NCBI GenBank assembly: GCA_021776135.1
Contig: JAJFGL010000019.1
Location: forward strand, 1 to 64,000
Reading direction: 5' to 3'
DNA: 64,000 bases
Origin: Kiloniellaceae bacterium
Lineage (GTDB): Bacteria > Pseudomonadota > Alphaproteobacteria > Kiloniellales > J153
Shown piece by piece: positions 1 through 64,000 of the stretch (position 1 is the first letter of the stretch; the number at the start of each line of letters is the position of its first letter). Below the pieces are notes generated by a model that was not told the DNA's origin, searched no databases, and was given only the letters and a program-made list of their open reading frames with translations. The position numbers and the translations under genes are program-made.

Positions 1-233
1 GAGTCCGTCTAAAATCAAGAAAACAGGCCGAAACGGGGTCAGGGCGGCGCCCCAAACATGAAACTCAGCCGCCGCAACCCCGCTCAATACAAATATCCAT
101 CGAATACCGGCCCTCAAGGCGCGCCGCGCAAAGGTCTCCATCCTGAGCCTGTCGAAGGATGCACCGGCGGACATGCTCTAGCCCCGCCGGGTCCCTTGTC
201 CGGCCCCGAAGCTGTGTCTAGTGTGGCGTCATC
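1..233. other. Upstream spacer, no gene supported
   Basis: No convincing coding region is visible on either strand. It may hold the tail of an upstream transcript, but no stop codon here can be tied to a recognisable protein end. A short inverted sequence, CATCCTGAGCCTGTCGAAGG, lies at about 139-161 and resembles a dispersed palindrome common in alphaproteobacteria (family knowledge). A short forward reading frame from 58 has no recognisable features and is not called. Confidence 0.4.
139..161. repeat. Short dispersed palindrome (CCTGAGCCTGTCGAAGG type)
   Basis: The sequence reads CATCC...GGATG at its ends, a small imperfect inverted repeat. Only one copy is present in this window, so its repeat status rests on general knowledge of such sequences in alphaproteobacterial genomes. 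Confidence 0.4.
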
Positions 234-1649
234 ATGCGCTATGTAAGTACACGCGGGGCGGCCCCTGTCTTGGGGTTCGAGGATGTTTTACTGACCGGGC
301 TGGCCCGGGACGGCGGCTTGTACGTGCCCGAATCCTGGCCGCAGGTTTCCCCGCAACAAATCCGCGCCCTGGCCGGCCTGCCTTACGGCGAGGCCGCGGC
401 GCGGATTATCGAGCCCTTCCTCGGCGGGGCCCTGGAGGCGGGCGAGCTGCGCGCCCTTTTGAACGACGCCTACGCCGGTTTCGATCACCTGGCGGTGGCG
501 CCCTTGAAACAGCTCGATTCCCATATCTGGCTGATGGAATTGTTCCACGGCCCGACTCTGGCCTTTAAGGACTTCGCCCTGCAAGTTGTCGGGCGCTTGT
601 TCGATCGTGTGCTGGCGAAACGCAAGCGGCGGGTAACCATTGTCGGCGCGACCTCAGGCGATACCGGCTCGGCCGCCATCGAGGCCTGCCGGGGGCGGGA
701 ACGGGTGGAGATTTTCATCCTCCATCCTCAGGGCCGGGTTTCGGAAGTCCAGCGCCGCCAGATGACCACGGTCATGGACAAGAACGTCCACAACATCGCG
801 ATTCAAGGCAGCTTCGACGATTGCCAGGACTTGGTGAAAGCCATGTTCAACGACACCGGCTTCCGCGACGAGATGGACCTATCGGCGGTGAATTCCATCA
901 ACTGGGCCCGGATCATGGTGCAGATCGCCTATTACTTCGTGGCCGCCGCCGCCCTGGGGGCGCCGGACCGCAAAATCGCCTTCGCCGTGCCGAGCGGCAA
1001 TTTCGGCAATGTCTTCGCCGGTTACGCCGCCGCGCGCATGGGTTTGCCCCTGGCCAAGCTCATTATCGGGTCGAACCGCAACGATATTCTGACCCGTTTT
1101 TTCGATACCGGACTCATGACCATGGCCGAGGTTCAGCCGACCCACTCCCCGAGCATGGACATCCAGGTGTCGAGCAATTTCGAGCGCCTCTTGTTCGAGC
1201 TTTACGGGCGCGACGGCGCCGCCGTGGCAAAGGCCATGACCGGCTTTCGCGAAACCGGCGCCTTGGAGCCGGGCGCGCAACGCTGGCGCAAGGCCCGGGA
1301 AGACTTCGAGGCGGTGCGCCTGGACGAGGCCCAAACCCTGGCGGAGATCGCGCGCCTGTACCGCGAAACCGGCGAGTTAATCGATCCCCACAGCGCCATC
1401 GGGATCGCGGCGGCGCGCCTCAAGGGCGTTTCCGACGTCCCCACCATCGCCCTAGGGACCGCCCATGCGACCAAGTTCCCGGATGCGGTCGAGAAAGCCA
1501 CCGGCCAGCGCCCGGCCCTGCCTTCGCGCCTGGGCGATCTCATGGAACGCGAGGAACGCTGCGCCGTGCTGCCCAATAATCTCGCCCAGATTCAGGATTT
1601 CGTGCGCCGCCATATCCGGCGCAATGTGCCGGAGAACGAAACCGTATGA
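234..1649 (+). CDS. thrC: Threonine synthase
   Basis: This PLP enzyme converts O-phospho-L-homoserine to threonine, the last step of threonine synthesis, in the cytoplasm. The 471-residue protein is full length for the longer bacterial/fungal-type class. The N-terminus MRYVSTRG is typical, the PLP lysine sits in HGPTLAFKDF near residue 113, and a glycine-rich phosphate-binding loop reads ATSGDTGSA. The start has no obvious Shine-Dalgarno but fits the family N-terminus. The stop overlaps the next start (ATGA), so the M16 protease gene is probably translationally coupled. The homoserine kinase for this pathway is encoded about 8 kb away on the other strand. Confidence 0.96.
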   Translation: MRYVSTRGAAPVLGFEDVLLTGLARDGGLYVPESWPQVSPQQIRALAGLPYGEAAARIIEPFLGGALEAGELRALLNDAYAGFDHLAVAPLKQLDSHIWLMELFHGPTLAFKDFALQVVGRLFDRVLAKRKRRVTIVGATSGDTGSAAIEACRGRERVEIFILHPQGRVSEVQRRQMTTVMDKNVHNIAIQGSFDDCQDLVKAMFNDTGFRDEMDLSAVNSINWARIMVQIAYYFVAAAALGAPDRKIAFAVPSGNFGNVFAGYAAARMGLPLAKLIIGSNRNDILTRFFDTGLMTMAEVQPTHSPSMDIQVSSNFERLLFELYGRDGAAVAKAMTGFRETGALEPGAQRWRKAREDFEAVRLDEAQTLAEIARLYRETGELIDPHSAIGIAAARLKGVSDVPTIALGTAHATKFPDAVEKATGQRPALPSRLGDLMEREERCAVLPNNLAQIQDFVRRHIRRNVPENETV

Positions 1650-2902
1650 GCGTTCAGGTTTCCAAGCTCGCCTCCGGCCTGACGATTTTGACCGACACCA
1701 TGGACACCGTGGAGACGGTGTCCCTTGGCGCCTGGATCGGGGTCGGCACCCGCCACGAAGCGGCCGAGGTCAACGGCATCGCCCACCTGCTGGAGCACAT
1801 GGCCTTCAAGGGCACGGCGCGGCGTAGCGCCTACGATATCGCCCAGGAGATCGAAGCCGTAGGCGGGCACCTGAACGCCTATACCAGCCGCGAAAACACC
1901 GCCTTCTATGCCAAGGTTCTGGCCGGGGACGCAGCCCTCGCGGTCGATATCGTGTCCGACATCCTGCTCAACCCCACCTTCGACGAGGACGAGTTGAAGC
2001 GCGAGCGCGCGGTGGTCTTGCAGGAAATCGGCCAGGCCAACGACACCCCCGACGATGTGGTCTTCGACCGTTTTCAGGAGGCCGCCTATCCCGATCAGGC
2101 GGTCGGGCGCCCGGTGCTGGGCACCGCCGAGATCGTGAGAGGCCTGGGCCGCGCGCCCCTGAGAGATTACATGTCGCGCCACTACGGCACCGGATCCATG
2201 GTCATGGCCGCCGCCGGAAAAATCGCCCACGAGGACTTTGTCGGCCTGGCCGGCGCGGCCTTTGAAAACCTGCCCCGCGAAGCCGGAAGCGCGGCGGAGC
2301 CGGCCATCTACCGGGGCGGCGAATACCGCGAGACCCGCGATCTGGAACAGGTCCATATCCTCCTGGGCTTCGATTCGGTCAGCTACCTCGACCCGGACTA
2401 CTACACCGCCTCGGTGTTCTCGACTCTCTTCGGCGGCGGCATGTCGTCGCGGCTGTTTCAAGAGGTGCGCGAGAAGCGCGGCCTGGTGTATTCGGTTTAT
2501 TCCTTCGTCGCCGCCTACCGCGACGGCGGCACCTTCGGCATCTATGCCGGCACCGGCGAGAACGAGGCGGCCGAACTGGTCCCCGTGATCTGCGGCGAGC
2601 TGGCCAAGGCCGCGGCCGGCGTGAGCGATGAGGAGGTCGTGCGGGCCAAGGCGCAGCTCAAGGCCTCGATTCTTATGAGCCTGGAAAGCTCGGGCGCACG
2701 CTGCGAACAACTGGCCCAGCAGTTCCTGACCCATGGCCGCCCCTTAAGCCTGGCCGAGGTCGTCGCCAAGATCGAAGCGGTCGATGCCCAGGCCGTGCGC
2801 GGCTTCGCCCAGCGGCTGGTCGCCGGCCCGCCGACCCTGGCCAGCCTGGGCCCGGTCGCTAAGCTGGAGCCCTTCGAACGGCTTGCCGCGCGCTTCGGAT
2901 AA
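1646..2902 (+). CDS. M16 family zinc metallopeptidase (processing-peptidase-like)
   Basis: 418 residues, the usual length of the single-subunit bacterial relatives of mitochondrial processing peptidase beta. The inverted zinc motif HxxEH is visible as HLLEH in NGIAHLLEHMAFKGT near residue 50, followed by the expected ENTAFYAKV segment and a downstream glutamate in ERAVVLQEI. The C-terminal half carries the conserved RLFQEVREKRGLVYSV motif of the second M16 domain. It probably degrades or trims peptides, but the substrate cannot be read from sequence. Its start overlaps thrC by four bases; thrC followed by an M16 gene is a common alphaproteobacterial arrangement. Confidence 0.93.
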   Translation: MSVQVSKLASGLTILTDTMDTVETVSLGAWIGVGTRHEAAEVNGIAHLLEHMAFKGTARRSAYDIAQEIEAVGGHLNAYTSRENTAFYAKVLAGDAALAVDIVSDILLNPTFDEDELKRERAVVLQEIGQANDTPDDVVFDRFQEAAYPDQAVGRPVLGTAEIVRGLGRAPLRDYMSRHYGTGSMVMAAAGKIAHEDFVGLAGAAFENLPREAGSAAEPAIYRGGEYRETRDLEQVHILLGFDSVSYLDPDYYTASVFSTLFGGGMSSRLFQEVREKRGLVYSVYSFVAAYRDGGTFGIYAGTGENEAAELVPVICGELAKAAAGVSDEEVVRAKAQLKASILMSLESSGARCEQLAQQFLTHGRPLSLAEVVAKIEAVDAQAVRGFAQRLVAGPPTLASLGPVAKLEPFERLAARFG

Positions 2903-2909
2903 TCTTTTC

Positions 2910-3497
2910 ATGATATTCCGGAACTGGCGCGGATCTTCGCCACAAGCTTCAAGCCTGGAGGGAACTCGCGTCACCCTGCGCCCGCCGGTCCAAAAAGATT
3001 GGCGCCCTTGGGCCGAGTTACGCGGCGAAAGCCGCGATTTCCTGACCCCCTGGGAGCCGACTTGGTCCGCCGACGCCCTGACCCGGCGGGCTTACCGCCG
3101 CCGTTTGCGGGCCCATAGGAGCGAGCTGCGCCTGCGCAGCGCCTACAGCTTCCTGATATTCCGCCGCGAGGACGGCGCGCTTATCGGCGGCGTCACCTTG
3201 TCCAATGTCCGGCGCGGCGTCGCCCAGGCGGCGAGCCTCGGCTACTGGTGCGGCGCCCGTTATAGTCGCCAGGGCTATATGACCGACGCCCTGGCCGCGA
3301 TACTGACCTTCGCGCTCAACGATCTAGGCCTGCACCGGGTCGAGGCCGCCTGCCTGCCCAACAACGCCGCCAGCAAGGCCCTGCTGATACGTTCCGGGTT
3401 CCGGGAGGAAGGTTACGCGCGGGACTACCTGCGTATCGACGGCCGCTGGCAAGACCACGTCCTCTTCGCCATCCTGCGCGCGGACCTGAAGAAATAG
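2910..3497 (+). CDS. GNAT acetyltransferase, RimJ/RimL-like
   Basis: A 195-residue protein of the GNAT fold resembling ribosomal-protein alanine N-acetyltransferases (RimJ type). Supporting segments are LRPPVQKDW near the start, the acetyl-CoA binding strand-loop around YWCGARYSRQGYMTDAL, and NNAASKALLIRSGFREEGYAR near the C-terminus. The frame is open further upstream inside the preceding gene, but ATG at 2910, just after the protease stop, gives the right family length. The last codons and the stop (GAAGAAATAG) are repeated about 360 bp downstream with an adjacent hairpin element, so the 3' end borders a duplicated segment. The substrate is unknown. Confidence 0.88.
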   Translation: MIFRNWRGSSPQASSLEGTRVTLRPPVQKDWRPWAELRGESRDFLTPWEPTWSADALTRRAYRRRLRAHRSELRLRSAYSFLIFRREDGALIGGVTLSNVRRGVAQAASLGYWCGARYSRQGYMTDALAAILTFALNDLGLHRVEAACLPNNAASKALLIRSGFREEGYARDYLRIDGRWQDHVLFAILRADLKK

Positions 3498-3510
3498 GAT
3501 TCTAAAAAAG

Positions 3511-3623
3511 GGTTTTCACCACGAAGGCGCGAAGACACGAAGGAGGCGCGAAGAACCGAAAATTATAAATCTACTTCGCGGCTTCTTCGCGCCTTAGCGT
3601 CTTCGTGCCTTCGTGGTGGAAAC
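3511..3623. repeat. Dispersed hairpin element, solo copy 1
   Basis: The left half reads GGTTTTCACCACGAAGGCGC and the right half ends CTTCGTGGTGGAAAC; the halves are imperfect inverted repeats around an AT-rich centre (about 3556-3573). The same arms recur at 3871, 31063 and 49851 and bound the GxxExxY gene at 34.9-35.4 kb. No coding potential. Confidence 0.85.
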
Positions 3624-3730
3624 TCTTAGCCGATCAGCGATTTGGGCCTTTGCCAAGGCTTCTTTCGTCACCCCCGCTTTCGCGCACTACTGCCCGGGAA
3701 TATTTCACGGTGGTAAATGTCCCCTCTCTC

Positions 3731-3835
3731 GTCATACGCGGACTTGATCCGCGTATCCATGGCCGTGGCAGGCGCGGATAGACGCAAGTCCGTACTGCGG
3801 CAAGCATGGATACGCGGATCAAGTCCGCGTATGAC
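3731..3835. repeat. Long perfect inverted repeat (GTCATACGCGG family)
   Basis: The 31-base arms at 3731-3761 and 3805-3835 are perfect reverse complements (GTCATACGCGGACTTGATCC... and its complement), separated by 43 bases. Each arm itself holds the shorter palindrome CGCGGACTTGATCCGCG. It lies between the two hairpin elements. A partial relative is at about 30192-30251. Confidence 0.9.
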
Positions 3836-3870
3836 GCCGGGGGTGTGAAGAAATAGGATTCTAAAAAAGA

Positions 3871-3968
3871 GTTTTCACCGCGAAGGCACGAAGACACTAA
3901 GAAGTGTATTTAAGAAGTGTATTTTTTCTTCGCGGCTTCTTCGCGCCTTCGCGTCTTCGTGGTGAAAT
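3871..3968. repeat. Dispersed hairpin element, solo copy 2
   Basis: Same arm pattern as copy 1 (GTTTTCACCGCGAAGGCACG on the left, GTCTTCGTGGTGAAA on the right). The centre contains a perfect 13-base tandem duplication of AAGAAGTGTATTT at 3899-3911 and 3912-3924. It ends just before the stop of the yqgE-like gene and could act as that gene's terminator. Confidence 0.85.
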
Positions 3969-3982
3969 TTCTTGACTGGGAT

Positions 3983-4567
3983 CTAGGCGTGGCCGACCTC
4001 GCCGGATAGGAGCGATGGGTCGAAGCCCAGCTTGGCGATGGCGCGGTCCCATTTACCGTCCAGGTCAGCGTCGAAAATCAGGTCCTCGTCGGGCGCGACG
4101 TGAAGCCAGCCATTAGAGTGAATCTCGGTATCCAGTTGTCCGGGCTTCCAGCCGGCGTAACCGAGAGCGAGCAGGCTGCGCCGCGGCCCGCGCCCTTCGG
4201 CGATGTCCTGAAGAATATCGACGGTCGCCGTCAGCGCGATCTGGCCATCGACCTCGAGCGTGCTTTCGTGGCGGTATTCGTCCGAATGCAGGACAAAGCC
4301 CCGGCCGGATTCCACGGGACCGCCGAAATGGATGCGGGTTTCCGGGCTGGATTTCGGCGGGTCGATGCCGAGCTGCTGCAAGAGATCGGGAAAAGTCACG
4401 GCCCCCGCGAGGCGATTGATAACCAGGCCCATGGCCCCGTCGCTATTGTGCGCGCACATATAAATAACCGTGCGGGCGAAGCGGTTGTCCTGCATGGAGG
4501 GCGTGGCGAGCAGAAGCTGACCCGACAGATAGCCGCCCTTCGTGGTCCGATCGTCGCTTTTCGTCAT
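3983..4567 (-). CDS. YqgE/AlgH family protein
   Basis: A 194-residue member of the YqgE/AlgH (UPF0301) family, whose biochemical role is unsettled. The hallmarks are YLSGQLLLATPSM near the N-terminus, VIYMCAHNSDGAMGLVINRL, the glycine motif HFGGPVESGRGFVLH, and LALGYAGWKPGQLD toward the end. The ATG at 4567 is chosen because it gives the usual start about a dozen residues before the YLSGQ motif; an in-frame GTG at 4603 would add 12 residues. The gene is divergent from the dsbD-like gene, and its 3' end abuts hairpin element 2. Confidence 0.93.
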   Translation of the reverse strand: MTKSDDRTTKGGYLSGQLLLATPSMQDNRFARTVIYMCAHNSDGAMGLVINRLAGAVTFPDLLQQLGIDPPKSSPETRIHFGGPVESGRGFVLHSDEYRHESTLEVDGQIALTATVDILQDIAEGRGPRRSLLALGYAGWKPGQLDTEIHSNGWLHVAPDEDLIFDADLDGKWDRAIAKLGFDPSLLSGEVGHA

Positions 4568-4687
4568 GGTTTCCCGCACCTTGGCTATTCGCGAAAAAAT
4601 CACCCCGCCACGTTAATGTGACGGGAGTGTGACCCGCCAAACATACTATATAAGATGGATTAGCTCCACATGAAGGTGACACGGCAC

Positions 4688-6847
4688 ATGACCGGCCCCG
4701 GAAATACATGGTTAACGCGGTTTCGCGCGGCCGCGGCGGCGCTGCTCGCGCTTGCCGTCCTGGCGGCGGCGGACAGGGCGCTGGCCGCCCCCGGCGCCTG
4801 GTTAGACCAGGAACAGGCGCGCCTGCGTCTGCTGGCCGCGGCCGATACAATCGGCGCGGGGGAGACGGTATCCCTCGGCCTGCATTTCAAGCTCGAGCCG
4901 GGCTGGAAGGTCTATTGGCGCAGCCCCGGCGATGCCGGTTTTCCGCCGCGCATCGACTGGGCCGGATCGGAAAACCTGGACACCGCCGCCATGGCCTGGC
5001 CGGTGCCCCATCGTTTCTCCCTTTTCGGCCTGGAGACCTTCGGCTACGGCGACGAGGTCGTGTTTCCGATTCAAGCCCGGCCGCTTCAAGCCGGCCAGGC
5101 CATGCTCTTACGCGCCAAGGTCGAGTACCTGACCTGCAACGAAATCTGTATTCCACGCACGGCGAACTTGATCCTGGATCTGCCCGCCGGGTCCGGCGCG
5201 GCCACGGCCGGCGCCGCGCTTATCGAGAGCTATCTCGCCCAGGTGCCCGGCCAGGGGCCGGCGCAAGGCCTGGCGATCGAAAAGGCGGTTCTGACCGGAA
5301 CCCTGGACGCGCCGGTGGTCGAGGTCACGGCCCGCTCCGATACGCCCTTCGAGGCCCCCGATATCCTGATCGAGGCGCCGCCGGGGTTCAGCTTCGCGGC
5401 GCCGCAAGTCAGCTTCGCGCAAGACCGGACCTGGGCCGTGCTGCGGGTCGCGGCGACACCAACGGGCGGCGGGGTCTTGGAGGGCAAAAACATGACCCTG
5501 ACCCTGACCGACGGCCAGCGCGGCAGTGAAAACCCCATGGTGGCGCGTTATGCGGCCACGGCGGCGGCGCGCGCGGGCGGCGCCTTGGAGGCCGGGACTT
5601 TCGCGGTCATCCTGGGCTTGGCGGTTCTGGGCGGCCTGATTCTCAACCTCATGCCCTGCGTTTTGCCGGTGCTCTCCATCAAGCTCTTGTCGGTGGTCAA
5701 GCAGGGCGGACGGGCGCCCGCCGCCGTGCGCGCCGGGTTCCTGGCCTCGGCCGCCGGTATCTTCGCTTCCTTCATGGTCCTGGCGGGGGCGGCGATCTTG
5801 GTCAAGACCCTGGGCCTGACCGTCGGCTGGGGCATTCAATTTCAGCAGCCCGTGTTCCTGAGCGTCATGGCGGTGGTCGTGGTTCTTTTCGCCTGCAACC
5901 TGTTCGGCTTCTTCGAGCTCCGCCTGCCGGCCTGGGCGCAAGGGGCGGCCAGCCTTGGGCAAAGACCGGGGGGCACACAGGGCGAGCCGAGCCTGGGCGG
6001 GCATTTCATGACCGGCGCCCTGGCCACCCTCTTGGCGACCCCCTGTTCGGCGCCGTTTCTGGGCACCGCCGTCGGCTTCGCCCTGGCCCGCGGCCCGGCC
6101 GAAATCGTTTCGGTATTCGCCGCCCTGGGGCTGGGCTTGGCCCTGCCTTATCTGACCATCGCCGCCGTGCCCGCCCTGGCCACCCGCCTGCCCCGGCCCG
6201 GCCCCTGGATGATCGTGCTGCGAAAGGTACTCGCCCTGGCCTTGGTTGCGACCGCCCTCTGGCTGGTGAGCGTCCTCGCCGCCCAGATCGGCCTTGGCGG
6301 GGCCGCCGCCGCCGCCGCCCTCTTGGCGGCCTTCATGCTCGCGCTCTGGTTGGGCCGGGAGCGGACGGAACGCCCGCGCGCCGCCGCCTTGGCCAGCCCG
6401 GTCCTGGCCGGGGTCTTGGCCCTGGCCGCCGTGACTTTGCCAAGCGCCCTGGACTGGCGGGAAGAAACCGCCAGGACGGTGGCGCAGCAAGACGGCGGCG
6501 TCTGGGGCGCCTTCAGCCAGGCCGAGTTGTCGCGCCGGGTCGCCGAAGGCCAGGTGGTGATGGTCGATGTGACCGCCGATTGGTGCCTGACTTGCCAGGT
6601 CAACAAGAAGCTGGTCCTGGAGCGCGACCCGGTCGCCGCGCGCCTGGCCGGGCCAGGGATCACCGCCATGCGCCGCGACTGGACCCTGCCGAGCGCGGAA
6701 ATTTCATCCTACCTGGCCGGCCATGGGCGCTATGGCATCCCCTTCAACGCGGTTTACGGGCCCGGCGCGCCGGACGGCATCGTCCTGCCCGAACTTTTGA
6801 CCGGCGAAGCGGTCATGACCGCCCTCGAGCGCGCCAAGGGCGGTTGA
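4688..6847 (+). CDS. DsbD/ScsB-type protein-disulfide reductase
   Basis: A membrane protein of about 719 residues that moves electrons from cytoplasmic thioredoxin to periplasmic thiol partners. In order: a signal peptide ending near DRALAAP; a periplasmic N-terminal domain with a cysteine pair in YLTCNEICIP; a roughly eight-helix DsbD core with conserved cysteines in NLMPCVLPV and ATPCSAPFLG; and a C-terminal thioredoxin-like domain with the CxxC site in TADWCLTCQ. This arrangement matches ScsB-like DsbD proteins. ATG 4688 is preferred because a GAAGGTG stretch lies upstream; ATG 4670, six codons earlier, has no such site. The partner protein is not evident nearby. Confidence 0.93.
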   Translation: MTGPGNTWLTRFRAAAAALLALAVLAAADRALAAPGAWLDQEQARLRLLAAADTIGAGETVSLGLHFKLEPGWKVYWRSPGDAGFPPRIDWAGSENLDTAAMAWPVPHRFSLFGLETFGYGDEVVFPIQARPLQAGQAMLLRAKVEYLTCNEICIPRTANLILDLPAGSGAATAGAALIESYLAQVPGQGPAQGLAIEKAVLTGTLDAPVVEVTARSDTPFEAPDILIEAPPGFSFAAPQVSFAQDRTWAVLRVAATPTGGGVLEGKNMTLTLTDGQRGSENPMVARYAATAAARAGGALEAGTFAVILGLAVLGGLILNLMPCVLPVLSIKLLSVVKQGGRAPAAVRAGFLASAAGIFASFMVLAGAAILVKTLGLTVGWGIQFQQPVFLSVMAVVVVLFACNLFGFFELRLPAWAQGAASLGQRPGGTQGEPSLGGHFMTGALATLLATPCSAPFLGTAVGFALARGPAEIVSVFAALGLGLALPYLTIAAVPALATRLPRPGPWMIVLRKVLALALVATALWLVSVLAAQIGLGGAAAAAALLAAFMLALWLGRERTERPRAAALASPVLAGVLALAAVTLPSALDWREETARTVAQQDGGVWGAFSQAELSRRVAEGQVVMVDVTADWCLTCQVNKKLVLERDPVAARLAGPGITAMRRDWTLPSAEISSYLAGHGRYGIPFNAVYGPGAPDGIVLPELLTGEAVMTALERAKGG

Positions 6848-6909
6848 TCCGCCGCGATTAAGCGTTATTTTGAGCTCTGGAAAGTTTGAAGATCGGACCA
6901 CCCTCCCTT

Positions 6910-7048
6910 GTCATTGCCGGGCTTGACCCGGCAATCCATCGGGGTTCCGTTTCGGTCTTTCCCATGGACCCTCGGGTCAAGCCCAAGGGTGACGTTATGG
7001 GCGAAGCCCAAGGGTGACGTTACGGGCGAAGCCCAAGAGTGACTATTT
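6910..7048. repeat. Palindrome plus three 25-bp tandem repeats
   Basis: The left part is a palindrome (TCATTGCCGGGCTTGACCC, then GGCAATCC). The right part, 6974-7048, is three head-to-tail 25-base units beginning GGGTCAAGCCCAAGGGTGAC; the third has diverged. The array stops about 18 bases before the peroxiredoxin start, so it lies in that gene's 5' region. Confidence 0.85.
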
Positions 7049-7066
7049 CAGTGAAGGAACCCGCGA

Positions 7067-7549
7067 ATGACGATCGACGTAGGCGATAGAATTCCCGAAG
7101 CTACCCTCGCGCACATGACCGAAAGCGGCCCGGAGGCGGTCTCGACCGGCGAGCTTTTCAAGGGCAAGAAGGTCGTGCTCTTCGCCCTTCCGGGCGCCTT
7201 CACGCCGACCTGCTCCGCCAAGCATGTCCCCGGCTTTGTACAGAAGGCAGATGAGATCAAGGCCAAGGGCGTCGATACCATCGCCTGCCTCTCGGTCAAC
7301 GACCCCTTCGTCATGGGCGCTTGGGGCAAGGACCAGGGCGTTGGCGATAAGGTTCTCATGCTCGCCGACGGCAGCGCCGGGCTGACCAAGGCGCTGGGGC
7401 TGGAGTTGGATCTGACGGAACGCGGCTTCGGCCTGCGCTCCGACCGCTACGCCATGATCGTGGACGACGGCGTGGTGACCATGCTGAACCGGGAAGAACC
7501 CGGCGCCTTCGACGTCTCCAGCGCCGAGGCGGTTCTCAAGGCGCTTTAA
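7067..7549 (+). CDS. Prx5-type peroxiredoxin
   Basis: A 160-residue thiol peroxidase of the AhpC/TSA superfamily that reduces hydrogen peroxide or organic peroxides, probably with glutathione or glutaredoxin as reductant (family inference). The peroxidatic cysteine lies in [19 protein letters not shown] near residue 49, with the PxxxTxxC active-site pattern. A second cysteine occurs in TIACLSVND. The conserved MGAWGKDQG motif follows. A GAAGGA Shine-Dalgarno lies 7-12 bases upstream. No glutaredoxin domain is fused. The 5' region contains the 25-bp tandem array. Confidence 0.93.
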
Positions 7550-7573
7550 CTGTCTGCACAATGGGGGGCACTA

Positions 7574-8158
7574 ATGATTGGCAAATCATCGCGCCTGCGG
7601 ACGGCGGCCGCATATTTTAAGGCAAGTGCTATCGCTACCTTGCTGGCCATTGTTTTGGCCGCGTGCGCGACCAATGTTACGCGCGCGCCCGAAGCCGCCT
7701 TGCAGCAACCGCAATTCAACGAACCGGGGCAAAAGGCTGGGAGCTTAAGTATCGGTTTATCCAGCACGGCGAAAAAGGATCTGACCGATAATCTCAAATT
7801 CAACAAAGATAGGCTTCGCGAAACCATAATCAGAGCTCTTGAAATCGATGATCTGATGTCCACCGCACCGGATTCTTCGCTGCCGGCTATTGAGGTCACC
7901 GTGACCTCGGTGCGGGTTCGCTCGAGCTTCTCGGCGGTCATGTTTGGATTCTTCGCGGGCAACGATCATATCGACGGCGAGGTGGCGGTCCGCGACTCCG
8001 GCGGAAACGAGTTGCAACGCTTTAGCGTCTCGGCGTCCTACGCCCTGGGAGGCTTGGCGGGCGGCATAGATAGCGTTCGCATGGACTGGCTCTATGAAAA
8101 CTTCGCGACACTCGTGGTCAATGAGCTGACCGGCAAGTCTAGTACTAAGTCTGAATGA
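7574..8158 (+). CDS. Predicted lipoprotein, possibly DUF4410-like
   Basis: 194 residues with an N-terminal hydrophobic segment and lipobox LLAIVLAAC near residue 32, so probably an envelope lipoprotein. The mature part has alternating beta-like segments (IEVTVTSVRVRSSFSAVMFGFF, then a glycine-rich LGGLAGGIDSVRMDW). This layout resembles DUF4410-type lipoproteins, but the assignment is tentative. A GGGGGG purine run just upstream serves as the ribosome site. It follows the peroxiredoxin by 24 bases and may share its transcript. Function unknown. Confidence 0.8.
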   Translation: MIGKSSRLRTAAAYFKASAIATLLAIVLAACATNVTRAPEAALQQPQFNEPGQKAGSLSIGLSSTAKKDLTDNLKFNKDRLRETIIRALEIDDLMSTAPDSSLPAIEVTVTSVRVRSSFSAVMFGFFAGNDHIDGEVAVRDSGGNELQRFSVSASYALGGLAGGIDSVRMDWLYENFATLVVNELTGKSSTKSE

Positions 8159-8189
8159 TAAAGACTCGATAAGACCCGATCGCTTTAGC

Positions 8190-8990
8190 CTAGCGAACCC
8201 CGGCGGTGTCGATATAGCGGCGCTCCAGGTCCCCTTGGCGCGCGACCGCGTCCGGTTCGAGGTCGCTTTCGGCCGGGCGGTCCTTTTGGAAATGATTGTA
8301 ACGATCCTCGCCGCGTACCAGCATGGCGCTATCGCGGTCGTGCTTGGTTTGGCGAATATGGGGGGCAAGGTATTGAACGTTCAGGCCGATCCGCCGGTCC
8401 TTGCCGCGGTTCGACATGGAGGCGTGCAGGGTCCAGCCATGGTGAAACGATGCCTGGCCGGGTTTTAGCGGGCATAAAACCGCCTCTTCCTCCGCCACAT
8501 CGGCGACCGTTTGCCCTTGAAACAAGACATTCGCCGGATCTTCAGTTAGTTCGTGATCGCGCCGGCCCCGCACATGGCTGCCGGGCACCATGCGCATGCA
8601 GCCGCTGGTCTTGGATGCCGGCGAGAGAGCCAGCCACATGGAAACCTGAGCCTCGCCGTCGAAGCCCCAGAAGGTGAGATCCTGATGCCAGGAAACGTGG
8701 TCGCGCGACCCCGCCTCCTTGACGATATAGGTCACGTTGTGAATCAGGATATCGGGACCGATCAGCGCCTCGACCATATCGAGGACGCGCGGATCCCTGG
8801 CCAGGGCGAGGGGCGAGCGGAGTATGGTGTGAACCTTGGTCTTGTAATGCAGCGGGCCGAACTTGGATTCCGCTTCCTCCAAGCGCGCGCGGTGGCGCGC
8901 CGCCTCCGCGCCCGGCAAGATATCGACCGGCGAGATAAATCCGTCTCTGCCGTAGCGCTCGGCAAGGGTGCGTGGATTCTCAAGCGCCAT
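8190..8990 (-). CDS. Phytanoyl-CoA dioxygenase family protein
   Basis: A 266-residue member of the PhyH family of Fe(II)/2-oxoglutarate oxygenases. The iron-binding HxD is visible in VSWHQDLTFWGF, the distal histidine in HHGWTLHAS, and the 2-oxoglutarate-binding arginine in RRIGLNVQY. Neighbours give no pathway clue, so the substrate is unknown; bacterial homologues act on small molecules and secondary metabolites as well as acyl chains. The start is preceded by GGGGAGG. It lies 67 bases downstream of rnhA on the same strand. Confidence 0.9.
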   Translation of the reverse strand: MALENPRTLAERYGRDGFISPVDILPGAEAARHRARLEEAESKFGPLHYKTKVHTILRSPLALARDPRVLDMVEALIGPDILIHNVTYIVKEAGSRDHVSWHQDLTFWGFDGEAQVSMWLALSPASKTSGCMRMVPGSHVRGRRDHELTEDPANVLFQGQTVADVAEEEAVLCPLKPGQASFHHGWTLHASMSNRGKDRRIGLNVQYLAPHIRQTKHDRDSAMLVRGEDRYNHFQKDRPAESDLEPDAVARQGDLERRYIDTAGVR

Positions 8991-9057
8991 GGCGGCCTCC
9001 CCGGAAACGGCATTCAGTCCGAGACTGTCACACCGCTTTCTTGAATGCGATAATTTT

Positions 9058-9495
9058 TCAGCGAAGACCCGGGATCGCGCCGCGCGCCAAGTCGTCGGCG
9101 CGTTCGTTTTCGAGGTGGCCGTCGTGGCCCTTGACCCAGATCCAGTCGATCTCGTGGGCGGCCAGGGCCGCTTCCAGGCGCTGCCAGAGGTCCTTGTTCT
9201 TGACCGGTTTCTTGGCGGCGGTTTTCCAGCCCCGCCGCTTCCAGCCGTGAATCCACTTGGTGATGCCGTCCTTCACATAGGTGCTGTCGGTGTGGAGGCG
9301 CACGCGCGCGGGGCGCTTTAGGGATTCAAGCGCCTCGATGGCGGCCATCATTTCCATGCGGTTGTTAGTGGTCTCGGCCGCGCCGCCGGAGATTTCTTTT
9401 TCATTCCCCTTATAACGCAGGATCGCGCCCCAGCCGCCGGGGCCCGGATTGCCCGAGCAGGCGCCGTCGGTGAAAATTTCGACCGTATCCGCCAC
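9058..9495 (-). CDS. rnhA: Ribonuclease HI
   Basis: A 145-residue enzyme that cuts the RNA strand of RNA-DNA hybrids, for example in Okazaki primers and R-loops. The four catalytic acids are visible: D in [17 protein letters not shown] in [14 protein letters not shown] in [12 protein letters not shown], and D in NERADDLAR. The GTG at 9495 is chosen as start: it lies two bases after the homoserine kinase stop and gives the usual N-terminus [11 protein letters not shown]. Longer versions would run inside thrB. Coupling ispH-thrB-rnhA is common in alphaproteobacteria. Confidence 0.95.
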
Positions 9496-9497
9496 GC

Positions 9498-10460
9498 TCA
9501 ATCCAGCCCGTAATCGCCGGGGCCACGCACGTCCCGGTGAAAGCGCAGCTTGTCCCAGTATTCGAGCGGGTCTTTCGGCTTCACCAGGGCGCCTTGCGGA
9601 CAATGCAGCCAATCGTAGAGCCGGGTGAGCAGAAAGCGCAGGGCGGCGCCGCGCGCCAGCAGGGGCAGGGCTTCCAACTCCCCCGGCGCCAAGGGCCGCA
9701 CGGCGCGGTAGCTATGCAAGAGCAGGCGCGCCTTGGTGACGTTGAAAGCGTTGTCGGGCTCGAAGCACCAGGCGTTCAGGCACACCGCCAGGTCGTAGGC
9801 GAACAAATCGTTGCAGGCGAAATAGAAATCTATGAAGCCCGAGAGGCGCCCGCCCAGAAAGAAGACGTTGTCGGGAAACAGGTCCGCATGGATGACCCCG
9901 CTGGGCAGATCGCGCGGCCAGGTCTTTTCCAGGGCGGCGATTTCCCGCCCCAAGTCTTCCGCCAGGCCGGGGCGTACCTCGTGGGCGCGGGCGCGGCTGA
10001 GCTCGAACAAGGGCCGCCACCCGGCCAGGGACAAATCGTTTTCCCGGCGCAAGGCGAAGTCCGCGCCGGCCAGGTGCATGCGCGCCAAGGCAGCGCCCAG
10101 AAGCCGGCAGTGTTCCGGCTGCACCCGGCGCGGCGATAGCCCATCGAGAAAGCTGACGATAACCGCCGGGCGGCCGCACAGGGCGCGCAGGCTTTCGCCG
10201 TCCTTGCCGGCGACCGGCAGGGGGCAGGCGAAGCCCTTGCTTGAGAGGTGCTGCATGAGCCCCAGGAAAAACGGCAGGTCCGCCGCCCGGACGCGCTTTT
10301 CGTACAAGGTCAGGATGTAGGTGCCCAGGGTCGTGCGCAGCAGGAAGTTGGAATTCTCAACCCCTTCCGCGATGCCTTTGAAGGAGGTCACCTCGCCCAG
10401 GCCGTAGAGGCCGAGAAAACCGGTCAGGTCCTCGTCGGAGACTTCGGTGTAAACGGCCAT
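9498..10460 (-). CDS. thrB: Homoserine kinase (APH-fold type)
   Basis: A 320-residue kinase of the aminoglycoside-phosphotransferase fold that phosphorylates L-homoserine, the step before threonine synthase. Catalytic elements are [16 protein letters not shown] (Brenner-like HxDxxxxN) and the metal-binding aspartate in [11 protein letters not shown]. The N-terminus [23 protein letters not shown] is characteristic. It follows ispH by seven bases and runs directly into rnhA, so the three genes are probably one transcript. thrC for the next step lies at 0.2-1.6 kb. Confidence 0.95.
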
Positions 10461-10467
10461 GGGACGG

Positions 10468-11427
10468 TCAGGCCGGTATCTTTTTCTCGGCCAAGATACG
10501 CGGCAGCTTGAACTGCACGCTTTCGCTGGTCACCGTGACCTCTTCGATGGTGACCTCGAAGCGCTCGCGGCAGGCGGCGATGACTTCCTCGACCAGAACT
10601 TCCGGGGCCGAGGCGCCGGCGGTTATGCCCAGGCAGCCGATACCCTCAAAGGCCGGCCAATCGATGCAGTCCGCGCGCTGCACCAGCATGGCGCGGTCGC
10701 AACCCAGCTTGCGCGCCACCTCGACCAAGCGCTGGGAATTGGAAGAATTGGGCGCCCCGACCACCAGCAAGGCATTGCATCGCTGAGCAATGGCCTTGAC
10801 CGCTTCTTGCCGGTTGGTGGTGGCGTAGCAGATATCTTCTTTTTTGGGCCCGTGAATGTCCGGGAATCTTTGGCGCAGGACGTCGATGGTTCGCGCCGTG
10901 TCGTCAACCGACAAGGTGGTCTGGGTTATGAAGGCCAAGTGCTTGGGATCATCGATCTGGACACTGCGCGCGTCCTCGGCGCTTTCGACCAGGAGTATCC
11001 GCCCCGGGGGCACCTGCCCCATGGTGCCGATGACTTCCGGGTGGCCGGCGTGTCCGATCAGGATAATTTGACGGTCATGGCGGGCGTGGCGTTCCGCTTC
11101 CCGGTGAACCTTGCTGACCAGGGGGCAGGTCGCGTCCAGATAGAAAATTTTCCGCTGCTTCGCCTCGGCCGGCACGGATTTTGGGACGCCGTGGGCGGAA
11201 AATATTACCGGCACATCCGCCGGCACTTCATCCAAGTCCTCGACGAAGACCGCGCCCTTGGCTTCCAGCCCCTCGACCACATAGCGGTTGTGAACAATCT
11301 CGTGGCGGACATAAACCGGCGGGCCGAATTTCGTGATCGCCCGCTCGACGATTTCGATGGCCCGTTCGACCCCGGCGCAAAATCCACGCGGGCCGGCGAG
11401 CAGGATTGTCAGGTGAGGTTTGGTCAT
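10468..11427 (-). CDS. ispH: 4-Hydroxy-3-methylbut-2-enyl diphosphate reductase
   Basis: The iron-sulfur enzyme that makes IPP and DMAPP in the last step of the MEP isoprenoid pathway. The 319-residue length is normal. The three cluster cysteines are in [26 protein letters not shown] and [13 protein letters not shown]. The substrate-binding segment [15 protein letters not shown] is also present. First gene of an ispH-thrB-rnhA operon, divergent from the CDGSH gene, with a 150-base spacer that should carry both promoters. Confidence 0.96.
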
Positions 11428-11577
11428 GGCTTGCGAAACAGTTCCAAAAAAATTTCAGCCCGGCGGCCGCTTGCCGCCCTTGTGCCGATCCTGGGGCGTG
11501 GCCTAAAGTCGCGTCGGAATTCGCGGGCAACGCCGCCGCGCCGAACTTAATACACCTGCAAGGCGGAAGGAAGAGGC

Positions 11578-11817
11578 TTGGCCGATCCGATTCCGGCGCA
11601 AAAAGCGCCTTATCCCCACCAAGTGGAGGCGGGCCGTAACTATTTCTGGTGCGCCTGCGGAAGAAGCAAGAAACAACCGCTTTGCGACGGCTCCCACGCC
11701 GGCACCGGCATAACCCCGGTCGCCCACAAGGCGGTTGAGTCCGGAGAAGTTTGGTTCTGCGGCTGCAAGGCCACGGGAACGCCGCCGCTTTGCGATGGCA
11801 GTCACAAGAATCTCTAG
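11578..11817 (+). CDS. Two-motif CDGSH iron-sulfur protein
   Basis: A 79-residue protein with two CDGSH-type cluster sites, CACGRSKKQPLCDGSH and CGCKATGTPPLCDGSH. Each has the C-x-C-x(n)-C-D-G-S-H pattern that binds a [2Fe-2S] cluster with three cysteines and one histidine. The start is TTG, preceded by the purine-rich GGAAGGAAGAGG. No membrane segment or targeting signal is visible, so it should be cytoplasmic; a redox or cluster-transfer role is likely but unproven. The lipoprotein gene begins three bases after its stop. Confidence 0.92.
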   Translation: MADPIPAQKAPYPHQVEAGRNYFWCACGRSKKQPLCDGSHAGTGITPVAHKAVESGEVWFCGCKATGTPPLCDGSHKNL

Positions 11818-11820
11818 ACC

Positions 11821-12357
11821 ATGGTGCTAGAGCGCTTTCCGACTTTACGGCGCGGCGTCACGCTGCTGGCGCTCCTTGGCCCGCTCGTCCTGGCGGCCTG
11901 CACCGGGGCCGATAGGACGCCGCCGCCTTGCCCGGCCGTGTCCGGGGTCACCGGCGCCCGGCATCTCATCCGCTTCGGCGAGGGCGGACTAGACCTCACC
12001 GATGTGCTTTTCGAGGCCGAGATCAAGGACGCGGCCCTGGTTTGCGAATACGACGACAATGTCGTCGAGGCCGACATGAGGCTGTCTATCGAGGCCCTTC
12101 GCGGCCCCGCCGATATCGGTCGCCTGGCGAGCTTCAACTACTTCGTGGCCATCGCCACCCAGGACCGGAAAATTCTGGCGCGGGAGGAGTTCCGCCTGGA
12201 TATTCCCTTCCCCGGAAACCGGACCCGGGTCGCCCTGGTCGAGGAACTCAGCCAAAGCATCCCCCTCAAGCCGGGGCAGAGCGGCGCCGACTATATTATC
12301 TATGTGGGCCTGGCTTTGACCGCGAAAGAACTGCAATACAACCTGGACAATCGTTGA
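11821..12357 (+). CDS. Predicted lipoprotein of unknown function
   Basis: 178 residues with a signal sequence and lipobox LVLAAC near residue 24. The mature region is beta-rich with no recognised motif; segments such as ALVCEYDDNVVEADMRLSIEA and RTRVALVEELSQSIPLKP suggest a small periplasmic beta domain. It starts three bases after the CDGSH gene, so the two are probably cotranscribed. No function is assigned. Confidence 0.82.
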   Translation: MVLERFPTLRRGVTLLALLGPLVLAACTGADRTPPPCPAVSGVTGARHLIRFGEGGLDLTDVLFEAEIKDAALVCEYDDNVVEADMRLSIEALRGPADIGRLASFNYFVAIATQDRKILAREEFRLDIPFPGNRTRVALVEELSQSIPLKPGQSGADYIIYVGLALTAKELQYNLDNR

Positions 12358-12395
12358 ACCCGCCCCGGCTCACGCGGGCTTGAACGGGGCCGATA

Positions 12396-12423
12396 TTGAC
12401 TTTCTCCGTCAAGTGGCTAGCTT
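12396..12423 (+). promoter_or_regulatory. Candidate sigma-70 promoter for gcvTHP
   Basis: TTGACT at 12396-12401 and TAGCTT at 12418-12423 are spaced by 16 bases. They lie about 60 bases before the first riboswitch aptamer, where the leader promoter should be. The assignment is by position and match only. Confidence 0.5.
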
Positions 12424-12479
12424 GGCGCGACGATCCGGTTCGGCCTTTTCGCGCCGCGCCGGCTAAGCTGAAAATCCCT

Positions 12480-12692
12480 CGCGGGAGAGATCGGGTACGC
12501 GCCTTGCCGCGGCCCCGGCGCCGAAGGAGCAACCGCCCCGGAAACTCTCAGGCACCATGGACCGCGCGGGACAGGCACCTCTGGAAAGCGGGCGCGGGGC
12601 GCGAAAGCGCGGCGCGGCCCACCGAAGGAGTAAGCCGGCGCTATCCAAACAAGCGCGCCGGTGAATCTCTCAGGTTCTCGGGACAGAGGGGG
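12480..12692 (+). promoter_or_regulatory. Tandem glycine riboswitch
   Basis: Two glycine aptamers lie head to tail upstream of the glycine cleavage genes. Aptamer 1 has GGGAGAGA (12483), CCGAAGGAGCAA (12521) and ACTCTCAGGCA (12544). Aptamer 2 has CACCTCTGG (12576), CACCGAAGGAGTAAGCC (12619) and ATCTCTCAGG followed by GGACAGAGG (to about 12690). These are the conserved cores of the gcvT RNA class, where glycine binding raises expression of glycine catabolism. Just downstream, CGGTGGC (12693-12699) can pair with GCCACCG (12718-12724). No U-run follows, which would fit control of translation rather than termination. Confidence 0.95.
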
Positions 12693-12749
12693 CGGTGGCC
12701 GCATCGTGCGCGGCCGCGCCACCGACGTTCGCTTGCGAGGGCCCAAGAC

Positions 12750-13874
12750 GTGACCGCACCGGAAACCGAGACCAAGACCACCCCCCTGAACGCCCTGCAC
12801 CGGGAGCTTGGGGGCCGCATGGTGCCCTTCGCCGGCTATGACATGCCGGTCCAGTTTCCCGCCGGCATCCTGAAAGAACACCTCCACACCCGCACCGCCG
12901 CCGGCTTGTTCGATGTCTCCCACATGGGCCAGGTGCGTCTGCATGGCGGCGGCGCGGCCCTGGCCATGGAGGCCCTGGTCCCTGTCGATGTGGCCGAATT
13001 GGAGCCCGGCAAGCAGCGCTACGCGCTCTTCACTAACGCGGCCGGCGGTATTCTGGACGATCTGATGATCACCAATGCCGGCGATCACCTCTTCGTCGTC
13101 GTCAATGCCGCGTGCAAGGACCAAGACATCGCGCACATGCGCGCCCACCTGGGCGGCGGGGTTAGCCTGGAAGTCCTGGACGACCGGGCCCTGCTCGCCC
13201 TCCAGGGACCGCAGGCGGCGGCGGTCCTGGCGCGCCTGGCCCCGGCGGCGGCGCGGCTTTTGTTCATGACCGGCGCGGCCATGGAAATCGGCGGCGCGCC
13301 CTGTTACGTCACCCGCTCCGGCTATACCGGGGAGGACGGTTTCGAGATATCCGTGCCCAGCGGCCTGGCCGAGGCCCTGGCGCGACGCCTCCTGGCCGAA
13401 CCCGAGGTCGCGCCCATCGGCCTGGGGGCGCGCGATTCCCTGCGCCTGGAGGCCGGCCTGTGTCTTTACGGCCACGATATCGACACCACGACCACGCCGC
13501 TTGAAGGCGCCCTGGCCTGGGCCCTGTCCAAGAGCCGCCGGGCGGACGGCGCCCGGCCGGGCGGCTATCCCGGCGCCGAGACGATTTTCGCGCAGTTCGA
13601 AAACGGCGTGACCCGCCGCCGGGTCGGCCTGAGGCCGGAAGGCCGGGCGCCGGTGCGCGAAGGGGCCGAGCTGGTGGACGGCGAGGGGCGGCGCATCGGC
13701 GCGGTCACCAGCGGCGGCTTCGGCCCCAGCCTGGGCGCGCCCGTGGCCATGGGCTATGTGGAGAAAGCCTACGTCAAGGCGGACACGGCGGTACAAGCCA
13801 TGGTGCGCGGCAAGCCGCTCGCGCTCACGGTCGCCAAGATGCCTTTCGTCCAACAGAATTACTATCGCGGTTAG
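12750..13874 (+). CDS. gcvT: Aminomethyltransferase (glycine cleavage T protein)
   Basis: A 374-residue T protein that takes the aminomethyl group from lipoyl-H protein to tetrahydrofolate, releasing ammonia. Signature segments are GGRMVPFAGYDMPVQF, AGLFDVSHMGQ, and YTGEDGFEISVP. The frame is open upstream through the riboswitch, but GTG at 12750 is taken as start: GCGAGGG lies about 10 bases upstream and the product begins VTAPETETKTTPLNALH, as in the family. First gene of gcvTHP, controlled by the glycine riboswitch. Confidence 0.96.
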   Translation: MTAPETETKTTPLNALHRELGGRMVPFAGYDMPVQFPAGILKEHLHTRTAAGLFDVSHMGQVRLHGGGAALAMEALVPVDVAELEPGKQRYALFTNAAGGILDDLMITNAGDHLFVVVNAACKDQDIAHMRAHLGGGVSLEVLDDRALLALQGPQAAAVLARLAPAAARLLFMTGAAMEIGGAPCYVTRSGYTGEDGFEISVPSGLAEALARRLLAEPEVAPIGLGARDSLRLEAGLCLYGHDIDTTTTPLEGALAWALSKSRRADGARPGGYPGAETIFAQFENGVTRRRVGLRPEGRAPVREGAELVDGEGRRIGAVTSGGFGPSLGAPVAMGYVEKAYVKADTAVQAMVRGKPLALTVAKMPFVQQNYYRG

Positions 13875-13906
13875 TGAAATAACAAACCAAACCTAGGGGC
13901 AGAAAC

Positions 13907-14284
13907 ATGAGCGAGCGAAAATACAGCAAGGACCATGAATGGGTGACAGTCGAGGGCGATGTCGGCACCGTCGGGATCAGCGATCACGCCCAGGAACAAT
14001 TGGGCGATGTGGTTTTTGTCGAAGTGCCCGAGGCCGGCACAGCGGTCGAAAAAGACGAACAGGCGGCGACCATCGAATCGGTCAAGGCGGCGAGCGAAAT
14101 CAACTCGCCCGTCTCCGGCGAGGTGATCGAGGGCAATGCCGCCCTGGCCGAGGAGCCCGGCACGGTCAACAGCGATCCCCTTGGCGCCGGATGGTTCTAC
14201 AAGATCAAACTGAGCGATACGTCGGAGTTGGACGCGCTCATGGACGAGGATGCTTACAAAGCCTACCTCGATAGCCTGGATTGA
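13907..14284 (+). CDS. gcvH: Glycine cleavage H protein
   Basis: A 125-residue lipoyl carrier that shuttles the aminomethyl group between the P, T and L proteins. The lipoylated lysine is in [19 protein letters not shown] near residue 63. The N-terminus [13 protein letters not shown] is typical. It sits 32 bases after gcvT with a GGGGCAG leader. The dihydrolipoyl dehydrogenase (L protein) is not encoded here and is presumably shared with other complexes. Confidence 0.97.
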
Positions 14285-14329
14285 ATTCGCGCTGACTTAA
14301 CCCCGCGCCTAAAGATGGAGAAGACGGTC

Positions 14330-17239
14330 ATGTCGAACGAACGCCGCAGCTTGGCGGAATTGGAAATGCGCGAGGATTTCGTGCGCCGCCACATAGGGCC
14401 GGGCCCGGAACAGATCGCCGGCATGTTGGAGACGATCGGCCTCAAGTCCCTAAACGAACTGATCGAAAAAACCGTGCCGTCCTCCATCGTATCCAAGGAG
14501 CCGGTTGGCTTGCCGGAGGCCATGAGCGAACGCGACACCTTGTCTTACCTGCGCAAGATGGCCGACCGGAACCAGGTCTTCACCTCCATGATCGGCATGG
14601 GCTATTACGGCACCGTCACCCCCAAGGTGATCCTGCGCAACGTGCTGGAGAATCCGGGCTGGTACACCGCCTACACGCCCTACCAGGCCGAGATCAGCCA
14701 AGGCCGGTTGGAAGTCCTGCTCAGCTATCAGCAGATGGTCATGGATTTGACCGGCATGGAGATAGCGAACGCCTCGCTTCTGGACGAAGCGACGGCGGCC
14801 GCCGAGGCCATGGCCATGTCGCACCGGGTTTGCAAAAATAAATCCGATGTCTTCTTTGTCTCCCAGGATTGCCACCCGCAAACCTTATCGGTGATTCATA
14901 CCCGCGCCCGGCCGCTGGGTCTCGAAGTCGTGGTCGGGGATCCTCTCGCCGATCTGGACAAGCACCGGGTTTTCGGCGTGCTGCTTCAATACCCGGGATC
15001 GAGCGGCGCGGTCCGCGATTATCGCCCGGCCATCGAACAAGCGCACGGCCAGGGCGCCCTGGTCACCATGGCCTGCGACCTGCTGGCCCTGACGCTGTTG
15101 ACGCCGCCGGGGGAAATGGACGCCGATATCGCCATCGGCAGCTCCCAGCGCTTTGGCGTGCCCCTGGGTTACGGCGGTCCCCATGCCGCTTTTTTCGCCA
15201 CCCGCGACGCCTTCAAGCGCAACATGCCCGGCCGGATTATCGGCGTATCGGTGGATTCCAGCGGCAAGCCGGCCTTACGCATGGCCATGCAGACCCGCGA
15301 ACAGCATATCCGGCGCGACAAGGCGACCAGCAATATCTGCACGGCCCAGGTTCTCTTGGCGGTGATCGCGGCCCTCTACGCCATCTATCATGGGCCCGGC
15401 GGCCTGCGCCGGATCGCGGAGCGGACCCACCGCATGACCGCGATCCTGGCCGAAGGACTGCGCCGCCTGGGCTACGAGATCGTGCACGATGCCTTCTTCG
15501 ATACCCTATGCGTGCGGGTGCCGGGTCAGGCGGGGCGCATTTCCGCGCGGGCGCGCGAGGCGGGCATCAACCTGCGCTACGTCGATGCCGGTTGCCTTGG
15601 CATTTCCTTCGACGAGACGACCAAGCGCGGCGACTTGACGACCTTGTGGCGCGTCTTCGCGACCAAGGCCGAACGGAAAATCGGCATCGAAGAACTCGAC
15701 GGCGCCGCCGGCGAGTGTATTCCGCCGGCCCTGCGCCGGACCAGCGGCTACCTGAGCCACCCGGTCTTCGAACTCTATCATGCCGAGACCGAGATGCTGC
15801 GCTATCTGCGCTGGCTGGCGGCCAAGGACTTGGCCTTGGACCGCTGCATGATTCCCTTGGGCTCCTGCACCATGAAGCTGAACGCGACCACCGAAATGAT
15901 TCCCGTCACCTGGCGCCAGTTCGCGCAGATGCACCCCTTCGCGCCGCTCGAGCAGGCGCAAGGCTATCAACAGTTGTTCGAGGAATTGGAGGAAATGCTG
16001 TGCGCGGCGACCGGCTTCGACGCGGTCTCGCTACAGCCCAATGCCGGCTCCCAGGGCGAATACGCCGGCCTCTTGACCATCAGCCGCTATCACCAGGGCC
16101 GCGGCGAAGGCGGCCGCGATGTGTGCCTGATTCCCGCCTCGTCCCATGGCACCAATCCGGCCAGCGCCGCCATGGCCGGCATGCGGGTCGTGGTGGTGCG
16201 CTGCGACGACGACGGCAATGTCGATGTCGGGGACCTCAAAGCCAAGGCGGCGGAGCACAAGGCGGAACTCGCCGCCCTGATGATCACCTACCCCTCGACC
16301 CATGGGGTCTTCGAAGAAGCGATCCGGGAGATTTGCACGGCCGTTCACGACAACGGCGGCCAGGTGTACATGGACGGCGCGAACCTGAACGCCATGGTCG
16401 GCATCGCCGAGCCCGGCAAGATCGGCGCCGACGTCATGCACATGAACCTGCACAAGACCTTCTGCATCCCCCATGGCGGCGGCGGACCCGGCGTCGGGCC
16501 GATCGGCGTACTCAGTCACCTCGCGCCCTTCCTGCCCGATCATCCCGTGGTCGAGGGGGTTAATCCGGCCGCCGGCCCGCAGGGGACAATCGGCGCGATT
16601 TCCGCGGCGCCCTGGGGATCGGCGAGCATCCTGCCCATCACCTGGGCCTACATCGCCATGATGGGCGGCAAGGGTCAGCGGCGCGCGACCGAGGTCGCGA
16701 TCCTGAGCGCCAACTACATCGCCACCCGCCTGGGGCCCCATTATCCCGTGCTCTACACGGGCGCGAACGGCATGGTCGCGCACGAATGCATCGTCGATCT
16801 GCGGCCGATCAAGGCATCGTGCGGGATCACCAACGAGGACGTCGCCAAGCGCCTGATCGACTATGGCTTCCACGCCCCCACCATGTCGTTTCCGGTGCCC
16901 GACACCTTGATGATCGAGCCGACGGAAAGCGAGGCGAAGCGCGAACTCGACCGCTTCTGCGACGCCATGATCCAGATCCGCAAGGAAATCGCGCAGGTCG
17001 AATCGGGCGCCGCCGATGCCAAGAACAACGTATTGCGTAACGCGCCCCATACCCATCACCTCCTGCTCGAAGGCGATTGGACCAAGCCTTACTCCAAGGA
17101 GGAAGCGTTCTTTCCGCTTCATACCCTACGCGAAGACAAGTTTTGGCCGCCGGTCGGGCGCGTCGATAACGTGTACGGGGACCGCCATCTTATCTGCGCG
17201 TGCCCGCCCATGTCGGCCTACAGCGAGGCGGCGGAGTAA
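14330..17239 (+). CDS. gcvP: Glycine dehydrogenase (decarboxylating), P protein
   Basis: A full-length, unsplit P protein of about 969 residues that decarboxylates glycine with PLP and passes the aminomethyl group to GcvH. The PLP lysine lies in [18 protein letters not shown] near residue 710. The N-terminal domain begins [20 protein letters not shown] 14330 is preferred because GGAG ends nine bases before it; an in-frame ATG at 14315 would add five residues. Last gene of the riboswitch-controlled operon. Confidence 0.96.
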
Positions 17240-17250
17240 GACCAGGGCGC

Positions 17251-18573
17251 TTAAGCCTTATCGATTCCCTTGGCGCCGTCGAGCTTGGCGCCGGTCAAAT
17301 CGGTATCCTTTAGCACGGCGTCGGTTAGGTCCGCGCCGGTCAAGTCGGCGCCGCTGAGGTTGGCCCCCGACAAATCGGCGCGCGCCAAGCGCGCCTGCTG
17401 TAACAAAGCGCCACGCAAGTTCGCTTGGACCAGCTTGGCGCTTTGCAGATTGGTGGCGGTGCCGATTCCCTCCAAGGGGCCAAGATCGCAGCTATCGAGA
17501 TTCGCTTCGTTCAAACATGCGCGCTCAAGGTTCGCCCCGCGCATATCCGCTTGCCCGAGATCGCAGGAGCGAAAATCCGCGAACTCAAGGTTGGCCATGG
17601 CCAAGATCGAACCCGCCAAGGTGGCGCCGTTCATCCGGCACCGCCGCAGGTCGGCGATCGACAGGTTCACTTTTCCCAAGGTGCGGCCATTCAGATCGAA
17701 ATCGGCGAAGACGGCACGGGCGCCTTCCTTGCCGGAACTATCCAACCATAGCTTGTGTTCGTCCAGTAGCGCCTTGATCTCTTCGTCACTCTTACGGACC
17801 ATGGACGGCATGACGGCCATCTTCAGTTCGTCGAGCTCATAGGCCTCGGGGTCCAGGAACGCGCCGCGCAAATCGGCGCCGAGAAAATCGGCGCCCCGCA
17901 GATTGGCGCCGCTGAGTTGGGCCCCGGTCAAGGAGGCGCCGGCGAGTTTCGCGCCGCTCAAGTTAGCGCCGCGCATGTTGGTTCCAACGAAGGTTGTCTT
18001 GCGCAAATCGGCGCCGCAAAGAACCGCGTTGCTCAAGTTCGCATCGGTAAAGTCGGCTTGCAGCAATAATGAGCGATCGAGCTTAGCGTCGGAAAAATCG
18101 GCCCGCCGGGCGATCAAATTATCCATCTGCGACGGCGTTTCTTCGATCTCATGGGCCTTGAAGTCGCCGTGGGAATCGTAGCGCGCCAACATGGCCGGTC
18201 TAACGTCGGCCCTGAGGAGCTTGGCGGCGGTCAAATCCGCGCCGCGCATGGATACACCGCGCAAGTCGGCGGCGGTAAGATCCGTGTTGCACAGCATTGC
18301 CTGACGCATATCGGCGCAGAACAGGTTCGCATGGCAAAGCTTGGCGCTGTCGAGCCTCGCATTGGTTAACTTAACGCCGGTTAGATCGGCCGACGTAAGA
18401 TTGCACCCGGTCAGGACGACACCGGTCAAATCGGAGAATTGGATAACGGCGCGTTTTCCGCCGGGTTCTTTGTTCAGGAATTTACTGTGACTGAACAGTA
18501 TCGCCTTCAGCTCCATCAGGGAAACCTGGGCAAAGCTGCGTTCTTGCGTGTCCTTGGATGACATTTGCGGCAT
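17251..18573 (-). CDS. Pentapeptide-repeat protein with two modules
   Basis: 440 residues built mostly of A(D/N)LxX-type pentapeptide repeats, expected to fold into right-handed quadrilateral beta helices. Two modules are visible. Each begins with a similar non-repeat header: residues about 20-50 (ELKAILFSHSKFLNKEPGGK, then RAVIQFSDL) and 264-295 (EEIKALLDEHKLWLDSSGKE, then GARAVFADFDL). Repeats follow at about 50-240 and 295-435. An acidic-polar break lies near 130-150. No signal peptide. Some pentapeptide proteins mimic DNA and bind gyrase, but nothing here proves that role. Convergent with gcvP. Confidence 0.9.
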   Translation of the reverse strand: MPQMSSKDTQERSFAQVSLMELKAILFSHSKFLNKEPGGKRAVIQFSDLTGVVLTGCNLTSADLTGVKLTNARLDSAKLCHANLFCADMRQAMLCNTDLTAADLRGVSMRGADLTAAKLLRADVRPAMLARYDSHGDFKAHEIEETPSQMDNLIARRADFSDAKLDRSLLLQADFTDANLSNAVLCGADLRKTTFVGTNMRGANLSGAKLAGASLTGAQLSGANLRGADFLGADLRGAFLDPEAYELDELKMAVMPSMVRKSDEEIKALLDEHKLWLDSSGKEGARAVFADFDLNGRTLGKVNLSIADLRRCRMNGATLAGSILAMANLEFADFRSCDLGQADMRGANLERACLNEANLDSCDLGPLEGIGTATNLQSAKLVQANLRGALLQQARLARADLSGANLSGADLTGADLTDAVLKDTDLTGAKLDGAKGIDKA

Positions 18574-18701
18574 GAACGGCCACCGATATAGTTGTCCGGG
18601 GGCAAGGGATTCCTGCGAGTTAGCCCCAGACTGATATTGACAGCTGACTAATTAAAATTGAGATAAATCCGTATGCCGGTTTAGGTCACATACCCATTAA
18701 C

Positions 18702-18779
18702 GCCGTCATCCCGAACGTTGGGCGAGCCCGGAAATCAGCCGATTTTCGGTGCGCGAGCCTTACGGTCTGGGATGACGGC
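18702..18779. repeat. CGTCATCCC-family inverted repeat
   Basis: GCCGTCATCCC at 18702-18712 and GGGATGACGGC at 18769-18779 are perfect inverted ends around a degenerate middle. It lies between the pentapeptide gene start and the atpF stop and may act as a terminator of the F0 operon. The remaining spacer, 18574-18701, shows nothing else recognisable. Confidence 0.8.
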
Positions 18780-18813
18780 TTTGCGTTTATGAGCCGGTGG
18801 CCTAGAGCATGCT

Positions 18814-19296
18814 CTAGTTAAGCTTCCGGGACAGCTCGCCGATTGAATCGTCCGCCAGGGCCCTTAAGCCTTCGTTATCCAAGTTCGACCGCAGCAGCTT
18901 GGCGGCGGCGGCCAGGGCGACATTTATGGCCTGATTGCGCACTTCTTGCAGGGCCTTGGCCTCCGCCTGGGCAATCTTATCCAGGGCCGCTTGCTCGCGC
19001 CGGCGCAGGGCGGTTTGCGTATCGGCCTCGGCCTGGGCGGTCATGCGTTTGGCTTCCAGCTTGGCGTGATCGAGGATTTCCTCGGCCTCGCTCAAGGCAT
19101 CGCGCTGCTTGCGTTTGTATTCCGCCAGGAGGTGTTGGGCCTCCTCGCGCAGCTTTTCCGCCTCCTTGATCTCCGCGCCGATGGCGTCGCCGCGCGCGTC
19201 CAGGGCATGGTTGACGGCACTGACGCCTTTCTTGCCGACCGCGGCGACGAAAATCACGAAGGCCACGGCAACCCAGAAGGTCGGATCTTCCAGCAT
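18814..19296 (-). CDS. atpF: ATP synthase F0 subunit b
   Basis: A 160-residue stator subunit with one N-terminal membrane helix (PTFWVAVAFVIFVAAVGKKG) followed by a long charged coiled-coil helix rich in Ala, Glu and Lys. It links the membrane a/c sector to F1. Last gene of the F0 operon; its start overlaps the b' stop (TGATG), suggesting coupled 1:1 synthesis of the two stator chains. F1 genes are elsewhere, as usual in alphaproteobacteria. Confidence 0.93.
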   Translation of the reverse strand: MLEDPTFWVAVAFVIFVAAVGKKGVSAVNHALDARGDAIGAEIKEAEKLREEAQHLLAEYKRKQRDALSEAEEILDHAKLEAKRMTAQAEADTQTALRRREQAALDKIAQAEAKALQEVRNQAINVALAAAAKLLRSNLDNEGLRALADDSIGELSRKLN

Positions 19297-19787
19297 CAGC
19301 CCTGTCCCTCCATGGCTTCCTTGACCGCTATTTCCACCTCTTCGCCCGCCGGCCGGGCGCCGATCAGCTTAAGCGCCACCGCCGCCGCGGCCTCCTTGGC
19401 GACCGTGGAAACTTGGGCCAGGGCTTCTTCCTTGGCCTTGGCGATGCGCCCCTCCGCCGCCTGGGCGCTGGCCGCCAATTCCTTGCCGAAGGCCTCGTGG
19501 CGCCGGGCGCTTGCCGCCGCCATCTCGATCCCCGCCTGCTTGACCGCTTCCGCGGCCCGCGCGCGCGCTTCGGCCAGGGCCTTTTCGTAGTCGGCCAAGA
19601 CCGCTTCGGCCTCCTCGCGCAGACGCGTGGCCTTTTCCAGGTCGGTATCGATGTGGCGCTGACGCGCCTCCAGCACCTCGCCGATACGGGGCAGCACCGC
19701 GCGCCGGAGAATCAGATACAGCGGCACAAGGGTCAACAACAGCCAGAACAGCTGCGTTGAAAAGAACGAAGGATCCAGTTGGGGCAT
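19296..19787 (-). CDS. ATP synthase F0 subunit b'
   Basis: A 163-residue second b-type stator subunit. The N-terminus MPQLDPSFFSTQLFWLLLTL and the helix up to LYLILRRAVLP form the membrane anchor; the rest is a predicted coiled coil with a heptad-like ALAEARARAAEAV pattern. A b/b' pair instead of a b homodimer is known in photosynthetic bacteria and many alphaproteobacteria. Confidence 0.93.
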   Translation of the reverse strand: MPQLDPSFFSTQLFWLLLTLVPLYLILRRAVLPRIGEVLEARQRHIDTDLEKATRLREEAEAVLADYEKALAEARARAAEAVKQAGIEMAAASARRHEAFGKELAASAQAAEGRIAKAKEEALAQVSTVAKEAAAAVALKLIGARPAGEEVEIAVKEAMEGQG

Positions 19788-19840
19788 GGCCGTTCCCTAG
19801 GTTCCGATTGTTGACGCCGGGAAAACCCGGCGATCCCGTC

Positions 19841-20065
19841 TTAACCGAACAGGATAATGAGCGCGATCACCAAGGCGAAAAGCGCGATGGCTTCGACCAG
19901 GGCAAAGCCCAGCATGGTCATGGTGAAAACCTCGCCGCGCGCCGAGGGGTTGCGCCCCACCGCCGAGATGAACGAGGAGAAGATGTTGCCGATGCCGATG
20001 CCGGAGCCAATGACGCCGATAACCGCGAGGCCCGCGCCGATAACTTTCGCCGCTTCAAGTTCCAT
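19841..20065 (-). CDS. atpE: ATP synthase F0 subunit c
   Basis: A 74-residue hairpin of two membrane helices that forms the rotor ring. The first helix is glycine-rich (GSGIGIGNIF), the polar loop is GRNPSARGE, and the proton-carrying glutamate is in GFALVEAIALFALV. The ion-binding set around the glutamate looks proton-type, with no obvious sodium ligands. Confidence 0.96.
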   Translation of the reverse strand: MELEAAKVIGAGLAVIGVIGSGIGIGNIFSSFISAVGRNPSARGEVFTMTMLGFALVEAIALFALVIALIILFG

Positions 20066-20111
20066 GATCAGAGTATCCTTCTTTCAGGGTCAATTTCGTC
20101 AAGTCTTGGTC

Positions 20112-20855
20112 TTAGTGCATGTGCAACGCATCGTTGATGTACAGGCAGGTCAGGATCGCGAAGACATAGGCCTGCAGAAACGCGATCAAAATTTCCAGGC
20201 CGATGAGCGCCACCACCAGGGCCAGGGGCAGAACCCCGAACACGATCCCAAGTAGGGGGATAAATCCGGCGATCACCTTCAGCAGCGTGTGCCCCGCCAG
20301 CATGTTGGCGAAGAGGCGCACCGACAGGCTGATGGGCCGCGACAGATAGGAAATGATTTCGATCGGAATCAGCAGCGGCCATAAGGCGATCGGCGCGCCG
20401 GGGGGCACGAAAAAGGTGAAGAAACGTATCCCATGCTTGGCGAAGCCCAGGATAGTCACGCCTATGAAGACCACGGCGGCCATGGCGAAGGTGACAATGA
20501 TGTGGCTGGTGAAGGTGAAGCTGTAGGGCACCATGCCCAGCAAATTGCCGATCAGGATGAATATGAAGAGGGTGAACACGATGGGGAAATATTGCCGGCC
20601 CTCTTGTCCGACGGTATCGCGGAACAGCCCGGCGACGAATTCGTAAGAAAGCTCGACCGCGCTCTGCCAGCGTCCCGGAACCAGGGCGCCGCGGCGCATG
20701 CCAAGCAGGAAAAAGCTTGCCGCCAGCATGACCGTGATGGCCATGACCAGGGACGAATTGGTGAAGGAAAGATTCAGGCCGCCGATCTCGATCGGCACGA
20801 TTTCCTTGATCTCGAACTGTGCGAGTGGGCTGTGCCCGCCGCCTTTTTCGGCCAT
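20112..20855 (-). CDS. atpB: ATP synthase F0 subunit a
   Basis: A 247-residue multi-pass protein that forms the proton half-channels beside the c ring. The essential arginine lies in SLSVRLFANMLAGH near residue 182. The N-terminus has the typical FTNSSLVMAI segment of alphaproteobacterial a subunits. Lies between atpI and atpE in the usual order. Confidence 0.96.
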   Translation of the reverse strand: MAEKGGGHSPLAQFEIKEIVPIEIGGLNLSFTNSSLVMAITVMLAASFFLLGMRRGALVPGRWQSAVELSYEFVAGLFRDTVGQEGRQYFPIVFTLFIFILIGNLLGMVPYSFTFTSHIIVTFAMAAVVFIGVTILGFAKHGIRFFTFFVPPGAPIALWPLLIPIEIISYLSRPISLSVRLFANMLAGHTLLKVIAGFIPLLGIVFGVLPLALVVALIGLEILIAFLQAYVFAILTCLYINDALHMH

Positions 20856-20882
20856 CCTAATCCCCTTACCGGACCCGTCGCC

Positions 20883-21251
20883 TTAACGGCTGTCCGGCTC
20901 GTGGTCCGGGCCCTTATCCCGGTCCCGTCCCGGCTTCTTGTAGCCCGCGGTATAACCGTATCCGGCCATGACGCGGTACACGTTCATCATACCCGCCGCC
21001 GCCCCTAGTAAAAAGAACAGCAACAGAAACCAAGGGGAGGTTTCGAACCAGCGGTCGAGCCCGACTCCGATCCCGACCCCCACGACCAGGGCCGCCACCA
21101 GATCGACGCCGATCCGTACCGCAAAAGCGAGGCCGCTGCCTTGCGCCTCTTTATCCACGCCGCCGCGCTTGGCCTTGGCGGCGCGCAAGCGCGCGTCCAA
21201 ATCTTCGCGTGACGGCTCTTCTCGCGGTGAGGGGGGCGTTTCGTCGCTCAT
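20883..21251 (-). CDS. atpI: AtpI, F0 assembly-associated protein
   Basis: 122 residues with a charged N-terminus and two membrane helices, one glycine-rich (VGVGIGVGLDRWFETSPW) and the second LLLFFLLGAAAGMMNVYRVM. Matches AtpI/F0F1 gene 1 proteins, which help assemble the c ring or handle Mg2+. First gene of the F0 operon. The promoter should be in 21252-21423, where no clear box is assigned. Confidence 0.92.
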   Translation of the reverse strand: MSDETPPSPREEPSREDLDARLRAAKAKRGGVDKEAQGSGLAFAVRIGVDLVAALVVGVGIGVGLDRWFETSPWFLLLFFLLGAAAGMMNVYRVMAGYGYTAGYKKPGRDRDKGPDHEPDSR

Positions 21252-21423
21252 GCGCGTGGCGCCCCCTACGGATCCTTCCCCCGGTTTTCGTATCCCCGAT
21301 ATCCGAGTCTAAACGGCCCGAAAATCGCGCGAACATTAAGGGGGCGGGCCTAGGTGTGTCAAGGCGCGGAGGCGGCGGTTTTCCGGGGAAAATTCAGGAA
21401 AAAATCCGGAAAAACCCGCCTGC

Positions 21424-24400
21424 TCAGGCGCTTTCCCGCAAGTCCTCGGCGGCGCCCAGATCGACCGAGACCAGGCGGCTGATTCCGCGTTCCGCCATGG
21501 TGACGCCGTAGAGGCGGTCGACGCGGGCCATGGTCATGCGGTGATGGGTGATAATCAGGAATCGCGTCGTCCCCGCCGCGCTCAATTCTTCCAAGAGAGT
21601 GCAGAAGCGATCGACATTGGCGTCGTCCAGGGGCGCATCGACCTCGTCCAGAACGCAGATCGGCGCCGGGTTGGTCAGGAACACCGCGAACAACAGGGAC
21701 AAGGCGGTCAGGGCCTGCTCGCCGCCGGAAAGCAAGGACATGACCTGAAGCCTTTTACCGGGCGGGCTGGCCATGATTTCCAGGCCCGCCTCAAGGGGGT
21801 CGTCCGCCTCGGTCAATTTCAAATGCGCCTTGCCGCCGCCGAAGAGACGCACGAACAGTTCGGAGAAGTGCGCATCGACCTTCTCGAAAGCTTTGAGGAG
21901 GCGTGCCCGGCCTTCGCGGTTGAGGCTCGAGATACCGCTGCGCAGGCGCGCGATAGCTTCGATCAGATCGGTGCGCTCCGACTGCATGGAGTTGATCTGT
22001 TTATCGAGTTCCTGGGCTTCGGTCTCGGCGCGCAAGTTGACGGCACCGAGGTTTTCGCGTTCGCGCACCAGGCGGGCGAGCTTGGTTTCTATATCGCCGC
22101 GCGGGGGCAGGTCCTGGCCCGGATCCAATTCGGCTATGGCGAAGGTGTCTTCCAGGGCGCAGTCCAGGCGGTCGCGGACCTTTTCGGTGACGCTGACCAG
22201 GGACTGCTGGGCCTGGGCCAAAGTGGATTCGGCGCGCACCCGGTCCTCGCGCGCTTCGGCCAGGGCCGCCTCGGCATTCTTCAATGCCTTGTCCATGGCG
22301 CCCAGTTGGGTTTCCCCCAGGGCCAGGGCATCGGCCGCCTCTTTACGCCCGCCCTCGGCGCCGGCGACCTGTTCGGCCAGAACCTCGCGCAGGGCGTGCA
22401 GTTCGTCCGGGCGCGCGGCCAGAGTGTCGATTTCCCCGGTCACCGCGGCGATGCGTTCGTCCAGCCCGGCGCTATGACGCGCCGCCTCGCGTACGCGATC
22501 TGTCCAAGATTGTTTTTCCTGCCCGATCGCCGCCAGGCGCCCACGGCGGGCATGGGATTCGCCGGTCAGCCGGTCCAGGGCGCGGCGCCGTTCGGCCTCT
22601 TCGCCGCGCCTGTCGTTCAAGCGCCCGCGCATCTCGCCCAGGCGCGCGCGCGCCGCCGCCAGATCGGGAATCCGCGCCGCTTCTTCTTGCGCGCCGCTGA
22701 GCGCCGTCTGGGTCTCGCCCAAATCGCTGGCGATACGCCTAGCCGTCTCGTCCAAGCCGGTCAGGCGCGAGGTTATGGCCCCCGCTTCCTGGGTCAGATC
22801 ACCATGGTCTTGCCGGGCCCGGTGCAGCTTCGCGTAAGCCTCGCTCACCGCCGCGCGCGCGGCCTTGTCCCCGGCGGCGGCGCCCTCGAAGGCGATGCGG
22901 GCCGCGTCGTGACTGGCGCGGGCCTGCTTGGCGCTCTCCGCCGCGCCCTCCATCAGCCGCTGTACTTCGGTGAGGCGGTTGCGTTGGGCCAGGCGCTTAC
23001 CCGCCGCGGTGCGGGCGTCCGAAGCGATGGTGAAACCGTCCCAGCGCCACACGGCGCCCGCGCGGGTGACCAGGCGCTGGCCGGGCGCCAGGGCCGCTTG
23101 CAGGCGCGCGCCGGCCGCGTCGTCGCTGACCGTGCCGATCTGGGACAGACGCCGGGCCAGGGCGGAGGAGCCGCGAACCCGGCGACTCAGGGGCTCGGCC
23201 CCCTCCGGCAGGGCGGCGGGATTGTCGTAGGGCGGCAGGCTTTGCCAGTGAACCGGGGCCGCCGGATCCCTGGGGGCCGAGATATCGTCGCCCAGGGCGG
23301 CGCCGAGGGCGGCCTCAAAGCCCGCCTCGACGGAAACCTCATCGACCAGCGGCGTCCAATCCGCGCTCTCGCCCGTATCCAGTATGGCGCTCAAGGCCGC
23401 CGCCTCGGCTTCCAGCTTAGCGCGCGCGGCCTCGGCCTCTTGCAGGGCCTCGCGGGCCTTGTTTTCCAGCTCCCGCGATCCGGTCAGGGCTCCATCGGCG
23501 GTTTCGGCTTCCTGCCTGATCAAGTTCAGGGCGGCCTCCGCGTCCGTTACCCCGGCGGCGGCGGCTTCCAGGCGCGCCGCCTCGATACGCCGCGCCGAAA
23601 GCTCCGTCCGCTGAACGGCGATTTCTTCGGCCTGAACGCCCAAGCGTTCCAGACGCGCCGCGGCTTCCTCGACCCGGCGGCGCAAGGCGCCGGCCTTGGC
23701 ATCGTCGGCGGCGACCCGCTCCGTGGCCTCGCCAAGCTCACTCTCCAGGGCCTGGGCCGCGGCGCGGGCGGCGCCGTGTTGGCTTTCCGCGCCGGCGATG
23801 GCCTCGGCCTCGCCGGCGGAAGCGGCCTCAAGGGTCTCGCGTTCCTGCTCCAGGGCCGCTTGGGCGGCGGCGGCGTCTTCGGCTTGGGCCGTGGCGCGGG
23901 CGCGGTCGCCTTCGAGATGGCTGCGGCGGGCGGTGGCCTGGGCCGTGGCCTCGGCCACCTGTTCTTCTTCGCGGTCCAGGTTGTCGCGGTCGACCAGCAA
24001 CCGCTGCAAGGCCGCCGCCGCGCGGGCTTCGCGGTCGCGCAGGCGTGGCAGAACCGCCGCCGCCTCGGCCTGTTCGGCCGCGCGCGCCGCCGCCGCCCCG
24101 GTCAAGCTGGCGACCTGGCGTTCGGCGGCGCTCAGAAGCTCGCCCGCCTCCGTGAGCTGGGCCTCGATCGCCTTGGCTTCCAAATGCAGGGCGATGGCTT
24201 CATGGCGCCGGATGTGATCCGCGAGACGGCGGTAGCGGGCCGCTTGGCGGGCTTGTTTCTTCAGGCCCTGAAGCTGGGTTTCCAGCATGGCGACCACGTC
24301 TTCCAGGCGTTCCAGATTGGTTTCGGCTGCGCGTAGGCGCAACTCGGCCTCGTGGCGGCGCGAATGCAAACCGGTGATGCCCGCGGCTTCCTCAAGCAGC

Positions 24401-24885
24401 GCCCGCCTTGAGGCCGGCTTGGCGTTGATTAGGGCGCCGATCCGCCCCTGGCTGACCATGGCCGTGGAGTGCGCCCCGGTCGCCGCGTCGGCGAACAGCA
24501 GCTGCACGTCCCGGGCGCGGACCTCCCGGCCGTTGACCCGGTAGGTCGAGCCGCCGCCGCGTTCGATCCGGCGCGAGACCTCCAGGCTTTCGTGATCGTT
24601 GAACATGGATGGGGCCTGGCGGCCGCTATTGTCGAGGAGCAGATTAACCTCGGCCAGATTGCGCCCCGGACGGGTGGCGCTGCCGGCGAAGATGACATCG
24701 TCCATTTCCGACCCGCGCATACGCTTGGCCGAGTTCTCGCCCATGATCCAGCGCAGGGCCTCGACCAAGTTCGACTTGCCGCAGCCGTTCGGCCCGACGA
24801 TGCCGGTGATGCCCCGGTCGATAAGCATTTCGGTCGGATCGACGAAGGACTTGAACCCGCTTAATTGCAGCTTGTTAAATTGCAC
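21424..24885 (-). CDS. smc: Chromosome segregation ATPase SMC
   Basis: An 1153-residue SMC protein that, with ScpA/B, organises and separates chromosomes. In order: head with Walker A GPNGCGKSN near residue 32; a long Ala/Glu/Arg-rich coiled coil; a hinge around 490-620; a return coiled coil; and the C-terminal head with signature LSGGEQALTALSLLFA and Walker B VLDEVDAPLDDANV. The start MQFNKLQLSGFKSF is typical. An inverted TTTTCCGG/CCGGAAAA pair at about 21380-21414 could be its terminator. The long antisense frame over it is a GC artefact. Confidence 0.96.
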   Translation of the reverse strand: MQFNKLQLSGFKSFVDPTEMLIDRGITGIVGPNGCGKSNLVEALRWIMGENSAKRMRGSEMDDVIFAGSATRPGRNLAEVNLLLDNSGRQAPSMFNDHESLEVSRRIERGGGSTYRVNGREVRARDVQLLFADAATGAHSTAMVSQGRIGALINAKPASRRALLEEAAGITGLHSRRHEAELRLRAAETNLERLEDVVAMLETQLQGLKKQARQAARYRRLADHIRRHEAIALHLEAKAIEAQLTEAGELLSAAERQVASLTGAAAARAAEQAEAAAVLPRLRDREARAAAALQRLLVDRDNLDREEEQVAEATAQATARRSHLEGDRARATAQAEDAAAAQAALEQERETLEAASAGEAEAIAGAESQHGAARAAAQALESELGEATERVAADDAKAGALRRRVEEAAARLERLGVQAEEIAVQRTELSARRIEAARLEAAAAGVTDAEAALNLIRQEAETADGALTGSRELENKAREALQEAEAARAKLEAEAAALSAILDTGESADWTPLVDEVSVEAGFEAALGAALGDDISAPRDPAAPVHWQSLPPYDNPAALPEGAEPLSRRVRGSSALARRLSQIGTVSDDAAGARLQAALAPGQRLVTRAGAVWRWDGFTIASDARTAAGKRLAQRNRLTEVQRLMEGAAESAKQARASHDAARIAFEGAAAGDKAARAAVSEAYAKLHRARQDHGDLTQEAGAITSRLTGLDETARRIASDLGETQTALSGAQEEAARIPDLAAARARLGEMRGRLNDRRGEEAERRRALDRLTGESHARRGRLAAIGQEKQSWTDRVREAARHSAGLDERIAAVTGEIDTLAARPDELHALREVLAEQVAGAEGGRKEAADALALGETQLGAMDKALKNAEAALAEAREDRVRAESTLAQAQQSLVSVTEKVRDRLDCALEDTFAIAELDPGQDLPPRGDIETKLARLVRERENLGAVNLRAETEAQELDKQINSMQSERTDLIEAIARLRSGISSLNREGRARLLKAFEKVDAHFSELFVRLFGGGKAHLKLTEADDPLEAGLEIMASPPGKRLQVMSLLSGGEQALTALSLLFAVFLTNPAPICVLDEVDAPLDDANVDRFCTLLEELSAAGTTRFLIITHHRMTMARVDRLYGVTMAERGISRLVSVDLGAAEDLRESA

Positions 24886-24927
24886 CGGGCGTCGTTCCTT
24901 CGTTGGCCTTTAACTTAGGGATCGCGT

Positions 24928-25554
24928 TTAGGCGTCGGGTAGAATGTCGCGAAATACCGAGTCGAATTCATCGTAAGGCTGGGCGCCGGATAGCTTTTTG
25001 CCGTTGACGATAAAGGTCGGGGTCGATTCCACGCCGTAAGCCGCGCGGCCTTCCTGGGCGCCTTGCAGAATCTTATCCATGGCCGCCCGGTCCGCGAGGC
25101 AGGCCTCGGCCTGTTCCTGGCCGAGGCCTGCCAGGCGCGCGTATTGACCGAGGGCCGCGAGGGGATCTTGCGCCCGCGCCCACTTCTGCTGATTTTTGAA
25201 CAAGATGTCCATGAAGGAGAAAAACCGCTTGCCCTGGATGCAGTTGCCCACCGCCGCCGCGCGCAGGGCCAGGCCGTCCAGGGGATAGTGGCGGTACACC
25301 AAACGCACCTTGCCGCCGGCGATCCAGGTTTCCTTGATCTGCGGCAAGGTTTCCCGGTGGAAGGTCGCGCAATGGGGGCAGGTCAGGGACGAATACTCAA
25401 TCATGGTGATCGGCGCGTCCGCCGCGCCGAGAATACGGTCATAGTCGTGAATCGCCATGTCCTGGGCCCGCGCCGGCCGCGCAAGACGCCCAAGAGGCGC
25501 CAGGGAGACCAGGGCGGCGCCGGCCGCGCTTATCAGTATCTGCCTGCGTTTCAT
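24928..25554 (-). CDS. DsbA-family periplasmic thioredoxin-fold protein
   Basis: 208 residues with a signal sequence (MKRRQILISAAGAALVSLA) that has an Arg-rich start. The thioredoxin-fold active site is CPHC in EYSSLTCPHCATFH, the classic DsbA dipeptide. The C-terminal TPTFIVNGKKLSGAQPYDEF supplies the cis-proline region. It probably acts as a periplasmic thiol oxidase or isomerase (com1/BdbD-like). It lies between dciA and smc, a common alphaproteobacterial order. Confidence 0.92.
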   Translation of the reverse strand: MKRRQILISAAGAALVSLAPLGRLARPARAQDMAIHDYDRILGAADAPITMIEYSSLTCPHCATFHRETLPQIKETWIAGGKVRLVYRHYPLDGLALRAAAVGNCIQGKRFFSFMDILFKNQQKWARAQDPLAALGQYARLAGLGQEQAEACLADRAAMDKILQGAQEGRAAYGVESTPTFIVNGKKLSGAQPYDEFDSVFRDILPDA

Positions 25555-25694
25555 TTTCTACCTACCATATGTTGTTATCGTATCGGGGGGAACGGCCAAG
25601 CACAAGATTCCTTGTCCACAGGCAAGCGATTTTTCCAGCCGGTGGCGCGGCGATTGAAACGCCGTTATGTGGCCATATTTAGGCAAGGAAAGCG

Positions 25695-26240
25695 CTAAGT
25701 TTCGCGCCGCAGAACGGCTTGGCCGAGGCGGTCGAGGGCGCCGCGTAGGTCCGTGTCCGCCACCCCTCCGAGGCGCGCGTGGAGGGCGCGCTCAGCCGCC
25801 GGGTCCGGGGCGCGCGCGGGCGGCGCGCTTGGCGGCTTGGGGGCCGGGCCCGGCCCTTGCAGGAGACGCAGGCGGGTGACCGCCTGGAAGCCGAAGTAGC
25901 CGTTGATCCGCTCCAGCAAAACCGGCTCCAGATGCTGGATTTCAAGCGCGTAACCGGCCTCGACCCGCAGGGTCAGAGTGCCGCCCGGCGCCTGGGCGCC
26001 GCGCCGCTGGCCGGGCCGGGGCCGGTCCAGCTTGCGCGGGACGCAGTGGGCGGCGATATCCTGGCCGACGATACCGGACCAAGCGCCCAGGAGGTCCGCT
26101 TGCGCGAAACCGCGCTTGCCGAGGGCCTGGCCGGTGATCTTGGGCAGGGTCTTGGCGATGGCCAGCAGACCGAAGCCGCGCTTGGCGCGGCCCTTTGAAC
26201 CGGTCTTGGTCTTGCCGTGGGTTTTGGAACTATCGCTCAT
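25695..26240 (-). CDS. DciA/DUF721 family protein
   Basis: A 181-residue protein with the DUF721 core: LLGAWSGIVGQDIAAHCVP, then GTLTLRVEAGYALEIQHLEP and LLERINGYFGFQAVTRLRLL. DciA proteins help load the replicative helicase DnaB in bacteria lacking DnaC (family knowledge). The N-terminus is short, basic and probably disordered, and the C-terminus is proline-alanine rich. Divergent from mutY; their starts are about 28 bases apart. Confidence 0.88.
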   Translation of the reverse strand: MSDSSKTHGKTKTGSKGRAKRGFGLLAIAKTLPKITGQALGKRGFAQADLLGAWSGIVGQDIAAHCVPRKLDRPRPGQRRGAQAPGGTLTLRVEAGYALEIQHLEPVLLERINGYFGFQAVTRLRLLQGPGPAPKPPSAPPARAPDPAAERALHARLGGVADTDLRGALDRLGQAVLRRET

Positions 26241-26268
26241 GGGCTCACCGGATTGTATAAGAGGCGTT

Positions 26269-27411
26269 ATGCCGCCTCAAGCAAGCCCGAATGGATATCC
26301 CGAAATCGCGCCCGCGCTCCTGGCCTGGTACGGCCGCCATGGCCGGGTTCTGCCCTGGCGCGCCCCGCCCGGCTCCCGCGCCGATCCCTACCGGGTGTGG
26401 CTGTCCGAGATCATGCTGCAGCAGACCACGGTGGCCAGCGTCATGGCCTACTTCCAAGACTTTACCCGGCGCTGGCCCCAAATTGAGGCCCTGGCCGAGG
26501 CGCCCTTGGAGGAGGTTCTGGCCGCTTGGGCGGGACTTGGCTACTACGCCAGGGCCCGCAACCTGCACGCCTGCGCCGTTACGATCGCGCGCGGCCTCGG
26601 CGGCCGGTTTCCGGAGCGGGAAGATGAATTGCGGCGCCTGCCGGGGATCGGGCCCTATACCGCCGCCGCCATGGCCGCCATCGCCTTCGGCCGCCGCGCC
26701 AGCGTTGTCGATGGCAATGTCGAGCGGGTCACGGCGCGCCTCTTCGCCGAGGAAACGCCCCTGCCCAAGGCCAAACCCCGCTTGCGCGCCCTGGCGGCGA
26801 GCCTCCTGCCCCCGGCCCCGGCGGACGATTTCCCCTATGGCGATTTCGCCCAAGCCATGATGGACCTGGGGGCGACCCTGTGCCTGCCCCGGCGGCCGGA
26901 CTGCCGGCGCTGTCCGCTGCAAGACGCCTGCGCCGGCCATGCCGCCGGCCTGGCCGGGGTCCTGCCGCGCCGGACCCCGAAAAAGCCCAAGCCGACCCGG
27001 CGCGGGGCGGCGTTCTGGCTGACCCGGCCAGATGGCCGCGTGTTGTTGCGCCGGCGCGCCGAAACAGGTCTTTTGGGCGGCATGATGGAGGTGCCTAGCG
27101 CCGGCTGGCATTCCGCCCCCGGCGGCCCCGGCACCGCCGATCCAGCCCTTGATACCGGCCCGGCCCCGGTTCGCGCGGACTGGACGGCCTTGCCTGGGGT
27201 GGTGCGTCACACCTTTACCCATTTTCATCTGGAGCTGGTTGTCTGGGCCGCCGAGCTTCGTCCCCGGCGCGGCATCCGCCGGCTGGAGAGCGAAATCTGG
27301 GTGCGATTCGATGAGCTTAGCGGCGCCGGCCTGCCCAGCCTCATGCACAAGGTCGCGCGCCATGCCCTGGGCAAGCGCGCCCAAGCGGACCCCGGCGCCG
27401 GTCCCGGTTAA
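26269..27411 (+). CDS. mutY: A/G-specific adenine glycosylase
   Basis: A 380-residue repair enzyme that removes adenine mispaired with 8-oxoguanine. Features in order: catalytic Glu in WLSEIMLQQTT; helix-hairpin-helix LPGIGPYTAAAMAAIAFG; catalytic Asp in VVDGNVERVTARL; a [4Fe-4S] loop with C-x6-C-x2-C-x5-C in CLPRRPDCRRCPLQDAC; and a C-terminal NUDIX-like domain for 8-oxoG recognition. ATG 26269 is chosen because AAGAGG precedes it; the frame is open far upstream, and ATG 26239 is also possible. Confidence 0.95.
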   Translation: MPPQASPNGYPEIAPALLAWYGRHGRVLPWRAPPGSRADPYRVWLSEIMLQQTTVASVMAYFQDFTRRWPQIEALAEAPLEEVLAAWAGLGYYARARNLHACAVTIARGLGGRFPEREDELRRLPGIGPYTAAAMAAIAFGRRASVVDGNVERVTARLFAEETPLPKAKPRLRALAASLLPPAPADDFPYGDFAQAMMDLGATLCLPRRPDCRRCPLQDACAGHAAGLAGVLPRRTPKKPKPTRRGAAFWLTRPDGRVLLRRRAETGLLGGMMEVPSAGWHSAPGGPGTADPALDTGPAPVRADWTALPGVVRHTFTHFHLELVVWAAELRPRRGIRRLESEIWVRFDELSGAGLPSLMHKVARHALGKRAQADPGAGPG

Positions 27412-27496
27412 GCGCTTCTTCACCCTCCATCCGCGATAGTTCTTGGCCCGGACGGCAGGGCGCCGTCCCAAGGCGCACATTAACGGCGAAGCAGCC

Positions 27497-28423
27497 ATGA
27501 CTGAAACGACACATTCCGACCGGATATTTCAGGCCTTCGCGGCCACCAGCCGCGCGGTGATGATCACCGACAGCGCGGGCCTGATCGTCGCGGTCAACCA
27601 AGCCTTCACCGATTTAACGGAATGGAGCGCGGCGGAAGCCGTGGGCCAAACGCCGGGCATCTTGTCCTCGGGGCGCCAAGACGCACACTTTTACGAAGCC
27701 ATGTGGTCGATGCTGCGCGGCGCCGGCCACTGGCAGGGCGAGCTGTGGAACCGGCGCAAGGGCGGCGAGGTTTATCCCGAACACCTGACCATCGACGCCA
27801 TTCCCGGCGGCAAGGGGGAAACCACGCACTACGTGGCCATATTCTCCAACATCGAGGAACAGAAGCGGCGCGAGACCCACCTGACGAACCTGGCCTTCTA
27901 CGACACCGTCACCGGCTTAGCGAACCGCGGCCTGTGCGAGGACCGCCTGGAGCGCGCCATCGCCCTGGCCCGGCGCCGCTCGGGCTACATGGCGGTGGCC
28001 ATGATCGACCTGGATGGATTCAAGGGCATCAACGACCGCTATGGGCACGAATGCGGCGACCTGATTCTCAAGGCGGCGGGGGAGCGCTTGCATAACTGTT
28101 TACGCGAAAGCGACACCGTTTCACGCTGGGGCGGCGATGAGTTCGCCGTGGTTCTGTCCGCGGTCGACGGCGCCAACGGCGTTCGCGAGGTGGGCTTGCG
28201 CATGGTCGCGGCCCTGCGCCGGCCTTTCATTCTGGCGGGCGACGAGATCGCCCTGGGCGGCAGTATCGGGGCCGCCACATATCCCGCCGACGGCGACGAC
28301 GCCGATGAAATTGTCGCCAGCGCGGACCGGGCCATGTATGCGGTAAAGAACGCCGGCAAAAACGGCTTCGCCCTGCACGGCGAAGAAGAATCCCCAAAAC
28401 CCATCCACCGCCGCGCGGTTTAG
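27497..28423 (+). CDS. PAS-GGDEF diguanylate cyclase
   Basis: A 308-residue protein with an N-terminal PAS domain (about residues 10-120, including a PAC-like segment near IEEQKRRETHL) and a C-terminal GGDEF domain (about 130-295). The catalytic motif is intact as RWGGDEFAVVL. An RxxD inhibitory site, RESD, sits exactly five residues before GGDEF, so feedback by c-di-GMP is expected. No transmembrane helix, so a cytoplasmic sensor; the PAS ligand is unknown. ATG 27497 is taken as start although TTG 27443 is in frame. Confidence 0.92.
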   Translation: MTETTHSDRIFQAFAATSRAVMITDSAGLIVAVNQAFTDLTEWSAAEAVGQTPGILSSGRQDAHFYEAMWSMLRGAGHWQGELWNRRKGGEVYPEHLTIDAIPGGKGETTHYVAIFSNIEEQKRRETHLTNLAFYDTVTGLANRGLCEDRLERAIALARRRSGYMAVAMIDLDGFKGINDRYGHECGDLILKAAGERLHNCLRESDTVSRWGGDEFAVVLSAVDGANGVREVGLRMVAALRRPFILAGDEIALGGSIGAATYPADGDDADEIVASADRAMYAVKNAGKNGFALHGEEESPKPIHRRAV

Positions 28424-28426
28424 CGT

Positions 28427-29563
<1,137 letters not shown>

Positions 29564-29621
29564 TCAAGAATCTTTTGGACTCAAAGGGTTAACGAAAGAT
29601 CAAAAGACCGGGGCCGCGGCA

Positions 29622-30068
29622 CTATTTGCGCCGGGCCCGCCAGGCGTCCAGGGACCAGCGGTCGCGGTGGCGCAGGAGCCAGAGGGCGGCGAAACTGGCC
29701 AGGGCCGCCACGGCGATGGCGGAGTTGCGGTTCGTGGGAAAGCCGTTTTCGATGGCGAAGGGATCGATCAGGCTGGGAAAAATGACCGCCACCGTCACCG
29801 CGTGCATGGCGAAGCCGAGCCCGTAGCTGAGCGGACGCCAGAACCCGGCGGCCATGGCCAGGCAAACCGCGATCTGCGCCCCGCCCATGATGTAAGGCGC
29901 GCCCGCCCCGATCTCGATACCGTGGAAATAGCCCCAGATCTTCACGTACTGCCCCGGCGCCAGGATCTTGTTGACCGCCCAGACAAACAGAAACCAAGCC
30001 AGCCCCAAACGCAGGATCAAGAGTCCCAGGGCTTCCCGCCACTCCTGCCGCGCCGCGCCCGCATCCAT
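29622..30068 (-). CDS. DoxX-like membrane protein
   Basis: 148 residues with four predicted membrane helices: LLILRLGLAWFLFVWAVNKI, then YIMGGAQIAVCLAMAAGF, GFAMHAVTVAVIFPSL and AIAVAALASFAALWLL. The pattern resembles DoxX-type quinone-linked proteins but no functional residue can be pointed to. ATG at 30068 is preferred over an upstream start at 30149, which would add a polar 27-residue extension. Function unknown. Confidence 0.78.
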   Translation of the reverse strand: MDAGAARQEWREALGLLILRLGLAWFLFVWAVNKILAPGQYVKIWGYFHGIEIGAGAPYIMGGAQIAVCLAMAAGFWRPLSYGLGFAMHAVTVAVIFPSLIDPFAIENGFPTNRNSAIAVAALASFAALWLLRHRDRWSLDAWRARRK

Positions 30069-30191
30069 ATCCGCCCACCGCAAGTCCTTGTTCCGACCGT
30101 GACTACATAGCCCGGCGGACACAACTTTCCCAGGCGGCGGGGCAATCACATTACCGTTAGGGCTTGTAGGGCTTGAGCGCGGCTATTCGAC

Positions 30192-30251
30192 AGTCCGTGC
30201 CGCGGCAACCATGGCGACGCGGATCGAGTCCGCGTATGACTAGAGAGGGGA
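30192..30251. repeat. Partial GTCATACGCGG-family repeat
   Basis: The sequence CAGTCCGTGCCGCGGCAACC and then GCGGATCGAGTCCGCGTATGAC closely follows the right side of the long inverted repeat at 3731-3835. The trailing AGAGAGGGGAC matches the reverse complement of the bases just left of that repeat (3716-3728), so the element is longer than its arms. One arm is lost. Confidence 0.75.
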
Positions 30252-30300
30252 CTCTTGCCCCCGCCAATTTAAACCGGACACATCCGCGGGGAACTAGGCA

Positions 30301-31023
30301 ATGACGACGATCTTAGTGCTTGGCGCTACGGGCATGACCGGGCGTCCCTTGGTGGAGCTCTTGCTGGGCAGGGGCCACGAACTTCGCGTTATTGTCCGCG
30401 CGCGGCACAAGTTGCCTGCCACGGTTTTGGAACATCCCAAACTGACGCTCGTGGAGGCCAGCGTTCTCGATCTGAGCGATGAGGCCATGGCGGCGCGGGT
30501 GAAGGACTGCGACGCCGTTGTCTCGTGCTTGGGGCATGTCTTGGACTTCAAAGGCATGTTCGGGCAACCGAGAGGTTTATGCACGGACGCGGTGCGGCGT
30601 TTCTGCAAGGCCATCGAAGCGAACGGCGCAGCCCTGCCGGTCAAATTCATTCTCATGAACACGGTTGGGGTGCCTAATCCCGATTGCGGGGAGATGCGGC
30701 CCTGGTTCGAGCGGCTGGTCTTGACTCTCTTGCGTCATGCAATGCCGCCCCATCGCGACAATGAAACCGCGGCCGCGTACCTGCACCGGCATATCGGCCG
30801 GAATAACAAGCACATCGAGTGGTGCAGCGTCCGTCCGGACTCCCTCATAGACGCCGAAGTCTCGCCCTACGGCATAGCAGCCTCGCCCACCACGGGTATC
30901 TTTTCCGGCCGACCGACAACGCGGTCCAATGTGGCGCACTTCATGGCCGAGCTCATAGCGAACCCGGAACTTTGGAACACCTGGAAATTCCGCATGCCGG
31001 TCATCATGAACACCGGTGAATAG
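30301..31023 (+). CDS. NAD(P)-binding atypical SDR (NmrA/YwnB-like)
   Basis: A 240-residue Rossmann protein. The dinucleotide-binding loop is VLGATGMTGRPLVELLLGRG at the N-terminus, with DAVVSCLGHV further on. The active-site YxxxK of classical SDRs is not obvious, placing it among atypical NAD(P)H-binding proteins. The substrate is unknown. It stands alone between repeats and its base composition is slightly less GC-rich than the flanking genes. Confidence 0.85.
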   Translation: MTTILVLGATGMTGRPLVELLLGRGHELRVIVRARHKLPATVLEHPKLTLVEASVLDLSDEAMAARVKDCDAVVSCLGHVLDFKGMFGQPRGLCTDAVRRFCKAIEANGAALPVKFILMNTVGVPNPDCGEMRPWFERLVLTLLRHAMPPHRDNETAAAYLHRHIGRNNKHIEWCSVRPDSLIDAEVSPYGIAASPTTGIFSGRPTTRSNVAHFMAELIANPELWNTWKFRMPVIMNTGE

Positions 31024-31062
31024 ATCTGAAGATGTTAATTAGGGACAGTATAAAAATAAACG

Positions 31063-31135
31063 GGTTTACCACGAAGGCGCGAAGGCACCAAGAAGAAGCC
31101 TCTTTTTGGTTCTTCGTGTCTTGGCGGTGAAAAAC
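31063..31135. repeat. Dispersed hairpin element, solo copy 3
   Basis: A shorter copy: GGTTTACCACGAAGGCGCG on the left and CTTCGTGTCTTGGCGGTGAA on the right, with a compact centre. It lies immediately downstream of the truncated TRAP permease gene. Confidence 0.82.
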
Positions 31136-31151
31136 TTCTGCTTCCCCCGTC

Positions 31152-31430
31152 TCACCCGAACAAGCGATAGGGGATATAAAGCGCCAGGCCCTGCCAGAAC
31201 CATAGCAGGACGGCGGTGCCCAGCATCATCAGAGCGAAGGGCCAGACACCCCGGACCACCTGTTCCAAACGGGCCTTGCCAACAGCCTGTATGACAAACA
31301 GATTCAAACCCACGGGCGGGGTGATGAGGGCGGTCTCGATCAAGACCGCGAAAAAGATGCCGAACCAGATGGGGTCGATGTTCATGGCGACCAGGGCTGG
31401 AAACAAGACCGGCACCATGATCAGCAACAT
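31152..31430 (-). pseudogene. Truncated TRAP transporter large permease (DctM C-terminus)
   Basis: 92 residues that match only the last fifth of a DctM-type TRAP permease, normally about 430 residues. Recognisable segments are GIDPIWFG-like NIDPIWFGIFFAVLIE, the signature ALITPPVGLNLFVI, and the closing helix around GVWPFALMMLGTAVLLWF. Upstream of 31430 the sequence becomes AT-rich and noncoding, and no DctP or DctQ gene is near. It is interpreted as the remnant of a deleted transporter. Confidence 0.82.
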
Positions 31431-31682
31431 GGATAAAGATTCGAGGAAAAATTATTCTACGAAAAATTTCCTCCCAAATATCGATCGCAAGCGTTCCGGT
31501 TAAGCTGGTTTCAACTACACATGTAACTTTAATACCGCAGCCCTTGAAAGCCTAGTACCACGCCAGGGCACGATCCGCCGCTTTACTTTTGATTTGCCAC
31601 GGCTTACCAAGAGTCGCGGACTCGGCCACATTTTACGGCTCGATTCGCAACCCATCCCAAGGTCAGACACGAAGGAAAAACC

Positions 31683-32051
31683 ATGACCGTCACCAAGACC
31701 CAGCTTGCCGACGCCTACGCCGCCGCTCTGACCAAGGGGCTCGGCGAAGAATGGGGATTCGAATTCAGCCGCCGGGACGCCAACCGGCTTCTCGATCATC
31801 TGTGGCCCGTGGTCTCAGATCTCGCGCTTACGGACACGCGCAAGACCAAGCCGGGCAGCGTGCCGCTGGGATCCCTCGGCCGCCTCAAGATGCGCTTCAA
31901 GGCGGCGACCAAGTCCCGCAAGGGCACCAACCCCTTCACCGGCGAGCCGGCCGTCTTCAAGGCTAAGCCCGCGACCCTGCAGCCGCGCTTCACCGCCGGC
32001 AAGGCGCTCAAGGACGAGGCCGGCAGGTATTTCCGGCGCAAGATGAAATAA
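31683..32051 (+). CDS. HU/IHF-family-like DNA-binding protein
   Basis: 122 residues, longer than classic HU (about 90). The C-terminal half keeps HU landmarks: LGSLGRLKMRFKAATKSRKG, GTNPFTGEPAVFKAKPATLQ and FTAGKALKDEA, corresponding to the beta arm and final helix of HU. The N-terminal helix region begins VTKTQLADAYAAAL. It is very basic. GAAGGA precedes the start. It is probably a nucleoid-associated or regulatory DNA-binding protein; the extra length and divergence set it apart from housekeeping HU. Confidence 0.8.
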   Translation: MTVTKTQLADAYAAALTKGLGEEWGFEFSRRDANRLLDHLWPVVSDLALTDTRKTKPGSVPLGSLGRLKMRFKAATKSRKGTNPFTGEPAVFKAKPATLQPRFTAGKALKDEAGRYFRRKMK

Positions 32052-32138
32052 CAGCCCCGGCGCGTTTATCCGCACCGGATTTATTTCAACGGTTTTCGTT
32101 TTCAAGCGCCGTGGGACGTAGCGCGGGTGCCAGCGTCC

Positions 32139-32819
32139 CTATCGCCCCGAAGCCTTCCTTCGCGTCTTGGGCTTGGGTCCGGGCTTGGCCTTTCGCAGGC
32201 GTCGGCCCAGACGGTCTTCGAGGCGGGTGAGGAAAACGTCGCCGCCCAGTGGCCGGCCGGTGCTGATGTGGGCGCGGATCGCCGCGAGATCGGTCTCGGC
32301 CAAGCCGGCGCGCAAGCACGCCTTCCAATCGGGAACCAGCTTGAGCAGGGGCTTCACCCTGACCACGCCATCGTCCTGGCCGTCCAGGTGGGCGCGGGCG
32401 CTCGACCATTTCCAGGCCCGGGCGCTGCGCGCCAAGTTCGCGCGCAGAGGCGCCTGTTCGACATAGCGCGCGCAGGCGATTGTCCAGGACCGGTCCATGG
32501 CGAAGGAGGCGAAGCGCCCCTGCCACAGATGATCGCGCCAGCCTTCGCGTTGGTTGATATGACGGGCATAGCGCCGGTGCGCCTCGCCCAGGGCGGCGCG
32601 CAGGCCGTCCGGATCGCGCGGCGCCAGGATCAGATGAACCCGGTCCGGTAACAGGCAATAGGCCAAGACCTTGGTCCCGGCGGCGCGCGCGTGTTCGGCC
32701 AGGAGTTCGAGGTAAACCCGGTAGTCCGTGGTTCCGAAGAAAACCTCTTGGCCCCGGTTGCCGCGCTGGGTCGCCAGGTGCGCCGCCCCCGGCGCCACGA
32801 TGCGCGCCAATCTCGCCAT
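32139..32819 (-). CDS. RAYT-like Y1 transposase with altered HUH motif
   Basis: A 226-residue member of the REP-associated tyrosine transposase family. Family traits are the N-terminal MARLARIVAPGAAHLATQRG, the HUH region, the catalytic-tyrosine segment ARYVEQAPLRANL, and a basic C-terminus. The usual NHVHLI motif reads LLPDRVHLIL here: the first metal-binding histidine is replaced by arginine. The expected NPVRA after the tyrosine reads APLRA. It may therefore be inactive or changed in function. No clear flanking terminal repeats were found. Confidence 0.85.
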   Translation of the reverse strand: MARLARIVAPGAAHLATQRGNRGQEVFFGTTDYRVYLELLAEHARAAGTKVLAYCLLPDRVHLILAPRDPDGLRAALGEAHRRYARHINQREGWRDHLWQGRFASFAMDRSWTIACARYVEQAPLRANLARSARAWKWSSARAHLDGQDDGVVRVKPLLKLVPDWKACLRAGLAETDLAAIRAHISTGRPLGGDVFLTRLEDRLGRRLRKAKPGPKPKTRRKASGR

Positions 32820-32871
32820 GACGGTAGGTTATGGGCGCTTGCGGGAAACGTCAAACAAGTATTGTGTCCCG

Positions 32872-33414
32872 TTAATGCATGGTGGCTTGGGACAGCGCCG
32901 GCGCCGCCTCTTGCTTGTCCAGGGCTTCCGCTACGCCGCGCGCCTGGGTTCTGACCGGAAGGCGCAAGCCGTGGCGGCGCATGATGTGCCCAAGCTGAAC
33001 CGCGGCCGCGAGCAGATCCCCGGCGCCGTCCGGGAGCACCAGCCATTCGGCCAGGCCGCGCGCCAGCCGCGGCTGGCGGTGCTGACAGGCCGCCACCAGG
33101 CAGACGATCGAGACCTCGTCGGCACACAGGCAGGAACAGCAGGGTTGATGATGGCCGATAGAACGCCGGGCGTGGCCATGCAGCCCCTTTACCAGCTTGG
33201 CGAAGCCGGTCATGGCCTCCTTGCCGTCACCGGCGCCGAACTGGCGCACGAATTCGTTCCACACCAGGGACCAATGTCCGCCATTGTTCTGTGCGAGGCC
33301 AAGAACCCAGCGGCGGAAGGCCCAAACGATAAGCCGCTCCGAAGGTTCGAGCTCGGCGGTCGAAGTTGGCCAGGGCGTCTGTTTCGAGGCCGGGGAAGTG
33401 AAGGCGAGTGGCAC
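32872..33414 (-). CDS. Conserved-looking protein of unknown function
   Basis: 180 residues, not recognised. It is mostly helical, with a possible metal site in HHQPCCSCLCADE near the middle (two histidines and three cysteines close together). The first part (SERLIVWAFRRWVLGLAQNN) suggests an amphipathic helix bundle. The start is GTG with AAAGGAG about 9 bases upstream. No signal peptide. It lies upstream of the RAYT gene on the same strand. An overlapping plus-strand frame here is judged non-coding because it has no coherent domain. Confidence 0.65.
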   Translation of the reverse strand: MPLAFTSPASKQTPWPTSTAELEPSERLIVWAFRRWVLGLAQNNGGHWSLVWNEFVRQFGAGDGKEAMTGFAKLVKGLHGHARRSIGHHQPCCSCLCADEVSIVCLVAACQHRQPRLARGLAEWLVLPDGAGDLLAAAVQLGHIMRRHGLRLPVRTQARGVAEALDKQEAAPALSQATMH

Positions 33415-33487
33415 CGCTTGGGCTCCTTTATCTTGGGTTCCATCAGGGGATGAATCCTGGGTTCCGCCAGGGGGATTAAAGAGGCAC

Positions 33488-33518
33488 TATATTGCGATTG
33501 ATTATCGTTCGCAATATA
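33488..33518. promoter_or_regulatory. Palindromic operator candidate 1 (Fur/Irr-like)
   Basis: Perfect 10-base arms TATATTGCGA and TCGCAATATA flank TTGATTATCGT. The TTGCGA...TCGCAA core and the AT-rich centre resemble iron-regulator sites of alphaproteobacteria. Position upstream of a ferric-binding protein gene supports that reading, but no regulator gene is nearby. Confidence 0.6.
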
Positions 33519-33637
33519 AATATGAAAACCCATGCCCAATCCGGCCTTTTTTGGCCCGTTTCGATTTTTACCCGCATCCAGGGACCGGATTCGCTCAAGC
33601 ATCCATTTCCAGCGGCCGGTTCCGAGCGAGAAAGGCA

Positions 33638-33660
33638 TTGCAAACGCCAATCGTTTGCAA
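33638..33660. promoter_or_regulatory. Palindromic operator candidate 2 (Fur-like)
   Basis: Perfect 9-base arms TTGCAAACG and CGTTTGCAA around CCAAT. It shares the TTGC...GCAA ends with candidate 1 and lies about 120 bases before the start of the iron-binding protein gene. Confidence 0.6.
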
Positions 33661-33781
33661 TAAGTAACCGTAATGAGTTTCACTCGCAACCGGGTCCCAA
33701 GGTATTCAGCTTGCCATGACGGGATCCGGCTTTATATGGAGTCCGGCTTTGCCCGGGGTCCGGCTTTATGAGGAAAAAGAC

Positions 33782-34810
33782 ATGAAAAACTATCTGCTTG
33801 GTCTGGGAATGGCTGCGGCCACCCTTGGGGTTTTGGGACCGGTGGGGCCCGCCGCCGCCGAGGAACTGAACCTCTATTCCTCCCGGCACTATCAAACCGA
33901 TGAGGCGCTTTACGAGGACTTCACCAAGGCCACCGGGATCAGGATCAACCGGATCGAGGGCAAGGGCGACGCCCTGATAGAGCGGATCAAGGCGGAGGGG
34001 CGCAACAGCCCCGCCGATGTCTTTTTGACCGTCGATGCCGGACGTCTTTGGCGCGCCGACGAGGCGGTCCTGTTCCAGTCCGTAACCTCGGCGATCCTGC
34101 AGCAAAGGGTGCCCGAGAACCTGCGCCACCCGGATGGCAAGTGGTTCGGGTTTTCAACCCGCGCGCGGGTGATCGTCGCCAACAAGGACATGGTTCCCGC
34201 GGGCGCCATCGCCACTTACGAAGACCTCGCCGATCCCAAGTGGAAGGGTAAGATCTGCATCCGCTCCAGCTCCAACATCTACAATCTTTCCCTGCTCGGC
34301 TCCATGATCGCCGAACACGGGGAGCAGAAGGCCGAGGATTGGGCCAAGGCCGTGGTCGCCAACTTCGCGCGTCCGCCCCAGGGCGGCGACACCGATCAAA
34401 TCCGCGCCGTGGCCAGCGGCCAGTGCGCCCTCGGGCTCGCGAACACCTACTACTACATCCGCCTCAAGACCTCGAAGAAGGCGGAGAACCGCGCGGTCGC
34501 CGATAAGGTTGAGATCCTGTTTCCGAACCAGCACGGGCGTGGCGCCCACTTCAACGTCTCCGGCGCCGGGGTTTTGAAAAACGCCCCGCACCGCGCGGCG
34601 GCGGTCAAGTTCCTCGAATACCTGGCGAGCGATTCAGCCCAGCGCTACTTCGCCGACGGCAACAACGAGTTCCCGGTGGTCGCCAGCGCCGAGGCCAACA
34701 CCGCCGCCGCCGCCCTAGGCGCCCACAAACGCGACCCCATCAATGTCGCGGTCTACGGTCAAAACCAAGCGCTGGCGCAAAAAATCTTCGACCGCGCCGG
34801 CTGGAAATAG
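33782..34810 (+). CDS. Ferric iron ABC transporter substrate-binding protein
   Basis: A 342-residue periplasmic protein of the FbpA/FutA type that captures Fe(III). Signal peptide MKNYLLGLGMAAATLGVLG ends near PAAAEE. The mature start LNLYSSRHYQTDEALYEDF is typical. The iron-binding tyrosines are in ANTYYYIRL near residue 222. ATG 33782 gives a proper signal peptide; the frame is open 66 bases further up. No permease or ATPase gene adjoins it, so it must use a transporter encoded elsewhere. The two palindromes upstream suggest iron control. Confidence 0.92.
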   Translation: MKNYLLGLGMAAATLGVLGPVGPAAAEELNLYSSRHYQTDEALYEDFTKATGIRINRIEGKGDALIERIKAEGRNSPADVFLTVDAGRLWRADEAVLFQSVTSAILQQRVPENLRHPDGKWFGFSTRARVIVANKDMVPAGAIATYEDLADPKWKGKICIRSSSNIYNLSLLGSMIAEHGEQKAEDWAKAVVANFARPPQGGDTDQIRAVASGQCALGLANTYYYIRLKTSKKAENRAVADKVEILFPNQHGRGAHFNVSGAGVLKNAPHRAAAVKFLEYLASDSAQRYFADGNNEFPVVASAEANTAAAALGAHKRDPINVAVYGQNQALAQKIFDRAGWK

Positions 34811-34892
34811 ACGGGTGGCGAGGCAAGTTCCTTCCAGCCCCCCACATCGTCATGCGTGGGATTGAATTCCGTACCTGGCTTAGCTTTCTTTT

Positions 34893-34934
34893 TTTTACCG
34901 CAAAGACGCGAAGGCTCTAAGGAACGCGAAGAAG
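34893..34934. repeat. Left arm of GxxExxY-bearing element
   Basis: Reads TTTTACCGCAAAGACGCGAA... and ends CGCGAAGAAG. It matches, imperfectly, the left half of the solo hairpin elements and the reverse complement of the arm at 35346-35386. Confidence 0.8.
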
Positions 34935-34948
34935 TTAAGAGACGCCAG

Positions 34949-35335
34949 TCACCGGATAAGGCGTTTAATCCCATCCTTTATCAGGGGAACGTTGAAATTG
35001 ATCAAGAATCCAAGTTCCTTATTGGCCAATTTCAGATACGTGAGAAGCTGAGCATCATAAACCGGCAACAACTTGGCGACCGCCTTGAGTTCCAGAACAA
35101 TCCGGTCTTGGACCAAAAGGTCCAAGCGTAATCCAGATTCCAGCCGCATGCCTCCATAGACGATCGGTACAGCTACCTGTTGTTGAACCGAGATTTTACG
35201 GCTTTCGAACTCCCGGACCATGCAGGCTTGGTAGACCGATTCGAGCAGTCCCGGACCAAGCGTCGTATGCACCTTGAATGCGGAATCGACAATGCTCGCG
35301 GCGAGTTGCTCTATCTCATCCGATAGCCGTTTCAT
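34949..35335 (-). CDS. GxxExxY family protein
   Basis: A 128-residue protein of the GxxExxY family, function unknown. The name-giving motif is in LGPGLLESVYQACM near residue 28. Other conserved parts are the YGGMRLESGLRLDLLVQD segment, the nuclease-like core ...LELKAV, and QLLTYLKLANKELGFLINF. The D...ExK pattern recalls PD-(D/E)xK nucleases, but activity is not shown. Base composition is visibly lower in GC than the genes around it. It is bounded on both sides by the arms of the dispersed hairpin element, as if carried by it. Confidence 0.9.
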   Translation of the reverse strand: MKRLSDEIEQLAASIVDSAFKVHTTLGPGLLESVYQACMVREFESRKISVQQQVAVPIVYGGMRLESGLRLDLLVQDRIVLELKAVAKLLPVYDAQLLTYLKLANKELGFLINFNVPLIKDGIKRLIR

Positions 35336-35345
35336 TTAGGTATCC

Positions 35346-35386
35346 TTCGCGCCTTCTTCGCGTCTTAGCGCCTTCGCGGTGAAAAC
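35346..35386. repeat. Right arm of GxxExxY-bearing element
   Basis: TTCGCGCCTTCTTCGCGTCT...GCGGTGAAAAC is the inverted partner of 34893-34934 and matches the right half of solo copies 1 and 2 closely. It ends 13 bases before the dhaK stop codon. Confidence 0.82.
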
Positions 35387-35399
35387 TTTTCCTAGCCCC

Positions 35400-36386
35400 T
35401 CACCACCGCAATGCCGCCGTGTGAACGGGCGCGTCATAGAGATTAAGCATTTCCGGGTCGCATCTGGTCAGGGTGATGGAACATCCGGCCATGTCGAGGG
35501 AGGTGCAGTAGTTGCCGACCAGGGAGCGGGCGACGTTCAGGCCGCGCTGTTCGCACAGACGGCGCGCGGCCTCGTAGACCAGGTACAATTCCATGGCCGG
35601 GGTGCCGCCCATGCCGTTGACCAGCAGAATCACGTCATCGCCGGACTTGGGGCCGATGGAGGCCGCGATCGCCTCAATCATCTCCCCGGCTATGGCGTTC
35701 GCGTCCATGGTCTTGACCCGGCGGCGGCCGGGTTCGCCGTGGATACCGACGCCCATCTCCATTTCGTTATCGGGCAGATCGAAGCTCGGCTTGCCGGCGG
35801 CGGGCACGGTGCAGGAGGTCAGCGCCACGCCCATGGTGCCGCTGGCGGCATTGACGCGGATCCCCAGTGCCTTGCAGGCGGCGAGACCGGCGCCTTGTTC
35901 CGCCGCCGCGCCGACGATTTTTTCCACCAGGATGGTGGCGGCGACCCCGCGCCGGCCTTGGGTATAGAGCGAATCCTCGACCGCCACGTCGTCGTTGGTC
36001 AGGACCGTGGCGTGGTCGCCCGCCATCATTTCGCCCGCCATTTCGAAATTCATGACATCGCCGGAATAGTTTTTGACGATGAACAAAACCCCGGCCTCGG
36101 GCACCAAGGCCTGAGCGGCGGCCAGGATTTGATCGGGGGTCGGCGAGGTGAAAATCTCGCCCGGACAGGCCGCGTCCAGCATCCCCTTGCCCACGAAGCC
36201 GGCGTGCAGGGGTTCGTGGCCCGAGCCGCCGCCGGAAACCAGGGCGACCTTGCCCTTGGGTTTGCCGCCGGCGCGGGTCACGAACTTCGGCTCCAGGCTA
36301 AGGGACACCAGGTCCGCGTGGGCGGCGGCGAAACCGCTCAGGCTTTCGTTCAGAACGTCGTCGACCTTGTTGATCAGTTTTTTCAT
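35400..36386 (-). CDS. dhaK: Dihydroxyacetone kinase subunit DhaK
   Basis: A 328-residue substrate-binding subunit of PTS-linked dihydroxyacetone kinase. The substrate is held covalently as a hemiaminal on a histidine, seen here in MGVGIHGEPG near residue 216. Other family segments are the N-terminal MKKLINKVDDVLNESLSGF and SGGGSGHEPLHAGFVGKGML near residue 55. Last gene of the long operon; its start overlaps the upstream HTH-like gene (ATGA). With DhaL and DhaM it phosphorylates dihydroxyacetone at the expense of PEP. Confidence 0.95.
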   Translation of the reverse strand: MKKLINKVDDVLNESLSGFAAAHADLVSLSLEPKFVTRAGGKPKGKVALVSGGGSGHEPLHAGFVGKGMLDAACPGEIFTSPTPDQILAAAQALVPEAGVLFIVKNYSGDVMNFEMAGEMMAGDHATVLTNDDVAVEDSLYTQGRRGVAATILVEKIVGAAAEQGAGLAACKALGIRVNAASGTMGVALTSCTVPAAGKPSFDLPDNEMEMGVGIHGEPGRRRVKTMDANAIAGEMIEAIAASIGPKSGDDVILLVNGMGGTPAMELYLVYEAARRLCEQRGLNVARSLVGNYCTSLDMAGCSITLTRCDPEMLNLYDAPVHTAALRW

Positions 36387-36823
36387 GATTCTGCCTCTCC
36401 GTCTTGGGCCAAGGTTATGATTTTTTGGGCGAGATCGCGGATCGTCTCGGCGACCTGAGCTTGGCGCGCGGGGTCGCGCAAGGGCGGGATTTCGATTTCT
36501 AAAATGCGGGCGCCGGCCTTGGCCTCGGCCCCCAAGGCGCGGGCCGGGCCAGGGTGCGCGGCGCGGAAGGCCTTCAGGAAGGCACTGCGTTCATCGGGCG
36601 CGAAATGGCAGATCTTGAAGATGGTTTCGATATGCTGCGCCGGCAGGGGAATGCGGTAGGCCGGGTTGGTGATCTGGGAAATAAAACTCTTGTGGGTGCC
36701 CAGGGCCACCGCGAGCCGCTGGCGAGTGCCCGAAGGCCGGCGGTCGATGGCCGCGCGCAGGAGGTTCTTGTAGGCGGCGACCGCCCGCTCCGCTTGCGGA
36801 CGTAAGTCCGGCGCTTCAGCCAT
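36383..36823 (-). CDS. Small HTH-like protein inside the Dha operon
   Basis: 146 residues, family not recognised. The central part TRQRLAVALGTHKSFISQIT, followed by hydrophobic and charged helices up to FAPDERSAFLKAF, looks like a Cro/XRE-type helix-turn-helix with extra helices. The C-terminal third is an Ala/Ile-rich helix. ATG 36823 has GGGAGGG upstream and overlaps the enzyme I stop (ATGGCTGA). Its position between enzyme I and DhaK makes a role in control of this operon plausible, but this is inference. Confidence 0.75.
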   Translation of the reverse strand: MAEAPDLRPQAERAVAAYKNLLRAAIDRRPSGTRQRLAVALGTHKSFISQITNPAYRIPLPAQHIETIFKICHFAPDERSAFLKAFRAAHPGPARALGAEAKAGARILEIEIPPLRDPARQAQVAETIRDLAQKIITLAQDGEAES

Positions 36824-38447
36824 GGCGCCCTCCCGTCCCAAGCTGACGGTGAATGGCCAGCTTCACCGGCCCCAGTTGCGCCGGGGCGACGGAGAGCGAA
36901 CGCAGCCCGCAATCGAGCAGCAGGGGCAAAAGGTCCGGGTCCGAGGCCATGTCGCCACACAGGCTAATTTCAATACCCTTGGCGCGCGCCGCGTCCACGC
37001 AGCGGCGGATGGTTTCCAGCACCGCCGGGTTGCGGGCATCGGCGAGGCTGGCCACGGCGGGATTGTCGCGGGCGCTGGCGGTCAGGTACTGCACCAGGTC
37101 GTTGGAACCGATGGAAAAGAAATCGGCCGCGAAACTTCCGGCGTTGAGGGCGGCGGCGGGCACCTCGATCATCATGCCCAGGGCCGGCCGGGCGTGGGCG
37201 ATCCCCGCCGCCGCCAAGTCCGCCAAGGCCCGGTCCAGAAGCACGCGCACCCGCGCCATCTCGTCCGGCACCGTCACCATGGGGACCATGACCTTGAGCG
37301 GCCCCAGGGCGGCGGCCCGCGCCAGGGCGCGCAGTTGAACCGCGAAAATTTCCGGGTGCCGGAGCGACAGGCGCAAGCCGCGCACCCCCAGGAAGGGATT
37401 GGTCTCGCCCACCGGCGTGACCCCGGGGATGGGCTTGTCGCCCCCGGCGTCCAGGGTCCGTATGGTGACCGGGCGCCCGGCCGCCCAGTCCAGGAGGCGC
37501 TTGTAGACGCCGAACTGCGCGTCTTCGCCGGGCAGGTGTCCGCCGCTAAACAGAAACTCGGTGCGGGTCAGGCCGATGCCGTCGCAGTGTTCCGGCGGCA
37601 GGCTGTCCAGAAGCGCCGGATCGTCGAGGTTGATCGACACCTGAACCGCCGTGCCGCCGCCGGTGACCGCCGGGCGGGCGATCAGGTCTTCCCAGGCGCG
37701 CCGGTCCGTGGCGAGGGCATCGAGACGGTCCTTCGCCGCCGCCAAGGCATCCTGGCCCGGCGCGACGATTAGTTTACCGGCCTTGGCGTCGAGAACCGCG
37801 GGCGCGCCGTGCAAGGCGCTGTCGAGCCTGGCGTTCAGACCGACCACCAGGGGCACGCCGTGGGCGCGCGCCAGGATGGCGACGTGACCGGTCGGGCTGC
37901 CGCCTAGAATAGCCGCGCCGCGCAAGGACGGCCCCTGGAGTTCCAGAAACCTGGACGGTGTAAGATCCTCGGCGAGAAGGACCGTGTCCTTTTCCATTTG
38001 CGCGGGGGCTTCTGTCTGCGTGCCGAAGAGGCTTCGCAAGACCCGGTCCTTGAGATCGAGCAGGTCTTCGGCCCGGGCCTTGAAATAGTCGTCGTCCCCG
38101 GCCCGGTACTCGGCAACTTCGCCGTCGAGGGCCGTGGCCCAAGCCTCATGGGCGGGGCCGCCGGCTTCGATCTTGGCGAAAGACAGCGCCAGAAAATCCT
38201 CGTCCTCGAGCAAGGCGCTTTGAAATTCGAGAATCTCGGCGCCCAGATCGCCGGCCTTGGCGGCCAGGGCCTCAAGCTCGCGGCCGGCAAGCACGATGGC
38301 GTCTTCCAGCGCCTTGCGTTCCTCCGGCGACGATCCCGCTTGGCGGCCGCCCTGGTGCGCGGCCGCTTCGATGACCAGGGTTCCAATCACGAGTCCCTTG
38401 GCCGCCGAAAGCCCCGTGAACACGCGCTCGGACACCGCTTCAGCCAT
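36816..38447 (-). CDS. PTS enzyme I (PEP-protein phosphotransferase)
   Basis: 543 residues, slightly shorter than classical PtsI (about 575). It takes phosphate from PEP and passes it to HPr. The active histidine is in GGSPTGHVAILARAHGVP near residue 182. The C-terminal PEP-binding barrel includes GIGLTRTEFLF, VMVPMVTVPDEM, GMMIEVPAA and the cysteine region LCGDMASD. Overlaps with HPr upstream and the HTH-like gene downstream. A private enzyme I for the Dha system is likely. Confidence 0.93.
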   Translation of the reverse strand: MAEAVSERVFTGLSAAKGLVIGTLVIEAAAHQGGRQAGSSPEERKALEDAIVLAGRELEALAAKAGDLGAEILEFQSALLEDEDFLALSFAKIEAGGPAHEAWATALDGEVAEYRAGDDDYFKARAEDLLDLKDRVLRSLFGTQTEAPAQMEKDTVLLAEDLTPSRFLELQGPSLRGAAILGGSPTGHVAILARAHGVPLVVGLNARLDSALHGAPAVLDAKAGKLIVAPGQDALAAAKDRLDALATDRRAWEDLIARPAVTGGGTAVQVSINLDDPALLDSLPPEHCDGIGLTRTEFLFSGGHLPGEDAQFGVYKRLLDWAAGRPVTIRTLDAGGDKPIPGVTPVGETNPFLGVRGLRLSLRHPEIFAVQLRALARAAALGPLKVMVPMVTVPDEMARVRVLLDRALADLAAAGIAHARPALGMMIEVPAAALNAGSFAADFFSIGSNDLVQYLTASARDNPAVASLADARNPAVLETIRRCVDAARAKGIEISLCGDMASDPDLLPLLLDCGLRSLSVAPAQLGPVKLAIHRQLGTGGRHG

Positions 38448-38745
38448 CGAAATTCCGTTCGATCAAACCGACCAGGGCCGCCACCGCGTCATGCGCCTGC
38501 GCGCCGCTGGCCCGCACGCCCAAGGTTTCGCCAAAGCCGGCCTTCATTTTCATCACCGCGTTGGGGGACTTGGCGTTGATCCAGGGTCCGTTGCCGCCGC
38601 CGCGAATCTCGACCTTTGCCTCGAAGCTCTTGGCCAGCTTGGTCAGCTTGACCGCCGGGCGGGCGTGCAGGCCGGTCGGGTCGCGCACCACGGCTTCACC
38701 GTGCACAAAAGAGTCTTCGCCCTGTGTTTGGGCCGCATCGCTCAT
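38440..38745 (-). CDS. HPr-like phosphocarrier protein
   Basis: 101 residues. The phosphorylated histidine lies in DPTGLHARPAVKLTKLAKSF near residue 31. The serine-site region reads INAKSPNAVMKMKAGFG, so a serine is kept at the regulatory position, although no HPr kinase gene is nearby. A short polar N-terminal extension precedes the domain. ATG 38745 overlaps the DhaM stop (ATGA); a longer upstream frame lies inside dhaM. Confidence 0.92.
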   Translation of the reverse strand: MSDAAQTQGEDSFVHGEAVVRDPTGLHARPAVKLTKLAKSFEAKVEIRGGGNGPWINAKSPNAVMKMKAGFGETLGVRASGAQAHDAVAALVGLIERNFDG

Positions 38746-39131
38746 GACAGGAATTCCTCGGCCGTGGACCGTACCGCGTCGAGGCTGGCCCCGCCCGAGG
38801 CCTCGGTCGCGGCCATGACCGCGCCTTCGACAATGGGCGCGTCGCACAAGACGACCTCGCCCAATAACTCGTCCGCCATGAGTTCGATGGCCATTTCGCT
38901 GTTGGTTTCGGCGCCGCCCAGATCGACCAGGACCGCCACGCCCTTGGGTCCCATGACCTTGCGGATCGCCGCTTGAATGGCGCCGACGTCGGTGCCCAGG
39001 CCGCCTTCGGAATTGCCCCCGCAGTAGGCGACCCGCACTTCCTCGCCGACCATTTCCCGGACCATGTCCGCCGCCCCCTTGGCGACCTCGGGGGAATGGG
39101 ACACGATCACAATCGCCACGCAGTCCGTCAT
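38742..39131 (-). CDS. dhaM: DhaM, EIIA-type phosphotransfer subunit
   Basis: A 129-residue EIIA-mannose-fold domain that passes phosphate from HPr to the ADP held on DhaL. The phosphohistidine is in VIVSHSPEVAKG near residue 12. Unlike E. coli DhaM, where HPr and a partial enzyme I are fused to this domain, here the three functions are separate adjacent genes. ATG 39131 overlaps the dhaL stop (ATGA). Confidence 0.93.
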   Translation of the reverse strand: MTDCVAIVIVSHSPEVAKGAADMVREMVGEEVRVAYCGGNSEGGLGTDVGAIQAAIRKVMGPKGVAVLVDLGGAETNSEMAIELMADELLGEVVLCDAPIVEGAVMAATEASGGASLDAVRSTAEEFLS

Positions 39132-39739
39132 GGATTTTCCTCTAGTACATCGCATACGGTTTCGACCAGAAGCGCCGACGAGCGGGCGCCGGGATCGATA
39201 TGACCGATCGAGCGTTCGCCCAGAAACGAGGCGCGGCCCTTGGTGGCCTTCATGTCTCTGGTCGTTTCAAGACCATCCTTTGCGGCCTGGCGCGCCGCCG
39301 CTATAGGATCGCCCTGCGCCTGGGTAATCGCATCCAGCACCGGCACCAGCACGTCGAGCATGGTTTTTTCCCCGGCCTCGGACCTGCCGCGCTTTTTCAC
39401 CGCCGCCACCCCTTCGGCCAGGCTGGCGGCGAAGTCTTCGCGGGTGGGAGGATCGCCCGTCATGGCCTTGCCCCAGGCCATGAGGAAGGAACCGTACAAC
39501 GGCCCCGAGGCGCCGCCGACCTTCATGACCAGGGTCATGCCCGCCTTCTGCAAGGCCGGACCCAGGGCCAGGGCGTCCAGGTCTTCGGCGGCGGCGGCGA
39601 TCGCCTCGAAACCGCGCTTCATGTTGAAGCCGTGATCGCCGTCGCCGATGGCTTGGTCCAGGGCCGTCAGTTCATCGGTGTGGGCGGCGATCCGGGCCGC
39701 GGTTTCTTCGCGCAGGCGGCGAACGAGATCAGGTGCCAT
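39128..39739 (-). CDS. dhaL: DhaL, ADP-binding kinase subunit
   Basis: A 203-residue subunit holding ADP/Mg as a coenzyme that is rephosphorylated by DhaM. Metal-binding aspartates are in LDQAIGDGDHGFNMKRGF near residue 30. Nucleotide-binding segments are VGGASGPLYGSFL and the DPGARSSALL loop at the end. ATG 39739 overlaps the stop of the ATPase gene upstream by 11 bases. The PTS-type pairing with DhaM, not an ATP-dependent DhaK fusion, is clear from the separate DhaL and DhaM genes. Confidence 0.95.
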   Translation of the reverse strand: MAPDLVRRLREETAARIAAHTDELTALDQAIGDGDHGFNMKRGFEAIAAAAEDLDALALGPALQKAGMTLVMKVGGASGPLYGSFLMAWGKAMTGDPPTREDFAASLAEGVAAVKKRGRSEAGEKTMLDVLVPVLDAITQAQGDPIAAARQAAKDGLETTRDMKATKGRASFLGERSIGHIDPGARSSALLVETVCDVLEENP

Positions 39740-40781
39740 AGGCCGCCTCCCGCGTGGGCGCCGAAGTCGCGGCGATCCGCGCGCCCTGGGAATCGAAGGC
39801 CATCGCGGCGCCAGGATGGACGCCCAAGGTGGTGGTGTCGCCGGGCGCGAAGGCCCCGGCGGCGCCAAGCAGGGCATGGATCTTCGTGCCGCCGCTATCC
39901 AGCACGATGACCGTCTCGACGCCCAGATGCTCCACCGCCCGGACCCGCGCCGGGGTGCCCCCGTCATGGCGCAAAATCACATCTTCCGGCCGCACGCCGA
40001 TCTGGGCGGCGCCCGGCGGCAAGCCGTCCAGGGTCAGGACGCCGGGGTCGAGAATATTGATTTGCGGCGAGCCCAGGCGGCGCGCCACGTAGATATCGCG
40101 GGGAGTTTCGTAAACCGCGCGCGGGGTGTCGATCTGCACCAGAACGCCCTCGCGCAGCACACCGATGCGGTCGGCCAGGGTCATGGCCTCGAGCTGATCG
40201 TGGGTGACATAGAGAGTGGTCGCGCCCAGGTCGTGCTGAATGCGTTTCAATTCGACCCGCATTTCCTCGCGCAGCTTGGCGTCGAGGGAGGACAGGGGTT
40301 CGTCCATGAGGAAGATACTGGGCTGGCGCACCAGGGCGCGGCCGATGGCGACCCGCTGCATCTCGCCGCCCGAGAGCTGGGTCGCCCGGTTCTTAAGTTT
40401 ATCTTCGATGCGCAGAAGCCGCGCGATCTCCCTCACGCGGCCCGCGATTTCGTCCTTGGAAAGATCCATGCCCGGCGCGCGCAGCGGAAACGCCATGTTG
40501 TCGAAAACGCTGTAGTGGGGATAGAGCGAGTACTGCTGAAACACGAAAGCGATATTTCGCGGGGCGGGCGGCCAATCCGTGACCTCGGTGCCGCCAATAC
40601 GGATCGTGCCGCTGTCCGCGCGTTCCAGCCCCGCGACCAGACGCAAGCTGGTGGTCTTGCCGGCGCCGGTCGGCCCCAGAAGCACCACGAATTCGCCGTC
40701 GCCGACGGTTAAGTCGAGGGCTTTGAGCGCGCGGGTCTCGCCAAAGGACTTACCGACGCCCTGTAGAACGACCTCAGCCAT
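39729..40781 (-). CDS. ABC transporter ATP-binding protein, CUT1/UgpC-like (second)
   Basis: A 350-residue ATPase with Walker A GPTGAGKTT near residue 37, Q-loop FVFQQYSLYP, signature LSGGEMQRVAIGRALV, Walker B IFLMDEPLSSLD and H-loop YVTHDQ. The C-terminal TOBE-like domain includes IGVRPEDV. It energises the importer together with the other ATPase. ATG 40781 overlaps the preceding stop (ATGGCTGA). Confidence 0.93.
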   Translation of the reverse strand: MAEVVLQGVGKSFGETRALKALDLTVGDGEFVVLLGPTGAGKTTSLRLVAGLERADSGTIRIGGTEVTDWPPAPRNIAFVFQQYSLYPHYSVFDNMAFPLRAPGMDLSKDEIAGRVREIARLLRIEDKLKNRATQLSGGEMQRVAIGRALVRQPSIFLMDEPLSSLDAKLREEMRVELKRIQHDLGATTLYVTHDQLEAMTLADRIGVLREGVLVQIDTPRAVYETPRDIYVARRLGSPQINILDPGVLTLDGLPPGAAQIGVRPEDVILRHDGGTPARVRAVEHLGVETVIVLDSGGTKIHALLGAAGAFAPGDTTTLGVHPGAAMAFDSQGARIAATSAPTREAAYGT

Positions 40782-41862
40782 GGGCGGCCCCCGCATGATC
40801 GCTGGCCAGGGCGCGGCCGCTTTGGGGATCGAACACCATCAGGCTTTCGGTATCGAAGTTCAGGCCCACGGCCTCGCCGGTCTCCACCCGCATCGTGTTG
40901 GGCGCGCGCACGCGCAAGCGCCCGGCATCGGTATCGACGGTAATCAACTGGCGCGCACCCATGTACTCCACGGCGAAGACCCGGCCCTTCATGGCGCCCT
41001 CTCCGGCGATACGGATATGTTCCGGGCGGACGCCGACTATGACGCCGCCGCTGCCCAAGGCTTCATGCAGGCGGGGCACGGGTATCGCCCCCCCCTTGAC
41101 CCGGATCGCCGAAGCCCCGGCGCCGCCCTCCCCGGTAAGGAAGTTCATGGCGGGGCTGCCGATGAAGCCGGCGACGAAGCGGGTCGCCGGGCGGGCGTAG
41201 ATTTCCGACGGCGGGCCGATTTGCAAGACCTCGCCCTTGTCCATGACGCAGATCCGGTCGGCCATGGTCATGGCCTCGACCTGATCGTGGGTGACATAGA
41301 CCGAGGTCGCGCCGACCCGGTCGTGAAGCCCGCGCAATTCCTCGCACATCAAATCCCGGAACTCCGCGTCCAGGGCGCCCAGGGGTTCGTCCAGAAGAAA
41401 CGCCTTGGCCCGGCGCACGATGGCGCGGCCGAGAGCAACCCGTTGGCGGTCGCCGCTCGACAGGCCGGCGACGGAACGCTTGAGCAGGTGGCCGATCTGC
41501 AACATGCGCGCGACCTCTTGGGTGCGTTCGCGAACTTCCCGGCGCGAAACCCCCGCCATGCGTAAAGGAAAGGAGATGTTCTTGCCCACGGTCATGTGCG
41601 GATAGAGGGCGAACAACTGAAACACGAAAGCGATGTCGCGTTCGCCGCCGCGCTTGTGGGTGACGTCTTCGCCGTCCAGGAAAATCCGCCCCGAAGACGG
41701 CATCTCCAAACCGGCGATCATGCGCAGGGTGGTGGTCTTGCCGCAGCCCGAGGGGCCGAGCATGACAAAGAATTCCCCATCGCGCACCGTGAAGCTGGAG
41801 TCGCGCACGGCGACGAAATCGCCGAAGGCCTTGTGCAGTTGCTCGATCCTGATTTCAGCCAT
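40774..41862 (-). CDS. ABC transporter ATP-binding protein, CUT1/UgpC-like (first)
   Basis: A 362-residue ATPase with Walker A GPSGCGKTTTLR, Q-loop FVFQLFALYP, Walker B AFLLDEPLGALD and H-loop YVTHDQ. The signature reads LSSGDRQRVALGRA: the usual second glycine and the glutamine are changed, which may make one ATP site of a heterodimer weaker. The C-terminal domain has VGVRPEHI. Two different ATPases in one operon suggest a heterodimeric motor. Confidence 0.92.
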   Translation of the reverse strand: MAEIRIEQLHKAFGDFVAVRDSSFTVRDGEFFVMLGPSGCGKTTTLRMIAGLEMPSSGRIFLDGEDVTHKRGGERDIAFVFQLFALYPHMTVGKNISFPLRMAGVSRREVRERTQEVARMLQIGHLLKRSVAGLSSGDRQRVALGRAIVRRAKAFLLDEPLGALDAEFRDLMCEELRGLHDRVGATSVYVTHDQVEAMTMADRICVMDKGEVLQIGPPSEIYARPATRFVAGFIGSPAMNFLTGEGGAGASAIRVKGGAIPVPRLHEALGSGGVIVGVRPEHIRIAGEGAMKGRVFAVEYMGARQLITVDTDAGRLRVRAPNTMRVETGEAVGLNFDTESLMVFDPQSGRALASDHAGAAHG

Positions 41863-41869
41863 GGCCCGC

Positions 41870-42061
41870 TTACTCCGGAAAGTGGCTGACGATCACGAAA
41901 CCGATCGTACCGGTAAGGATCACGGTCAGGGACTGGCTGAAAAGAAAATGCGAAAACGACTGCATGAGCATGAAGACGCCCAGGGCGATCGTCACCGTGG
42001 CCCCATTCTCCCAGGGCCCGCGCCGGAACCAGCGTTTGAAACTATTCCCGCCAGCGGTCAT
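41870..42061 (-). CDS. Small two-helix membrane protein of the ABC operon
   Basis: 63 residues with an amphipathic start (MTAGGNSFKRWFRRGPWEN) and two hydrophobic helices (ATVTIALGVFMLMQSFSHFL and SLTVILTGTIGFVIV). ATG 42061 overlaps the permease stop (ATGA), and the first ATPase begins seven bases after its stop. Small membrane proteins occur in some glycerol-type ABC operons; its role (accessory or assembly) is inferred from position only. Confidence 0.8.
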   Translation of the reverse strand: MTAGGNSFKRWFRRGPWENGATVTIALGVFMLMQSFSHFLFSQSLTVILTGTIGFVIVSHFPE

Positions 42062-43014
42062 TTGCGCACCGCCCCGAAAGTGATGCCGCGCAGCAGTTGA
42101 TTGCGCAGCAGAACCGTGAAGAACACGATGGGCACCAGAAACAAGGTCGTGCCCGCCGCCACCGCCGGCCAGTCGAGCCCGCCTTCGCCGATGATGATGG
42201 GAATGAAGGGCGGCGCGGTCTGGGCGTTGCCGCTGGTCAGCAGCAAGGCGAAAGCATATTCGTTCCAGGCGAAAATCAGGCAGAAAATCGCGGTCGCGGC
42301 GATACCGGCGCGCATTTGAGGCAGGATGACCTTGATGAAGGCTTGCAGGCGGGTGTAGCCGTCGACCACCGCCGCTTCCTCGTACTCGCGCGGGATCTCG
42401 TCGATGAAACCCTTGAGCAGCCAAACCGCCAAGGACACATTGACCGCCGTATAAAGCAGAATCATGCCCAGGATGGTGTCGGAAAGTCCCAGAGTCCGGT
42501 ACATGAGGAAGATGGGGATCGCCACGGCGATGGGCGGCATCATGCGGGTCGAGAGAATGAAAAACAGAAGGTCGTCTTTCAGGGGCACCTTGAAGCGCGA
42601 AAATCCGTAAGCCGCCAAGGTGCCCAGAAAGACCGCTAGAAAAGTCGACCCGAAACCGATGACGACCGAGTTCATGTAACGCCCGGCGAAGCGCGAGGGG
42701 CCGGTGATGACCATGTTGCGCTTGCGCGAAATCTTGTCGTACCAGGCCTTGGGCGGCCCCAGGCTTTCGAGGTATTCCGGGGTTTGGCGGGAGCGGTTGG
42801 TGAAGACATTGACATAGCCTTCGAGGCTGGGCTCGAACACCACCTTGGGCGGATAGGAGATGGAATCCGGCGGCGACTTGAAGCCGGTCATGAGGATCCA
42901 AGCCAAGGGAATCACCGCGACCAAGGCATAGGCCGCGACCAGAATTCCGGCGAACCACTTGCCCGCCGCCTTGATTTCGACCACCGAGTGGGCCGTTGTG
43001 GCGCGCGCGCTCAT
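42058..43014 (-). CDS. ABC transporter permease (MalG-like)
   Basis: A 318-residue inner-membrane subunit with six predicted helices. The N-terminal helix is WFAGILVAAYALVAVIPLAW; the cytoplasmic EAA loop is visible as EEAAVVDGYTRLQAFIKVILP. A large periplasmic segment lies between helices 1 and 2. ATG 43014 overlaps the stop of the other permease (ATGA). Forms the channel with the partner permease. Confidence 0.93.
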   Translation of the reverse strand: MSARATTAHSVVEIKAAGKWFAGILVAAYALVAVIPLAWILMTGFKSPPDSISYPPKVVFEPSLEGYVNVFTNRSRQTPEYLESLGPPKAWYDKISRKRNMVITGPSRFAGRYMNSVVIGFGSTFLAVFLGTLAAYGFSRFKVPLKDDLLFFILSTRMMPPIAVAIPIFLMYRTLGLSDTILGMILLYTAVNVSLAVWLLKGFIDEIPREYEEAAVVDGYTRLQAFIKVILPQMRAGIAATAIFCLIFAWNEYAFALLLTSGNAQTAPPFIPIIIGEGGLDWPAVAAGTTLFLVPIVFFTVLLRNQLLRGITFGAVRK

Positions 43015-43961
43015 TGCTTCACCCGATTGAGCGCCTTGACGTAGATGTTGCCCAGGCCGAACACGGTGACGAAGAGAATCACGGCGAAGGCGGAGGCATA
43101 GCCCGTGCGCCATTTCTCGAAGGCTTCGCGCTTCAGGTTAATGGAGGCCAGTTCGGTGATGGAGCCCGGCCCGCCGGAGGTCAGCTCGACCACCATGTCG
43201 AACATCTTGAAGTTTTCTATGCCCCGGAACAGCACCGCCAACATCAGGAACGGCATGACCCGGGGCAGGGTGATGTGCCAGAACTTCTGCCAGGTGTTGG
43301 CGCGGTCGATCTCCGCCGCCTCGTAGAGATAATCGGGAATCGAGCGCAGCCCCGCCAGGGACAGCAGCATGATGTAGGGTGTCCACATCCAGGTATCGAC
43401 AATGATGATCGACCAGGGCGCCAGGCCCGGCGAGCCAATCATGTCGATGGGGCCGACCTCGACAAAGGCATTGATTATGTAACTGAAGATGCCGGTCTGG
43501 GGTTGATACAGATAAGTCCAGAAGGTGCCGACCACGGCCGGGGACAACATCATGGGGATGAGAATGATGGTGGTCCAGAAACCGGCGCCCTTGAAATTCT
43601 TATTGATGAGCAGCGCCAGGCCGAGACCCAGAATCACCTGAATAATCATGGTCCAGGACACGAAGTGCGCGGTTGCCTGCATGTATTCCCAAACATCCTC
43701 GCTGCCCAGCAGCCGTTCGTAGTTGCGCGTCCCGACCCAATCGATGACGCGGCCGGGCCGGTTGGCGCGGTAATTCGTGAACGACAGATAGACGGTCCAG
43801 ATCAACGGAAATATGTTGATCGCCAACAGCAGCACGATGGTCGGGGCGATAAACAGCCAGGCGATCGCCCGGTCGGAAAGACCGCGCACCCGGCGTGTCA
43901 GCCCGGCCGGCGTCGCGGCGGCGGCCCGGTCGGCGATGGATGCGGCTGTGCGATCCGTCAT
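43011..43961 (-). CDS. ABC transporter permease (MalF-like)
   Basis: A 316-residue permease with about six helices (for instance AIAWLFIAPTIVLLLAINIF and MIIQVILGLGLALLI). The EAA-loop motif reads YEAAEIDRANTWQKFWHITLP, which contacts the ATPases. GAAGGC precedes the start. The gene begins 121 bases after the binding-protein gene, across a strong palindrome. Confidence 0.93.
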   Translation of the reverse strand: MTDRTAASIADRAAAATPAGLTRRVRGLSDRAIAWLFIAPTIVLLLAINIFPLIWTVYLSFTNYRANRPGRVIDWVGTRNYERLLGSEDVWEYMQATAHFVSWTMIIQVILGLGLALLINKNFKGAGFWTTIILIPMMLSPAVVGTFWTYLYQPQTGIFSYIINAFVEVGPIDMIGSPGLAPWSIIIVDTWMWTPYIMLLSLAGLRSIPDYLYEAAEIDRANTWQKFWHITLPRVMPFLMLAVLFRGIENFKMFDMVVELTSGGPGSITELASINLKREAFEKWRTGYASAFAVILFVTVFGLGNIYVKALNRVKQ

Positions 43962-44020
43962 GGTGCCTTCAACTCGGTTGATCTTGGCGCGTGATCTTGG
44001 CGCGGAAACCCGCCCGGCAA

Positions 44021-44052
44021 CCGGCCGAACGCTTTTAAAAGCGTCCGGCCGG
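44021..44052. promoter_or_regulatory. Intercistronic palindrome between binding protein and permease
   Basis: A 32-base near-perfect palindrome: CCGGCCGAACGCTTTT followed by AAAAGCGTCCGGCCGG, one mismatch. In RNA this is a strong stem ending in A/U pairs at the loop. Its place suggests stabilisation of the binding-protein message or partial termination, giving more binding protein than permease. Confidence 0.8.
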
Positions 44053-44082
44053 CCGGCAGGAAGGAACCTGCGGGAAGCGCGG

Positions 44083-45402
44083 CTAGAGCTTGCCGTCGTC
44101 CTCGAAGACTTCCGTCCAATCCACGATTATCTTGTCGAGCGCCTGTTTGGCGGTGCCCTTGTCGGCAACGACATAGTCGTGAATCCGCTTCTGCATGGAT
44201 TGCAAAAGCTCGGCGTAGGTCGGTTCTTGCCAAAAGTCCTTAACCCCGTCCATGGCCTTCAGGAAGTCGGCGGCGAAGGGCGCGGTGTTGGGGAAGTTGG
44301 GATCGTCGAGCACCGCCTTGGAGGCCGAATAGCCGCCCAGCGCCCACCACTTCTTTTGCACTTTATCCTGGGCGAACCATTTGATGTATTCCAACGCCAT
44401 GTCTTTCTTGTCGGAATAGGACACCACAGAGATACCCTGCCCGCCCAAGGTGGAGGCCGCGATCTTCTGCGCGGGGTTCACGAAAAAGCCGGATTTGCCG
44501 CCGCCCACGTCTTCGTCCTTGGCGATGCCCGGCATGAAGGCGAACCAGTTCATCTGCATGGCGACCTGGCCCGACTTATAGGCGTCGAGATTGGCGACCA
44601 TGTAAGCATCGGAATGCCCCGGCGGCACACAGCACTCATACAAGGACTTGTAGAACTCCAGCGCTTCGACCGCGGCGGCGGAATTCACGAATCCCTCCAT
44701 GTGGTAGGGATTGTTCGGGTCTTCGTATTGGAAGCCCCAGGCGTACAAGGCCGCGGTCACGCCCATGGTGATCCCTTCCGAGCCGCGCTCGGTATAGATG
44801 CCCATGCCGTAGACCTTCTTGCCGTCGATATCGCGGCCCTGGAAAAATTCGCCGATGTGCTTGAGCTCGTTCCAGTTCTTCGGCACTTCCAGGTCGTGGC
44901 CGTACTTCGCCTTGAACTCTTGGCGCAAATCGGGGCGCGCGAACCAGTCCTTGCGGTAAATCCAACCCAGGGCGTCGCCCATGGCCGGCAAGGCCCAGTA
45001 GTTCTCAGAGCCCTTGGGCCAGGTCGAGTAGGCGTAGACCGTGGCCGGGGCGAAGTCGTCCATGGAGATGCCTTCTTTGTCGAAGAAGTCATTCAACTTG
45101 ATGTAATGGCCGTAGGTCGCCGAGCCGCCGATCCATTGGCTGTCGCCGATCAGCAGATCGCACAGCTTGCCGCCGGAGTTGAGCTCGTTGATGAAGCGGT
45201 CGGCGAAGTTGGTCCAGGGAACGAACTCATAGTTCATCTTAATCCCGGACTCGGCGGTGAAATCCTTGCCCAGTTCAGCCAGGGCATTCGCCGGGTCCCA
45301 GGCGGCCCAGCACAATGTCAGTTGCTTTTCCTGCGCTTGCGCGCCCGTCGCGGCAATAAAGCTCACGGCGGCGGCGGCAAGACATGCTTTCCATGTCCGC
45401 AT
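44083..45402 (-). CDS. ABC transporter substrate-binding protein (CUT1 type)
   Basis: A 439-residue periplasmic binding protein. Signal peptide MRTWKACLAAAAVSFIAATG ends near AQAQEK. The mature start LTLCWAAWDPANALAELGKD and the DLLIGDSQWIGG segment are typical of extracellular solute-binding family 1. ATG 45402 has GGGAGG upstream. The ligand is not known; linkage to DhaKLM suggests dihydroxyacetone, glycerol or a precursor that yields dihydroxyacetone. First gene of the operon. Confidence 0.92.
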   Translation of the reverse strand: MRTWKACLAAAAVSFIAATGAQAQEKQLTLCWAAWDPANALAELGKDFTAESGIKMNYEFVPWTNFADRFINELNSGGKLCDLLIGDSQWIGGSATYGHYIKLNDFFDKEGISMDDFAPATVYAYSTWPKGSENYWALPAMGDALGWIYRKDWFARPDLRQEFKAKYGHDLEVPKNWNELKHIGEFFQGRDIDGKKVYGMGIYTERGSEGITMGVTAALYAWGFQYEDPNNPYHMEGFVNSAAAVEALEFYKSLYECCVPPGHSDAYMVANLDAYKSGQVAMQMNWFAFMPGIAKDEDVGGGKSGFFVNPAQKIAASTLGGQGISVVSYSDKKDMALEYIKWFAQDKVQKKWWALGGYSASKAVLDDPNFPNTAPFAADFLKAMDGVKDFWQEPTYAELLQSMQKRIHDYVVADKGTAKQALDKIIVDWTEVFEDDGKL

Positions 45403-45490
45403 AACTTCCTCCCTTTGATCGGCCGGTTGCGTCGGATTTATTGCTTTAGCTTGCATCGCCCAAGCGATGTGCCCGATGGTCCGAGCGGCC

Positions 45491-45537
45491 GTTTATTTCC
45501 GCCATCGGCGATAAACACTAAACTTTTTACTAAACTT
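45491..45537. promoter_or_regulatory. Candidate operator upstream of the transporter-Dha operon
   Basis: An imperfect palindrome at 45491-45516 (GTTTAT...CGCC ATC GGCG...ATAAAC) is followed by a direct repeat of ACTAAACTT at 45517 and 45529, 12 bases apart. It lies about 90-135 bases before the first gene of the operon, where a promoter and repressor site would be. No regulator is assigned. Confidence 0.45.
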
Positions 45538-45673
45538 CTGTCAAGCAATGGGCACCAGAACCACCCGCAAAGCCGGCTAAGTCCGGCCAAATAGCTGCGT
45601 ATAAGCACATTTTAGCCAAGCCGGACCTCGGTTTAGTCCCCAGGCGCGAAAGTTAAGGGCGGGCGGCGGGCAG

Positions 45674-46840
45674 CTAGAAATACACATGCGCGCCCAGGCC
45701 GACATATTCCAGCGCGCGGTCGTAGAACTGGCCGTTGGGGTTGCGACCGTTGAAATATTCGGCCAGGAGCTGAACCCGCTGGCTGATCTGACCCACATTT
45801 TCGAATTGCACCCCGGCGCGCAGGGAAATATCGGAGGCGAAATTGCTTTCTTCGCGGTTCTGCAAGTCGGCGGCCGCAACCGGCCGCAGCAGACCGCCGC
45901 CCAGGGTGAAGGGGGCCTCGTATTCCACCCCGATCTGGGTCGAGAAAGGATCGATCTCCTCAGGTTCTACATTCAGGAGATAGCCCAGGCCGCCATAGAT
46001 CCGCAGACCGTTGTTGAATTTATAGGATAGCTTTAGATCGGCGGCCTCGTAGCTGAGATTGACCCGCTCGACCCGGTCGCGCAGCAGAAACTCGTCGCCC
46101 AGGTGCGAAGATTGATGAAACACGCGCACCATGGCGGTGAATTTTTCATCTTGGCTGCGATAGCTGATCGGCAAGCCGACCCAATAATCGGCATTGATGA
46201 GATCCTTGGAGTCCGCGTCCAGGTCGAAGAGCCCGAAAACGGCGGCCTGGAAATCCAACTGCCAGCGCCCGTCCAGGGGCGCCGGTCCGCCGAGCAATCC
46301 GAAGCTTTCGCCGAAGCTGACGGCGGCGGCGTTTTCGATCTCCGCGTCATCGATGAAGGTTTGATAGGAGGCGGAAAAATGCGCCCAGCGCGGATCCGCG
46401 ATCAAGGGATCGAAAAGATTTCCGCTCGGCAGCACCTCGATGCCCTTCTTGTCCGTTTCCGTCATGGCTACGATGGCGGCATCGGCGGGCGGCGGCAGGG
46501 CGGGACTGGCGGCCGCGCCGCTTCCCGCCAAGCGCTCCGTGGGCCGGTCGCCATCGGTCACCCGCACGGCGGTGATCCCGCGCACCCCGGCCAGGATCGC
46601 CGCGACCCGGTCCTGACGCGCCGCGCGCATGCTGCCGGCATACAACGTGACGACACCGTCTTGGACCTCGAAAACCGGGCCGGTCAGGCGAAGCTCCCGC
46701 TCAAGAACCGCCGCCACATAGCCGGCGATAAAGGCGTCGGTTGTCTTTGGCTGGGGCGCGGCCTTAACCGGCGGCGTGCCCAAGACCAGGATCGCGGCCA
46801 GAACGCCGAAACCCAGGAACGATGCGAAGAACGGCCTCAT
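45674..46840 (-). CDS. BON-domain DUF1207-like outer-membrane protein
   Basis: 388 residues. A signal segment (MRPFFASFLGFGVLAAILVL) is followed by a BON-like domain (about 40-100, with VFEVQDGVVTLYAGS) and then a DUF1207-type region starting GNLFDPLIADPRWAHFSASY. The rest alternates in short amphipathic strands and ends in aromatic VYF, as outer-membrane beta barrels do. Function unknown. ATG 46840 gives the better signal peptide; 46864 is also in frame. Divergent from the agmatinase-like gene. Confidence 0.82.
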   Translation of the reverse strand: MRPFFASFLGFGVLAAILVLGTPPVKAAPQPKTTDAFIAGYVAAVLERELRLTGPVFEVQDGVVTLYAGSMRAARQDRVAAILAGVRGITAVRVTDGDRPTERLAGSGAAASPALPPPADAAIVAMTETDKKGIEVLPSGNLFDPLIADPRWAHFSASYQTFIDDAEIENAAAVSFGESFGLLGGPAPLDGRWQLDFQAAVFGLFDLDADSKDLINADYWVGLPISYRSQDEKFTAMVRVFHQSSHLGDEFLLRDRVERVNLSYEAADLKLSYKFNNGLRIYGGLGYLLNVEPEEIDPFSTQIGVEYEAPFTLGGGLLRPVAAADLQNREESNFASDISLRAGVQFENVGQISQRVQLLAEYFNGRNPNGQFYDRALEYVGLGAHVYF

Positions 46841-46969
46841 GATGTTTTTCCCTATTTCCGTCATGCGGTTTGAGCGAAGATTTCTGCCCCCGTTTGCCCT
46901 GCCCCCAGGCGCGGGTCAATATGGTGCGCAAGCGGGGCGAAGCCGCGAAGCCTGGGAGGCAAGTTAGCC

Positions 46970-47961
46970 ATGAGCGAAAGTCAGAGGTCATTCAAGCCCG
47001 TATCCGGCCATGTCATGCCGCGCTTTTCCGGCATCGCGACCTTCATGCGCCTGCCCCATGTAACGGATGCGGCGGAAGTGGACATCGGCCTGATCGGCGT
47101 GCCCTGGGATGGGGGCACCACCAACCGGGCCGGCGCGCGCCACGGACCGCGGCAAATTCGCGATCTCTCGACCTTAGTGCGCAATGTCCACCACGCCAGC
47201 AAAATCCGCCCTTTCGATCTATGTAAGTGCGCCGATCTTGGGGACGTGCCGGTCAACCCGATTGATCTGGAAGACACCCTGAAACGGATCGAGGAATTCT
47301 ACGCGCCGGTTCACGCCGCCGGGACCTTGCCCCTGTCGGCCGGCGGCGATCACCTCATCACCTTGCCGGTCATGCGCGCCATCGCCAAGGACCGGCCCCT
47401 GGGCATGGTCCACTTCGATGCCCACACTGACACCTTGGACCGCTATTTCGGCGACTGTAAATACACCCACGGCACGCCCTTCCGCCGCGCCATCGAGGAA
47501 GGCTTGCTCGACCCCAAGCGCACGGTGCAGATCGGCATACGCGGCGCCCTGTTCAGCGATGGCGACAACGACTGGGGACAGCAACAAGGCATAAGGGTCA
47601 TTCACATCGAAGAGATGTACGAGATGGGAATCGAGGCAGTCATCGCCGAGGCGCGCCGGGTCGTGGGCGAGGGGCCGACGTACCTCAGCTTCGATGTCGA
47701 CGGCCTCGATCCGGTCTACGCGCCGGGCACCGGCACACCGGAGATCGGCGGCTTCACCACCCACGAGGCCCAACGCATGATCCGCGGTTTGCGGGGCCTC
47801 AACTTGATCGGCGCCGACGTGGTCGAGGTCGCCCCGCCCTTCGACCCCAGCGGCAACACCGCCCTGGTCGGCGCGACCCTGATGTTCGAGATTCTATGCG
47901 TGCTGGCGGATGCGGTCGCGGCGCGCGCCCATAAACCATCAACCCGCGAGGGACACAGCCC

Positions 47962-47965
<4 letters not shown>
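46970..47965 (+). CDS. Agmatinase-like ureohydrolase
   Basis: A 331-residue member of the arginase/agmatinase family that hydrolyses a guanidino group to urea. The dimanganese motifs are intact: SAGGDHLITLP, HFDAHTDT, and SFDVDGLDPVYAPGTGTPE. The N-terminal loop VPWDGGTTNRAGARHGPRQI matches agmatinases and guanidinobutyrase/propionase relatives, so the exact substrate is open. Its stop overlaps the dehydratase start (ATGA), an unusual partner for agmatinase, which argues for a non-agmatine role. Confidence 0.9.
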
Positions 47966-49701
<1,736 letters not shown>

Positions 49702-50011
49702 CGCGGTTCAAACTTGAAGAGAATCGCTATACTCAGTCGTCACCCTTGGGCTTGGCCCGAGGGTCCAGGGACACAGCCGCATTCCGGCCCCGGTTGCATG
49801 AATTCGGGAAGAGACGGGAGCGGCCATTCACTTGGTGCGGCGGCAAGAATATTTTTCAGCACGAAGACACAAAAACACTATGAAGCGAATCATGGCCTTG
49901 GACCGTGAAGATAAATAACATTATTTTACTTCGCGGCTTCTTAGTGTCTTTGTGTCTTCGTGGTAAATCTCTTTCTAAGGTTCAATCAATCCTGAGGCGC
50001 TGAAAAAACCC
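49702..50011. other. Repeat-filled spacer
   Basis: No gene. It contains half of the palindrome family (about 49737-49770, the reverse complement of a stretch near 6969-7001) and the hairpin element copy 4. Its last 30 bases lead into the dehydrogenase gene. Confidence 0.7.
49851..49967. repeat. Dispersed hairpin element, solo copy 4
   Basis: Left TTTTTCAGCACGAAGACACA and right CTTTGTGTCTTCGTGGTAAA. This is the longest and most AT-rich solo copy; its centre (about 49885-49925) is not shared with the others. Confidence 0.82.
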
Positions 50012-51124
50012 ATGCGTAACGACCAGGAATTTCATATCGCGGTCATGGCCGGCGACGGGATCGGACTTGAAGTCATGGCGCCCTGTCTGGAGCTGCTGAC
50101 CGCGGTCTGCGCGCGGGCCGGCGGCTTGGCCTTGCGCTTCGAGGCGATCGAGTCCGGAGCGACTTACTACCGCGAACACGGCACGGCCCTGTCCGATGAA
50201 AACCTGGCGCGCGCGGCCAAGGCCGATGCCATCCTGCTGGGCGCCATGGGCCTGCCGGATGTGCGCTATCCCGATGGGCGCGAGATCGCGCCGCAAATCG
50301 ATATCCGCATGGCCCTCGATCTTTTCGCCGGGGTGCGGCCCGTGCGTTCCATCCCTGGGCTAAGCGGGCCGCTATCCGATCCGCGGGCGCAAAATTTAGA
50401 TTTTGTGCTGATCCGCGAGTCGACGGAAGGGCTCTTCGCCGCCATGGGTAAAACCAAGATCGTGGACGATAAAATCGCTTACGACACCATGGAAATTACG
50501 CGCGCCGGGTCCGAGCGCCTGTTCGATTTCGCCTTCGATCTTACCGCCAAGCGCAAGGCCGCCGGTTCGCCGGGTGTGCTCACCTGCGTCGATAAGGCCA
50601 ATGTCTTCGGCGGCTTCGCCTTCTTCCGCAAGATTTTCTTCGAGCGCGCGGCGGCCTTTCCCGAAATCGAAGCGCGCGCCGCTTATGTGGATGCCATGGC
50701 GCTAACGCAAATCCGCAATCCCTGGGACTTGGATGTCCTGGTCACCGAGAACATGTTCGGAGACATTCTTTCCGACGCCGGCGCCGCCTTGATCGGCGGC
50801 ATGGGCGTGGCGCCCTCCGCCGACATCGGCGCAAGCCACGCGGTGTTCCAGCCTTGCCACGGCACCGCCCCCGACATCATGGGCACGGGCAAGGCCAACC
50901 CCACCGCCATGTTCCTCTCCGCCGCCATGATGCTGGACTGGCTCGGGAATCGCCACGGGGAGGCCAAGGCGATTGAAGCGGGGGCCCTTTTACAAGATGC
51001 GGTCGAAGCCGCCTTCGCCGGCGGCGATTTACGACCCTTTGAGATGGGCGGAACCAACGGCCTGAAAGACATTACCGCGCGGGTGAGCGAGACAATACAC
51101 CTACACTCGTCATCCCGGACTTGA
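50012..51124 (+). CDS. Isocitrate/isopropylmalate dehydrogenase family protein
   Basis: 370 residues of the beta-decarboxylating dehydrogenase family (LeuB, tartrate and D-malate dehydrogenases). The metal and substrate sites are seen in LIRESTEGLF, VDKANVF, and LVTENMFGDILSDAGAALIGG. NAD is expected. The neighbours point to catabolism of a hydroxy acid, not leucine synthesis. The last few codons (ending SSSRT) and the stop TGA lie in the CGTCATCCCGGACTTGA repeat, so the C-terminus has been rewritten by the repeat. Confidence 0.9.
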   Translation: MRNDQEFHIAVMAGDGIGLEVMAPCLELLTAVCARAGGLALRFEAIESGATYYREHGTALSDENLARAAKADAILLGAMGLPDVRYPDGREIAPQIDIRMALDLFAGVRPVRSIPGLSGPLSDPRAQNLDFVLIRESTEGLFAAMGKTKIVDDKIAYDTMEITRAGSERLFDFAFDLTAKRKAAGSPGVLTCVDKANVFGGFAFFRKIFFERAAAFPEIEARAAYVDAMALTQIRNPWDLDVLVTENMFGDILSDAGAALIGGMGVAPSADIGASHAVFQPCHGTAPDIMGTGKANPTAMFLSAAMMLDWLGNRHGEAKAIEAGALLQDAVEAAFAGGDLRPFEMGGTNGLKDITARVSETIHLHSSSRT

Positions 51125-51191
51125 TCCGGGATCTTCTGTTGGACCGAGAATCGGACTTACCAAAGATCCCGGATCGTAGTCCGGGATGACG
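51108..51191. repeat. CGTCATCCC-family repeat overlapping a gene end
   Basis: CGTCATCCCGGACTTGATCC at the left and GGATCGTAGTCCGGGATGACG at the right form an inverted pair. The left arm supplies the last codons and the stop of the IMDH-like gene. Confidence 0.9.
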
Positions 51192-51217
51192 ATTCTTAGG
51201 GGCTATGAGACCTCGCG

Positions 51218-51964
51218 CTAATACGTCGCGCGGCCGCCGGAGATGTCGAAGACGCCGCCGGTGGTGAAGGAACAATCGCGCGAGGCGAGCCAGGCGATCA
51301 GGGCCGCGATTTCCTCGACCTTGACGAAACGCCCGCGCGGAATCTTCGACAGCATGAAATCGATGTGTTCCTGCTTCATCTGTTCGAAGATGCGGGTGCG
51401 CGCCGCCGCCGGGGTCACGCAGTTGACGGCTATATCCCGGTCCGCCAGTTCCTTGCCGAGGGACTTGGTGAGCGCGATGACCCCGGCCTTGGCGGCGCTG
51501 TAAGCAGGGGCGTTGGGATTGCCCTCCTTACCCGCGACCGAGGCGACATTGACGATGCGCCCGTAATCCTGCGCGATCATCGTGGGCACCACGGCGCGGC
51601 AACAATAAAAAACCCCGGTCAGGTCGATGGCCAGAACTTCGTCCCAGGCTTCGGGCGGGTATTCCCAGGTCGGCGCGTTGGGCCCCGAAATGCCGGCGTT
51701 GTTGACCAGGATATCGATGCCGCCCAGGCGCGACACCGTTTCGCTCACGGCGGCCTCGACCGAGTCCAGCTTGGTCACGTCGGCCTCGATGGCGATTGTC
51801 TTATCGCCAAGCTCCCCCAGGGTTTGGGCCATGACCGCTTGGTCCCGGTCCCAGATGGCGACCGCCGCGCCATTGGCCAGCAAGCGTTCGGCGATCGCGC
51901 GCCCTATCCCTTGCGCGCCGCCGGTAACGATGGCGCGCTGGCCCTTGAGGTCGATATCATTCAT
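51218..51964 (-). CDS. SDR-family dehydrogenase
   Basis: A 248-residue classical short-chain dehydrogenase. NAD(P)-binding TGGAQGIGRAIAERL, structural NNAG in ILVNNAGISG, catalytic Ser in IVNVASVAG and YxxxK as YSAAK. The C-terminus DISGGRATY is typical. It overlaps the DenD-like gene and was probably recruited for the same pathway. The ATG at 51964 begins MNDIDLKGQRAIVTGG; a longer frame upstream lies in the neighbouring gene. Confidence 0.9.
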   Translation of the reverse strand: MNDIDLKGQRAIVTGGAQGIGRAIAERLLANGAAVAIWDRDQAVMAQTLGELGDKTIAIEADVTKLDSVEAAVSETVSRLGGIDILVNNAGISGPNAPTWEYPPEAWDEVLAIDLTGVFYCCRAVVPTMIAQDYGRIVNVASVAGKEGNPNAPAYSAAKAGVIALTKSLGKELADRDIAVNCVTPAAARTRIFEQMKQEHIDFMLSKIPRGRFVKVEEIAALIAWLASRDCSFTTGGVFDISGGRATY

Positions 51965-52943
51965 CCAAAAAGTCCTCGATATAAGCTTCGACGATGGGAT
52001 CGACACCGGTGTCGCACGGCAATCCAAGGGCAAGGGCGCGCGCCGAGTCCATTTCGGTCGGCCAGGTCGCGACAATGGCCTCGATACGCGGGTCCGGTTC
52101 GACCGAAATCTCGCCCAGATGGCGATTGCCCGCGACCCGGCGCAAGCCCGCGATCGTCTCCGCGACCGTGACCGTGAGGCTGGGAAAGTTGATGGCCCGG
52201 TCGCCGCCCAAGACCTCGGCGGGAACCTCGTGCAGGCGCACGAAGCCCTCGACGATGTTGCGGTAGCCCAGCACCGGCATGGGAGTCTCGGGCTTGACCG
52301 GCAAAATGCAGGTCTCGCCGTTCAAGGGCTCGCGGATCACGCCGCTGGCGAAGCTGGAGGCCGCCAGGTTCGGCTTGCCGGGGCGCACGATGACCGTGGG
52401 CAGGCGCGCCGAGCGTCCGTCGATAAATCCCTTGCGGCTGTAGTCATTGATGAGGAGTTCGCCGATGGCCTTGGTGGCGCCATAGGTGGTTTGCGGCGCC
52501 TGCTTGGTGGTATCGCCCACGCATTTCGGCATGGCGTCGCCGCCGAAGACCGCGACCGAGGAAGCGAAGACCACGCGCGGTTTTCCGGTCCGCGCCCGCG
52601 CCGCTTCCAAAACGTTCAAGCCGCCGGTCAGATTGACCCGCATGGCCAAATCAAAATCCAGCTCCCCGCCGCCGCTGACCACCGAGGCCAGGTGAAACAC
52701 GGAGATATCGTCCCGGTCCATGAGGCTGAACACCAGATCGCGGTCGGCGATATCGCCGGTCACGATCTTCACCCGCCCATGGAGGCCGGGCAGAGGGCCG
52801 GAGGGCGCCACCGCATCGAACAAGAGGATCTCGTCGATGTCTTGCGGCGCGCCGGATGGTCCCAAGATTTGACCCAAATCCAGCAGCCGCTTGGCCAGCA
52901 TACGGCCGATAAAGCCGGTCCCACCGGTAATGACGACTTTCAT
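51957..52943 (-). CDS. DenD-like NAD-dependent epimerase/dehydratase
   Basis: A 328-residue extended SDR closest to D-erythronate dehydrogenase (DenD). The Rossmann loop is VITGGTGFIGRMLAKRLLDL; the DEILLFDAVAP stretch and YGATKAIGELL (YxxxK) are characteristic. DenD oxidises D-erythronate at C2 in four-carbon acid sugar catabolism. The usual partners OtnK, OtnC and OtnI are not present here. ATG 52943 is used; the frame is open far upstream into the divergent cobN leader. Confidence 0.86.
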   Translation of the reverse strand: MKVVITGGTGFIGRMLAKRLLDLGQILGPSGAPQDIDEILLFDAVAPSGPLPGLHGRVKIVTGDIADRDLVFSLMDRDDISVFHLASVVSGGGELDFDLAMRVNLTGGLNVLEAARARTGKPRVVFASSVAVFGGDAMPKCVGDTTKQAPQTTYGATKAIGELLINDYSRKGFIDGRSARLPTVIVRPGKPNLAASSFASGVIREPLNGETCILPVKPETPMPVLGYRNIVEGFVRLHEVPAEVLGGDRAINFPSLTVTVAETIAGLRRVAGNRHLGEISVEPDPRIEAIVATWPTEMDSARALALGLPCDTGVDPIVEAYIEDFLDE

Positions 52944-53075
52944 ATCCGAACCACCACACTGCGCGATATTGATTTTATACCCGGCTAAGCATATAGCGAC
53001 GTCATGGACACGCAAGCCGCGCCGCACTGTAAGAACCGCCCGATGCATCGCGGCACAGGCCGGGGATAGGCCGCC

Positions 53076-56809
<3,734 letters not shown>

Positions 56810-56813
<4 letters not shown>

Positions 56814-57445
56814 GCGAAAAAACCGAAGACGAGATCAACGAACGCGCCAACGAAAAGGCACGCAAACGCAAGGAAGTCCGCGAACGCATGTTGGCGACCA
56901 AGACTCAGGAAAAGGGTCTGCTGATCGTTCACACCGGCAAGGGCAAGGGCAAGTCCACGGCTGCCTTCGGTTTGGTCATGCGCGCCATCGGCAACGGGTT
57001 TCGCGTCGGCATCGTGCAATTCGTCAAGGGTAAGTGGCAAACCGGCGAACGCCCGGTGCTGGAACGCTTTCCCGATCAGGTCGAGATGCGCGTCTCCGGC
57101 GAGGGCTTCACCTGGGATACCCAGGACCGCGCCCGCGATATCCGCGCCGCGCAAGCCGGTTGGGCCGCCGCCAAGGAGATGATCGAGGCCTGCCGGGGCG
57201 CCAAACCGCGTTACGACATGATCCTGCTCGACGAGCTGAACATCGTCCTGCGTTACGACTACCTGCCCCTGGACGAGGTGGTCGCCTATCTGAACGATAA
57301 ACCCAAGGACCTGCACGTCATCGTCACCGGGCGCAACGCCAAGCCGGCCCTGATCGAAGCCGCCGATCTGGTCACCGAGATGACCCAAATCAAGCACCCC
57401 TTCCGCGAGCAGGGCGTGAAGGCGCAAAAGGGCATAGAGTTCTGA
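56810..57445 (+). CDS. cobO: Cob(I)yrinate a,c-diamide adenosyltransferase
   Basis: A 211-residue CobO/BtuR-type enzyme that adds the adenosyl group to cobalt. ATP loop [15 protein letters not shown] near residue 42; conserved [12 protein letters not shown] and [14 protein letters not shown]. The N-terminus is a charged helix ([19 protein letters not shown]). ATG 56810 overlaps the cobN stop. Confidence 0.96.
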
Positions 57446-57463
57446 GCCATGAAAACCTTGCCA

Positions 57464-57493
57464 CGTCATCCCGGACCGGGGTCCGGGATGACG
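57464..57493. repeat. CGTCATCCC-family palindrome, compact form
   Basis: A perfect palindrome: CGTCATCCCGGACC, two centre bases, GGTCCGGGATGACG. It fills most of the space between cobO and cobQ and ends 12 bases before the cobQ start, so it could form a hairpin close to the cobQ ribosome site. Confidence 0.9.
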
Positions 57494-57504
57494 ATCGCCC
57501 GGCC

Positions 57505-59118
57505 ATGAGTCCCCACAGCAAACCGGCGGCGATCATGTTGCAGGGCACGGGCTCCGACGTCGGTAAGTCGCTGCTGGCCGCGGGCCTGGCGCGGGCTTTT
57601 ACCCGGCGCGGTCTCAAGGTGCGGCCCTTCAAGCCGCAGAACATGTCGAACAATGCCGCGGTCACGGCCGATGGCGGGGAAATCGGCCGCGCGCAAGCCT
57701 TGCAGGCGCGCGCCTGCGGTATCGCACCCTCCGTCCACATGAACCCGGTCCTGCTGAAACCGCAAACCGATGTCGGCGCCCAGGTCGTGGTTCAAGGTCA
57801 AGTATGGGGCAACGCCAGTGCCCGGGATTACGGCGCCCTCAAGGCCGAGTTGATGCCCAAGGTACTGGAAAGTTTCGCGCGGCTTTCCCAAGACGCCGAT
57901 CTGGTTGTGGTCGAGGGCGCGGGCAGCCCGGCCGAGGTTAACCTGCGCGACGGCGATATCGCCAACATGGGTTTCGCCGAGGCCGCCGACCTGCCGGTGG
58001 TTCTGATCGGCGACATCGCGCGCGGCGGCGTGATAGCCAGCATCCTTGGCACCTGGCACCTGTTACCACCCAGCGAACGGGCGCGCATCGAGGGTGTGAT
58101 CGTCAATAAGTTTCGCGGCGATGTCTCGCTGTTCGACGGCGGCTTGGCGGTCATCGCGCGCGAGACCGGCCTGGGGTGCTTCGGCGTCGTGCCCCACTTC
58201 ACAGAAGCCCGCCGCCTGCCCGCCGAGGATGCGCTCGCGGTGGAAAGCTATCCCGGCCCGGACAGCCCCCCCACCCTAACCCTCCCCCTCCAGGGGGGAG
58301 GGAATAGGGAGAGCGCGTCTGCCCTGACTTCCCCCTCCCCCCTGGAGGGGGAGGGCCGGGGTGGGGGGGATCTTGCCGCCAGGTCTCATCCAGACCCCCT
58401 CATCCGCATCGCCGTGCCGGCGATATCGCGGATTTCTAATTTCGACGATCTGGATCCCTTGATGGCGGAGCCCGATGTCGCCGTGACCTTCGTGCACGCG
58501 GGGGAGGCTATTCCCGGCGATTGCGATCTGGTGATCCTGCCCGGTTCCAAGGCCACCCTCGCCGACCTCGCCTACTTACGCGCCCAGGGCTGGGACATCG
58601 ACATCGCCGCCCACTTGCGCCGGGGCGGCCAAGTGCTGGGCCTCTGCGGAGGCTATCAGATGCTTGGGTCCATCGTGCGCGACCCCCAGGGTATCGAGGG
58701 CGCGGCGGGCGAGGCGGACGGCTTAGGGCACCTGGACATGGAAACCGTTTTAAGCGCCGGCAAAACCTTGCATGAAATCGCCGGGACCGAACTGGCGAGC
58801 GGCGCCGCCGTACGCGGATACCTCATGCACATAGGACACAGCGCCGGGCCCGCCTGCGCCCGGCCCATGCTAAGGCTGGGCGGTAAAGATAACGGCGCGG
58901 TCTCCCCGGACGGGCGGGTCATGGGCTGTTACCTTCACGGCCTTTTCGCCGCCGACGAATTCCGCCACGCTTTTCTGGCGCGCCTGAAGAAACGCCCGGC
59001 CAGCGGCCTGGCCTATGACAGCGAGATCGAGGCCATCCTCGACCGCCTGGCCGAGCACCTGGAAACCCACCTGGATTTGGACGCCCTGCTCAGGGCCGCC
59101 GAGCCTCGTAAAAGCTAA
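57505..59118 (+). CDS. cobQ: Cobyric acid synthase, with repeat-derived insert
   Basis: A 537-residue amidotransferase that amidates adenosylcobyrinate a,c-diamide at four carboxylates. The N-terminal ATP domain has [20 protein letters not shown]; the C-terminal glutaminase domain has the cysteine in [11 protein letters not shown]. The family is usually about 480-500 residues. The surplus is residues about 255-289, encoded by a palindromic repeat between the two domains (58266-58369), read in frame as a proline- and glycine-rich linker. The frame remains open, so the enzyme is probably still active. Confidence 0.93.
58266..58369. repeat. Palindromic element inserted in the cobQ coding sequence
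   Basis: The 37-base arms 58266-58302 and 58333-58369 are nearly perfect inverted repeats of the type CCCTCCCCCTCCAGGGGG. The segment is translated in frame and no stop arises. Confidence 0.9.
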
Positions 59119-59384
59119 ATCGCGTAGTCGGGATAGGCGGCGGTCTCGTCGCGCCCCGCCAAGCGGCCGGGCGCGTGACGCCGGCGGCTGGTCACCATGC
59201 GCTCATACAAGCCCGCGATGGTTAGACTGCCGGTCTTGACGAAAAGGAAGGGAAACAACGCGTGAACCAGACAGGCCAAGCCGGCCGCCACCATGTGCAG
59301 GCCAAAGGAAGCCGCGACCCCCAGATGCTCCACATAGGTTTCATCCACGCTGGCGGGGTGGTCGGTGAATAGGCGTCGCAACAT
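59115..59384 (-). CDS. DUF6356-like small membrane protein
   Basis: 89 residues with the start [20 protein letters not shown] and a hydrophobic core [20 protein letters not shown], matching a small alphaproteobacterial family (DUF6356). One or two membrane helices, then a polar tail. It is convergent with cobQ (stops overlap by four bases) and divergent from the Lrp-type gene. Function unknown. Confidence 0.85.
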
Positions 59385-59492
59385 GGCTTTCCGGTCCTCG
59401 TTCCTTGGGCTGAATTGATGGCTAGACTATCCCACTATCATGAGTAAGTAATTGTTATTTTTTCCTAACTATCATCATTCATAGCCAAAAAT

Positions 59493-59518
59493 TACTACTT
59501 ATCTTCTGATAAGTAGTA
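59493..59518. promoter_or_regulatory. Palindromic operator before the Lrp-family gene
   Basis: Perfect 11-base arms TACTACTTATC and GATAAGTAGTA around TTCT. It ends 16 bases before the start codon in an AT-rich spacer (59405-59520) and fits an autoregulatory site. Confidence 0.75.
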
Positions 59519-59534
59519 TGATATTCTTCTGCCC

Positions 59535-59996
59535 ATGGATGAGACCGACCGCAAGATTCTGACCTGTTTGCAAGGCGACGCCACGGATTCGGTGGCGGAG
59601 ATCGCGGAACGGGTCGGTCTTTCGACCACGCCCTGCTGGCGCCGTATCCAGAATCTGGAAAAGGCGGGGGTGATCCGGGCCCGGGTTGCCTTGCTCGACG
59701 CCGCGAAGTTGAACGTCGGGGTCACGGTCTTCGTGCGCCTGAGCACCAACCGCCATGGTCACGATTGGTTCGACGATTTCGCCAAGGCGGTCGCGGGTAT
59801 GGACGAAGTTGTCGAATTCTACCGCATGAGCGGGGAGATCGATTACCTGCTGAAGGTCGTGGTGCCCGATATCGCGGGTTTCGACACGGTCTATAAACGC
59901 CTGATCAAGGCGGCGGAATTTCAAGACATCTCTTCCAGTTTCGCCCTGGAAGAAATCAAATACTCCACCGCCCTGCCGCTGAATTACGCGATCTAG
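59535..59996 (+). CDS. Lrp/AsnC family transcriptional regulator
   Basis: 153 residues. N-terminal winged helix-turn-helix (MDETDRKILTCLQGDATDSV, then LSTTPCWRRIQNLEKAGVI) and a C-terminal RAM ligand domain (about 65-145) with VVEFYRMSGEIDYLLKVVV. It probably senses an amino acid and binds its own palindrome just upstream. The divergent neighbour is the small membrane protein, which may or may not be a target. Confidence 0.92.
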   Translation: MDETDRKILTCLQGDATDSVAEIAERVGLSTTPCWRRIQNLEKAGVIRARVALLDAAKLNVGVTVFVRLSTNRHGHDWFDDFAKAVAGMDEVVEFYRMSGEIDYLLKVVVPDIAGFDTVYKRLIKAAEFQDISSSFALEEIKYSTALPLNYAI

Positions 59997-60038
59997 TCAG
60001 GAAAATAGGGTGAAGAAATGATTTCCCAAAGCCACACC

Positions 60039-60142
60039 CGTCATGCCCGCGAAAGCGGGCATCCATGGTCCCGCCGGCACAGCCTCGGGCGCCGCGCACC
60101 CGTTCGGCCCCGCCATGGACGCCCGCCTTTGCGGGGGTGACG
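60039..60142. repeat. CGTCATGCCCGCG-family repeat
   Basis: CGTCATGCCCGCGAAAGCGG at the left and GCCCGCCTTTGCGGGGGTGACG at the right, each arm a small hairpin. It lies between the Lrp gene and coaBC and may act as a terminator. Confidence 0.85.
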
Positions 60143-60278
60143 ATAGAAACTTTGGCCAGGAGGCTAAAACATCCTCGTCAAAACCCTTCCCCCATTTGCC
60201 CCGGACGGCAAGGATCTCTTGCCATGGGGGGCGCGCCTACCTAGGTTATTCACGAGAAACAAGCGTGAAATAAAACCA

Positions 60279-61505
60279 ATGTCCTCTCTTGCCGGTAAAA
60301 GGATTCTGCTGGTCGTTTCCGGCGGTATCGCGGCCTACAAATCCCTGGAATTGATCCGCCGGGTGCGCGAGCGCGGCGGCGCGGTGCGTTGTATTTTGAC
60401 CGAGGGCGGCGCCCAGTTCGTAACCCCTTTGTCCCTGGCGGCTTTGAGCGAGGACAAGGTCTATAGCGAGCTATTCTCCCTGACCGATGAATCGGAAATG
60501 GGTCATATCCGCCTGTCGCGGGAGGCTGAATTGATTGTCGTCGCGCCGGCCAGCGCCGACATCCTGGCCAAGATGACCCAAGGGCGCGCCGACGACCTGG
60601 CCACCACGGCCCTGCTGGCCAGCGACAAGCCGGTTCTGGTGGCGCCGGCCATGAATGTGCGCATGTGGGAAAACCCCGCGACCCAGGCCAATCTGGAGAC
60701 CCTGAAGGCGCGCGGCGTGCGAAGCATCGGCCCCAATGAAGGCGATATGGCGTGCGGTGAATACGGCTTTGGGCGCATGGCCGAGGCGGCGGAAATCCTG
60801 GACGCGATCGAAGCCTTCTTCGCCCGCGACGCCCCCCTGGCCGGACGCCACGCCCTGGTGACCAGCGGCCCGACCTTCGAGGCCATCGACCCGGTGCGCT
60901 TTATCGGCAATCGGTCATCGGGCCGCCAGGGCCACGCCATCGCCTTGGCGCTGGCCCGCCTGGGCGCGCGCACGACCCTGGTTTCCGGCCCCACCGCCCT
61001 TAAGGATCCGGCCGGGGTCGAGACCCTGCGCGTTGAAACGGCGCAAGAGATGCTGGCCGCTTGCGAGGCGGCCTTGCCCTGCGATGTCGCCGTTTGCGCC
61101 GCCGCCGTCTCCGACTGGCGGGCAAAGGAACCTCAGGCGCAGAAAATGAAAAAGAACGGCAAGACCCCGCCGGAGTTGGTCCTGACCGCTAACCCAGACA
61201 TCCTGGCGTGCCTCGCGGCGGCCGGAAATGTGCGCCCGCGCCTGGTGGTGGGTTTCGCCGCCGAGACGCAAAACATCGTCGAAAACGCCCAGGCCAAGCT
61301 GGCCAAAAAGGGCTGCGACTGGATCCTGGCCAACGATGTCTCCGAAGGCAGCGGCACCTTCGGCGGCGAGGCCAATACCATTCACCTGATCGACGGCCAG
61401 GGGGCCGAGACCTGGCCGCGCATGTCCAAGGACGATGTCGCCGCCAAGCTGGGCGCGCGCATCGCCGAGACCCTCAACGCCGGCGTGGAGACCCTGACAT
61501 CGTGA
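60279..61505 (+). CDS. coaBC: Bifunctional PPC decarboxylase / phosphopantothenate-cysteine ligase
   Basis: A 408-residue coenzyme A biosynthesis enzyme. The N-terminal FMN domain has [19 protein letters not shown], the active His in [20 protein letters not shown] and [14 protein letters not shown]. The C-terminal CTP-dependent ligase has [18 protein letters not shown] and [18 protein letters not shown] 60279 fits the family N-terminus. Its stop overlaps the dut start (GTGA). Confidence 0.96.
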
Positions 61506-61981
61506 CCCAGCCCGTCATAGATGTGAAACGCCTGCCCCATGGCGCCGGCCTGCCCCTGCCGGACTATGCGACCGAGCACAGCGCGGGCCTGGACCTCTTG
61601 GCGGCAGTCGAGGCCGACGCGATTCTGCAACCGGGCGAACGGCGCTTGATTCCCAGCGGCATCGCCATCGCCCTGCCGCCCGGATACGAGGCGCAGATCC
61701 GGCCGCGCTCCGGCCTGGCACTGAAGCACGGGATCACGGTCTTGAACGCGCCGGGCACGATCGACGCGGATTACCGGGGCGAGATTGGGGTTATCCTGAT
61801 AAACCTGGGACGCGGCCCCTTCACCGTCGCGCGTGGCAGCCGCATCGCGCAGATGGTGATCGCACCCCATGCCCGCGCCGCCTGGCGGCCGGTCGAGACC
61901 CTGAGCGAGAGCGCGCGCGGCGAAGGCGGCTTCGGCTCCACCGGGCTTCATCGGGTGCGCGAAGGCGCGCCAAGCCGATAA
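61502..61981 (+). CDS. dut: dUTP diphosphatase
   Basis: A 159-residue trimeric dUTPase that keeps uracil out of DNA and supplies dUMP. Motifs 1-5 are seen: [47 protein letters not shown] and [10 protein letters not shown]. The start is GTG at 61502, overlapping coaBC. The coaBC-dut pairing is widespread. Confidence 0.96.
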
Positions 61982-61985
61982 ACTC

Positions 61986-62441
61986 ATGTTGCAGCTATCC
62001 AAGAAACTTCTGTTCGCGATCGAGGCGGTGGTCGATATCGCCTATCACGCCGGGGCCGGGCCCGTGCGCTCCAGCGATATTTCCCGGCGCCAAGGGATTC
62101 CCCGGCGCTATCTGGAACAGGTGCTGCAACGCTTGGTGCATCGCGGGATTCTAGCCGGACAGCGCGGCCCGCGCGGCGGTTACCGCCTGGCGCGCGAACG
62201 CCGGCGCATCGTCCTCGGTGAAATCGTCCGTATCGTGCACGAGGTCGAGGGGGCGAAAGACCCGGTGGAGGAAGCCATGGGCTCCGAACTTGGGATCAAG
62301 GTGGTGCGGCCGATCTGGCAAGACATGCAAGACGACATGATGAAGCGCCTGGACGGCTTGACCGTCGAGGAGCTCTGCAACCGCGCGCGCGAAAGCGATA
62401 TCGCGCGCGCGAGCGCGAAAATTCCCGACTTCAGCATTTAG
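61986..62441 (+). CDS. Rrf2 family transcriptional regulator
   Basis: 151 residues. N-terminal winged helix ([20 protein letters not shown], then [20 protein letters not shown] and [10 protein letters not shown]). The three-cysteine cluster of IscR is absent; only one cysteine is present (LCNRA), so it is not a [Fe-S] sensor of the IscR kind. It precedes cysK by 14 bases, so control of cysteine synthesis, as for CymR, is likely. Confidence 0.92.
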
Positions 62442-62455
62442 AGCATGGTGAGTTC

Positions 62456-63415
62456 ATGACTTCGCGAAAGGCCGAATTTCGCGGCCGCGTTTACGACAGC
62501 ATCCTGGATACCATCGGGGCGACGCCCTTGGTGCGCCTGGACAAGCTGGCGCGCGCCCGGGGCGTGAAGGCCGGCATCCTCGGCAAGTGCGAATTCTTCA
62601 ATCCCCTGTCCTCGGTCAAGGACCGCATCGGCCTGGCCATGATCGAGGCCCTGGAAGCGGCCGGCAAGCTGGGCCCGGACACGGCGGTGGTCGAGCCGAC
62701 CAGCGGCAACACGGGGATCGCCCTAGCCTTCGTCTGCGCCGCCAAGGGCTATCGCCTGATCCTGACCATGCCGGAGACCATGTCGGTCGAGCGGCGCAAG
62801 ATGCTGCGCCTTCTTGGGGCTGAGATCGTGTTAACGGAGGGCGCCAAAGGCATGAGCGGCGCGATCGAAAAGGCGCGGACGCTTCTGGACGAGCTGCCGG
62901 ATGCGGTCATGCCGCAGCAGTTCGAAAACCCGGCCAACCCGGCCATCCACCGCGCCACCACCGCCGAGGAAATTTGGCGCGATACCGGCGGACAGGTTGA
63001 TGTCATTGTCAGCGGCGTCGGCACCGGCGGCACCCTGACCGGGCTTGGGTCGGTCTTAAAGGAACGCCGGCCGGGCTTGCGCATGATCGCGGTCGAGCCG
63101 GAGGACAGCCCGGTGCTTTCGGGCGGCGCGCCCGGACCGCACAAGATTCAAGGCATCGGCGCCGGCTTCGTGCCGGGCATCCTGGAGACCGCTCTGATCG
63201 ACGAGGTAATCCGCATCGGCAACGACACCGCCTTGGCCATGGCGCGCGACTTGGCGCGTATCGAAGGCGTGCCCGGCGGCATATCTTCCGGCGCCGCCGC
63301 CGCCGCCGCCTTGGAGGTGGGCGCCCGGCCCGGCATGGCCGGCAAGACCATCGTCGCCATCCTGCCCTCGCTCGCGGAACGCTACCTCAGCACCGATCTT
63401 TTCGAGGGTATGTAG
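62456..63415 (+). CDS. cysK: Cysteine synthase A
   Basis: A 319-residue PLP enzyme that makes cysteine from O-acetylserine and sulfide. The PLP lysine lies in [16 protein letters not shown]; the substrate loop is [13 protein letters not shown] and the phosphate loop [10 protein letters not shown]. The C-terminal region is shorter than in cystathionine beta-synthases. Cotranscribed with the Rrf2 regulator. Confidence 0.95.
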
Positions 63416-63431
63416 ACGCGGGGGCATGTAA

Positions 63432-63445
63432 GCGCGGGCCCGCGC
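63432..63445. terminator. Candidate terminator between cysK and ppk2
   Basis: GCGCGGGCCCGCGC is self-complementary and is followed on the plus strand by GTTTCCTTT. It lies between two converging genes. The stem is short, so the call is tentative. Confidence 0.5.
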
Positions 63446-63452
63446 GTTTCCT

Positions 63453-64000
63453 TTAATCCGCCCGGCGCAGGGCGGGGTGGACGGACTTGCCGTAAATATT
63501 TTGCGTGCGTCCGATGACGTGATTGGAGTTGCCGACGATGAGCGGGTCGGGGCCGCGCACTATTTTCGGATCCTTGCCGGGATAGGGTAACGACGCCAGG
63601 AAATGCTGCATACAGTTGAGGCGCGCGCGCTTCTTGTCGTCCGATTTCACGATCACCCAGGGCGAATCGGCGGTGTCGGTATAAAAGAACATCGCTTCTT
63701 TCGCCTCGGTATAGTCATCCCATTTATCGAGCGAGGCGCGATCGACCGGCGACAGCTTCCAATGCTTGAGCGGATCTTTTTCCCGCGACTTGAAACGCCG
63801 GAGCTGCTCCTTGCGGGTGACCGAGAAGTAGTACTTGAATAGGCGGATACCGCTGGAGGTCAGCATGCGCTCGAGCTCGGGACACTGGCGCATGAATTCC
63901 AAGTACTCGTTCGGCGAACAAAATCCCATCACCCGTTCGACGCCCGCGCGGTTGTACCAGGAGCGATCGAACATCACGATCTCGCCCGCCGACGGAAGGT
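63453..64000 (-). CDS. ppk2: Polyphosphate kinase 2 family protein, partial
   Basis: The C-terminal part (about 182 residues) of a PPK2 enzyme, which makes nucleoside triphosphates from polyphosphate or the reverse. The Walker B-type region is EIVMFDRSWYNRAGVERVMG; further motifs are FKYYFSVTRKEQLRRFKSRE, WKLSPVDRASLDKWDDYTEA and SPWVIVKSDDKKRARLN. The frame stays open to the window edge, so the 5' end, including Walker A, is outside. A GTG/ATG near 63977-63980 is internal to the domain and not the true start. Confidence 0.93.
   Translation of the reverse strand, partial: LPSAGEIVMFDRSWYNRAGVERVMGFCSPNEYLEFMRQCPELERMLTSSGIRLFKYYFSVTRKEQLRRFKSREKDPLKHWKLSPVDRASLDKWDDYTEAKEAMFFYTDTADSPWVIVKSDDKKRARLNCMQHFLASLPYPGKDPKIVRGPDPLIVGNSNHVIGRTQNIYGKSVHPALRRAD

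Follow-up and report, generated by a model that had tools for sequence, protein, structure and literature searches.

The window analysed here is a stretch of 64,000 nucleotides from a Kiloniellaceae bacterium (contig JAJFGL010000019.1 of assembly GCA_021776135.1, positions 1 to 64,000 of the forward strand). On its reverse strand, at 34949–35335, lies a small gene encoding a protein of 128 amino acids, which profile searches assigned to the GxxExxY family (NCBIfam TIGR04256; E 1.8e-41, 141.2 bits against a cut-off of 35) and to Pfam PF13366, PDDEXK_3 (E 7.6e-40, 136.4 bits against a cut-off of 22). The gene is enclosed by two arms. The left arm (34893–34934, + strand) is built of tandem octamers, CRCNAAGR, which face inward, and the right arm (35346–35386, − strand) is inverted with respect to the left. 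Both arms had been placed at these positions by the first-pass annotation, and a unit scan of the window found octamer units inside each of them, at 34899–34913 (+) and 35356–35378 (−), facing one another. The whole element, arms plus gene, runs from 34891 to 35390, these being the limits of its DNA identity with copies that occupy another site in congeners. GxxExxY is the sole gene between the arms, and NCBIfam and Pfam profile searches matched it to no known transposase family. Its GC content, which the same annotation had described as lower than that of its neighbours, is indeed 0.50, compared with 0.63 and 0.65 for the adjacent genes and 0.643 for the window.

In an alignment of 85 proteins (69 of the 80 loci described below, the window protein and 15 others), G27, E32, Y35, D72, E82, Q96, G109, N113, F114, and R125 were invariant, and K84 was nearly so. 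We take D72, E82, and K84 to be the catalytic residues of PD-(D/E)XK nucleases. The structure model of the window protein (pLDDT 95.9, pTM 0.88) gave no match in the PDB at E ≤0.001 with Foldseek, and the best sequence match in the PDB had an E-value of 0.74. VIA-align retrieved restriction-endonuclease-like folds with middling scores, headed by SSO0001 (4ic1; Z 9.4), with archaeal Hjc (1gef) at Z 7.2; the likeness to these two proteins is one of fold only, and no function follows from it. By its modelled fold and its active-site residues, the window protein belongs to the PD-(D/E)XK nuclease superfamily, with a putative nuclease activity. Of 11 pairs compared, one was saturated; in the other 10, dN/dS lay between 0.053 and 0.116, which shows purifying selection on the protein.

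The window also contains four gene-less hairpins with the arms of the gene element, as had been claimed at first pass. Two of them, at 3507–3630 and 3866–3976, have the same arms and fold as RNA at −78.5 and −48.5 kcal/mol, respectively. The third, at 31058–31137, is a short form (−39.4 kcal/mol), whilst the fourth, at 49850–49975 (−47.7 kcal/mol), has a degenerate left arm, a clear right arm, and a long, less regular centre. A search of the whole window with Rfam at gathering scores returned nothing at the elements. It did identify two adjacent glycine riboswitch aptamers at 12472–12692 (RF00504, 60.1 and 39.7 bits). Another dispersed palindrome family lies beside the solo hairpins (3691–3762, 3730–3836, and 30177–30280); its 32-nt arms are 100% complementary at 3730–3761/3805–3836, and similar text occurs within the centre of a solo hairpin elsewhere in the genome (L023). 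At 58266–58369 there is a C-rich inverted repeat with 37-nt arms that are 92% complementary, relatives of which occur near the element of a congener (L037). The stretch 17317–18286 is coding, with 15-bp periodic repeats, and our guess is that it encodes a pentapeptide-repeat protein.

When the 3.96-Mb genome to which the window belongs was searched with the arm pattern, allowing up to three mismatches, there were 139 matches (64 + 75) compared with 23 (14 + 9) for a reversed-pattern control, so the arm repeats of the window are not due to chance. This genome has a second GxxExxY gene on contig 3 (L191; G000 contig 3, 1313–1954), in whose match the search counted one stop. Its arms are of a different flavour, CACAGAGR, which is repeated in solo hairpins of that same flavour, and its clade, to which L033 and L120 also belong, has the arm letters CAGAG in common. 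For 18 elements in the genome, the context was judged from the calls of a rough gene finder. No element overlapped a likely open reading frame; nine lay in gaps between convergent genes, seven between tandem genes, and one between divergent genes, with one unresolved (two of the 18 share a gap). Such intergenic siting fits a hairpin that does little harm and that could stop transcription from both sides.

It had been proposed at first pass that the solo hairpins are deletion derivatives of the gene-bearing unit. For a solo hairpin of the genome that lies outside the window, on contig 50 (L025), the derivation can be read by comparison with the orthologous sites of two congeners, both of which carry the gene (L200 in G008 and L202 in G007). 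Positions 1–1619 of L200 align with 16–1614 of L025 at 81.6% identity, and 1949–3231 with 1609–2889 at 87%. The solo hairpin retains both arms and ~60 bp of the 3′ end of the gene beside the left arm, and the remainder of the gene is absent. The copy in G008 has an open frame, and that in G007 is full length, with one in-frame stop counted by the search. In G008, GAACCC occurs at both ends of the stretch that is absent from the solo hairpin, which suggests that the gene was lost by slippage or microhomology deletion. The remnant is 82%–83% identical to each of three gene copies, and hence ~17% from the window copy, which is therefore an old paralog, not the product of a recent jump.

A similar origin is likely for the CACAGAGR solo that adjoins the contig-3 gene. 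It keeps the left end of that copy and is 98% identical to it over 65 bp, which span the left arm with a short piece of flank and, on the inner side, ~28 bp extending to the last codons of the gene. In the four window solos, alignment revealed no recognizable gene remnant, and for these we infer the same origin. Insertion sequences have terminal inverted repeats around one gene, and MITEs are internal-deletion derivatives that keep the ends. The contig-50 solo has all three properties of such a derivative, in that its ends are kept, its gene is gone, and it derives from a full copy; the window solos have the first two. A hairpin can thus arise by internal deletion of the gene from a full element.

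The proposal that arms and gene form a mobile unit is supported, as both recur together in various genera and phyla at sites that are unrelated. An alignment of the window element with the L037 copy of a congener (G008) extends over 34892–35384 at 81.4% DNA identity, and one with the L035 copy of another (G007) over 34891–35390 at 79.8%; in neither case do the flanks align. Between different phyla, the L075 and L102 copies are 86.7% identical over 460 bp, and L093 matches L073, L059, and L062 at 84.7%, 81.4%, and 79.7%, respectively, over ~460 bp, again with unrelated flanks. Identity in these cross-phylum pairs stops within the arms or close outside them. The hosts are mostly metagenome-assembled genomes, in which misbinning could misname a host; it could not create different flanks. 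These pairs, which are full-length matches, were taken from a screen that required ≥72% identity, sufficient sequence on either side, and flanks without homology. It yielded 278 pairs, of which many matched over a short part only. Outside the arms of L073, L075, L102, and L062, a half-conserved inverted stretch resembling GTAACTATTCA was noticed by eye, and the true ends of this group may lie 10–15 bp further out.

Two properties of an insertion sequence are thus present, namely terminal inverted repeats around a gene and occurrence of the unit at unrelated sites. Inspection by eye of the flanks of ten copies disclosed no target duplication, and no clean empty site was found. One candidate for such a site was the neighbouring gene that we read as dhaK-like: the element is absent beside it in G006, G007, and G008, but there the other neighbour differs, and the candidate was rejected. 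The Flavobacterium pair list contains no near-identical pair at unrelated sites that would mark a recent jump. With the window protein as single query (E 1e-5), matches were found in 8 of 72,556 plasmid records and in none of 50,697 phages.

To gauge how general the link between arms and gene is, we used a strict test: each side of the gene had to carry, in the adjacent 250 bp, at least two inward-facing units of C[AG]CN[AG]AG at a spacing of 8–10 bp. It was applied to 80 loci from named genomes of many phyla, which had been picked by similarity to the window protein, a choice that favours the window's arm design. Among the 77 with enough flank, 55 passed on both sides, 17 on one side, and 5 on neither, whilst outward-pointing unit pairs occurred at three. 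None of 161 neighbouring open reading frames of at least 150 amino acids passed on both sides, and these controls gave eight single-side matches. The 80 loci include orthologs (16 represent one Flavobacterium site, and L040/L045, L047/L068, and L055/L106/L115 are orthologous), and collapsing the known orthologous sites by hand left 42 of 58 passing. All six loci from the bacterium's own family passed, among them two orthologs and one locus that is the same as L037 in the set of 80. In Alphaproteobacteria, 10 of 20 loci passed on both sides, 4 on one, and 6 on neither (5 of 25 loci were truncated and left out). The corresponding figures for Flavobacterium are 20, 23, and 21 of 64 (5 of 69 were truncated and left out), the low pass rate there being due to the use of other arm designs.

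When any inverted arm with an alignment score of at least 30 was accepted, 97 of 135 loci had one, compared with 3 of 258 control open reading frames; counting each site once by its median gave 66 of 92 sites. Mispaired flanks proved to be an unfair null, because arms resemble one another even between phyla (a score of at least 40 was reached by 27 of 425 mispairs). Whether every GxxExxY gene is bounded by arms, which the first-pass annotation had made a check on its proposal, can thus be answered: most of those examined are, but not all. That annotation would also have counted against the unit a gene lacking arms at a locus where relatives have them, and one such case is present in part, since L115 lacks two clear arms whilst the orthologous L055 and L106 have them. 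Genes for four-helix-bundle proteins (TIGR02436) were considered as another gene within octamer arms and rejected, as 0 of 17 loci in the class had them (19 were found, and two with short flanks were left out).

The other arm designs of Flavobacterium include copies with spacings of 9/12 bp and 10/11 bp and copies of the CACAGATTA and GCAGAT types. Arm labels were fixed ahead of tree building. Over all 163 rows, of which 141 were labelled, the protein tree required 10 changes of arm design, compared with a mean of 53 after shuffling, but here the loci are largely orthologous; the 60 Flavobacterium loci, for example, fall into 19 flank clusters. With one row per site, the 79 labelled sites required 11 changes, compared with a shuffled mean of 18.6, and none of 200 shuffles was as low. 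The 14 Flavobacterium sites required 5 changes versus 8.6 when shuffled, again with none of 200 as low. Taken alone at site level, the B9 arm class was not clustered (66 of 500 shuffles were as low), nor was the D class, which has two sites only. Arm design therefore appears to follow protein clade overall, and to do so more weakly when each site is counted once. Joint descent of gene and arms explains this clustering as well as recognition does. Within a single genome that has four GxxExxY genes, different GxxExxY clades are enclosed by different arm designs.

The clade-specific designs within that one genome could also be read by a host factor, as they would be if the arms were the ends of an element moved by another transposase, such as a REP transposase, with GxxExxY as a cargo for defence or repair. 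The GxxExxY protein has no known activity, and its conserved active site is silent on what is cut. Nevertheless, the unit holds no other gene, and its presence in many phyla would call for a partner enzyme in each of them, and we regard a cargo role of this kind as distinctly unlikely. The sequence does not decide between cargo and actor, the two roles left open at first pass, but the active site, purifying selection, and clade-linked arms make us lean toward the latter.

For a comparison of hairpins and genes across genomes we used a strict hairpin pattern of two units, 8–38 bp, and two inverted units, in which nested matches count twice. It replaced an arm pattern with one mismatch allowed, which lacked stringency when tried on the class, its counts in most genomes being close to those of the control. 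The strict pattern was present in 34 of 50 genomes with GxxExxY loci (50 of the 80 loci given), reaching 163 in the genome of L044, with no control matches, and was absent from the other 16. In the class Alphaproteobacteria, 6 of 289 genomes had the hairpin pattern and 18 had the gene, which was present in two of the six. The gene is thus absent from four of the six hairpin-bearing genomes, which in part bears out the possibility, considered adverse to the unit at first pass, that arms occur in related genomes with no relation to the gene. In Flavobacterium, the gene was found in 121 of 150 genomes, being present in 32 of the 33 that have the hairpin and in 89 of the 117 others (Fisher P 0.005, ignoring relatedness and genome size).

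One Flavobacterium site, flanked by what we take to be asnS and rpoN, was followed across these genomes. At least nine of the 150 match a gene-bearing query over its full length. Of 47 genomes examined that lack the gene there, two have longer inserts at the site, and 41 of the other 45 have an inverted repeat that scores above all 50 letter shuffles. The gene-less hairpins at the site (L287–L333) often consist of tandem 7–8-mers with several other motifs. Rather than being a simple empty site, the locus thus tends to hold some kind of hairpin. In one genome (L327, 306–957; G403) it has two small open reading frames that, on our reading, look like a toxin–antitoxin pair of the HigB/HigA type.

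Hairpins of other kinds at this site in gene-less species, together with hairpins in four alphaproteobacterial genomes that lack the gene and the excess of solos in the bacterium's own genome (32 solo or partial copies listed versus 2 GxxExxY genes), are what would be expected of a homing-type invasion, in which a GxxExxY nuclease gene copies itself into the centre of hairpins that existed earlier as a repeat in their own right, using the arms as repair homology. We consider such an invasion unlikely, given that the sole direction of change that can be read is from gene to hairpin, that arm design tracks protein clade, and that the pairs spanning phyla share arms and gene together whilst their flanks differ.

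In the left arm of the gene-bearing Flavobacterium site, 16 orthologs had minor letters in 2 of 160 cells at motif positions, compared with 35 of 128 at the free R/N positions (anchor columns were excluded from the motif cells, and the ortholog rows are related, so that a P value is not exact). The difference is large, and the arm motif is under constraint at this old Flavobacterium site. Constraint on the arms, the stable orthologous residence of the gene in Flavobacterium, and the location of elements outside genes (0 of 18 overlapping a likely open reading frame) would all suit an ordinary, mostly vertically inherited gene flanked by inverted repeats that act as terminators or as structures protecting its mRNA. 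For single sites, this could hold if the arms were needed only for expression. As an account of the family, it is in our view very improbable, since across phyla the unit occupies sites that are unrelated, identity does not extend beyond it, and many gene-less copies have the same arms.

The unit, then, recurs across phyla with identity that ends at or near its arms, has yielded one deletion derivative, and is under constraint in its protein and, at one site, in its arm motif. The explanation that we favour, and judge to be reasonably likely, is a single-gene mobile element of ~0.45–0.5 kb, whose nuclease recognises the element's own arms and promotes its copying or transfer. The two inverted tandem-octamer arms would be the ends of the element and could pair into a hairpin. 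The DNA form in which the nuclease would recognise its own design of arm would be a hairpin or a cruciform, and the enzyme would promote copying or transfer of whatever lies between such arms. Hairpins without the gene could then be spread in trans as well, as has been proposed for REPs and the REP transposase. Loss of the gene by internal deletion can leave the arms behind as a hairpin, and solo hairpins would be tolerated, lying 3′ of genes where they can serve as two-way terminators. The nuclease is probably the actor on its own hairpin ends; we infer that it moves the unit because it is the sole gene, is under selection, has a conserved active site, and is accompanied by arms whose design varies with its clade. 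Three observations speak against an active transposon: no target duplication was recognised, recent copies were not found, and the element resides stably in Flavobacterium.

Like insertion sequences and MITEs, the GxxExxY unit has inverted repeats around a single gene and deletion derivatives that keep the ends. Unlike insertion sequences, it has no known transposase family and no recognised target duplication, and it measures <0.5 kb. A closer likeness in organization is offered by the REPtron, in which, according to excerpts of PMC8266576, the TnpA_REP protein (RAYT) is an HuH enzyme that has co-evolved with its palindrome. In both systems, one small gene is linked with a cognate palindrome of which solitary copies are dispersed as well, and in the GxxExxY unit arm design goes with protein clade. 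In contrast, GxxExxY is a PD-(D/E)XK protein, not an HuH enzyme, and its arms are tandem 8–12-mers that enclose the gene. Because its enzyme differs, the GxxExxY unit falls outside the REP transposase system. The GTAG- and CGTC-tagged REPs are dispersed intergenic palindromes that also occur in Planctomycetes and Verrucomicrobia (excerpts of PMC3733652). They are defined by their tags, and AAAG is absent from the text of that paper, whereas the arms here are CRCNAAGR octamers.

Rpn proteins (YhgA-like, PF04754) are likewise of the PD-(D/E)XK type; they were once named transposases and have been linked to RecA-independent recombination, and little or no sequence specificity has been reported for RpnA (abstract of PMC5350276). 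They are of another family than GxxExxY, and that abstract does not mention arms. Chrysochromulina parva virus BQ1, an algal virus, also has a GxxExxY gene listed in its genome (excerpt of PMC12085832). No description of the arm–gene link was found in open-licence full text. Excerpts of the open-licence papers that print the name GxxExxY contain nothing on its function or arms, the combination of PDDEXK, transposase, inverted repeats, and insertion sequence gave no match in such text, and arm-like strings gave an unrelated match only.

We tentatively suggest, with somewhat less than even confidence, that the GxxExxY unit represents a separate class of autonomous element. Its sole protein would be a PD-(D/E)XK nuclease of ~125 amino acids with its own tandem-octamer hairpin ends, the unit of <0.5 kb would pass between phyla, and gene-less hairpins would be mobilised in trans, making it a counterpart of the REP transposase built on an unrelated fold. 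Gene and arms may together make up a selfish DNA element of very small size that has an enzyme of an unusual type. GxxExxY genes are widespread, and linking the protein to a DNA end that is specific and evolves opens its function to direct testing. If the protein binds its own arm design, the units would rank among the smallest autonomous mobile elements. They would then stand beside REP systems as a counterpart based on a nuclease, and would account for many of the hairpins that lie between genes in several phyla.
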